Shown one piece after another: positions 1-38,906 of a stretch of 38,906 nt of DNA. The notes below the pieces were generated by a model that saw only the letters and a list, made by a program, of their open reading frames with translations, did no database searches and had not been told where the DNA came from. How positions within the stretch are numbered: the first letter of the stretch is position 1; each line of letters begins with the position of its first letter. Source of the stretch: Oscillospiraceae bacterium (lineage in GTDB: Bacteria; Bacillota; Clostridia; Oscillospirales; Oscillospiraceae); contig JAFXYD010000117.1 in NCBI GenBank assembly GCA_017541995.1, positions 1-38,906 on the forward strand, given 5' to 3'. The translations under genes and the position numbers were made by a program.

Positions 1-39
1 ATTGCCACGACCAGTCTGCGCACTGGCTCGCAATGACAA
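1..39. repeat. Imperfect palindromic intergenic repeat (ATTGCCACG type)
   Basis: The window opens inside an imperfect inverted repeat that starts ATTGCCACG, carries CCAGT and ACTGG as inner arms, and ends CTCGCAATGACA. A close relative lies at 32050-32088, again beside the GTAGGGG-type units. It has no coding potential and is probably one module of the composite intergenic repeats of this genome. The left end may be cut by the window edge. Confidence 0.6.
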
Positions 40-59
40 ATTCGAAACGTTTTCCGCTC

Positions 60-305
60 GTAGGGGACGGGTTCCCCGTCCCGTCGTTCCCCGCTGTGAC
101 ACGGGGGACGGATTTCTCGCTGCGCTCGAAATGACAAATCCGTAGGGGACGGGTTCCTCGTCCCGTCGTTCCCCGCTGTGACACGGGGGACGGATTTATC
201 GCTGCGCTCGAAATGACAAATCCGTAGGGGACGGGTTCCCCGTCCCGCCGTACCCCGCTCCGCCCGCTTGTAGGGACGGCTCTCAGCCGTCCGCGTACCC
301 CGCTC
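60..305. repeat. Tandem 82-bp repeat array with GTAG-led hairpins
   Basis: A unit beginning GTAGGGGACGGGTT starts at 60, 142 and 224, an exact 82-base period. Each unit is a hairpin (GGGGACGGG/CCCCGTCCC-like arms) followed by a linker with GCTGTGACACGGGGGACGG and TCGCTGCGCTCGAAATGACA. A further hairpin (GTAGGGACGGCTCTCAGCCG) follows at 270-295. The same unit and linker recur at 32106-32210. The stretch 1-364 holds no gene. Only repeats and the 3' flank of the minus-strand gene ending at 365 are present. Confidence 0.85.
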
Positions 306-364
306 CGGCGAGGCATCAGGGAGCAGGGAACCGGGTGTATCCGTGTCGGCGCGGGGAAGGGGGC

Positions 365-1606
365 TCAATTTTGCGGTTTTTCGCCTGCTTTGCGGGAGCC
401 CGCAAAGAAGAGGGCGCCGACGCCCGCCGTCAGGGGCACCGTCAGCACCACGCCGATGGAGCTGGACAGGGCGGAGATCAGCTCCACGGAGAAGTAGGCG
501 GAGCTCAGCAGCATCCGCCAGCTGGGGCCCTGGGCCCAGATCCGCAGCACCGTCACCAGGCTGGTGCCCACGAAGGCCAGAATCAGGGTGTTGGTCATGG
601 TGCCCACCATGTCCCGGCCGATGTTCATGCCGGAGCGCCACAGCTCCCGGGGGCCCAGGGCAGGGTTCACCCGCTTCAGCTCCGCCAGGGCGGAGGAGAG
701 GCTCATGGCCACGTCCATCACCGCCCCCAGGGCGGCGATCAGAATGCCCGCCGTCAGAATCCCGTGGACCCGGACGGGGTAGCTCCGGGTCTGGAGGGTC
801 ACCAGATCCGCGATCTCGCCGTTGACGTCGTAGAGATTGTAGCTGGTGACCCGGCAGAGCCTCTGGGCCAGAGCCCCGAAGGCGGCGGCCAGGGCCACCC
901 CCGCCAGGGTGGCCAGTATGGCGCAGAGGATCTTTTTGGAGGTGCCCCCCAGGAGCACGAAGCTGACCACGCTCACCATGGCGCAGAGCCCCATGGCCAG
1001 GGGCACCGGGCTCGCCCCCTTCATCCACATGGGGCAGAAGATCCAGATCAGAGCCGCCACCGTCACCCCCAGCCCCAGCAGGGAGCGCAGGCCGGTTTTG
1101 CCGCCCACGAGGAGCACCGTCAGCACGAAGAAGCCCAGCACTGCCAGGATCATGGGGCTGCGGTCATACTGGAAGTAGCTCAGCTCCTGCAGCGCGCCGT
1201 CGGTTTCGTCCCGGACCTGCAGCACGGCGATCCGGTCCCCGACCCGCAGCTTGGGCCCGGCGAAGGCACCGATCATGTAGTAGATCTCCCGGGTCTCCCC
1301 GGCGAAGAGGCCGCTGCGCAGCCGCACCAGGGCCCGCTGGTTGCCCTTCTCCACCCCGTCCACGGAGTCCCGGTCCACCGAGACCGTGTCGTAGGAGATG
1401 TTCAGCACCTCCGCCTCCTCCACGGTGACGAATTCGCTCTGCAGCCGGGAGGGATTGTAAATCTTCCCCTCCCGGGCCGTCAGAAAGAGCCAGAGCAGCA
1501 CCGCCCCCGCCGCCAGCAGGATCAGAGCCGCCGGCAGCCGCTTAGACAGCCGCCGCTCCGGGGCCGCCCCCGCCGGGGGCGTCGGATTCAGGGATGCTTT
1601 TTTCAT
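365..1606 (-). CDS. YibE/F-like multi-pass membrane protein
   Basis: A 413-residue integral membrane protein resembling the YibE/F family, whose function is not established (a transport role is often supposed). The start is ATG at 1606, encoding MKKASLNP, because GAGGTG lies just upstream and a good promoter lies at 1634-1662; a longer frame to 1909 would run through the promoter and an inverted repeat. After a basic N-terminus there is one membrane segment (about residues 25-43), an extracytoplasmic beta-type region (about 45-145, with LRVGDRIAVLQV), and then about seven hydrophobic segments up to a short basic end (SRKAGEKPQN). Family-like stretches are the GGKTGLRSLLGLG and GAVMDVAMSLSSAL regions. 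The gene is divergent from 1857-2582 and appears monocistronic. Confidence is good for a membrane protein and moderate for the family. Confidence 0.8.
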   Translation of the reverse strand: MKKASLNPTPPAGAAPERRLSKRLPAALILLAAGAVLLWLFLTAREGKIYNPSRLQSEFVTVEEAEVLNISYDTVSVDRDSVDGVEKGNQRALVRLRSGLFAGETREIYYMIGAFAGPKLRVGDRIAVLQVRDETDGALQELSYFQYDRSPMILAVLGFFVLTVLLVGGKTGLRSLLGLGVTVAALIWIFCPMWMKGASPVPLAMGLCAMVSVVSFVLLGGTSKKILCAILATLAGVALAAAFGALAQRLCRVTSYNLYDVNGEIADLVTLQTRSYPVRVHGILTAGILIAALGAVMDVAMSLSSALAELKRVNPALGPRELWRSGMNIGRDMVGTMTNTLILAFVGTSLVTVLRIWAQGPSWRMLLSSAYFSVELISALSSSIGVVLTVPLTAGVGALFFAGSRKAGEKPQN

Positions 1607-1633
1607 GGAAAACACCTCGCCGTTTTTTGTTCT

Positions 1634-1662
1634 ATCATACCGAAAAAGCCGGGACTTGTCAA
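1634..1662 (-). promoter_or_regulatory. Sigma-A promoter of the YibE/F gene
   Basis: On the minus strand TTGACA (1662-1657) and TATGAT (1639-1634) are separated by 17 bases, with the GAGGTG ribosome site and the ATG at 1606 following. This placement supports the short start. Confidence 0.8.
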
Positions 1663-1685
1663 CGTAAATCGGGATTTGCAAGTCG

Positions 1686-1755
1686 GTAGTGCCGGCAATC
1701 TGCCGGCTGTAACGCGCAGCCGGAGCGGATTGGGCCGGCAGATTGCCGGCACTAC
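1686..1755. repeat. Inverted pair of GTAG hairpins (BIME-like)
   Basis: GTAGTGCCGGCAATCTGCCG at 1686 continues to 1707 and is matched by an exact 22-base inverted copy at 1734-1755 ending CACTAC. Each arm is itself a small hairpin (GCCGGCA/TGCCGGC). The pair sits between divergent genes. The same GCCGGCAATCTGCCGGC core is seen at 31723-31739 and 31804-31821. Confidence 0.85.
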
Positions 1756-1856
1756 AATTGGACAAATCCAAATTTTCCGCGCCGCCGCCAGGGCTCGACA
1801 GCATTTGTGCCGGGCGGGGGGCTATACTGATGGCATCAACGGAAAGGAGACGAAGC

Positions 1857-2582
1857 ATGAACAGCGAATCGAAGCATCTGGCCTGGGCGGGGGCGGCGCT
1901 GGGGCTCATGGTGCTCAGCGCCGGGCTCTTTGCCCGAAGCCGCCCCCCGGCGCGGCCGCCGGAGACCGGGACGGGGGCGGCCCTTGTGGAGCTGACGGCG
2001 GATTTTGAGGCCGAGGCCGCGGCGGTGCTGGCCCAGGAGACCCAGGCCGGGCCCTTCGAGCTGGAGCTGGCGGTGCCGGATGGCGGGGCGGCGGAGCGGG
2101 CCTTTCTCTGCGACGGGGCGGGCTGCCCTCTGGAGGAGATCGAGCCCGACGCCGGGGGAGCGGCCAGGCTCGGCCCCCTGGCGCCGGGGCTCTACAGCGT
2201 CTGCCGGGGCAGCAGGGAGCTGGGGCGCTTCCGGCTCAGCCCGGCGGGAACTCCCGCGGAGACCGCCGGGCAGCTCTGGACCGACGGGACCCGGCTCTGG
2301 CTGGAGCGGAGCCCGGTGGGGACGGCCCGCTTCCGTCTGAGCCTGCCCGGGCCGGGCTACTGGAGCTTCCAGCTCTGGGACCGGGACGGCCGCAGCCGCA
2401 CCCGGGATCTCTACATTCCCGAGGGCGAGCCGCCGGAGGCGGGCGGGGGCTATCGCCGCAGCCTGGACTTTCCCGGCCTGGCCCCGGGGCTCTATACCCT
2501 GGCGCGGGCGGGGCGGCCTCTGCTGCAGCTGACGGTGCGGGCCGGAGAGACCGCGGCGGGGGAAGTGAATGTGGAGAACTGA
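1857..2582 (+). CDS. Unrecognised membrane-anchored protein with repeated APGLY motif
   Basis: A 241-residue protein that I do not recognise. ATG at 1857 is chosen because GGAAAGGAGA lies 5-14 bases upstream and the residues right after it form a signal anchor (about residues 9-25, hydrophobic, then RSRPP). The rest is soluble and probably outside the cell. It seems to contain two related beta-rich halves: each ends with L-APGLY followed by an arginine-rich turn and a strand (about residues 105-125 and 206-226). A TATACT hexamer at 1823-1828 could be a -10 box but has no well-spaced -35. The stop is followed at once by the next gene's promoter, so the two are not an obvious operon. No catalytic motif is visible. 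Confidence 0.7.
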   Translation: MNSESKHLAWAGAALGLMVLSAGLFARSRPPARPPETGTGAALVELTADFEAEAAAVLAQETQAGPFELELAVPDGGAAERAFLCDGAGCPLEEIEPDAGGAARLGPLAPGLYSVCRGSRELGRFRLSPAGTPAETAGQLWTDGTRLWLERSPVGTARFRLSLPGPGYWSFQLWDRDGRSRTRDLYIPEGEPPEAGGGYRRSLDFPGLAPGLYTLARAGRPLLQLTVRAGETAAGEVNVEN

Positions 2583-2592
2583 GAATTGAGAA

Positions 2593-2622
2593 TTGACAAA
2601 GGCTTTCCGGCGGTGCTATAAT
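2593..2622 (+). promoter_or_regulatory. Consensus sigma-A promoter overlapping an A/T repeat
   Basis: TTGACA (2593-2598) and TATAAT (2617-2622) are spaced by 18 bases, with TG upstream of the -10 (TGCTATAAT). The -35 box is the end of a GAGAATTGAGAATTGACA stretch that resembles the AATTGAAA repeats elsewhere in the window. It drives the gene starting at 2677. Confidence 0.88.
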
Positions 2623-2676
2623 ACGGGAAAAAATACAGCGCGCCGGACAAGGCGCGCCGCGCCGGGAGGTGCCGGA

Positions 2677-3525
2677 ATGGAACATACGAAATACGCCAGG
2701 CTGCTGCGGGCGGCCGCCCCCCTGGGGGCCCTGCTGCTGATGCTGTTCCGGGCGGTGAGCCTGAAGATCGCTCTGGACGAGGCGGGGCTTCTGCCCCTGG
2801 GCAGCCCTGTCCTGGCTCTGACCCTGCTGCTCTGCGCCGCCGTGGGCTGCTGCCTGTGGCTGCTGAGCCTGCGGCTCAACCGCCTGCCGGGCCGGGAGGA
2901 CTGCTTCTCCGACGGCCCCGCAGTCCTGGCCCTGCGGCTGGCCGCCGGGGCGGCGGTGTTCTTCGGGGCCCTGCTGCCCCTGCTGGAGGAGCATGGGGAG
3001 CTCGACCGGGCGGAGCAGGTAATCTGTTGGGCCGGAATGGCCTCCGGCCTGGCTCTGGTGTGGCTGGGGGCGGCCCCGGCGCCCTTCCGGAAGCGCTGGT
3101 GCTTCTGGCTGCGGATGCCGGTCTCCGTCTACAGCGTGGCGGCTCTGATCCTGCGCTTCCAGGACTGGAGCCACGATCCCCTGGTGATCCACTTCACCCC
3201 CCTGCTGCTGTGCTGGAGCTGCTGCATGGTGGAGATGATGCTGCTGTCGGGCTATTCCCTGGGGGCCGGCCACCGCCGCAGCGGCGCGCTCTTCGGCCTG
3301 CTGACCGGGGTCTTCGCCTGCATGGCCCTGCCGGATCAGTTCTTCGGCCAGTCCAGCGGCCTGCCGGAGCTGCTGACCACCCTGGGCCTGGCCCTCTGGT
3401 GCGCCGCGGCGGGCTTCGACCTGCTGCGAAGCCCGGTGCAGACCGAGCAGCCCGCCCCGAAGCCGGAGCCGGAAGCGGCCCCCGCCCCGGAGGCGCAGGC
3501 CCTGCCGGAGGAAAAAAGCGAATAA
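2677..3525 (+). CDS. Unrecognised polytopic membrane protein with Pro/Glu-rich tail
   Basis: A 282-residue protein, not recognised. ATG at 2677 follows GGGAGGTG with good spacing and lies 54 bases after the -10 box, so the longer frame from 2593, which starts inside the promoter, is rejected. About eight hydrophobic segments are visible (roughly residues 12-30, 42-65, 82-101, 115-132, 143-161, 172-195, 205-222, 235-252). The last 30 residues are a Pro/Ala/Glu-rich, probably cytoplasmic and disordered tail (PKPEPEAAPAPEA). Cysteines cluster near segments 2 and 6 but form no evident metal site. It is followed by a terminator, so it is a single-gene transcript. Confidence 0.75.
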   Translation: MEHTKYARLLRAAAPLGALLLMLFRAVSLKIALDEAGLLPLGSPVLALTLLLCAAVGCCLWLLSLRLNRLPGREDCFSDGPAVLALRLAAGAAVFFGALLPLLEEHGELDRAEQVICWAGMASGLALVWLGAAPAPFRKRWCFWLRMPVSVYSVAALILRFQDWSHDPLVIHFTPLLLCWSCCMVEMMLLSGYSLGAGHRRSGALFGLLTGVFACMALPDQFFGQSSGLPELLTTLGLALWCAAAGFDLLRSPVQTEQPAPKPEPEAAPAPEAQALPEEKSE

Positions 3526-3587
3526 AAACAGAAAACCGGGTCATACTATAGCCAGACAGAGAGACCCGGAATCGGGAACGCTTCCCT

Positions 3588-3618
3588 CACGCGCCGCGCA
3601 AACGGCGCGTGTTTTTTT
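3588..3618 (+). terminator. Rho-independent terminator
   Basis: CACGCGCCG (3588-3596) and CGGCGCGTG (3603-3611) form a perfect 9-bp stem with loop CGCAAA, followed by seven T. A weaker outer inverted repeat (CCGGGTC 3536-3542 / GACCCGG 3563-3569) precedes it. Confidence 0.92.
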
Positions 3619-3626
3619 GAACCTTC

Positions 3627-3655
3627 TTGTTTTTTCGGCGTCCAAGAGGTATGAT
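3627..3655 (+). promoter_or_regulatory. Probable sigma-A promoter of the GH2 gene
   Basis: TTGTTT (3627-3632), a 17-base spacer and TATGAT (3650-3655) lie 31 bases upstream of the ATG at 3686. Confidence 0.65.
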
Positions 3656-3685
3656 AGAGAAAAAAGAGCAGGAGGCCTGACGCCG

Positions 3686-5536
<1,851 letters not shown>

Positions 5537-5539
5537 AAG

Positions 5540-5568
5540 TTGCAACTGCCCCAAAGATGTGGTATAAT
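5540..5568 (+). promoter_or_regulatory. Sigma-A promoter of the YfhO-like gene
   Basis: TTGCAA (5540-5545), a 17-base spacer and TATAAT (5563-5568). The -35 is the end of a GAACATTGAAAGTTGCAA copy of the A/T repeat that directly follows the GH2 stop codon. Between promoter and gene lies the short direct repeat CTGATCCCTGATCCCTGA. Confidence 0.85.
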
Positions 5569-5622
5569 ACACAGAAAGCATTTTATTTCTCTGATCCCTG
5601 ATCCCTGACAGAGGTGAACGAT

Positions 5623-8600
5623 ATGACCATAAAATCCATGTCCGGCGGGGCCCTGCGGGGCCTGCAAGCCGCGGGCGGCTTTCTGAGCCGTCCCCGGAAG
5701 ACCCGCTGGCTCTATCTGACGGCCTTTCTGACCCCCGTGCTGATCATGGGCTTCATGTGGGCGGTCTGCGGCGTCATCCCCTTCGGCAGCCGGATGATCC
5801 TGGCCCACGACCAGTGGCACCAGTACTATCCCTTCTATCTGGATCTGCGGGAGCGGCTCCAGAACGGGCAGTCTCTCTTCCACTCCTGGACCACCGGCAT
5901 GGGCACCAACTATCTCTCCCTCTTTGCCTACTACCTGGCAAGCCCCTTGAATCTTCCGGCGGCCCTGCTGCCCGACAGCCTGGTGATGCCCTGGTACACC
6001 CTGGCGGTGCTGATCCGCCTGGGGCTGGCGGGGCTGTTCTGCGCCGTCTTCCTGCAAAAGACCTTTGGCCGGGACGAGCTGGTGCTGGTCTTCTTCTCCA
6101 CGGCCTACGCCTTCTGCGGCTTCATAATGGGCTACTACTGGAACGCCATCTGGCTGGATACCGTGGCCCTGCTGCCCCTGGTGACCCTGGGCACCTTCAG
6201 CCTGCTGCGGGACCGCCGCTTTGTGCTCTACGTGGTGAGCCTCTGCCTGTCGGTGTACTGCAGCTATTACATCGGCCTGTTCATCTGCATCTGGGTGGTG
6301 CTGCTCTTCATCGGCTGGCACGTGGTGAACTGGGACGATCTGGCGGGCTTCTGGACCCGCTTCTGGCGCATCCTTCTGTTCAGCCTGGTGGCCGTGGGCA
6401 TGACGGCGGCGCTGACGGTGCCGGCCTATCTGGGCCTGCAGTCCACCTCCTCCGCCGTCAACAAATTCCCCAATGCCTACGCCATGAACATCGTCAAGAT
6501 CCCCGACCTGCCCCATCGGGAGGGGATCGAGCTCATCAACCGGGGGGAGATCAACCAGCTCTTTGCCTTCTTCGGCAAGACTGCCCCCACTTTTACCACC
6601 GATTCCGTCTGCTATCCCTCCTGGATCGGCGCCCATGAGGCCCTTCTGACCCTGCGCCTGGGCTACCTGGGCTCCTTCCTCCAGAGCTTCCGCATCCCCC
6701 TCCAGGGCCTGCGGGACGTGCTCTCCAACGCCGGAACCCTCACCGAGCCCACCACCATGGAGGGCCTGCCCAATATCTTCTGCGGCTTCTTCACCCTGAT
6801 TATGGCGGTGGTCTACCTGCTGTGCAGGCGGGTCCCCCTGCGGGAGCGGATCTACACGGTGCTGCTGCTGCTCTTCTTCGGAGCCAGCTTTATCTTCCGC
6901 ACCCTGGATTATCTCTGGCACGGGATGCACTTTCCCAACATGCTGCCCCACCGCTTCAGCTTCCTCTGGTCCTTCACGGTGATCTTCATGGCCTTCCGGG
7001 CCTATACCCAGATCGAGCATCTGAGCCGCTGGCGGGCCGTGGCGGCGGCGGCGCCGGTGACGGGGCTGCTGCTGTGCGTCATCGCCAGGGGCAGCAAGCT
7101 GGCGGTGCTCAGCAGCACCGCCGTGGCGATCCTGGCCCTGGGCCTGCTGCTGCTCTACAGCTTCCGGGTGCTCCGCAAGGAGCTGCTGGTGCTGGGGCTC
7201 TGCGTCTGCATGCTGGCCGAGAGCCTGGGCGGCGCGGTTCTGGCGGTGCGGAAAATCGGCTTCACCGACTCCTCCTACTACCCCACCAAAAAAGAGGACA
7301 GCGCCGCCGTGGTGGAGCTGATGCGGCAGCGGGAGGCGGACAGCGTGGATCTGTGGCGGGCCGAGGTGGCCATGAAGCAGACCCTCAACGACGGGACCCT
7401 GCTGGGCTACAACGGCGTCTCCGTCTTCTCCTCCGCGGCCAACAGCCGGATCTCCTCCTTCCTGCAGAGCATCGGCCTGGCGGCCTCCGCCGCGGGCAAC
7501 CGCTACGTCTACCAGGAGGCGGATCCCTTCACCAACCTGCTGCTGGGGGTCAAGTACCTCATCGACCGCAACGGGCGCAACGTGGATCCCCGCTATTTCC
7601 GCCAGGTGGCCCGCCGGGGGGACGTGGTGCTGCTGGAAAACCGCAGCTATCTGAGCCTGGGCTTCATGGTGGGGGACAAGGCCCTGGACTATGACGCCAG
7701 CCAGAACAAGGGCCTGCCCTTCGACCGGCTCAACCACCTCTTCCGGGAGATGACCGGCCTGGAGGGAGAGCTCTTCAACAACATTGTCATGAAGAGCGCC
7801 GAGGCCGTGGGCACCGCGGAGATCAGCGGCAAGACCTCCACCGGCTTCCAGGTGAAGGGCGCCTGCGACGACGAGAACTACGTGGAGGCGGTCTTTGAGA
7901 TGCCCGCCGACGGCCTGCTGTGCGTCTACTCCAAGGGCAGCGGCGCCCAGGACGTCACCTGGTTCCTGGACGGGGAGCGGCAGTATACCTGGTCCGACGC
8001 CTACGGCTACAACCGCTGCATGGGCAGCTTCCAGGCGGGCCAGCGGATCAGCCTCCGCTACCGGGCCAAGAAGGACACCACCGCCACCATCACCCTGGGG
8101 GCGGCCCTGTTCCGCTCCGAGCTCTTCGACGAGGGCTACGCCAAGCTCTCCGAGGCCTCCATGATCCCCACCCTGGTGAGCGATACCCGGGTGGAGGGGG
8201 CCGTCCGGGTCCAGGAGCCCGGCCTGCTGTACCTGTCCATCCCCAACGACGTGGGCTGGACCCTCACCGTGGACGGGGAGAAGACCCGGCTCAACGCCGT
8301 GGGGGACGCCATGCTGGCGGTGCATCTGGAGCCCGGCCTGCACGCCATCGCCCTGGAATACGAGACCCCGGGCTTCGCCCTGGGGCTGAAAATCAGCATC
8401 GTCTGTCTGGCAATCTTCCTGGCCTTCCTGATCCTGGCCCTGCTGACCCGCTTCTCCAACCCGCCCATCGTCAAGGTCCCCGTGAAGCTGGTGGATCCCC
8501 GCCGCGGCGCGGAGCAGCCCGATCCCGACGCGCCCCCCGCCGCGGAGCCCATTCCGCCCCGGGAGCCCGGGAGCTCCGCCTCGGGGCTGGATATGACCCA

Positions 8601-8907
8601 GGCCTGGGAGCCGGAGGCCCCGGCGGAGCCGGGGCCGGAGCCCGAGGACCCGGCCCAGGCGCTGCCGGGCCGGACCCTGCCGGCGCAGACCCCCGCGGAG
8701 AATCCGGAGGAGGCCCCGGGGGCGGCCCTGATGACCACCGGGGTCTTCGACCCCAACGACGTGCCCGAGGAGAGCCCCGCGCCGGAAAAACGCGGCTCCA
8801 GCTTTGCCTCTCTGGAGTATCTGGAGCGGCTGGAGCGGCTGCTGGAGCAGGAGCCGGACCCGGAGGGCGAAGAAGCCCCGACGGAAATAAACGAAAAAAA
8901 TCCTTGA
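5623..8907 (+). CDS. YfhO-family polytopic membrane protein (lipid-linked glycosyl transfer)
   Basis: A 1094-residue protein of the YfhO family. In Bacillus and Listeria such proteins are tied to glycosylation of teichoic acids outside the membrane, using undecaprenyl-phosphate sugars. ATG at 5623 is chosen over GTG at 5614 because that GTG is part of the GAGGTG ribosome site. The family signature after the first membrane segment is clear (LAHDQWHQYYPFYLDLRE, then WTTGMGTNYLSLFAYY). There are about a dozen N-terminal membrane segments (roughly residues 28-530), a large extracytoplasmic domain (about 540-915), and a last membrane segment (about 922-943). Unusually, it ends with a 147-residue Pro/Glu/Ala-rich, acidic, probably cytoplasmic tail (948-1094). 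The stop codon overlaps the -35 box of rpmH. The sugar donor and acceptor are unknown. Confidence 0.88.
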   Translation: MTIKSMSGGALRGLQAAGGFLSRPRKTRWLYLTAFLTPVLIMGFMWAVCGVIPFGSRMILAHDQWHQYYPFYLDLRERLQNGQSLFHSWTTGMGTNYLSLFAYYLASPLNLPAALLPDSLVMPWYTLAVLIRLGLAGLFCAVFLQKTFGRDELVLVFFSTAYAFCGFIMGYYWNAIWLDTVALLPLVTLGTFSLLRDRRFVLYVVSLCLSVYCSYYIGLFICIWVVLLFIGWHVVNWDDLAGFWTRFWRILLFSLVAVGMTAALTVPAYLGLQSTSSAVNKFPNAYAMNIVKIPDLPHREGIELINRGEINQLFAFFGKTAPTFTTDSVCYPSWIGAHEALLTLRLGYLGSFLQSFRIPLQGLRDVLSNAGTLTEPTTMEGLPNIFCGFFTLIMAVVYLLCRRVPLRERIYTVLLLLFFGASFIFRTLDYLWHGMHFPNMLPHRFSFLWSFTVIFMAFRAYTQIEHLSRWRAVAAAAPVTGLLLCVIARGSKLAVLSSTAVAILALGLLLLYSFRVLRKELLVLGLCVCMLAESLGGAVLAVRKIGFTDSSYYPTKKEDSAAVVELMRQREADSVDLWRAEVAMKQTLNDGTLLGYNGVSVFSSAANSRISSFLQSIGLAASAAGNRYVYQEADPFTNLLLGVKYLIDRNGRNVDPRYFRQVARRGDVVLLENRSYLSLGFMVGDKALDYDASQNKGLPFDRLNHLFREMTGLEGELFNNIVMKSAEAVGTAEISGKTSTGFQVKGACDDENYVEAVFEMPADGLLCVYSKGSGAQDVTWFLDGERQYTWSDAYGYNRCMGSFQAGQRISLRYRAKKDTTATITLGAALFRSELFDEGYAKLSEASMIPTLVSDTRVEGAVRVQEPGLLYLSIPNDVGWTLTVDGEKTRLNAVGDAMLAVHLEPGLHAIALEYETPGFALGLKISIVCLAIFLAFLILALLTRFSNPPIVKVPVKLVDPRRGAEQPDPDAPPAAEPIPPREPGSSASGLDMTQAWEPEAPAEPGPEPEDPAQALPGRTLPAQTPAENPEEAPGAALMTTGVFDPNDVPEESPAPEKRGSSFASLEYLERLERLLEQEPDPEGEEAPTEINEKNP

Positions 8908-8933
8908 CATTTCCCCCTATGACAGGCTATAAT
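8904..8933 (+). promoter_or_regulatory. Promoter of the rpmH-rnpA-yidD-yidC-jag cluster
   Basis: TTGACA (8904-8909), an 18-base spacer and TATAAT (8928-8933), both full consensus. The TGA stop of the preceding gene (8905-8907) lies inside the -35 box. The roughly 85-base leader contains a small hairpin (GAGCC/GGCTC) before the ribosome site AGGAGG at 9011-9016. Confidence 0.92.
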
Positions 8934-9025
8934 ATACGCCGTATGAGCCATAGGGGCTCCCACATCACTCGCTGCGGCTGTTCCACAGCTGTTGAGCATA
9001 TTCTACTATAGGAGGTGTACACCAC

Positions 9026-9160
9026 ATGCTGCGTACCTATCAGCCCAGAAAGCGTCACAGATCCAAGGTCCACGGTTTCAGAAAGAGAATGGCTACCGCC
9101 AACGGCCGCAAGGTCCTGGCTCGCCGCCGTGCCAAGGGCAGAGCCGTGCTCTCCGCCTGA
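9026..9160 (+). CDS. rpmH: 50S ribosomal protein L34
   Basis: A 44-residue L34 of the large ribosomal subunit, the usual bacterial length. The product begins [18 protein letters not shown] and ends GRAVLSA, matching the family throughout: very basic, with the conserved TYQP start, HGFRKRM core and ARRRAKGR end. ATG at 9026 follows AGGAGGTG with good spacing. It is the first gene of the cluster and is transcribed from a full-consensus promoter, as expected for a highly expressed ribosomal protein. A 133-base gap with a hairpin (9211-9240) separates it from rnpA. Confidence 0.97.
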
Positions 9161-9210
9161 GTCATTTGGAAAACGGTCAGGCAGTCCGTTGAATTGCCTT
9201 TGAACAGTTC

Positions 9211-9240
9211 GGGGTGAACGGATGTAGGTCTGTTCGCCCC
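9211..9240 (+). promoter_or_regulatory. Hairpin between rpmH and rnpA
   Basis: GGGGTGAAC and GTTCGCCCC pair (one G-U) around a 12-base loop; no T-run follows. It may stabilise the short rpmH message or reduce transcription into rnpA, since L34 is needed in far larger amounts than RNase P protein. The exact role is inferred. Confidence 0.5.
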
Positions 9241-9293
9241 GTACTTTATATCCGCACGCCCCGGCCGGGCGCGGAGGATCTGGAGGCAGTACG

Positions 9294-9641
9294 GTGCAGT
9301 TTACAGAACCACTGAAGCAAAACCACATATTCCGCAGGCTCTACGCCAAGGGCGAAAGCGCCGTTGGCCGCTTTGTCGTTGTCTACGCCAGGCGAAACGG
9401 CAGCGGAAGCAACCGCCTGGGCATCACCACGGGCCTCAAGCTGGGCCGGGCGGTGGACCGCAACCGAGCCCGCCGCCGGATCCGGGAGTGCTACCGCCTC
9501 CAGGAGCCCGAGCTCAAGCCCGGCTGGGATATTGTGGTGGTGGCCCGGAGCGCCGCCATCGACGGGGACTTTGCCGAGATGCGCCGGAGCTTTCTGCGCC
9601 AGTGCAAAAAGCTGGGACTGCTGAGGGAGGAACGGACGTGA
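9294..9641 (+). CDS. rnpA: Ribonuclease P protein component
   Basis: A 115-residue protein subunit of RNase P, which helps the catalytic RNA bind pre-tRNA 5' leaders. The start is GTG at 9294 after GGAGG; no ATG lies nearby in frame. The N-terminus ([16 protein letters not shown]) matches the family's K-x-x-x-F-x-x-x-Y pattern. The RNR motif is complete at residues 52-68 ([18 protein letters not shown]), the RNA-binding helix, and the C-terminal strand and helix (GWDIVVVAR, then [10 protein letters not shown]) are present. Its stop overlaps the yidD GTG by four bases, so the two are translationally coupled. Standard length and context. Confidence 0.96.
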
Positions 9642-9850
9642 AAAAGCTGCTTTTGGCCCTGATCCGCTTCTACCAGCGCCGGATCTCTCCGGGGCTGCCC
9701 CCCCGCTGCCGCTACAGCCCCACCTGCTCGGAGTACGCCGCCCAGGCCATCGGCAAGTACGGGGCGCTGAAGGGCGGCGCCCTGGCGGCCCGCCGCTTCT
9801 GCCGCTGCCAGCCGTTTTCCAAACGAGACTACTACGATCCTGTGCCCTGA
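9638..9850 (+). CDS. yidD: Membrane protein insertion efficiency factor YidD
   Basis: A 70-residue small membrane-associated protein that assists YidC in inserting membrane proteins. The GTG start at 9638 overlaps the rnpA stop and is preceded by GGGAGGA; longer in-frame readings would run through rnpA. Family marks are [19 protein letters not shown] near the N-terminus, the PTCSEYA core with its cysteine, and the CRCQPF motif. The N-terminal amphipathic helix fits attachment to the inner membrane face. Position between rnpA and yidC is the conserved one. Confidence 0.95.
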
Positions 9851-9927
9851 GGGCGCAAAATGCAAGCGAGAAAACCCCTTGCGGCCGGTTATCCGGTCAA
9901 CAACACTTGTGTATTGGAGAACACACA

Positions 9928-11334
9928 ATGAAAAAACGGAACTTTACCCGCTACCTCTGTCTGGCGCTGGCCCTGGTGATGTGTCTGCTGGTTCTGAGCG
10001 GCTGCACCGCCGCCGGCAGCACCCAGCCCACCGCCGAGGACGGCACCATCCTGCCGGTGGAGACCGAGCAGCTCTCCGGCGAAGTGAAACTGGGCCTGTT
10101 TGACTACGTCAAGCTGCCCTTCTCCTACCTGCTGCGCTGGCTCTACGACTTCACGGGCAACTACGGCGTCGCGCTGATCCTCTTCGCCGTCATCGTCAAG
10201 CTCCTGCTCTTCCCCACCTCCGCCCTGAGCAAGAAGGGCATGATGAAGATGTCCCGCCTGACCCCCAAGGTCAAGGCCCTGGAGCAGAAGTTCGGCGACG
10301 ACAAGGCCGGCTATCAGCAGGCGGTGAGCCAGCTCTACCGGGAGGAGGGCGCCACCGGCTGCAGCGGCTGTCTGTGGTCCCTGCTGCCCATGCTGCTGCT
10401 GATCCCCCTGTACTACATCATCCGCGAGCCCATCACCTGGCTCATGTTCCACGGCGACGTCAGCGCCAAGACCGTCGGCGAGATCCAGAACGTCTTCATC
10501 GCCGCCAAGAACGCCGCCGCCGAGGGCACGGCCCTCAAGAGCCTCAACATCACCGGCTTCTACTGGCAGATGGAGGCCCTGCCCTTCATCGGCGAGGTGA
10601 AGGACCAGCTGGCCGCCCTGAATCTGCCCGTGGCCATCGAGGCCATGAACACCCGCCTGCTGGGGGTGGAGCTGGCCACCGTTCCCCATCTGATGTTCTG
10701 GAAGTACTTCGACATCCACGGAGTCTGGAACTCCATCGGTCAGTTCCTGCTGCCCCTGCTCTCCGGCGGCGTCAACATGCTCTCCATGTGGCTCAGCCAG
10801 AGGATGAACAACAAGGTCATCGTCAACGAGAAGGGCGAGCAGGACGCCGAAATGGCCAAGAGCTCCAACCAGAACAACATGGCCATGATGTGGATGATGC
10901 CCCTCTTCTCCGTCTACATCGGCTTCGTCGCCCCCGCGGGCCTGTCCCTGTACTGGTTCCTGCAGGGCCTTCTGGGCACGGTGCAGGACGTGATTCTAAC
11001 CAAGCACTACAAGAAGGTCTATGACGCCGAGGACGCCGTCAAGCAGGCCAAGGCCGCCCAGGAGGCCGCCATCGAGGCCGAGCGGGAGCGGGTCCGGGCC
11101 CTGCGCCGGGCTGAGAACCCCGACGGCATGGTGGGCAGCGCCAGCAAGAAGAAGCTCCAGCAGCGCGAAAAGAACGAGCAGGCCGCCAAGGAGGCCGCCT
11201 ATCAGGCCACCCACGCCAGCCAGGCGGAGCGGGAGGCGGAGCTGGAGGCCCAGGCCCAAAAGCTGGAGGGAGACCGGCCCTACCGCCGGGGCAGAAACTA
11301 CGATCCCAACCGGTACAAGAATAACAAGGAGTAA
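9928..11334 (+). CDS. yidC: Membrane protein insertase YidC/Oxa1 (SpoIIIJ type)
   Basis: A 468-residue insertase that places proteins in the cytoplasmic membrane, alone or with SecYEG. ATG at 9928 follows TTGGAGAA; the upstream TTG at 9907 is not preferred. A lipoprotein signal (residues 1-25, LVLSGC) makes C26 the lipidated cysteine, as in Gram-positive YidC. The Oxa1 core has the first conserved segment near residues 60-95 followed by a basic cytoplasmic helical hairpin (LSKKGMMKMSRLTPKVKALEQKF in outline), then further membrane segments near 150-168, 270-290, 322-340 and 342-360. The loop after the second core segment (about 172-265) is long for the family. The last 100 residues are a charged, coiled tail ending in a basic patch (RRGRNYDPNRYKNN), which may bind ribosomes or RNA. 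Jag follows two bases after the stop. Confidence 0.95.
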   Translation: MKKRNFTRYLCLALALVMCLLVLSGCTAAGSTQPTAEDGTILPVETEQLSGEVKLGLFDYVKLPFSYLLRWLYDFTGNYGVALILFAVIVKLLLFPTSALSKKGMMKMSRLTPKVKALEQKFGDDKAGYQQAVSQLYREEGATGCSGCLWSLLPMLLLIPLYYIIREPITWLMFHGDVSAKTVGEIQNVFIAAKNAAAEGTALKSLNITGFYWQMEALPFIGEVKDQLAALNLPVAIEAMNTRLLGVELATVPHLMFWKYFDIHGVWNSIGQFLLPLLSGGVNMLSMWLSQRMNNKVIVNEKGEQDAEMAKSSNQNNMAMMWMMPLFSVYIGFVAPAGLSLYWFLQGLLGTVQDVILTKHYKKVYDAEDAVKQAKAAQEAAIEAERERVRALRRAENPDGMVGSASKKKLQQREKNEQAAKEAAYQATHASQAEREAELEAQAQKLEGDRPYRRGRNYDPNRYKNNKE

Positions 11335-11336
11335 TT

Positions 11337-12257
11337 ATGGAGAAATATATCATCACCACCGGTAAGAGCATCGACCTGGCCATCCAGGCTGCCCTCACCG
11401 AGCTGAATATGGACCGGGACGCCGTCTCCGTGGAGGTCCTGGAGAACGCCAGATCCGGTTTCCTGGGCATCGGCGCCTGCCCCGCCAAGGTCAAGGTGAG
11501 CTACGAGGTCCCCGACCCCAAGCCCGCGGAGCCCGCCCCCGCCCTGTCCGCCGCCTCCCGCAAGCCCAGGAAGCAGGCCCCCAAGCTGGAGAAGCCCCTG
11601 GAGATGCCCAAGCCTCCCGTTCTGCCCAGCCTGCCCAAGACCGAGGCGCCCAAGCTTGCCCCCAAGCTGGAGAAGCCCGAGAAGCCCGAGAAGCCCGAGA
11701 AGCCCGTCAAGGCCGAGCAGCCCCGGAAGCAGGCCCCCCGCAGGGAGGCCCCCAAGGCGGAGAAGCCCCAGGCTGAGCCCAGAGAATTCGCTCCCGTGGA
11801 GCCCGGCTCCCAGGAGGAGCGGGTGGAGCGCTTCCTCAAGGGCCTGCTCGAGCGCATGGACTCCAACGCCGTGCCCCACGCCTTCCGCAAGGACGCCGAG
11901 ACCATCGGCGTGGAGCTGGTGGGCGAGGATCTGGGCGCCCTCATCGGCCGCCGGGGCGAGACCCTGGACGCCATCCAGCATCTGGCCAACTATGCCCTGA
12001 ACCACGACGCCTCCAAGCGCACCCGGGTCACCGTGGACGCCGAGAACTACCGCGGCAAGCGGGAGGAGTCCCTGCGCCATCTGGCCCGGAAAATGGCCGC
12101 CAAGGTGGTCAAGTACCGCAAGAACATGACCCTGGAGCCCATGAACGCCTACGAGCGCCACGTGATCCACGCCACCCTGCAGGACGTGCCCAACGTCACC
12201 ACCTATTCCACCGGCACCGAGCCCAATCGCCGGGTGGTTATCGCTTACGAGAAATAA
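11337..12257 (+). CDS. jag: RNA-binding protein Jag/KhpB (EloR)
   Basis: A 306-residue RNA-binding regulator; in streptococci and Bacillus, KhpB/EloR with KhpA influences cell elongation. ATG at 11337 is two bases after yidC, with AAGGAG inside the end of yidC. Domains: Jag N-terminal domain (1-55), a low-complexity Lys/Pro/Glu/Ala linker (about 56-160), a KH domain (about 165-235) with GRRG at about 203-206 followed by ETLDAIQHLANY, and an R3H domain (about 246-304) with the R-x3-H signature in YERHVIH. The linker contains four tandem 9-base repeats encoding EKP (about 11669-11706), a region prone to length change. The link with rodA (30453-31607), also an elongation gene, is only thematic. 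Confidence 0.94.
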   Translation: MEKYIITTGKSIDLAIQAALTELNMDRDAVSVEVLENARSGFLGIGACPAKVKVSYEVPDPKPAEPAPALSAASRKPRKQAPKLEKPLEMPKPPVLPSLPKTEAPKLAPKLEKPEKPEKPEKPVKAEQPRKQAPRREAPKAEKPQAEPREFAPVEPGSQEERVERFLKGLLERMDSNAVPHAFRKDAETIGVELVGEDLGALIGRRGETLDAIQHLANYALNHDASKRTRVTVDAENYRGKREESLRHLARKMAAKVVKYRKNMTLEPMNAYERHVIHATLQDVPNVTTYSTGTEPNRRVVIAYEK

Positions 12258-12278
12258 AGAACCGGAGGTATGTCATAG

Positions 12279-14675
12279 ATGACAAAAACCGAAGCCATTG
12301 AACTGTTAAACAATGCGTGTATGCGGCTGTTTGGCTGCAATATGACCGAAGCCACCGACAAGCAGGCCTATAAGGCCCTGTGCACCGTGGTCCGCAACGG
12401 CATGTACGACCGCCGCCGCGCCTTCAAGAAGAGCTATCAGGCCGAGGGCCGCAAGCAGGTGTTCTATATGTCCATGGAGTTCCTGGTGGGCACCAGCCTG
12501 CGGAACAACCTCTTCAACCTGGGGATGGAGCAGACCTTTACCGACGCGCTGAAGGACCTGGACATCGACATCCAGGAGCTCTACGCCCTGGATCCCGACG
12601 CCGGCCTGGGCAACGGCGGCCTGGGCCGTCTGGCCTCCTGCTACCTGGACTCCCTCACCGGCCTGGGCTATCCCGCCACGGGCTATTCCATCCGCTACGA
12701 GTTCGGCATCTTCAAGCAGCAGATCGTGGACGGCTGGCAGATGGAGCTGCCCGACAACTGGCTCCAGATGGGCGACGTCTGGCTGGTGCCCAAGGAGGAC
12801 GACGCCGTGGAGGTCCGCTTCGGCGGCGAGGTCCACGAGTGGTATGACAACGGCAAGTTCAAGGTGGCCCAGCACGGCTACTCCACCGTCATGGCCGTGC
12901 CCTACAATTTCTATATCTCCGGCTACAATACCGACGCGGTGAACAAGCTGGTGCTCTGGTCCGCCAAGCTGCCCCAGAGCTTCGATATGGCGGCCTTCTC
13001 CCGGGGCGACTACATGCGGGCCCTGGAGCAGAACACCATGGCCGAGACCATCTCCAAGGTGCTCTACCCCGCCGACGACCACATCCAGGGCAAGCGCCTG
13101 CGGCTGAAGCAGCAGTACCTGCTGGTCTCCGCCTCTCTGCAGACCATCCTGCGCAGCCACGTCAAGCGCTACGGCAGCCTGCGCACCCTGCCCGACAAGG
13201 TGGCCATCCACATCAACGACACCCATCCCGCCCTCTGCGTGCCGGAGCTGATGCGTCTGCTGATGGACGAGTACGACTTCGACTGGGACGACGCCTGGGA
13301 CATCGCCACCCGCACCCTGAGCTACACCAACCACACCGTCATGAGCGAGGCCCTGGAGCGCTGGAGCGTGGAGCTCTACAAGGAGCAGCTGCCCCGGATC
13401 TACTCCATCACCGCCGAGATCAACCGCCGCCTGCTGGAGCAGCTGCGGGCCTTCTACGGCAACGACGAGGGCAAGCTCAACTGGATGGCGGTCATCGCCG
13501 GGGGCGAGGTGCGGATGCACAACCTCTGCCTGGCCTGCTGCCACAAGATCAACGGCGTCTCCGCCCTGCACACGGAGATTCTGAAGAATACCATCTTCCA
13601 CGACTACTACGAGTACGAGCCCGAGCGCTTCCTGAACGTCACCAACGGCATCGCCTACCGGCGCTGGCTCTGCCAGTCCAATCCCAAGCTCTGCACCCTG
13701 CTGCATGAGCTCATCGGCGACGGCTTCATGAAGGACGCCAACGAGCTGGAGAAGCTCATGCGCTACGCCGACGACAAGACCGTCCTGGAGCGCCTGGCCG
13801 CCATCAAGCGGGACAACAAGGTGCGCCTGGCCAGGTATATCGCCCGGGCCAACGGCGTCAAGGTGGACCCGGACTCCATGTTCGACGTCCAGGTCAAGCG
13901 CCTGCACGAGTACAAGCGGCAGATGCTGAACGTGCTGCACATCCTCTACCGCTACAACCAGATCAAGGACAACCCCACCGCTCCCTGGCAGCCCAAGACC
14001 TATATCTTCGGCGCCAAGGCCAGCGCGGGCTATATCCGGGCCAAGCAGATCATCAGCCTCATTGTGGCGGTGTCCAACATGGTCAACAGCGACCCCGACG
14101 TGCGGGATAAGCTGAAGGTGGTCTTCATCGAGGACTACCGGGTCTCCCTGGCGGAGATCATCATGCCCGCCGCGGAGCTCTCCGAGCAGATCTCCATCGC
14201 CGGCAAGGAGGCCTCCGGCACCGGCAACATGAAGTTCATGATCAACGGCGCCGTCACCATCGGCACCCTGGACGGGGCCAACGTGGAGATCCACCAGCAG
14301 GTGGGGGACGAGAACATGTTCCTCTTCGGCATGAAGACCCCCGAGGTGGAGGAGCTGTGGAAGCGGGGCTACAACCCCAACAATTACGTGGACGCCGATC
14401 TGCGCCGGGTGCTGGATATGCTCACCTCCGGCGTGCTGGGCCAGCGCTTTGACGACATTGTGGCCAGCCTCACCACCAACCGCTTCGGCGTGGCCGACGC
14501 CTATATGACCCTGGCGGACTTCCGGGACTACGCCCGGGCCCAGCGGGAGGCCGACAAGGCCTATGCCGACAAGCTGCGCTTCAACCGCATGAGCCTGGTG
14601 AACATCGCGGGCTCCGGCATCTTCTCCGCCGACCGCTCCGTCACCGAGTACGCCAAGAATATTTGGGATCTTTGA
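12279..14675 (+). CDS. glgP: Glycogen/maltodextrin phosphorylase
   Basis: A 798-residue GT35 phosphorylase that releases glucose-1-phosphate from alpha-1,4-glucans in the cytoplasm, with pyridoxal phosphate as cofactor. ATG at 12279 follows CCGGAGG. Full family length. K652 in GTGNMKF is the expected pyridoxal phosphate lysine; EASGTGNMKFMINGAVTIGT and LDGANVEI are canonical, as are GLGNGGLGRLA near residue 110 and HINDTHPAL near 310. The gene begins 21 bases after jag with no promoter or terminator between, so it is probably read through from the rpmH cluster. The normal neighbours of jag (mnmE, mnmG) are missing. A terminator-like hairpin follows. Confidence 0.96.
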   Translation: MTKTEAIELLNNACMRLFGCNMTEATDKQAYKALCTVVRNGMYDRRRAFKKSYQAEGRKQVFYMSMEFLVGTSLRNNLFNLGMEQTFTDALKDLDIDIQELYALDPDAGLGNGGLGRLASCYLDSLTGLGYPATGYSIRYEFGIFKQQIVDGWQMELPDNWLQMGDVWLVPKEDDAVEVRFGGEVHEWYDNGKFKVAQHGYSTVMAVPYNFYISGYNTDAVNKLVLWSAKLPQSFDMAAFSRGDYMRALEQNTMAETISKVLYPADDHIQGKRLRLKQQYLLVSASLQTILRSHVKRYGSLRTLPDKVAIHINDTHPALCVPELMRLLMDEYDFDWDDAWDIATRTLSYTNHTVMSEALERWSVELYKEQLPRIYSITAEINRRLLEQLRAFYGNDEGKLNWMAVIAGGEVRMHNLCLACCHKINGVSALHTEILKNTIFHDYYEYEPERFLNVTNGIAYRRWLCQSNPKLCTLLHELIGDGFMKDANELEKLMRYADDKTVLERLAAIKRDNKVRLARYIARANGVKVDPDSMFDVQVKRLHEYKRQMLNVLHILYRYNQIKDNPTAPWQPKTYIFGAKASAGYIRAKQIISLIVAVSNMVNSDPDVRDKLKVVFIEDYRVSLAEIIMPAAELSEQISIAGKEASGTGNMKFMINGAVTIGTLDGANVEIHQQVGDENMFLFGMKTPEVEELWKRGYNPNNYVDADLRRVLDMLTSGVLGQRFDDIVASLTTNRFGVADAYMTLADFRDYARAQREADKAYADKLRFNRMSLVNIAGSGIFSADRSVTEYAKNIWDL

Positions 14676-14684
14676 TCCAAAAGC

Positions 14685-14712
14685 AGGGGCGAACCGTGCG
14701 TTCGCCCCTTTT
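14685..14712 (+). terminator. Terminator or attenuator between glgP and the GH13 gene
   Basis: AGGGGCGAAC (14685-14694) and GTTCGCCCCT (14700-14709) form a perfect 10-bp stem with loop CGTGC and a short T-run. The GH13 ribosome site GAGGA lies only five bases further on, so leaky termination would set the ratio of the two enzymes. Confidence 0.8.
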
Positions 14713-14726
14713 CCTGAGGAGTGCCT

Positions 14727-16565
14727 ATGCGTATCCTATACGACAGCCGCGATCCGGAATACAAGAATCCCTTCGGCGTGCTCACCGAGGGGCAGAGCTG
14801 CAGCCTCCGGGTAAAGATCCCCAAGGAGCTGGAGACCCGCTTCGTCCAGCTGGTGCTGGAGCGGGAGGGAAATCCCGCCCTGGAATACCCCTTCTCCTGG
14901 GCCGGAGGCGACGCGGACTACGATATTTTCAAGTGCGATTTCGCCCCCAGCGCCAAGGGCCTGTATTTCTACTGGTTCCGCATCACCGCCAAGACCGGCC
15001 CCTTCCGCCTCTTCAAGCAGGGCAGCGGCACCAATATGGAGGAGGGAGAGCGCTGGCAGCTCAGCGTCATCCCCCCGGACTTCACCGTGCCCGAGAGCTG
15101 GCGGGGCCGGGTCATGTACCAGATCTTCCCGGACCGCTTCGCCCGCTCCGGCAGCGTGGATCTGACGGGGAAGCTGGAGCCCTATATCCTCCGGGAGGAC
15201 TGGGGCGGCCAGCCGGAATACCGCCCCGATCCCGCCACCGGGGAGATCCTCTGCAACGACTTCTTCGGGGGCAACTTCCGGGGCATCCGGGAGAAGCTGC
15301 CCTATCTCCACAGCCTGGGGGTGGGGATCCTCTATCTGAATCCCATCTCCATGGCCTTCTCCAACCACCGCTACGACACCGCGGACTACAAGCGCCCCGA
15401 CCCCATGCTGGGCACGGAGGAGGACTTCCGGGCCCTCTGCGAGGCCGCCCACCGGCTGGATATGAAGGTGATCCTGGACGGGGTCTACTCCCACACCGGG
15501 GCCAACTCCGTCTATTTTGACCGCAACGGCGTCTTCGGCAACGGGGCCGTCTCCCGGGGCAAGGACTCCCCCTACTACAGCTGGTACAGCTTCCGGCGCT
15601 TCCCGGACAAGTACGACTCCTGGTGGGGCTTTGCCACCCTGCCCAACGTCAACGAGCTGGACGAGGGATTCCTGGACTATATCATCCGGGACGAGGACTC
15701 CGTCATCGCCCACTGGCTGCGGCTGGGGGCCGACGGCTTCCGGCTGGACGTGGCCGACGAGCTGCCCGACGAGTTCATCCGCCGCTTCAAGGGCCGCCTG
15801 CGGCTGCTGAAGCCCGACGCCCTGCTGCTGGGGGAGGTCTGGGAGGACGCCTCCAACAAGTCCGCCTACTCCGTCCGCCGCCGCTACTTCATCGACGGCG
15901 AGCTGGACAGCGTCATGAACTACCCCTGGCGCTCCGCCATCCTGGCCTTTCTGCGGGCCCAGGACGACGGCACGGCCCTGGGGGAGCAGATCATGACCAT
16001 TGCCGAGAACTATCCCCCCCAGGTGCTCCAGGTGCTGATGAATTCCCTCAGCACCCACGATACCCCCCGGGTCCTCACCACCCTCATCGGGGACTTCCAG
16101 GGGGACCGGGAGTACCAGGCCAGGGTGCGGCTGAGCTGGGAGCAGCGGGAGTTCGCCTTCGAGCGCCTGCGGATGGCGGCCTTTTTGCAGTACGCCCTGC
16201 CGGGCTGCCCCTGCCTCTACTACGGCGACGAGGCGGGCATGGAGGGCTGCAAGGATCCCTTCAACCGGGGCTGCTTCCCCTGGGGCCATGAGGACCGACG
16301 CTTCGTGGAGTTCTTCCGGGCCCTGGGCCAGCTGAAGAACAACACCCCCGCCCTGCGGGAGGGGACCGTCCGGGTCACGGCGGCGGGGGGCGGCAAGATC
16401 GCCTTCCTCCGCAGCAGCCCGGCCCAGACCGTCCTGTGCTGCGTCAACCGCACCGGAGAGCCCTTCCGCCTCCGGGCCCGCCACAGCCTCATGTCCCAGG
16501 AGAGCTACCGGGACGGGGAGGACTTCGTGGTACACCCCGGCGGCTTTGGATGCTTCGAGCTGTGA
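14727..16565 (+). CDS. GH13 alpha-amylase family glycosidase (neopullulanase/maltogenic amylase-like)
   Basis: A 612-residue GH13 enzyme, likely cytoplasmic (no signal peptide), that cleaves alpha-1,4 (perhaps alpha-1,6) bonds in maltodextrins. ATG at 14727 is preferred to GTG at 14721 because of its spacing from GAGGA. Residues 1-125 form an N-terminal beta domain; the catalytic barrel begins at VMYQIFPDRFARSG. Conserved regions are all present: SNHRYDT, GFRLDVADE with nucleophile D341, LLGEVWED with acid/base E370, and STHDTPR with D445. The C-terminal beta domain ends at 612. Pairing with glgP suggests glycogen or maltodextrin breakdown in which GH13 opens or shortens branches that stop the phosphorylase. 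Exact specificity is not readable. Confidence 0.93.
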   Translation: MRILYDSRDPEYKNPFGVLTEGQSCSLRVKIPKELETRFVQLVLEREGNPALEYPFSWAGGDADYDIFKCDFAPSAKGLYFYWFRITAKTGPFRLFKQGSGTNMEEGERWQLSVIPPDFTVPESWRGRVMYQIFPDRFARSGSVDLTGKLEPYILREDWGGQPEYRPDPATGEILCNDFFGGNFRGIREKLPYLHSLGVGILYLNPISMAFSNHRYDTADYKRPDPMLGTEEDFRALCEAAHRLDMKVILDGVYSHTGANSVYFDRNGVFGNGAVSRGKDSPYYSWYSFRRFPDKYDSWWGFATLPNVNELDEGFLDYIIRDEDSVIAHWLRLGADGFRLDVADELPDEFIRRFKGRLRLLKPDALLLGEVWEDASNKSAYSVRRRYFIDGELDSVMNYPWRSAILAFLRAQDDGTALGEQIMTIAENYPPQVLQVLMNSLSTHDTPRVLTTLIGDFQGDREYQARVRLSWEQREFAFERLRMAAFLQYALPGCPCLYYGDEAGMEGCKDPFNRGCFPWGHEDRRFVEFFRALGQLKNNTPALREGTVRVTAAGGGKIAFLRSSPAQTVLCCVNRTGEPFRLRARHSLMSQESYRDGEDFVVHPGGFGCFEL

Positions 16566-16582
16566 TTGCATTTCGGCAGACA

Positions 16583-16747
16583 ATTGAAAGTTGAAAATTG
16601 AAAATTGAAAGTTGAGGAATCGTTCAAATTGCCATTTGAACGATGAAAATGAAGCGTGCAGCGTACAGTTTGCGTTCATTTCGTTTTGCAAATAGCAATT
16701 TGCAAAACACAATCATTTTCAATTATAAATTATCAATTTTCAATTCA
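16583..16747. repeat. A/T-rich AATTGAAA repeat with two hairpins
   Basis: After the GH13 stop, runs of AATTGAAAGTTGAAAATTG type are followed by two hairpins: CGTTCAAAT-TGCC-ATTTGAACG (16622-16643) and TTTTGCAAAT-AGCA-ATTTGCAAAA (16683-16706). A reverse-oriented AATTTTCAATT motif closes the element near 16740. Similar copies lie at 17538-17606 and 31961-32035. This is the whole content of the gap 16566-16764 apart from the promoter noted next. Confidence 0.82.
16699..16728 (+). promoter_or_regulatory. Candidate promoter of the zinc-finger gene within a repeat
   Basis: TTGCAA (16699-16704), an 18-base spacer and TATAAA (16723-16728) lie 36 bases upstream of the ATG at 16765. The -35 box is part of the repeat's second hairpin. 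Confidence 0.55.
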
Positions 16748-16764
16748 TAGAAGGGAGGTCCGCG

Positions 16765-17541
16765 ATGAAAAAAATAGGCCTCATTACTTTGCTCTCAGGG
16801 CTGGCGCTTACGCTTTTGTTTGTCCTGGTCCGCGGGACGGCCTGGTTCGCGGCGGAGTCCGCCCGGGGCATGTCGGACTTTGCCGAGCTGGTGGAGGCCG
16901 CCTTCCGGGCCGCCATTGTCACGGCGGTCTTCGGCCTCTTCCTCTTCCTGCTGGGCCTGCGGCCCACGGAGCGGGCCCCGGAGAACGACAGCCCGGCCCC
17001 CATGGTCCGCAGCTGGGTCTGCCCCGCCTGCGGCAACAGCAACAGCGAGACCGAGCTGCGCTGCACGGTCTGCGGCGCGCCTAAGGATCAGATCCGGGGG
17101 CCCAGCTGGCGCTGCCCCTTCTGCGGCGGGGAGAACCCGGAGTCGGCGGCGGACTGCCAAAGCTGCGGCGTGCCCCGGAACCGGCCCCTGCTGACCTGGA
17201 TCTGCGAGGGCTGCGGGGCGGAGAACCCCGAGACCGAGACCCGCTGCACCGCCTGCCAGCGCCGCCGCTTCCCGGCGGCCAACAGCTGGAGCTGTCCCGC
17301 CTGCGGCATCGCCAACGACGCCTCCGCCGAGCAGTGCAAGCTCTGCGGGGCCCGGCGCCGGAGCAGCGGCTGGACCTGCGCCTACTGCGGCCGGGAGAAC
17401 CGGGCCGAGCGCCGGGTCTGCGCGGGCTGCGGCCGCCCCAAGGGCCAGCCCAGCGCCGCCTGGCTCTGCCCCGTCTGCGGCACCCAGAACCGGGCCGACC
17501 GAAGCGTCTGCGTGGGCTGCGGCCAGCCCAGAGCAAATTGA
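16765..17541 (+). CDS. Membrane protein with six RanBP2-type zinc fingers
   Basis: A 258-residue protein. ATG at 16765 follows GGGAGG. Two membrane segments (about 3-22 and 47-65) are followed by a short linker and six fingers at 84-103, 115-134, 145-164, 175-194, 203-222 and 233-252. Every finger matches W-x-C-x2-C-x3-N-x6-C-x2-C exactly, the pattern of eukaryotic RanBP2-type fingers, with repeat spacing of 28-31 residues. All 24 cysteines, six tryptophans and six asparagines are in place. With a basic N-terminus (MKK) and arginines after segment two, the fingers should face the cytoplasm. In eukaryotes such fingers bind single-stranded RNA, ubiquitin or Ran; bacteria lack the last two. The function is therefore unknown; RNA or protein binding at the membrane is a guess. 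Ordinary zinc ribbons would lack the W and N. Confidence 0.88.
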   Translation: MKKIGLITLLSGLALTLLFVLVRGTAWFAAESARGMSDFAELVEAAFRAAIVTAVFGLFLFLLGLRPTERAPENDSPAPMVRSWVCPACGNSNSETELRCTVCGAPKDQIRGPSWRCPFCGGENPESAADCQSCGVPRNRPLLTWICEGCGAENPETETRCTACQRRRFPAANSWSCPACGIANDASAEQCKLCGARRRSSGWTCAYCGRENRAERRVCAGCGRPKGQPSAAWLCPVCGTQNRADRSVCVGCGQPRAN

Positions 17542-17606
17542 AAATTGAAAGTTGAAAATTGTGGTGTTTTCAAATTGCCATTTGAAAACATTGGAAATGG
17601 GGACGA
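17538..17606. repeat. A/T-rich repeat with GTTTTCAAAT hairpin
   Basis: AATTGAAAATTGAAAGTTG is followed by GTTTTCAAAT-TGCC-ATTTGAAAAC (arms of 10 bp). The copy begins at the stop codon of the zinc-finger gene. It is nearly identical to 31961-32035 and shares loop TGCC, with altered but still paired arms, with the 16622-16643 hairpin. Confidence 0.85.
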
Positions 17607-17639
17607 AGAAAAGGCAATTTCGGCGCCGGGAGGAACGAA

Positions 17640-17716
17640 TGTAGGGACAAGCCTTGCTTGTCCGCGCTTTCGATATGCTGAAGCCCATCGGCGGACGAGC
17701 AAGGCTCGTCCCTACA
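17640..17716. repeat. Inverted pair of GTAGGGAC hairpins (BIME-like)
   Basis: TGTAGGGACAAGCCTTGCTT (from 17640, arm to 17665) is matched by the inverted copy 17691-17716 ending GTCCCTACA. The 26-base arms differ at two places, both giving G-U pairs. Each arm also folds on itself (GGACAAGC/GCTTGTCC, GGACGAGC/GCTCGTCC). A separate GTAGGGGGCGGCGTCCCCG unit follows at 17752-17778. The gap 17542-17842 holds only these repeats and the ribosome site of the next gene. Confidence 0.85.
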
Positions 17717-17842
17717 ATCATAACCATGACGGAAACGGGACCTTCCCGCCCGTAGGGGGCGGCGTCCCCGACGCCCCGCGTGCCCCGCGGCGGGCGAATT
17801 GAAAATGATTGAAACATGCAAATTGATCTTTCGGGAGGCACC

Positions 17843-18877
17843 ATGAAGAAATTATCCGTTCTGCTGGTTTTTGTTCTGCTTTTGAGCGTCTTTGCGGGCT
17901 GCAGGTCCATTGAGGCCCCGGCGGGCAGCAGCGCCGCCCCGACGGAGCGCGCAAGCGCCCCGGCGGAGAGCAGCGCCGCCCCCACCGAGACCGCCGCACG
18001 GCCCGCGGGGGAGGACGACGGGATCCACCCCATGCTCTTCCACGTCACCGGCCCCGAGGGGGCCGAGGGCTATCTCTTCGGCACCATCCACGTGGCCGAC
18101 GAGCGGGTGAACACCGTTCTGCGCAAGCTGACGCCCTGGCTGGACGCCTGCGACGCCCTGGCGGTGGAGTTTGACGTCGTGGCCTTTGAGAACGACTACG
18201 CGGCCCAGATGGCCTCCGTGCAGCAGTTCCTGCTGCAGGACGGAACCACCGTGGACCAGCACATGCCCAAGGAGCTCTATGAGCGGGCCTCCGCCCTGCT
18301 GGACGAGGCCGGGCTGATGCCCAATATGACCAAGATCTACAAGCTCTCCATGTGGGCCCAGATGGTGGAGCAGGCGGCGCTGATGACCCGCACCGACTAC
18401 AGCATGGAGATCGGCATGGACCGGACGCTGATCCAGCACTGCTACGAAAAGAGCATCGAGGTCCGGGACGTGGAGAGCGCCGAGCTCCAGTACGGCCTGC
18501 TGGCGGGCTTCTCCGACGAGCTGAACCTGCTGCTGATCGAGAACACCCTGGACAGCCTGGAGGACTACGGCCAGGCGATTGACGAGCTCTACGAGACCTG
18601 GCTGGCGGGGAGCTACGAGGCGCTTATGAAGGTCCTGGAGGCCGAGGACGCGGAGGCGGAGGAGCTGAGCGAGGCGCAGCAGGCCCTGCTGGAGGACTAC
18701 AACGACAAGATGCTGACCCAGCGGAACCTGGGGATGCGGGACAAGGCCCTTCAGTGGCTCAAGGCCGGGGACAAGGTCTTCTTCGCCGTGGGCGCCGCTC
18801 ATCTGATGGGCGAGGACGGCCTGGTGGAGCTCCTGCGGGCCGCGGGCTACAGCGTGGAGCAGGTGGAATACCGATAA
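17843..18877 (+). CDS. TraB/GumN family lipoprotein
   Basis: A 344-residue lipoprotein of the TraB/GumN family, which is related to the animal TIKI metalloproteases; bacterial roles are mostly unproven. ATG at 17843 follows GGGAGG. The lipoprotein signal (LLLSVFAGC) puts the lipid on C20. A Ser/Ala/Pro/Thr-rich spacer (about 25-65) is followed by the TraB domain. Both family GxxH motifs are present: GTIH with H83 in LFGTIHVAD, and GAAH with H320 in VGAAHLMGEDGL; the acidic LAVEFD motif lies near 112-117. These are the expected metal-binding places. The protein should sit outside the membrane. A strong terminator follows, so it is probably a single gene; no clear promoter was found in the repeats upstream. 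Confidence 0.9.
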   Translation: MKKLSVLLVFVLLLSVFAGCRSIEAPAGSSAAPTERASAPAESSAAPTETAARPAGEDDGIHPMLFHVTGPEGAEGYLFGTIHVADERVNTVLRKLTPWLDACDALAVEFDVVAFENDYAAQMASVQQFLLQDGTTVDQHMPKELYERASALLDEAGLMPNMTKIYKLSMWAQMVEQAALMTRTDYSMEIGMDRTLIQHCYEKSIEVRDVESAELQYGLLAGFSDELNLLLIENTLDSLEDYGQAIDELYETWLAGSYEALMKVLEAEDAEAEELSEAQQALLEDYNDKMLTQRNLGMRDKALQWLKAGDKVFFAVGAAHLMGEDGLVELLRAAGYSVEQVEYR

Positions 18878-18898
18878 GCGAAACCCGCGAAATACAGG

Positions 18899-18931
18899 AA
18901 AAGAGAAGCCGGAGCCGGCTTCTCTTTTCTT
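18899..18931 (+). terminator. Rho-independent terminator
   Basis: AAAAGAGAAGCC (18899-18910) and GGCTTCTCTTTT (18917-18928) form a 12-bp stem with loop GGAGCC and end in T-rich sequence. Confidence 0.92.
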
Positions 18932-18940
18932 GTTCCCCGC

Positions 18941-18969
18941 TTGCGTTCCTCCGCCGCTTCTGCTATAAT
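18941..18969 (+). promoter_or_regulatory. Sigma-A promoter of the CHAT-like SLH gene
   Basis: TTGCGT (18941-18946), a 17-base spacer and TATAAT (18964-18969) with an upstream TG (TGCTATAAT). It lies just after the preceding terminator. Confidence 0.82.
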
Positions 18970-18992
18970 CAAGGCAGAAAGAGGTGATTTTG

Positions 18993-21900
18993 ATGAAACG
19001 GATACTCGCGATGCTTCTGACGCTGCTGCTCTGCCTGAGCCAGGCGGCCCCGCTGCGGGCCGGGGCGGCGGAGACCGCCCCCGGGGCCTGGGCCGCCGTG
19101 GCGCGGATCGAGGCCCGGCTGGACGCCGCCGGGCTTCAGAGCGAGGCGGCCCGGAGCGCCGCCTACGCCGGAGCCGTGGAGCAGCTGATCCGGGCGGTGG
19201 AGGCCGCCCCGGACACCGTCCCCGGCAGCCTGGAGCGCCACGGGGACTTCTTCTTCTGGCGCAGCGCCGACGGCCGGGCCAACGGCTATTCTCCCTCCCT
19301 GCGGGCGGAGCTCAAGACCCGGCGGACCGACGCCCCCGCAGCCGCCCCGGAGGATGTCCCGACGCCCGGCAGCCTGCCGCCCCGGGGGGAGTCCGGCAAT
19401 ACATCAAGCAGCCGGGACGTGGGGGTGCTGGTGCCCTATTCCGGCTCCTACTACTTCTACCCGGAGAAGGCCATTGCCGAGGGCCGGGCCCTGGCCCGGA
19501 GCACCGGCGGGGAGCTCCGGGTCCACACGGCCGAGACGGCCAACGTGGACAGCCTGGCCCGGCTGCTGGAGGACTGCGGCCTGGTGCTCATCAACGCCCA
19601 CGGCAGGACGGACTACGAGCTGGGGGAGGATCACAGCTCCCGGGCCAACAGCTCCTACATCTGCCTGCCCAGCTTCGAGGGGGTCACCCAGGCGGACCAG
19701 CAGCCCGTCACCGGCCCCTACGGGACCTATTACCACGCCTTCTACGCCGGGCCCTCCGACGAATTTGACGAGGATTACTACTGCGTGGACGGCACCTGCG
19801 TCAGCCGCCACATGCAGAAGGACGCCCCCCACAGCATGGTGTGGATGGGCTTCTGTCTGGGCATGGCCACGGAGGGCTTCTTCGCCCCCCTGCGGGAGCG
19901 GGGGGTGGAGGCCCTGCTGGGCTTCACGGAGCGGGTGGTCAGCACCACGGACCAGGGCTACCGGGCCGCCTTCGGCCAGGCCCTGCTGGAGGACGAGGAT
20001 CTGGCCGGAGCCGTGGCCCGGATGAAGGCGGAGATCGGCTGCCCGGACCCGGTGGATATGGGCCACGAGCCGGCCTGGCCGGTGCTGGTCTCCTCCCGGG
20101 ACCCCTATCCGGGGCGGGAGCATCTCACCGAGGGCCAGACCGTGTGCTCCGACTGGAAGCTCCACCCGGCCTATCCCATTTCCGTGACGGTGGAGCCCGA
20201 GGGCAGCGCCCAGGCGGAGCTGCTGCGGCATAAGCTCAAGGTCGTCCCGGCCCGGGGCTGGCGCTTTGCCGACTGGGAGATCACCCAGGGGGAGGCCGAG
20301 GCGGAGCGGCAGGGGAACCTGCTGGACTTCAGCCTCTCCGGCCCCTGCGCCGTGACCCTGCGGATGGAGGCCCGGACCCCGGCCAGGCTGCGCTTCAGCG
20401 CCGGGCCCGGCCAGAGCGCCGGGGAGATCGCGGAATTCGTGGGCGACAGCGTCCTCCTTCCGGCCCCCCAGGGGGAGCTGGAGGCCGACGCCTACGTCTA
20501 TCACTTCCTGGGCTGGACCCGGGAGGAGCTGGCCGAGGACCGGGAGACGGCCCCCGCCCTCCTGGCCCCGGGGGCCCGGCTGACGCTGACGGAGCCGGAG
20601 CTGTGCCTGCGGGCCGTCTACGGCTATTTCGCGGCGGAGGACCCGGAAAACCGGGGCCAGTTCCGCCGGGTGACGGAGGCTCCGGCGGACTGGGCCGGGG
20701 ACTACGTGCTGAGCTACCAGTCCGTCAGGGCTCTGATGGCCAGCGGCAAGCACACCGGCCAGGGCATCACCAGCCCCGCCGCCGTGGCCTCCGCCGCCGC
20801 CGGACAGTATTACGTGGACGGAGACTGGCTCAACGAGGTGCCGGAGGAGCTGGTCTACAGCTTCCAGCCCGGCGCCAACGGGGCGGGGCCTCTGAAGATG
20901 AAGGGCAGCGAGAACTACCTGGCGGTGCCCTCCTCCACGGTGATGCTGAGCACGGTGACGGACCCCGCCGCCGAGGGGGCCGCCTGGCGCATGAAGTGGA
21001 CCGGGGAGACGGCGCAGATCAACAACGCCAAATACACATCCCGGATCCTCCAGTTCAGCCCCACGTCCTCGGGCTTCTGCACCCTCACCGTCCTGCGGGG
21101 CCCTCTGACCCTCTACCGCCGGGTGCCGGGGCGGCATCTGTATACCTGCAGCCCCGTCTCCGCCCAGCCGGAGCCCCCGGCCCATGAACACAGCTGGGGC
21201 GAGTGGCAGCAGCGCGTCGCCCCGGGCTGCGAGGCGGAGGGGGAGGAGCATCGGGTCTGCTCCGGCTGCGGAGCCGAGGAGACCCGCAGCCTCCCGGCCC
21301 TGGGCCACGCCTGGGGGGAATGGGAGCAGAGCCTCGCCCCCGGCTGCGGCAGGGCGGGGGAGGAGCTTCGGGTCTGCGTCCGCTGCGGGGCCGAGGAGAC
21401 CCGGGGCCTTCCGGCCCTGGAGCACCTCTGGGGGGAGCCGGTCTACAGCTGGAGCCCGGACAATACGGAGGTCACGGCGGAGCGGGTCTGCCTGCTGGAG
21501 GGCAGCCACCGGGAGACGGAGACGGTCCGGAGCGCCGCGGAGCTGATCCTGGCCCCCACCCCGGAGGCGGAGGGCGCGATGCGCTATACCGCGGCCTTTG
21601 AAAACCCCGCCTTCCTGCCCCAGACCAGGACCCTGACGCTGCCCAGGCTGGAGGAGCCGGAGCCCCAGCTGCCCTGCAGCGGCGGGGCGGACTGCCCGGG
21701 CAGGGCCTTCACAGACATGCCCCCCAAGGGCCACTGGGCCCACGATCCCATCGACTGGGCCCTGGCGACGGGGGTGTCCGCAGGCAGCGGCGAGGGGCTG
21801 TTCAGCCCCGGCAAAATCTGCACCCGGGCCCAGATCGTCAGCTTCCTCTGGCGGGCGGCGGGCTCCCCGGAGCCTGAGTCTACGGAGATTCCCTTCACGG

Positions 21901-22235
21901 ACGTCCGGCCCGGAGCCTACTACGCCAAGCCGGTGCTCTGGGCCCTGGAGCGGGGAATCTGCGCCGGCACCGGCGCGGGGCGCTTCAGCCCCGGGGCGCC
22001 CTGCACCCGGGAGCAGACGGCCAGCATCCTCTGGCGCTTCGCCGGGAGCCCCGAGCCGGAGACGGAGGGCTGCCCCTTCGAGGACGTGAAGCCCGGCAGC
22101 TACTACTGGAAGGCCGTGCGCTGGGCCGCGGAAGCGGGGGTCAGCTCCGGGGTGAGCGCCCAGCGCTTCGGCGTGGGCCGGGGCTGCACCCGGGCCCAGA
22201 TTCTCTGCTTCCTCTGGCGCTGGATCTGCCGCTGA
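18993..22235 (+). CDS. Secreted SLH-anchored protein with caspase/CHAT-like peptidase domain
   Basis: A 1080-residue exported surface protein. ATG at 18993 is used; the GTG at 18984 is inside the GAGGTG ribosome site. Signal peptide about 1-27. Residues about 138-372 look like a caspase-fold (CHAT/clostripain-type) domain: LVLINAHG gives H203 and VWMGFCLGM gives C288, each after a hydrophobic strand, as in the His-Cys pair of that fold. Next come a divergent InlB-B-like repeat (about 385-455), another beta region (about 455-540), a beta domain with a KGSENYLAV motif (about 555-710), two tandem 39-residue modules with C-x2-C (H-W-GEW...C-x2-C, about 733-810), and three SLH domains (about 904-1080), which bind pyruvylated cell-wall polymer. 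It is predicted to be a surface cysteine peptidase; activity and substrate are inferred. It has its own promoter and terminator. Confidence 0.82.
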   Translation: MKRILAMLLTLLLCLSQAAPLRAGAAETAPGAWAAVARIEARLDAAGLQSEAARSAAYAGAVEQLIRAVEAAPDTVPGSLERHGDFFFWRSADGRANGYSPSLRAELKTRRTDAPAAAPEDVPTPGSLPPRGESGNTSSSRDVGVLVPYSGSYYFYPEKAIAEGRALARSTGGELRVHTAETANVDSLARLLEDCGLVLINAHGRTDYELGEDHSSRANSSYICLPSFEGVTQADQQPVTGPYGTYYHAFYAGPSDEFDEDYYCVDGTCVSRHMQKDAPHSMVWMGFCLGMATEGFFAPLRERGVEALLGFTERVVSTTDQGYRAAFGQALLEDEDLAGAVARMKAEIGCPDPVDMGHEPAWPVLVSSRDPYPGREHLTEGQTVCSDWKLHPAYPISVTVEPEGSAQAELLRHKLKVVPARGWRFADWEITQGEAEAERQGNLLDFSLSGPCAVTLRMEARTPARLRFSAGPGQSAGEIAEFVGDSVLLPAPQGELEADAYVYHFLGWTREELAEDRETAPALLAPGARLTLTEPELCLRAVYGYFAAEDPENRGQFRRVTEAPADWAGDYVLSYQSVRALMASGKHTGQGITSPAAVASAAAGQYYVDGDWLNEVPEELVYSFQPGANGAGPLKMKGSENYLAVPSSTVMLSTVTDPAAEGAAWRMKWTGETAQINNAKYTSRILQFSPTSSGFCTLTVLRGPLTLYRRVPGRHLYTCSPVSAQPEPPAHEHSWGEWQQRVAPGCEAEGEEHRVCSGCGAEETRSLPALGHAWGEWEQSLAPGCGRAGEELRVCVRCGAEETRGLPALEHLWGEPVYSWSPDNTEVTAERVCLLEGSHRETETVRSAAELILAPTPEAEGAMRYTAAFENPAFLPQTRTLTLPRLEEPEPQLPCSGGADCPGRAFTDMPPKGHWAHDPIDWALATGVSAGSGEGLFSPGKICTRAQIVSFLWRAAGSPEPESTEIPFTDVRPGAYYAKPVLWALERGICAGTGAGRFSPGAPCTREQTASILWRFAGSPEPETEGCPFEDVKPGSYYWKAVRWAAEAGVSSGVSAQRFGVGRGCTRAQILCFLWRWICR

Positions 22236-22240
22236 CAGAA

Positions 22241-22284
22241 ACAGGCAAGCCCCGTTCTCCGGGTGGAGAACGGGGCTTGTCTGT
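22241..22284. terminator. Bidirectional terminator between convergent genes
   Basis: A 20-bp stem (22241-22260 with 22265-22284, one G-U pair, perfect over the inner 15) with loop GGGT lies between the SLH gene (plus) and glgA (minus). It has little T-run on either side but is very stable. Confidence 0.85.
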
Positions 22285-22290
22285 GCGTTA

Positions 22291-24183
22291 TCAGGGCTTC
22301 AGCTCCAGATAGAGCTGGCGGTACTGGCGGGCGGAATTCTCCCAGGAGACGTCCTTCTCCATATCCCGGCGGACCATCTCGTCCCAGCGCTCCCGCTGGG
22401 TGAAGTACAGGGTCTTGGCCCGGTTGACGGCGTCCAGCAGCAGGCCGGCGTCGTAGCGGTCAAAGGTGAAGCCGTTGCCGTCGTTGGTGTACTGGTTGTA
22501 GGGGGCCACGGTGTCCTTCAGGCCGCCGGTCTCCCGCACCACGGGCACGGTGCCGTAGCGCATGGCGATGAGCTGGGTCAGACCGCAGGGCTCAAAGAGG
22601 GAGGGCACCAGCAGGGCGTCGGCGCCGGCGTAGATGCCGTGGGCCAGGGCCTCGTCGTAGGCGATGTAGGAGCAGACGCTGCCCTTGTAGCAGTTCTCAA
22701 AGTGGCGGAAGCTGTCCTCGTAGCGGGCGTCGCCGGTGCCCAGCACCACCACCTGGGTGTTGCCGTCGATGAGGGCGGGGAGGATGGCGTTCACCAGATC
22801 CAGACCCTTCTGGTCGGTGAGCCGGGAGATCAGACCCAGCACCATCTTGTTCTCGTCCCGCTCCAGCCCCAGCCGCTCCTGGAGGGCCAGCTTGTTGGCC
22901 TTCTTCCGGGCCACGACGTCCTCGGAGCCGTAGGGGGCGGCGAGGAGCTTGTCGCTGCGGCTGTCCCACTGCTCCACGTCGATGCCGTTGACGATGCCCC
23001 GGAGCTTGCCCGCGTGGAAGCGCAGGTGGGCGTCCAGGCCGTCGCCGTAGAAGGGGGTCTGAATCTCCCCGGCGTAGGTGCCGCTGACGGTGGTGATGCG
23101 GTCACAGTAGGTGAGGCCGCCCTTGAGCATATTGGCGTCGATCCAGTTCTGGGTCAGCACCTGCATGGTGAAGACGCTGTCGGGCAGATTGGTCCAATAC
23201 TGGATGGTGGGGATGTTGTACACGCCCTGGAAGCGCAGGTTGTGGATGGTGAGGACGGACTTGGTATCCCGCAGGGGGGTGTCGGCAAAGAGGGTCCGCA
23301 GATAGATGGGGCAGAGGGCCGCCTGCCAGTCGTGGCAGTGGATCACGTCGGGCACCCAGTCCAGGTAGTTCAGGGCCGCCAGCGCCGCCTTGCCGAAGTA
23401 GCAGAAGCGGGGGATGTCGTCCACCAGGTTGGTGTAGGGGTTGCCGTAGGAGAAGAACTCCTCGTTGTCGATGAAGTCATAGACCACGCCGTCGGCCACG
23501 TATTCCATAATGCCCACGTAGAAGCTGCGGCCGTCGGAGCAGAGATCCATCTGGAAGGAGCCCCGGTAGACCATCTTGTCCTGCCACTTCCGGGGGATGC
23601 AGCGGTAGCGGGGCAGAATCACCTTCACGTCGCAGTTGAGCTTGGAGAGGGCTCTGGGCAGGGCGTACATCACGTCCCCCAGGCCGCCGGTCTTCACAAA
23701 GGGATAGCACTCGGAGCCGATGAAGGCCACGGAGCGCCGGGGCTGGGGCAGCTCCACCACGGGAGCGGTCTCCACCACGGGAGCTTCCTCCACCACGGGA
23801 GCGGCCTCCACAACGGGAGCCTCTTCCACCACGGGAGCCTCCTCCACAACGGGAGCGGCCTCCGCAACAGGGGCCTTCTCCACAACGGGGGCCTCCTCCG
23901 CCGCGGGAGCGGCCTTTTTGGCCCTGGGCTTCCGGGCAGCGGGCTTCCGGGCGGGCTTCTCCGCGGGCTTCTCCGCGGGCTTCTCCGCCTCAGCCTTCAC
24001 GGCGGGCTTCTCCGCCTCAGCCTTCACGGCGGGCTTCTCCGCCTTCTTGGCGGGGCTCTTCTTAGCGGCGGTCTTCCCGGCGGCGGGCTTTTTCACGGCC
24101 TCGGCCTGCTGGGCAGCCTGCTGGGGCGCGGTGATTTCTTTTTCAGAAACGGCCTCGGGGGCCGGATTTTTTTTCTTAGGCAT
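22291..24183 (-). CDS. glgA: Glycogen synthase (GT5) with long disordered N-terminal extension
   Basis: A 630-residue ADP-glucose-type glycogen/starch synthase that lengthens alpha-1,4-glucan. ATG at 24183 follows AAGGAGG, and a promoter lies just upstream, so the extension is probably real. Residues 1-150 are Ala/Lys/Pro/Glu/Val-rich: a basic half with [14 protein letters not shown] repeats (about 30-90), then an acidic half with seven or so EEAPVVE-like repeats (about 95-145). The GT5 domain (151-630) is of normal length, with ADP-glucose-binding KTGGLGD at 164-170, TIHNL, and [18 protein letters not shown] near the C-terminus. No glgC or glgB is in the window, but glgP and a GH13 enzyme are. 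The tail could act in glycogen or protein binding; this is unproven. Confidence 0.94.
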
Positions 24184-24219
24184 ATATTAATTTCCTCCTT
24201 CGAGTCAATCTTAGCCTAT

Positions 24220-24247
24220 ATTATATTCATTTCCGCGAAAATGTCAA
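24220..24247 (-). promoter_or_regulatory. Sigma-A promoter of glgA
   Basis: On the minus strand TTGACA (24247-24242) and TATAAT (24225-24220) are separated by 16 bases and followed by AAGGAGG and the ATG at 24183. Confidence 0.85.
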
Positions 24248-24289
24248 GTCGAGGTTTTTCGGCGGCGGCGGAGGCAAAAACGGCCCGGC

Positions 24290-24763
24290 TCAGCACAGCT
24301 CCGCGTATTGGAAGGGCACCAGCTTCTCCAGGCCCTCGGGGGAGGTCTCCACCTGCCAGCCGATCTTGCCGGCGCTGAAGAGGATGGCGTCGTACAGCAC
24401 GGCGCTCTCCTCCAGGAAGGTGGGGAAGGCTTTTTTCATGCCGATGGGGGAGCAGCCCCCGTGGACGTAGCCCGTCAGGGGCAGCAGCTCCCTGGCCTTC
24501 AGCATCTCGATGCTCTTCTCTCCCGCCGCGGCGGCGGCCTTCTTCAGATTCAGCTCCTTCCCCACCGGGATCACAAAGACGTAGTGCTGTCCCGAGCGGC
24601 CCAGGGTCACCAGGGTCTTGAAGACCCGATCCGGGTCCTGGCCCAGCGCCGCCGCCACCTCCGTCCCGGAGAGGGCCCCGCTGCCCTCGTAGCAGTGGCT
24701 CTCGTAGGCCACCCCCTGCTGGTCCAGCAGGCGCATCACGTTGGTTTTTTCGATCTTTTTCAC
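24290..24763 (-). CDS. ybaK: YbaK/EbsC family aminoacyl-tRNA deacylase
   Basis: A 157-residue YbaK-type enzyme that hydrolyses mischarged Cys-tRNA(Pro), a trans-editing step of translation in the cytoplasm. The start is GTG at 24763, which overlaps the comB stop (GTGA), giving VKKIEKTNVM; the much longer open frame to 25363 is a shadow of comB. Family marks are RVFKTLVTLG with the conserved lysine (about 47-56), VIPVGKELNLKK (about 64-75), GYVHGGCSPIGMKK (about 98-111) and the FLEESAVLYDAILFSAGKIG region near the end. Length is normal for the family. It is co-transcribed with comB. Confidence 0.92.
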   Translation of the reverse strand: MKKIEKTNVMRLLDQQGVAYESHCYEGSGALSGTEVAAALGQDPDRVFKTLVTLGRSGQHYVFVIPVGKELNLKKAAAAAGEKSIEMLKARELLPLTGYVHGGCSPIGMKKAFPTFLEESAVLYDAILFSAGKIGWQVETSPEGLEKLVPFQYAELC

Positions 24764-25455
24764 AGCACGTCCACCCTTTCCATATACAGTCCCAGCTCGT
24801 CCCGCCGCGCCCGCAGCACGAAGGGGAATAGGTCCCGCTTTGTGCAGAGCCAGAAGTCCGGCTCGGGGTAGATCTGCTGGGTGGCGGGGTTGAAGAAGTG
24901 ATCTCCCCCGTGGAACTGCAGGGCCCGGATCCGGGCGTTCAGGTCCGGGATGGGCTCCTGAAGCAGCAGGGAGCGGATGTATTGGGCGCAGAGCAGGTCC
25001 TCCGGGGCCTCCCGGACCCCGGCGTTGCCCATGGCCACCAGGCTGACGGTCCCGGGCTGCCGCTGCCGGATGTAGGCGGCCACGGCCCGGGCGTTCACCA
25101 GGCTGCCGGAGAGAAGCTCCCCGGCCCCCCGGGCTCCGGTAAGGCCCTGGGTCCCGGCGCTGGTGGTATGGATCACCCGCCGGCCCCTCACGGCCTGGGC
25201 CGGGATGCCGGAGGGGCTGTTGCCGAAGTCGAAGCCCGGGCATTTTGCCCCGCCCCGTTCCCCCACCAGCAGGGCCTCGGGGTCCCGCTTCCGCCAGGCG
25301 AAGGCCTCCTCCAGGCTGGCCACGGGCCGCAGCTCCGCCGCCCCCCGGTGGGCCAGATAGCACTCCAGGGAGAAGGCCCGCAGCACGTCGATGATCACCG
25401 TGAGCCCCCGGGCCTGCCTGGCCCCCTCCAGCAGCTGCAAAATGCGGATTTCCAT
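24760..25455 (-). CDS. comB: 2-phosphosulfolactate phosphatase family protein (ComB)
   Basis: A 231-residue ComB-family phosphatase. In methanogens ComB makes sulfolactate for coenzyme M; in Clostridia the substrate is uncertain. ATG at 25455 follows AGGAGGAAAA; an upstream in-frame ATG lacks a ribosome site. Motifs are IDVLRAFS (22-29), GERGG (65-69) with GFDFGNSP (about 74-81), TTSAGTQG (97-104) and AMGNAG near 141-146, which match the family pattern DVLRA, GE..G, GNSP and TT.AGT. The stop overlaps the ybaK-like start. The sulfur theme is loosely shared with neighbouring cysE and metK, but that is inference. Confidence 0.88.
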   Translation of the reverse strand: MEIRILQLLEGARQARGLTVIIDVLRAFSLECYLAHRGAAELRPVASLEEAFAWRKRDPEALLVGERGGAKCPGFDFGNSPSGIPAQAVRGRRVIHTTSAGTQGLTGARGAGELLSGSLVNARAVAAYIRQRQPGTVSLVAMGNAGVREAPEDLLCAQYIRSLLLQEPIPDLNARIRALQFHGGDHFFNPATQQIYPEPDFWLCTKRDLFPFVLRARRDELGLYMERVDVL

Positions 25456-25492
25456 AGCAGTTTTCCTCCTGTACGCGGTGTTTTTCCGCACC

Positions 25493-25501
25493 ATTATACC
25501 A
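25493..25501 (-). promoter_or_regulatory. Extended -10 promoter of comB-ybaK
   Basis: On the minus strand TGG precedes TATAAT (25498-25493). The best-spaced -35 (TAGCAA) matches poorly, so recognition would rely on the extended -10. Confidence 0.55.
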
Positions 25502-25543
25502 CAGCTTTGCATAGATTGCTATAGCATCCGGAATAAAAAACCG

Positions 25544-25574
25544 TTGACATCCCGGGCCGGCTGTGCTATATAAT
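25544..25574 (+). promoter_or_regulatory. Sigma-A promoter of cysE
   Basis: TTGACA (25544-25549) is followed after 17-19 bases by TATATAAT (25567-25574). Confidence 0.85.
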
Positions 25575-25589
25575 GTTCCAGAAAAAAAC

Positions 25590-25605
25590 AGGATCCATGG
25601 ATCCT
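25590..25605. promoter_or_regulatory. Perfect 16-bp palindrome in the cysE leader
   Basis: AGGATCCATGGATCCT is exactly self-complementary and lies between the -10 box and the cysE ribosome site, where a dimeric repressor could act. No regulator is identified; chance cannot be excluded. Confidence 0.45.
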
Positions 25606-25618
25606 ATGGAGGCAATTC

Positions 25619-26494
25619 ATGGCTGAAACGACGAAAATCATCCCTCCCTGCCGGGGACGGACGGAGCTGATCGCCGCCGCGGCGGCGGTGCTCTCGGAGG
25701 CGGACGCCCCCGGGGTCCGGCGCTACAACGGCCTGGGGGCCCGGGTGGAGCGGCTGACGGAGCTGCTGATCGCGGCCCTCTATCCCCGCCACGCGGCGGA
25801 TACCCTGCCGGTTTCGGAGCGGCTGGAGGAGGCCGCCGCCGTGCTGCACATCTGTCTGGAGCTCTGCGGGGCCCAGGACCCGGAGGCCACGGTGGCGACC
25901 CTCCTGGCGGCCCTGCCCGAGCTGCGGCGGCAGCTGGACACCGACCTGGAGGCGGCCTACCGGGGCGACCCCGCCGCCCGGAGCTTCGATGAGATCATCC
26001 TCTGCTACCCGGCCTTCCCGGCCATCGCGGCCTATCGCCTGGCCCACGTCCTCTACCGGGAGGGGGTGCCCCTGCTGCCCCGGATGATGACGGAGTACGC
26101 CCACCGGCGCACGGGCATCGACATCCACCCCGGCGCCGTCATCGGGGACTATTTCTTCATCGACCACGGCACCGGCGTGGTCATCGGGGAGACCACCACC
26201 ATCGGCGAGCACGTCAAGCTCTATCAGCACGTCACCCTGGGAGCCAGGAGCTTCAAGGCGGAGGCCGACGGCAGCCTGGTGAAGGGCATCAAGCGCCACC
26301 CCGACATCGGGGACCGGGTGGTGATCTACTCCGGCGCCACCATCCTGGGGGGCGACACCCGCATCGGGGACGACTGCGTCATCGGCGGCTCCGTGTGGCT
26401 CACCGCCTCCGTCCCGGCGGGGAAGCTGGTGCTGGCCCGCTCCACGGTGCAGGACGCCTCTCTGACCCGGGATCTGCCCGGGACGCGGGAATGA
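25619..26494 (+). CDS. cysE: Serine O-acetyltransferase (EpsC-like)
   Basis: A 291-residue enzyme that transfers acetyl from acetyl-CoA to L-serine, the first step of cysteine synthesis, in the cytoplasm. ATG at 25619 follows TGGAGG. The N-terminal helical region (1-135) is longer than in E. coli CysE, as in the EpsC-type form, and ends with YPAFPAIAAYRLAH. The left-handed beta-helix of hexapeptide repeats follows (about 155-280), with D182-H183 in FIDHGTGVVIGE as the catalytic pair, and the RHPDIGDRVVIYSGATILGG loop. No cysK lies beside it. A 17-bp GC hairpin follows. Confidence 0.93.
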   Translation: MAETTKIIPPCRGRTELIAAAAAVLSEADAPGVRRYNGLGARVERLTELLIAALYPRHAADTLPVSERLEEAAAVLHICLELCGAQDPEATVATLLAALPELRRQLDTDLEAAYRGDPAARSFDEIILCYPAFPAIAAYRLAHVLYREGVPLLPRMMTEYAHRRTGIDIHPGAVIGDYFFIDHGTGVVIGETTTIGEHVKLYQHVTLGARSFKAEADGSLVKGIKRHPDIGDRVVIYSGATILGGDTRIGDDCVIGGSVWLTASVPAGKLVLARSTVQDASLTRDLPGTRE

Positions 26495-26500
26495 TCGGAA

Positions 26501-26538
26501 GGCGGGGGGGCGGCTTGACAACAAGCCGCCCCCCCGCC
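26501..26538 (+). terminator. Strong GC hairpin after cysE
   Basis: A perfect 17-bp stem (26501-26517 with 26522-26538) with loop ACAA begins six bases after the cysE stop. No T-run follows, so it may act as a weak terminator or a 3'-end stabiliser. Confidence 0.7.
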
Positions 26539-26595
26539 CGCGGCAGGCCCCCGCTCCGAAAAAACGGATATTTTCCGAAGAAACGAAAAAAAGCC

Positions 26596-26623
26596 TTGAC
26601 AAAGGCAGGAAAATCTGTAGAAT
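26596..26623 (+). promoter_or_regulatory. Promoter of the SAM riboswitch-metK transcript
   Basis: TTGACA (26596-26601), a 16-base spacer and TAGAAT (26618-26623), shortly before the first paired strand of the riboswitch at 26643. Confidence 0.75.
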
Positions 26624-26641
26624 ATAGGTACAATTTCATAG

Positions 26642-26777
26642 CCTTATCAAGAGTGGCGGAGGGACCGGCCCTGTGAAGCCCGGCAACCTGCATGTGCAAG
26701 GTGCCAAATCCGGCGAGTAAATCGGCAGATGAGGAACCCATCCTTCGCATCCTGCCGCCCTGATGAGGCGGTTTTTT
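26642..26777 (+). promoter_or_regulatory. SAM-I (S-box) riboswitch with terminator
   Basis: The conserved S-box core is easily read: CTTATCAAGAG, GGCGGAGGGA, GGCCCTGTGAAGCCCGGCAA, then GGTGCCAAATCC and GATGAGG. The closing helix pairs CTTATC (26643-26648) with GATGAG (26728-26733, one G-U). The aptamer is followed by CCGCC (26755-26759) / GGCGG (26767-26771) and six T (26772-26777), an intrinsic terminator. When S-adenosylmethionine is plentiful, metK transcription should stop here. GATGAGG occurs both in the closing helix and in the terminator loop. Confidence 0.96.
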
Positions 26778-26878
26778 CTTTGCCTCCCCCGGGGAAAGGC
26801 GCTCCGGCGCCCGGGCCGGGGGATGCGGCGGCGTACCCCGCCGCGCCAAACCAATCGCGACAAGAAAGGAATCACGAC

Positions 26879-28021
26879 ATGTTAAAACGCATCTTTACCT
26901 CTGAATCCGTCACCGAGGGCCATCCCGACAAGGTCTGCGACCAGATCTCCGACGGCGTGCTGGACGCCATTCTGGCCCAGGATCCCATGGCCCGGGTGGC
27001 CTGCGAGACCGTCACCGCCACCGGCATGGTGCTGGTGGCCGGGCAGATCACCTGCGACTGCTTCGTGGACATCGCCCAGGTGGCCCGGAACACCCTGAAG
27101 CAGATCGGCTACGACTCCGCCGAGTCCGGCTTCAACGGCAACACCTGCGCCGTGCTTACCGCCATCGACGAGCAGTCCGGGGACATCGCCATGGGCGTCA
27201 ACGCCTCCTATGACGACAAGTCCATCGGCGCCGGGGACCAGGGCATGATGTTCGGCTTCGCCTGCGACGAGACCAAGGAGCTGATGCCCGCCCCCATCGG
27301 CTACGCCCACAATCTGACCAGGGCCCTCTCCGAGCTGCGCAAGAGCGGGCAGCTTCCCTGGCTGCGGCCCGACGGCAAGAGCCAGGTTTCCGTCCAGTAC
27401 GACGATCAGGGCAACCCCGAGCGCATCGACACCGTGGTGGTCTCCACCCAGCACGCGGACTGGATCGGCATCGACGAGCTCCGCAGCCAGGTGGTGGAGC
27501 AGGTGATCCGCCCCAATCTGCCCAAGCGCCTGCTGGACGCCGACACCAAATTCTTCGTGAACCCCACGGGCCGCTTCGTCCTGGGGGGTCCCGCCGCGGA
27601 CACCGGCCTCACGGGCCGGAAGATCATCGTGGACACCTACGGCGGCTACGCCGCCCACGGCGGCGGCTGCTTCTCCGGCATGGACCCCACCAAGGTGGAC
27701 CGCTCCGCCGCCTATATGGCCCGGTGGATCGCCAAGAACATCGTGGGGGCCGGTCTGGCCCGGAAGTGCCAGATCGAGCTGGCCTACGCCATCGGCGTGG
27801 CCCAGCCCGTCTCCGTGCTGGTGGAGAGCTACGGCACCGGCAAGCTCAGCGACGCGGAGCTCTCCGCCCTGGTGCGGGAGCGCTTTGACCTCCGCCCCGC
27901 CGCCATCATCGAGCGGCTGGATCTGCGGCGGCCCATCTACCAGCCCACCGCGGCCTACGGCCACTTCGGCCGCCCCGACCTGGATCTCCCCTGGGAGCGG
28001 TTGGAGGATAGCCTGTTCTGA
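26879..28021 (+). CDS. metK: S-adenosylmethionine synthetase, with FSGKD lysine replaced by Met
   Basis: A 380-residue methionine adenosyltransferase that makes S-adenosylmethionine from methionine and ATP. ATG at 26879 follows AAAGGA; the open frame continues 50 codons upstream through the riboswitch leader and is not used. Family motifs are present: H15 in [40 protein letters not shown] and [11 protein letters not shown]. One key position differs: the GGG-FSGKD lysine (K265 in E. coli numbering, a phosphate-contacting active-site residue) is methionine here, M268, in GGGCFSGMD (codon ATG at 27680). Either this is tolerated, a sequencing error, or the enzyme is altered. It is transcribed alone between the riboswitch and a strong terminator. 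Confidence 0.95.
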
Positions 28022-28022
28022 T

Positions 28023-28071
28023 ATGCAAAAACGCGGAAGCAGAGGCAAGCTCTGCTTCCGCGTTTTTGCAT
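28023..28071. terminator. Perfect 22-bp terminator after metK
   Basis: Arms 28023-28044 and 28050-28071 pair exactly around loop GCAAG, with a T5 near the end and A5 at the start, so it can work in both directions. Confidence 0.93.
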
Positions 28072-28092
28072 CGATTGAGATTTGTCAAAGAG

Positions 28093-28228
28093 AATGAAAC
28101 TATGAAACTATGAAAAATATGAAAATATCGAGGTATTTTCCATATCTCCGATATGGAAAATGATAGTTCAAATCGTCCCGAAGGGACACCGAAATAGTTT
28201 CATAGTTTCATTATTTCATAGTTTCATG
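28093..28228. mobile_element. MITE-like element with GAAACTAT terminal inverted repeats
   Basis: The left end repeats ATGAAACTATGAAA (28094-28107 and 28102-28115); the right end has two copies of its complement TTTCATAGTTTCAT (28198-28211 and 28214-28227). Inside are a perfect 11-bp hairpin (28136-28146 / 28150-28160, loop TCC) and GTCCC-GAA-GGGAC. It is about 136 bases long, far richer in A/T than its surroundings, and without coding potential. It lies between convergent metK and the SLH gene. No transposase is seen nearby. Confidence 0.65.
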
Positions 28229-28234
28229 GATTTC

Positions 28235-29365
28235 TCAGCCTTCGTTTTCCCGGCTGGCCTCATACAGCAGCCTGGCCGCCTCCAGGCGGGTCAGGGGAGC
28301 GTCGGGGGCGTCGCTTTGGGCGGCGGGCAGAGCCCCCTCCGGGTCAAAGACCCGGGCGGTGAGCATCGCCGCCTCTCCCCGGGTGATGGGCTCGTTGGGC
28401 CGGAAGACCAGATCCCCGGCCTGGCTCTCGCCGTCCACCAGGCCCCGCCGCAGGGCGGAGGCCAGATAGGGCCGCAGCCAGGGGGCCGCCTCCCCGGCGT
28501 CGGCAAAGGCGGAGACCGGCAGGCCGATCTCGGGGTTGATGCCCGCCAGATCCATCACCATGGCCAGATACTCCCCCCGGCTGACGCTGCGCTCCGGGCC
28601 GAAGCTCAGCCGCTGATCGATGAGCTCCCCGCCGAAGAGCCCCGTCTCCCGGAGCCACAGGGCCTCAAACTGCTGATCCCGGTCCAGATCCGCGAAGGTC
28701 TGGGCGTCGCTGGGCTTGCGGATGGTGATCCGCACCGTGGCCGGGGCGGAGACCCGGCCCGCCGCGTCCGTCACGGTGAAGGTGAAGCTGTCCTCTCCCA
28801 CCTTGTTCTTCCGGGGGGTGTAGACGTAGCTGCCGTCCTCCAGAAGCTCCACCGTGCCCCGGCGGGGCTTGTTCTCCAGCCGGAAGACCAGGGCGCTGCC
28901 CGCCCCGTCCTTTGCCCGGAGCTGACCCCGGTTGGGGAGATTGCGCCAGGTCTCCAGGGTGCCCTCCAGGGCCGTGGGGGCCTCGTCCTCCCGGGGCTCC
29001 AGGTGGAAGGTCTTGACCGCGGCCTCCCCCAGGCGGCCGTCGGCGTAGGGCAGGAAGCGCAGCTCCGCCTCGCCCCCGGCCCGGGGCTCCACCCGGATCC
29101 GGGCCAGATCCCCCCGGGCCACCGCGTCCCCGGCCCGCAGGAGCCGGGTCCCCAGCAGGACCCGGGCCTGCTCCGGAGCGGGCAGGGCCGTCAGAAAGAC
29201 CCCCTCCAGGCTCTCCCGGCCGTCCAGCTCCTCCCGGGAGAAGCAGTAGATCCCCGCCTCCTCCGGGGCCCCCGCCGCGCTGTCCGCTGCCGCGGGCAGC
29301 ACCAGGCAGAAGCAGAGGGCCAGCGTCAGAACCGCCTTGCAAAAAACCATCAGATGCGCTTGCAC
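28235..29365 (-). CDS. Secreted protein with cadherin/Ig-like domain and SLH domains
   Basis: A 376-residue surface protein. The start is GTG at 29365, nine bases after GGAGG; an in-frame ATG six codons later is an alternative. Signal peptide about 1-28. Residues 30-120 are unrecognised. Residues about 125-222 resemble a bacterial cadherin/Ig-like repeat (LEDGSYVYTPRKNKVGEDSFTFTV in outline is the typical VNDPP-type core). Residues about 224-376 form two clear SLH domains, and perhaps a degenerate third, for attachment to cell-wall polymer. It probably has a structural or binding role; no catalytic motif is visible. It lies downstream of the PAP2 gene on the same strand, but a terminator-like hairpin containing its ribosome site separates them. 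Confidence 0.82.
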   Translation of the reverse strand: MQAHLMVFCKAVLTLALCFCLVLPAAADSAAGAPEEAGIYCFSREELDGRESLEGVFLTALPAPEQARVLLGTRLLRAGDAVARGDLARIRVEPRAGGEAELRFLPYADGRLGEAAVKTFHLEPREDEAPTALEGTLETWRNLPNRGQLRAKDGAGSALVFRLENKPRRGTVELLEDGSYVYTPRKNKVGEDSFTFTVTDAAGRVSAPATVRITIRKPSDAQTFADLDRDQQFEALWLRETGLFGGELIDQRLSFGPERSVSRGEYLAMVMDLAGINPEIGLPVSAFADAGEAAPWLRPYLASALRRGLVDGESQAGDLVFRPNEPITRGEAAMLTARVFDPEGALPAAQSDAPDAPLTRLEAARLLYEASRENEG

Positions 29366-29368
29366 AAA

Positions 29369-29406
29369 AAACTACCTCCTTCGATTGAACTCGTCGGAGG
29401 TAGTTT
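29369..29406 (-). terminator. Terminator-like hairpin enclosing a ribosome binding site
   Basis: Read on the minus strand, AAACTACCTCC (29406-29396) pairs exactly with GGAGGTAGTTT (29379-29369), followed by more T. The 3' arm is the GGAGG ribosome site of the GTG start at 29365. The hairpin can end PAP2 transcripts and, if read through, hide the ribosome site of the SLH gene. Confidence 0.78.
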
Positions 29407-29438
29407 TCGCAGTTTCGGGAAAAGTATGCGAGAATTTG

Positions 29439-30377
29439 TCAGGATTTCTTCGCGCCGATCCGGGCCCAGAAGGGGAAGCTCAGGGGCCAGACGGCTCCGG
29501 CGAAGACCACCATGCAGAAGTAGCGCAGGGCGTTCCAGACGTAGTCCTCGGAGATCAGCCCGAAGAGCTTTTTCAGCGCCACCCGGATGCCCAGGAGAAG
29601 AGCGATGCCCAGCACGGCCTTGCAGATCTGGCCCGGCAGGGGGGCCTTCTCGGAGAAATTGGTCCTCCGGTCCGCGGTGTAGGCCACGATGAGGCCCAGC
29701 AGGCAGCCCAGCAGGGTGTAGGCGTTCTTCAGACCCTCGTTGTAGTTGCTGATCTGGGTGACGGGATCCACGACGTGAACCTCCGCCGGGAAGTCCCAGA
29801 GCAGCAGGAAGGCCAGATAGGCCAGGGCCAGCAGGGTCATGCAGCCCAAAAAGCCGTACATATATCGGGGGCTTTCCTTGGCCCGCCGCAGGACGGGCTC
29901 CATGACGATGACCAAAATCACAGCCATTCCCATGGCCGCCCCCACGTCGGAGGGATAATGGGCCCCCAGGTACATCCGGGAGAAGCCCACCAGCAGGGCC
30001 AGGGCGATCAGGACCCAGCGCAGCCAGTTTCGTTTGGCGGTGCGGGCGATGCCGCCGAAGGTGCCCACGGCGTTCTGGGTGTGGCCGCTGGGGAAGGAAT
30101 AGCCCGTGGCGCCGCTCTTGGCGGACTCCACCACGGTGAAGGAGGGATCCTGGATCCAGGGCCGGGGGACCCGGAAGATCAGCTTCATCCACTGGTTCAG
30201 CACCGTGCCCACGAAGCCCACGGAGAGGATGTAGTAGCCCCTCCACTTGTCCACGCACCAGAACAGGAGAATGGCCACGGCCATAAAGACCGTCTCCTCT
30301 CCCAGAACGGTGACGCCCTGCATCAGCTTGTCCAGCAGCGGAAAGCGGATGCCCTCCAAAAGTTTCAGAAAGTCCAT
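29439..30377 (-). CDS. PAP2-superfamily membrane phosphatase
   Basis: A 312-residue membrane phosphatase of the PAP2 (type 2 phosphatidic acid phosphatase) superfamily, acting on lipid phosphates such as undecaprenyl pyrophosphate or phosphatidyl compounds at the outer face. ATG at 30377 follows GGAGG. The full three-part signature is present: K65-x6-R72-P73, P96-S-G-H99 and S133-R134-x5-H140-x3-D144. H99 and H140 should be the catalytic histidines. About eight membrane segments are visible; four after residue 150 form a C-terminal membrane half not found in minimal PAP2 enzymes. It lies downstream of the RodA-type gene, so lipid-carrier recycling for cell-wall synthesis is a plausible role, but the substrate is not shown. 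Confidence 0.9.
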   Translation of the reverse strand: MDFLKLLEGIRFPLLDKLMQGVTVLGEETVFMAVAILLFWCVDKWRGYYILSVGFVGTVLNQWMKLIFRVPRPWIQDPSFTVVESAKSGATGYSFPSGHTQNAVGTFGGIARTAKRNWLRWVLIALALLVGFSRMYLGAHYPSDVGAAMGMAVILVIVMEPVLRRAKESPRYMYGFLGCMTLLALAYLAFLLLWDFPAEVHVVDPVTQISNYNEGLKNAYTLLGCLLGLIVAYTADRRTNFSEKAPLPGQICKAVLGIALLLGIRVALKKLFGLISEDYVWNALRYFCMVVFAGAVWPLSFPFWARIGAKKS

Positions 30378-30400
30378 CGTGTGCCTCCTGTATTGTACTG

Positions 30401-30451
30401 TCATTTCGAGCGAAGCGAGAAATCCGTTCCCGGTTCCCGATTCCCTGTTCC
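30401..30451. repeat. TCATTTCGAGCGAAGCGAG repeat plus GGGAAC 8-mers
   Basis: GTCATTTCGAGCGAAGCGAG is a variant of a widespread bacterial intergenic palindrome; its inverse (CTCGCTGCGCTCGAAATGAC) occurs in the arrays at 110-135, 195-215 and 32155-32180. It is followed by short degenerate repeats CCCGGTTCCC/GATTCCCTGTTCCC. It lies between the RodA-type and PAP2 genes. Confidence 0.75.
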
Positions 30452-30452
30452 C

Positions 30453-31607
30453 TTAATATCTCGGCTGAATATAGGGCGACTTCGCCTCCGGGTCCGGGCG
30501 CATGTGGATGCTGGAGATCAGCCCCATGGCCAGGTAGAGGGTGACGATGGAGGAGCCGCCGTAGCTGACGAAGGGGAGGGTCAGGCCGATGACCGGGAAG
30601 ACGCCGATGCACATGCCCACGTTGATGAGGATCTGGAAGATCAGCATGGCGGCAATGCCCACGCAGATGAGGCGGTTCATATAGTTGGGGGTCTTGACGC
30701 CCACGTGGATGCAGCGGGCCACAATGGCCGTCAGCAGCAGCAGGGTGAAGAGACAGCCCAAAATCCCCAGCTCCTCCCCCACGGCGGAGAAGATGAAGTC
30801 GGTGTGCTGGGCGGCAATGGCGTGGTTCTGGAGCATGGAGCCCCGGAAGAGCCCCTGGCCCGAGATGCCGCCGCCGGAGAGCATGGCCACGGAGCGGTTG
30901 GTGTCCCAGCGGACGCCCTTGCCGCTGGGGTCGATGCTGGGGTCGAAGAACATCATGATGCGGTCCTTCTGGTCGCCGCGGACGAAGTATTTCCAGGCGA
31001 TGGGGAAGAGGGCCGCCGCCGCCAGCATGCCCATCAGGAACCACCCGGCCCGGATGCCTCCCACGTAGGCCACCACCAGGAAGATGAACAAAAAGACGAT
31101 GGCGGAGCCCGCGTCCCGGGAGATCACCACGATCAGGCCCATCATAAAGAGGGTCTGGAGGGTGACGGAGGCCACGGATTTCACCGAGGAGAGCTTGCTG
31201 CGGTTGTTGCTCATGGTCTTGGCCAGGGCGATGATGAAGGTGATCTTGCAGATCTCCGCGGGCTGGATGTTCACGGGCAGCAGGGGCAGATCCAGCCAGG
31301 CGTTGTTGCCGGTGTTGCCCTCCACGCCCCAGACCAGCAGGGTGGACATAAAGACCAGGTTGAAGGCCATCAGCAGCTCCCGGTGCTCCGCCAGGATCTC
31401 GATGTCCACCAGGGACACCCCCACGTAGAGCAGGATCCCCAGCAGCAGGGCGGCGCTCTGGACGATCACATAGCGGTTGGAGCCGCTGTAGCGGGTGGCG
31501 CTGGCAATGATGACGATGCCGAAGACCGAGGTGACCACGCACAAAAACAGCAGCAGCAAATCGCCCCGCCGATAAAACTCCGTCAGCCCGTTCCAGATGC
31601 GCCGCAC
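30453..31607 (-). CDS. rodA: RodA/FtsW/SpoVE-family peptidoglycan polymerase
   Basis: A 384-residue SEDS glycosyltransferase that polymerises lipid II for cell elongation or division. GTG at 31607 is preferred, about eight bases after AAGGGGGG; a TTG at 31613 gives two more residues but is too close to the ribosome site. About ten membrane segments are seen. Family regions are GNTGNNAWLDLPLLPVNIQPAE (in place of the usual GxxRWI...QPSE), VISRDAGSAIVFLFIF (the DLGTA/S region), the large outer loop with GVRWDTNRSVAMLSGGGISGQG, FIFSAVGEELG, and GLTLPFVSYGGSS. RodA is favoured over FtsW by length and the short tails. It has its own promoter and no visible partner penicillin-binding protein. Confidence 0.9.
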   Translation of the reverse strand: MRRIWNGLTEFYRRGDLLLLFLCVVTSVFGIVIIASATRYSGSNRYVIVQSAALLLGILLYVGVSLVDIEILAEHRELLMAFNLVFMSTLLVWGVEGNTGNNAWLDLPLLPVNIQPAEICKITFIIALAKTMSNNRSKLSSVKSVASVTLQTLFMMGLIVVISRDAGSAIVFLFIFLVVAYVGGIRAGWFLMGMLAAAALFPIAWKYFVRGDQKDRIMMFFDPSIDPSGKGVRWDTNRSVAMLSGGGISGQGLFRGSMLQNHAIAAQHTDFIFSAVGEELGILGCLFTLLLLTAIVARCIHVGVKTPNYMNRLICVGIAAMLIFQILINVGMCIGVFPVIGLTLPFVSYGGSSIVTLYLAMGLISSIHMRPDPEAKSPYIQPRY

Positions 31608-31661
31608 GCCCAAAGCCCCCCTTCGGAATGTAAAACGCCCTGTCAGCGTGTTTGTTTTGCT

Positions 31662-31690
31662 ATTATATCATTTTTTTTGACTTGTGTAAA
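31662..31690 (-). promoter_or_regulatory. Sigma-A promoter of the RodA-type gene
   Basis: On the minus strand TTTACA (31690-31685), a 17-base spacer rich in A and TATAAT (31667-31662). Confidence 0.85.
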
Positions 31691-31720
31691 GGGGGAATTG
31701 CGGGGAATGGCGCACGCCCG

Positions 31721-31935
31721 GCGCCGGCAATCTGCCGGCCACACGCCCCGCCCGTAGGGGCGGTCATCGGCCGCCCGCCGTTCCCCGCTCCGCCCGCCTG
31801 TAGCGCCGGCAATCTGCCGGCCATGCGCCCCGCCTGTAGGGGCGGTCATCGGCCGCCCTTCCCCGCCCGTAGGGGCGGTCACTGACCGCCCGCCGCACCC
31901 CGCACCCCGCCGTAGCGGCGGTCATTGACCGCCAC
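31721..31935. repeat. Array of GTAG-led hairpin units
   Basis: At least six hairpins lie in a row: 31723-31739 (GCCGGCAATCTGCCGGC), 31754-31777 (GTAGGGGCGGTCATCGGCCG), 31800-31822 (GTAGCGCCGGCAATCTGCCG), 31836-31858, 31869-31892 (GTAGGGGCGGTCACTGACCG) and 31912-31935 (GTAGCGGCGGTCATTGACCG). The GTAG is constant while both stem arms change together. Spacers are short C-rich tracts (CCCCGC). The gene-free stretch 31608-32328 consists of this array, an A/T repeat, a second array and a terminator. Confidence 0.87.
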
Positions 31936-31960
31936 ATGCACCCGGCCCACGGGCGAATTT

Positions 31961-32035
31961 GGAATTGAAAATTGAAAGTTGAAAATTGAAAATGGTGGTG
32001 TTTTCAAATTGCCATTTGAAAACATTGAAATAGGG
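31961..32035. repeat. A/T-rich repeat, second copy of the GTTTTCAAAT hairpin
   Basis: GAATTGAAAATTGAAAGTTG and further AAAATTGAAAATG are followed by GTGGTGTTTTCAAATTGCC and its inverted arm, matching 17538-17606 almost base for base over about 60 bases. Confidence 0.85.
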
Positions 32036-32049
32036 GACGGGAGTTACGG

Positions 32050-32258
32050 ATTGCCACGCCAGTGTGCGCACTGGCTCGCAATGACAATATCGGGATGTTT
32101 CTGCCGTAGGGGACGGGTTCCCCGGCCCGCGGTTCCCGCTGTGACACGGGGGACGGATTTCTCGCTGCGCTCGAAATGACAAATCCGTAGGGGCCGGGTT
32201 CCCCGGCCCGCCGTTCCCCGCCGTAGCGGCGGTCATTGACCGCCACATGCACCCGGCC
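32050..32258. repeat. Composite array: ATTGCCACG palindrome and GTAG units
   Basis: The palindrome at 32050-32088 is followed by GTAGGGGACGGGTTCCCCGG units at 32106 and 32187 (81-base period) with the same linker as the array at 60-305, then a unit at 32223 whose sequence through CACATGCACCCGGCCC repeats that at 31912-31948. Confidence 0.85.
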
Positions 32259-32287
32259 CGCCGTTCCCCGGCCCGCGGTTCCCGCGC

Positions 32288-32320
32288 AAAAAAACCGGGG
32301 CCCTCCTGCGAGGGCCCCGG
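32288..32320 (-). terminator. Terminator of the giant surface-protein gene
   Basis: CCGGGGCCCTC (32295-32305) and GAGGGCCCCGG (32310-32320) form a perfect 11-bp stem, followed on the minus strand by seven T (32294-32288), nine bases after the stop codon. Confidence 0.93.
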
Positions 32321-32328
32321 GGCGGTGT

Positions 32329-35300
32329 TTATTCGGCCGGCTTGGCGTAGATCTGGAAGACGTATTTGGAGTCCTGATCCCCCTTGTAGCCGTAGGTGGT
32401 GAAGCCGCTGTAGTATTCCAGCGCCTGGTTCTTATTGTCGTTGTAGGCGGCGTTGGTGCTGTGGACCACCACGGTGCCGGCCTCGGCGTTCAGAACCTCC
32501 AGATACCACAAGCTGTACTCGTTGGGGCTCTCCTCGAAGCTCATTCCGTTGCCGGTGGGGGCGCTGGTGAGGTACTTGCCGTCTGCCATCTTCAGGCGGA
32601 AGTTGACGCTGTCGCCCTCGGGATATTCCACGGTGTAAACCGCCGCGCCCTCCACGGGCTCCAGCTTGTTTTCCACGGGCTCCGCGGCGACGCCGTTCAC
32701 CTTCGTGCCATTGAGGCTGTCGGCCAGAACCAGCTTCCCGGCGGGATAGTAGATCAGAACCCGGTCGCCCTGGCTGAGGGCGGTGCTCAGGGTAAAGCCG
32801 TCGGCGGGGACCGCGGGCTTCTCCGTCAGCCCCTCCAGGGCGGCCCGGAGGGCGTTGCGGGCCTCGGTGACGGCCCGCTGGTCCTTGTCGGGGTCGGCCA
32901 TGACGGCCTTGGCGGCGGCCAGAGCCTGGTCCAGGGCGGCCAGACTGGCCTCGGTGTAGAGGCTGCGGTCCAGGGCCTCGGCCTCGGCAATGGCGGCCTC
33001 CAGCTCCGCGGTGTCCAGCTCGGCGGCCCAGATCACCAGCTCGTCCCGGGCCCGAACCCGGAGCCGCTTGATGTAGAGGCTGGGATCGTCCACGATGACA
33101 GCGCCGTCGGCGCCGCCGTTCTCCTCGTCCACGTCCCGGGAGCCGATGCCGATGCCCTCGATGTTCATGCCCACGGCGATGCCGTCCAGGGCGTGGGACT
33201 CCTTCTGGATGTAGCCGTTGATGAAGAACATGGCCTCCTCGCCGGAGCCGTCGTCCACGTAGATCTTGTCGACGACGCCGGCAGTCTCATGGATCTCGGT
33301 GATGACGCCGGTGACCTTCATGAGGTTGCCGATGTTGTCGTCGCGCATGGCCTCGGCGCAGCTGACCTTGGTGGGCTCCAGGGGCTTCACGTCGTTGGAG
33401 ATGACCTGGATGGAGCCGTTGTAGTCGTTGGAGAGGTTCAGCTCGATCTCGCCGCAGTAGTAGGTGACGCCGCCGTGGACCCGCACCTGCTCGCCCACGA
33501 AGTAGTAGCCGGAGACGGGGAAGCAGTTGATGCCTCGGGTCTCGTCCTGGACGTAGATGCAGTCGAAGAAGGCAGTGTCCTTGTCATAGTCGGAGGCGTT
33601 GGCGGTGACGGTGCCCTCCACGGTGAACTCCTGGCCCACCTCGCCCTTGTGGACCTCCGCGATGGGGGTGATCTCCCCGTCGAAGGGGCCGTTCTTGATG
33701 AAGTCCAGGATGTTGCACACCAGCATGTAGTTCTCGTACTGCTCGTTGGCGGCGATGCCGTACTTCAGATCGTAGTTGGAGATGAAGGTGGCGCCGGAGC
33801 AGACCAGCCAGCCGCCGCCGGAGAGCTTCTCCGCGGTGGCCAGGGCGAAGCCGCTGCCCATCTTTGCCATGACGGTGTCCTTCTCATAGTCGGGCACGTA
33901 GGCGGAGCCGGTGAAGTTGTCCTTGTAGTTGGCGATCCAGGTGGTGGGATAGGGGGCGATGAGGGTGGTGACGGCGCTGTCCGCCTTGGGCAGCTCCAGA
34001 CCCGCGTTCTCCGCGAACTTCTTCAGAATCACGGCCACCTGGGCCCGGGTGGCGGTGCCCTTGGGCTGCAGCAGGGTTTCCTCCCCCACCTTGTTGCCGC
34101 TGATGAGGCCGTTGGCCACGGCCCAGCTCAGGGCCTTCCTGGCCCAGCTGCTGGCGCTGCCGGCGTCGGGGAAGACGGACAGATCCGCCTGGGCGCTGAG
34201 ATCCAGGCCCGCGGACTCGGCGTACTTGTAGAGGAAGGCGGCCAGCTCCTGGCGGGTGACGCTGCCCTTGCGGTCAAAGCGATCGGCGCTCTTGCCGCTG
34301 GTGATGCCCTGCTCCAGGGCCCAGAGGATGGCCTTGTAGGAGTAGTTGGAGCTCTTCACGTCGGTGAAGGGGTTTTCGATGTCGGCCGCGGGCTTGCCCG
34401 CCAGCTGCCAGAGGATGGTGACGAACATCTCCCGGGTGAGCTTGGCGCTGGGGCCGAACTTGTCGGCGCCGGTGCCGGACATGAGACCGTGCTCCAGCAC
34501 GAAGTCCACGGCGCTGTGATACCAGCTGCTGCGCTTCACGTCGGTGAAGCCCAGGCAGGGATCAATGGTGATGCCGGTGCCGTTGTACCACTGGTAGCTG
34601 CCGTTGGTGGAGGGGACGATGCCCTGGGTGAAGAGATGGTCCCCCACCAGATCCCGGCCGTCGAAGTAGACGCGGTAGGCCTCGTTGGCCTTCTCGTCGT
34701 TGTCCACCACGATGCCCCGGACGAAGCGGGTCTTGGCGCCGATGGCCTCGTTCACCAGGTTGGAGAGGTTGGCGGAGGAGTAGTAGTGCTCGTAGGGGGC
34801 GTCCGCGGGATCCTCGGGATCGTAGCGGTCGGACTTGGAGAAGCTCAGAATGGTGCCGCCCTTGGCCGCGTAGTCCGCCAGGGCCTCCAGCTCGTCGGCG
34901 GTCCAGACGGCGGGCAGGCCGTCGCCCTTGACTCTGGGCACGGTGATAAGCACCGCCTTGAAGCGGGCCAGGTTCTCCTTGGTCATCTCGCCCTTGTCGA
35001 TGTACTTGCAGAGGATGCCCCGCTGGGCGCAGATGTCGATGAAGTTGCCCTCGTTGCCGGCGTAGTCGCCGGAGACGTAGAAGTTGTCGTGGCCCTTGTC
35101 CAGGCCGATGTAGGTCATCATCTCCGGGGGATAGGAGGTCTCGGAGATGGTCTTGGTGTAGCTCAGCTCCTTGCCCTTGAAGACCACCTGGAAGCTGACG
35201 GTGATCTCATAGCTCTTGACGGCGGCGGGCTCGGTGGCGGAGGGGGTGAAGGGAACCTGGATCTGCTCGGTCTTGCCGGGCTCCACAACGCCCTCCAGGC

Positions 35301-38300
35301 CGGACTTTTCAGCCAGGACCCGGCCCTCGGCCTCGATCTTGTAGCCGTGGAGGTAGAGGGGCTCGGTCTCGGAGCCGTTGGTCAGGCTGGCGGTGACGGT
35401 CTCCTCCTCGCCCTGGGCGGCCACGGCCACGGAGGTCTCCAGGTCGGCGGCCACGGGAACGGCCTCCTTGACCCAGACGGGGGCGGTGACGGCGATGTCG
35501 CCGTCGGCCTCCACCACGCGGACGTAGTAGTAGCCGTCGGTGTTGGGGATGGCGATTTCCTGCTCGAAGTCCCCGGCGTTGACCTCAAGCTTCTTCAGGC
35601 TCTTGCCGCCCTCGCCGATGATCTCCACGGTGGCGATCTTGTCGCTGCGGTCCGGGTCGGAGATGCTGAGTCTGGCGGTGACGGTCTCGGGCTGGGCGTC
35701 GTCGTCAATGGGGGCGATGTCGCCCAGCTTGTAGGACACGCCGTTCGCCTCCAGCTCATAGCTGATGCGGAGGTTCTGGTCCTCGGTGGAGTAGATGCGG
35801 CGCTCGTCCAGGGCCCGGTACAGGCCGATTTCGGAGAAGTCGTCCGTCAGAATGACGTCCCGGCAGGTGTTGGAGTCGCCCCAGCTGCCCTTGTGGTTGT
35901 CCTGGTTGTTGGTGGGACCCACGTGCCAGCCCATGGCCAGGCAGAGGTCGTATTCCTCGTAGGAGGGGAAGTAGGCGGAGCCGCCCACCTTGCCCTCGCC
36001 GTTGCCCACCTCGATGAGGTTCAGCACGTCGTCCCGCTTGGCGGTGTAGCCGGCGTAGTTGTCGAAGTTGCCGAAGGTCTTGCCGGGGTGGTTGAACTGG
36101 GAGACCACGGGCACGGCCGCGCCGCTCTCGTCAAAGGGGATGTACTTGGTGGCGTTGACGCCGGTGACCTCGGCGCCGCCCCGGGTGGTCTTGGCCTCGT
36201 TGCCGTCCACGTCCAGGCCCCGGTCGGCGTAGACCATCAGGTCGTTGTAGCGGTGCATACCGGCGTAGCCGGTCTTGTTGTTCAGCTCGGCGTTGTTCCG
36301 GGAGACCACGCCGTAGGTGTTGAAGCTGTTGGTGTGGCCGGGGCCGCCGGACCAGGTCATCTCGTAGCCGTAGACGCAGAGGAAGTCGTCGTAGCGGGCG
36401 TTGTACTCCGCGGCGGTGGCCCGGGCCTCCTCCCACTTGGTGGTGGTCTTGGCGGCGTTCTGGGTCAGAGAGCTCAGATCGTAGTAGCTGGAGGTGGTGG
36501 CGGTGGCGGTGGAGTCGAAGTAGTTGGAGTGGTCGGTGATGATGATGAAGTCCAGATCGTCCACGCCCTGGGCATGGCTATAGGCGTCCTCCAGGGTGCC
36601 GACGCCGTCGGAATACTCGGCGGTGTGGGCGTGGATCTGGCCGAAGTACAGGGTCTCGCCGCCCTCGCCCACGAAGAAGTTCCACTTCTTGACGGCGTTC
36701 TTGCCGTCGGCCCGGGTCACGCTGACCTCCACGCTGTGCTTGCCGTCCTCCAGATCGGAGGCGGGGGTGTAGGAGAATTTGTCGCCGTCAACGGCGCCGG
36801 TGACGGCCTCGCCGTCCAGCTGCATGGCGAAGCTGGGGTTCTCCTTGACGTTGGCGAAGGTGACGCCGATCTCGGGCCGCTTCTCGTCGCCGGTGGCGGA
36901 GTTGGCGGCGGGGAAGGCCGTCAGGATCAGAGGCTCGTCCAGGATATCGACAATTTTCGCGTCGTCGTAGGTCTTGCCCAGCGCATCCCCGACGACGACC
37001 AGAACCGTCAGCTTTTTGCCGCCCTCCAGCTCGAAGGCGGGAACGGTGAAGCTGCCCTTGCGGGCCTGCATGGTGACCTCGGCCTGCTGCAGGGGCTTGT
37101 TGTCCACGCGGAAGGAGGCGGAAATCTCGGTGGGCTCGCTGACGTCGCGGATCTCAAACTCCACAACGCAGTCGGAGCCGATGGCCGGGACAAAGTCCTT
37201 GATGGCCACCTCGGGGTTCACCACGTAGCCGGTGCCGTCCTTGTCCTCCATGGGCACGAAGCTCATGGCGAAGATCTCCGGAGTATCGGCCTTGTAGGAC
37301 CAGCCGGAGAAGACCTCGTTGAAGTACTCCACGCAGCACTTGCTGCTCTTGTAGCGGGCGGCCACGTTGTACATCACGTAGCCCCCGGCCACCTGGGTGA
37401 GGGTCCACTGGGTGTAGCCAATCTTGTCGGCCTCGGGCTCGGGGATCAGCAGCAGGGTCTCGTCGTTCTCAATGTGGGACTTGCCCTCGCCGTCGTCCAC
37501 CACCTTGTTCTCGGGCATGGCCAGATACCTGCCGTTGTTCTCGAAGCGGTAGCAGGTGTCGGAGCCCTCGTTCATGACCTCCACGGTGAAGATCATGCCG
37601 CCGTCGGCCACGTTCTCGTAGTCGATGCTGCCGTCCTCGTTGCGAATGGCCGCCGCGGCCAGCAGGGCGGGGGCGGAGACGTCCTCCCCGGTGGGCTGGC
37701 CGAAGACCGCCTTGGCGGCGGCGTTGTAGACCACGTACTTGCCGCCGTCGGCGGGCAGATCACCGGCAATGGCGATCTCGCCCACCCGGCCGTCCTCGTC
37801 GGCCTCGGTGGCGGCGATCTTCATCTGGAAATAGCTCGCTTTGAAGGAGGAGCTGTTGGGATTGTAGCTGTAGGGGCTGAAGCTGGAGCTGCCGTAGCTG
37901 GTGTACTGCTCCAGATAGACGTCGGAGCTGCCGTTCCACTTGTACTCGGCGTTCAGGAAGTTCCAGCAGCCGTCCACCCCGGCCTTGTCCGGGATGATGC
38001 TCCACTTGGAGCCGGGCTCCACGGCCTCGGTGAGGACCAGCTTTTCCTTGGTGTTCTCGTCCAGGTCCTTGACGGTCAGATACTTGCCGCCGATGGTCAG
38101 GTAGTAGACGGAGCCGGTCTTGATGAACTTCAGCACGGCGGCCCCGTTGGGCAGGGCCTTGATGCCGCTCTGATCGGGGCTCAGCTCCGCCTTCTTGGCG
38201 GGGGCCTTGCCGTTGTCCAGATCGGCGCCCAGGACGTAGCCGTCTACGTTGTAGATCACGCCGTAGCTGCCGTCAGCGGGCAGGCCGTTCAGAAAACGGG

Positions 38301-38403
38301 CCTGTTCCCCCTCTTCCACGGCGAAGCTCATCACCGGGAAGACGGAGAGCAGCATCGCCAGTGCCAGAAGCAGGGCAAGCGCTTTTGAGAAGTGCTTTTT
38401 CAT
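32329..38403 (-). CDS. Giant secreted PHP-domain (CehA/McbA-like) phosphoesterase with internal SLH domains
   Basis: A 2024-residue exported surface protein. ATG at 38403 follows AAGGAGG; signal peptide about 1-28. Approximate order: two related beta domains (35-200, 210-400; YGVIYNVDGYVLGA, KYVVYNAAAKAVFG), Ig-like regions (430-575), a PHP metallohydrolase domain (585-880) with FGQIHAHTAEYSDG (H591, H593), IIITDHSN, GYEMTW, SQFNHPGK and NNQDNH as probable metal ligands, beta regions (900-1090), a GATase1/Rossmann-like domain from about 1095, three SLH domains (about 1284-1465), a return to the Rossmann-like domain (about 1470-1575, SGATFISNYDL), two OB-fold-like domains (about 1580-1755), a FIVAR-like helical module (about 1788-1857), and a C-terminal beta domain (1865-2024) like the first. 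It may be a cell-surface phosphoesterase or nuclease-related enzyme; the substrate is unknown. Confidence 0.85.
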   Translation of the reverse strand: MKKHFSKALALLLALAMLLSVFPVMSFAVEEGEQARFLNGLPADGSYGVIYNVDGYVLGADLDNGKAPAKKAELSPDQSGIKALPNGAAVLKFIKTGSVYYLTIGGKYLTVKDLDENTKEKLVLTEAVEPGSKWSIIPDKAGVDGCWNFLNAEYKWNGSSDVYLEQYTSYGSSSFSPYSYNPNSSSFKASYFQMKIAATEADEDGRVGEIAIAGDLPADGGKYVVYNAAAKAVFGQPTGEDVSAPALLAAAAIRNEDGSIDYENVADGGMIFTVEVMNEGSDTCYRFENNGRYLAMPENKVVDDGEGKSHIENDETLLLIPEPEADKIGYTQWTLTQVAGGYVMYNVAARYKSSKCCVEYFNEVFSGWSYKADTPEIFAMSFVPMEDKDGTGYVVNPEVAIKDFVPAIGSDCVVEFEIRDVSEPTEISASFRVDNKPLQQAEVTMQARKGSFTVPAFELEGGKKLTVLVVVGDALGKTYDDAKIVDILDEPLILTAFPAANSATGDEKRPEIGVTFANVKENPSFAMQLDGEAVTGAVDGDKFSYTPASDLEDGKHSVEVSVTRADGKNAVKKWNFFVGEGGETLYFGQIHAHTAEYSDGVGTLEDAYSHAQGVDDLDFIIITDHSNYFDSTATATTSSYYDLSSLTQNAAKTTTKWEEARATAAEYNARYDDFLCVYGYEMTWSGGPGHTNSFNTYGVVSRNNAELNNKTGYAGMHRYNDLMVYADRGLDVDGNEAKTTRGGAEVTGVNATKYIPFDESGAAVPVVSQFNHPGKTFGNFDNYAGYTAKRDDVLNLIEVGNGEGKVGGSAYFPSYEEYDLCLAMGWHVGPTNNQDNHKGSWGDSNTCRDVILTDDFSEIGLYRALDERRIYSTEDQNLRISYELEANGVSYKLGDIAPIDDDAQPETVTARLSISDPDRSDKIATVEIIGEGGKSLKKLEVNAGDFEQEIAIPNTDGYYYVRVVEADGDIAVTAPVWVKEAVPVAADLETSVAVAAQGEEETVTASLTNGSETEPLYLHGYKIEAEGRVLAEKSGLEGVVEPGKTEQIQVPFTPSATEPAAVKSYEITVSFQVVFKGKELSYTKTISETSYPPEMMTYIGLDKGHDNFYVSGDYAGNEGNFIDICAQRGILCKYIDKGEMTKENLARFKAVLITVPRVKGDGLPAVWTADELEALADYAAKGGTILSFSKSDRYDPEDPADAPYEHYYSSANLSNLVNEAIGAKTRFVRGIVVDNDEKANEAYRVYFDGRDLVGDHLFTQGIVPSTNGSYQWYNGTGITIDPCLGFTDVKRSSWYHSAVDFVLEHGLMSGTGADKFGPSAKLTREMFVTILWQLAGKPAADIENPFTDVKSSNYSYKAILWALEQGITSGKSADRFDRKGSVTRQELAAFLYKYAESAGLDLSAQADLSVFPDAGSASSWARKALSWAVANGLISGNKVGEETLLQPKGTATRAQVAVILKKFAENAGLELPKADSAVTTLIAPYPTTWIANYKDNFTGSAYVPDYEKDTVMAKMGSGFALATAEKLSGGGWLVCSGATFISNYDLKYGIAANEQYENYMLVCNILDFIKNGPFDGEITPIAEVHKGEVGQEFTVEGTVTANASDYDKDTAFFDCIYVQDETRGINCFPVSGYYFVGEQVRVHGGVTYYCGEIELNLSNDYNGSIQVISNDVKPLEPTKVSCAEAMRDDNIGNLMKVTGVITEIHETAGVVDKIYVDDGSGEEAMFFINGYIQKESHALDGIAVGMNIEGIGIGSRDVDEENGGADGAVIVDDPSLYIKRLRVRARDELVIWAAELDTAELEAAIAEAEALDRSLYTEASLAALDQALAAAKAVMADPDKDQRAVTEARNALRAALEGLTEKPAVPADGFTLSTALSQGDRVLIYYPAGKLVLADSLNGTKVNGVAAEPVENKLEPVEGAAVYTVEYPEGDSVNFRLKMADGKYLTSAPTGNGMSFEESPNEYSLWYLEVLNAEAGTVVVHSTNAAYNDNKNQALEYYSGFTTYGYKGDQDSKYVFQIYAKPAE

Positions 38404-38478
38404 TGCGTTACCTCCTTATTTGATTTTTACAGGGGCGTGCCGCGAAAAGGGCGCAAAACCACCTATAAGGATAATCTC

Positions 38479-38507
38479 ATCATACCATAGTTCCCGGCGG
38501 ATTTCTA
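38479..38507 (-). promoter_or_regulatory. Candidate promoter of the giant PHP/SLH gene
   Basis: On the minus strand TAGAAA (38507-38502), a 17-base spacer and TATGAT (38484-38479) preceded by TGG (extended -10). It leaves a leader of about 75 bases. Confidence 0.6.
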
Positions 38508-38528
38508 CAGGAATTTTGGAATTCTTTG

Positions 38529-38557
38529 TAGAATTTACACAAGACACATGGTATAAT
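38529..38557 (+). promoter_or_regulatory. Plus-strand extended -10 promoter facing repeats
   Basis: TAGAAT (38529-38534), a 17-base spacer and TGGTATAAT (38549-38557) point to the right. No gene follows before the window ends at 38906; the target may lie beyond it. Confidence 0.45.
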
Positions 38558-38608
38558 CAGAGCGGCAAATCGGGATTCTGGTTATCGGCTTTACTCAGCC
38601 GCCGTTTC

Positions 38609-38632
38609 GTAGGGGCGGTCATTGGCCGCCCG
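38609..38632. repeat. Single GTAG hairpin unit
   Basis: GTAGGGGCGGTCATTGGCCG and its closing CCCG form one unit of the GTAG family, immediately before the larger composite element. Confidence 0.8.
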
Positions 38633-38667
38633 CCACACGTACCAGCTCTCCCCTCTGCACCCCGCCC

Positions 38668-38833
38668 GTAGGGGCGGTCACTGGCCGCCCGGTCCGCCAG
38701 AGGCGGACGATTTGCCGGAGGCAAATCCTGCCGGCTGCGTGAAATGGAAACGCCCCGATGAACGATACCGGGCTGGATCGCCCTGCGGGCGATTGTTTGC
38801 TCCGCAAACCGGGCGGCCGATGACCGCCCCTAC
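38668..38833. repeat. Composite BIME-like element of nested hairpins
   Basis: Outer arms GTAGGGGCGGTCACTGGCCG (from 38668) and the inverted copy ending CCGCCCCTAC (to 38833) enclose four stem-loops with 3-base loops: GTCCGCC-AGA-GGCGGAC (38692-38708), GATTTGCC-GGA-GGCAAATC (38709-38727), ATCGCCC-TGC-GGGCGAT (38777-38793) and GTTTGC-TCC-GCAAAC (38795-38809). A further inverted unit ends near 38892 (GGGCGGCCGATGGCCGCCCC). The stretch 38404-38906 has no gene other than the promoters noted. Confidence 0.85.
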
Positions 38834-38906
38834 GGACGGGTGATTAACGGCAGGCCTTCGCCTCGGGCGGGCGGCCGATGGCCGCCCCTATACGCCCTGT
38901 TTGCTG

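Follow-up and report, generated by a model that had tools for sequence, protein, structure and literature searches.

A membrane-anchored protein with six RanBP2-like zinc fingers in a genus of the Oscillospiraceae

Introduction

Zinc fingers of the RanBP2 type (Pfam family Zn_ribbon_RanBP, PF00641) are found in RanBP2/Nup358, Nup153, ZRANB2, and RBM10, and their fold has a pair of crossed hairpins with one zinc between them. In Nup153-like Ran-binding fingers, the second cysteine is followed by an L-V pair. In the RNA-binding members, an Asp precedes the Trp, the Asn is followed by an aromatic residue, and there are an Arg pair and two more Asn residues; the RNA contacts named are D4, N14, W17, R19, R20, and N24 (PMC6384913). 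In the ubiquitin-binding NZF subfamily, a T and an F after the second Cys are described as critical (PMC12383448). An array of two to seven fingers (the number depending on the species) is described for calpain-15 (PMC4631099). In prokaryotes, the finger of ArnA is called RanBP2-type (PMC6509490), and some CxxC zinc modules of bacterial YprA-family helicases are said to resemble such fingers (PMC12458937). Among the matches listed from the open-licence PMC literature, no bacterial protein with a RanBP2 array tethered to the membrane was seen.

Here, we describe a bacterial protein with six RanBP2-like fingers behind a predicted membrane hairpin. In the following, the window refers to the whole stretch of DNA analyzed (38,906 nucleotides of an Oscillospiraceae bacterium); coordinates are positions in it unless another locus is named, and the six-finger gene with its segments, the glycogen phosphorylase gene, the amylase gene, and the TraB family gene all lie on the plus strand.

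The six-finger gene and its orthologues

The gene (16765..17541) encodes 258 amino acids, with an ATG at 16765, a stop codon at 17541, and a ribosome-binding-like site (GGGAGG, 16753..16758) that was read from the sequence. It is a real gene, as is clear from its presence throughout the genus (20 of the 23 genomes, its own included), its adjacency to an amylase gene, and the dN/dS values of seven orthologue pairs, which range from 0.17 to 0.34 for the whole gene and from 0.16 to 0.45 for the finger part. A 417-aa open reading frame on the minus strand overlaps the gene, and a wrong choice of strand or frame was rejected, the plus frame being backed by profiles and orthologues. The sequence-only reading of this DNA had described six fingers that fit W-x-C-x2-C-x3-N-x6-C-x2-C without deviation, and all six indeed match exactly; in none of the six frames does the pattern occur anywhere else in the window. 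Chance was rejected as its source because 100,000 residue shuffles of amino acids 83-258 gave seven single matches and never more than one. A role as a known anti-phage component was rejected, with no PADLOC model matching the protein at E 0.01. Carriage by phages or plasmids was also rejected (the gene was unmatched in the phage and plasmid collections), as was carriage on viral contigs, where 18 pattern stretches were found and none was confirmed.

When the N-terminal 82 residues were compared with 148 genomes, 21 matched at E 0.01, namely 20 of the genus and, weakly (E 0.003), one from elsewhere in the order. As for the genus genomes without the gene, the contig of G013 stops 89 bases past the match to the amylase, G014 has a completeness of 56%, and G019 (92% complete) lacks the six-finger gene as well as the amylase (E 1e-100). 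Ten close loci in named records, which overlap with the genus genomes searched, come from metagenome assemblies called Oscillospiraceae or Clostridia, and four of the ten titles refer to the rumen, omasum, or duodenum of ruminants (water buffalo, cattle, goat, sheep).

The number of fingers ranges from two to seven over the 20 orthologues: six fingers in 15 proteins, five in two, seven in one, and two in two. The conservation of W and N among homologues, on which the sequence-only reading had staked its class assignment, is borne out, with W present in 110 and N in 102 of the 111 fingers. The loop has ten residues in 108 fingers, and all three features occur together in 98, so that the perfect pattern of the window protein is kept less strictly by its orthologues. 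When W, N, and Cys are set aside, 14 positions per finger remain; over these, the identity of the same finger among the 15 six-finger proteins (12 in the case of finger 1) is 0.36-0.65, compared with 0.20 for different fingers of one protein. This conservation is strongest in fingers 3 and 6, and because each finger position has a conservation of its own, the fingers look like specialized parts.

The membrane part

Two N-terminal membrane segments had been proposed ahead of the array, and hydropathy recovers both: 19-residue windows with a mean hydropathy above 1.6 start at amino acids 1-10, 12, and 42-50, which places the first hydrophobic segment at about residues 4-22 (16774..16830) and the second at about residues 45-66 (16897..16962). 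The short loop between them (16831..16896, from the alignment) is predicted to lie outside the cytoplasm by the positive-inside rule; W27 and S37 in this loop are invariant among the orthologues, and D38 and E41 nearly so. The first six residues carry a net charge of +2 in 18 of the 20 orthologue rows (the remaining two rows start upstream of the start codon and are thus no counter-evidence on the N-terminal charge), and an Arg follows the second hydrophobic segment. Since both features obey the positive-inside rule with the fingers inside, the fingers are predicted to face the cytoplasm, the same side as proposed earlier; the topology is thus read from charges.

RanBP2 finger or ordinary zinc ribbon

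The whole protein has Zn_ribbon_RanBP as its top Pfam match (87.1 bits, E 4.4e-25), followed by Zn_Ribbon_1 (63.6 bits) and DZR (PF12773; 60.1 bits, above its cut-off of 27.3 bits). When the fingers are scanned singly, only finger 1 (W84 to C103, 17014..17073; 35.1 bits) and finger 6 (W233 to C252, 17461..17520; 33.4 bits) exceed the RanBP cut-off of 27 bits. Finger 3 (W145 to C164, 17197..17256), the most conserved, reaches 25.5 bits, and finger 4 (W175 to C194, 17287..17346) is a tie between RanBP (20.2 bits) and DUF7577, which is slightly higher in bits (20.5). The best single match of finger 2 (W115 to C134, 17107..17166) is DUF7577 (20.9 bits; RanBP 15.4), and that of finger 5 (W203 to C222, 17371..17430) is Zn_Ribbon_1 (22.1 bits; RanBP 20.7). 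By E-value, RanBP comes first for fingers 1, 3, 4, and 6. Ten ordinary ribbons, whose loci belong to the genus or to one of two further genera, served as a control: scanned singly, RanBP was the best match of none, and among the matches listed it appeared at E 0.05 in at least two.

Over the 20 orthologues, RanBP is the best match in 12 and Zn_Ribbon_1 or DZR in eight; the latter include two near ties as well as both two-finger proteins. The RanBP cut-off is exceeded by 18 orthologues, the two-finger proteins lying below it, and at E 0.001 both ribbon families match all 20 orthologues and RanBP 19 (in one orthologue, L027, DZR scores 20 bits, below its cut-off). Membership of the RanBP2 class, as claimed from the letters, is supported by the profile of the whole protein and weakened by the single scans, where two of six fingers pass, and by the eight orthologues that score best as ribbons.

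A profile built from 67 fingers of 12 of the 20 proteins (every finger chosen for its W and ten-residue loop) was compared with solved structures. Its top match is the RanBP2-type array 9hcj, no stretch of which passes alone, and next comes the archaeal ArnA finger (8s05, 5a8i); the best six further include an RNA-guided nuclease, half of a rubredoxin, and RBM10.

W and N had also been said to be absent from ordinary zinc ribbons. Within the genus this largely holds: among 51 unique C-x2-C-x10-C-x2-C ribbons outside the six-finger family, none has the W and three have the N (the ribbons come from the best DZR matches, i.e., 30 loci, five without a readable ribbon, which gave 63 unique ribbons including 12 from two orthologues). 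Elsewhere in the class, seven of 15 ribbons among the best RanBP matches (18 loci, five without a readable ribbon) carry both residues, as single W-N fingers of other bacterial proteins; the signature is thus not unique to the six-finger family. The RanBP cut-off is exceeded in 14 of the 23 genus genomes and, in each case by the genome of the window itself, in one of 291 class genomes and one of 398 phylum genomes. These two samples overlap and the search scores limited candidates per genome, and since at the cut-off it recovers 14 of the 20 genomes known to have the gene, the rarity figures are approximate and apply to this phylum only. One of two distant genome matches (L049) was rejected as a whole-protein relative; by eye, it reads as a helicase with zinc ribbons.

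The profile results also bear on the foremost alternative, according to which the protein follows the common bacterial design of zinc ribbons joined to a membrane part and plays a role in protein contact; its W and N would have arisen by convergence, without kinship of any kind to RanBP2. We consider this rather unlikely, though it draws on several observations: the ribbon families match every orthologue at E 0.001 and lead in eight, the residue after the second Cys is Gly in 104 of 108 fingers, as in most ordinary ribbons of the sample, and the class and phylum samples hold no RanBP match above the cut-off beyond the genome of the window. Against it stand the lead of RanBP in 12 of 20 orthologues and its scores above the cut-off in 18, compared with none of the ten control ribbons being best matched by RanBP, and the near-universal W of the family, which is missing from all 51 other ribbons of the genus.

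W-containing fingers were also seen in other open frames. A 665-aa open reading frame (L004 982-2979; G000:C107) combines one W-containing RanBP-like finger, with C-x-C as its first pair, with a hydrophobic segment, and long frames in four genomes (G001, G002, G004, and G012) give weak matches of a similar kind. In another genus of the family, a 1306-aa open frame (L029; G077:C147) has three W-containing fingers, two of them of the W-N type.

Origin of the array

In a tree of the neighboring amylase (25 rows), the two genomes with two-finger proteins (G018 and G009) branch first, followed by those with five to seven fingers, with support of 100/99 for the genus and of 96/92 and 93/91 for the early forks. 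The two-finger proteins score as ribbons and their genomes are the first to branch, which suggests that the array grew within the genus from a bacterial double zinc ribbon, from two to five, six, or seven fingers; with a tree of one gene and long outgroup branches, this is suggestive and falls short of proof. Since the two-finger proteins already carry W in all four and N in three of their four fingers, the W-N signature predates the expansion. An old acquisition of a RanBP2 finger may be an alternative origin. The within-genus series of two, five, six, and seven fingers is of interest as an example of how RanBP2-like fingers may come to form a tandem array in bacteria.

Finger histories may differ from that of the amylase in one genome, G005. 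Its amylase groups with the clade of the window (95/92), its seven-finger protein is 37% identical to that of the window, and its first fingers resemble those of G011, G016, and G020, which may reflect gene replacement (loci L024 and L114).

What the fingers may bind

The sequence-only reading had named GGU-RNA and ubiquitin as ligands of eukaryotic tandem fingers and suggested an RNA- or protein-capturing scaffold. For the comparison, the published RNA-contact numbering was mapped to the finger columns (the mapping is our own), and 108 fingers with a ten-residue loop were used (three nine-residue ones were left out). D4, N14, W17, R19, R20, and N24 occur in 6, 4, 0, 3, 28, and 0 of these 108 fingers, respectively, and in 0, 1, 0, 0, 2, and 0 of the six fingers of the window. 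The full Arg pair is present in one of the 108 fingers and the RNA-stacking aromatic residue after the Asn in none; an aromatic residue anywhere in the six-residue loop is found in 14 of the 108 and in none of the window's six. The TF pair of the NZF fingers and the LV pair of the Nup153-like fingers, both after the second Cys, occur in none of the 108. Because the contact residues of the RNA- and ubiquitin-binding subfamilies are absent or rare, the eukaryotic binding roles should not be transferred to this protein, and from the proposed scaffold it is the capture of protein that remains the best guess.

Capture of RNA at the membrane, in which the array would read GGN single-stranded RNA like ZRANB2, FUS, or RBM10 and thereby hold mRNA at the membrane, appears improbable to us. 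Points in its favor are the RanBP2-like sequence class, the tandem arrangement, the rank of RBM10 as the next match of finger 6 behind Nup153, the khpB/jag gene found three genes upstream, which encodes the RNA-binding domains KH and R3H, and an array that is positively charged overall in 16 of the 20 orthologues. The absence or rarity of the contacts speaks against it, as does a net charge of -1 to -4 in the other four orthologues (the whole range being +12 to -4). RNA binding by a mode other than the known RanBP2 contacts may nevertheless occur.

A zinc store or a thiol/redox sensor, whose cysteines at the membrane would bind and release zinc and relay the change through the helices, is a still more doubtful reading. 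The cysteine content agrees with it (24 in the array of the window, 20-31 in the remaining proteins with five to seven fingers), but the finger-specific conservation of non-Cys positions exceeds the needs of storage, and the two earliest-branching forms have just two fingers. Finally, recognition of a ubiquitin-like or Ran-like protein in the manner of NZF or Nup153 fingers is highly improbable given the complete lack of TF and LV pairs, despite the matches to Nup153 and weak Vps36-NZF-N matches (above the cut-off in one orthologue, L022).

Genomic neighborhood

The gene order in the window is yidC-like (PF02096), khpB/jag, the glycogen phosphorylase gene glgP (PF00343; 12279..14675), an alpha-amylase family gene (PF00128; 14721..16565), the six-finger gene, and a TraB/PrgY/gumN family gene (17816..18877) with a lipoprotein-like N-terminus (the lipobox was read by eye). 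The amylase gene lies immediately upstream in all 19 genus genomes that allow the test (in G016 a contig end interrupts the locus), at a distance of 6-369 nt in the 17 genomes for which it was computed (6 nt in G015, 18 nt in G003) and of 199 nt, with A+T-rich repeats, in the window. The TraB gene is the usual downstream neighbor: it follows within about 0.3 kb in 15 of 20 genomes, is set apart by some 4-5 kb of inserted DNA in two (G002 and G021), and was not found within 7.9 kb downstream in G009; in G003 and G018 the contig ends are too near for its position to be judged. Outside the genus, four glgP-amylase loci are without the six-finger gene, and it was not seen by eye in the 1.5 kb downstream of nine amylases. 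No terminator-like site was found in 16400-17900, where shuffles average 2.1. The six-finger gene is probably co-transcribed with those of glycogen phosphorylase and the amylase.

Several repeats and inserts were observed around the gene. A+T-rich intergenic repeats (16577-16745, 17532-17590, and 31963-32020) flank it on both sides and consist of TTGAAAATTGAA-like units and an 18-nt near-palindrome, TTCAAATTGCCATTTGAA, with three copies in the window. At 17637-17719, there is a 29-nt inverted repeat with arms 90% complementary and 25 nt between them, which may be a dispersed element of small size. In the sister genomes G021 (L147 4037-7390) and G002 (L148 1898-5565), the DNA inserted ahead of TraB encodes, as judged by eye, a radical-SAM protein and an ABC transporter.

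A proposed role

The reading that we prefer, to which we give slightly less than an even chance, is that of a genus-restricted, membrane-anchored, multivalent protein-binding adaptor. The two-helix hairpin with its short conserved outer loop would anchor the protein in the membrane, and the six Cys4 zinc knuckles would hang as a string in the cytoplasm, where they may bind one or more protein partners through several simultaneous contacts. That the fingers bind zinc and protein is inferred. The position-specific conservation of the fingers together with the conserved outer loop favors a well-defined complex over a general store of cysteines. Being probably made together with GlgP and the amylase, the adaptor might place or regulate glycogen breakdown at the membrane; glycogen metabolism is a first guess for its setting that comes from gene position and that we hold to be unlikely as it stands, and the 199-nt gap with its A+T-rich repeats in the window speaks against it. 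If the link is real, the protein would serve carbon storage as a scaffold at the membrane in bacteria of the ruminant gut.

A bolder version is that bacteria evolved RanBP2-type arrays of their own, with a rumen genus turning a two-ribbon protein into a cytoplasmic string of five to seven fingers bound to a glycogen-breakdown operon and gathering glycogen enzymes (or mRNA) at the membrane. We regard it as a long shot; if true, the string would be the bacterial counterpart of a pore-side platform for multivalent docking. The family also lends itself to asking whether the RanBP2 signature, stripped of the RNA and ubiquitin contacts, is still a useful binding module.

Comparison with known systems

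The closest described system is the RanBP2-type finger family itself (RanBP2/Nup358, Nup153, ZRANB2, RBM10), with which the six-finger protein shares the signature, the tandem array, and a whole-protein profile score above the cut-off. The PF00641 consensus, W-x-C-x(2,4)-C-x3-N-x6-C-x2-C, fits six of the six fingers of the window and 98 of the 111 orthologue fingers. The six-finger protein differs from that family in the Gly after the second Cys, the membrane hairpin, the bacterial host, and the absence or rarity of the residues that contact RNA, ubiquitin, and Ran. The bacterial ribbon families DZR, Zn_Ribbon_1 (PF13240), and DUF7577 have the same Cys spacing as the array; the first two match all 20 orthologues and are best for those with two fingers, whereas the ordinary ribbons of the genus are without the W and mostly without the N. 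ArnA of Sulfolobus provides the best-matching prokaryotic finger among solved structures, yet it joins one finger to an FHA domain, and no array was matched. The modules of the YprA family, some of which are described as resembling RanBP2-type fingers, sit inside defence helicases. Calpain-15, whose array varies in length over a similar range, is a eukaryotic protease of the calpain family, unlike the bacterial six-finger membrane protein.
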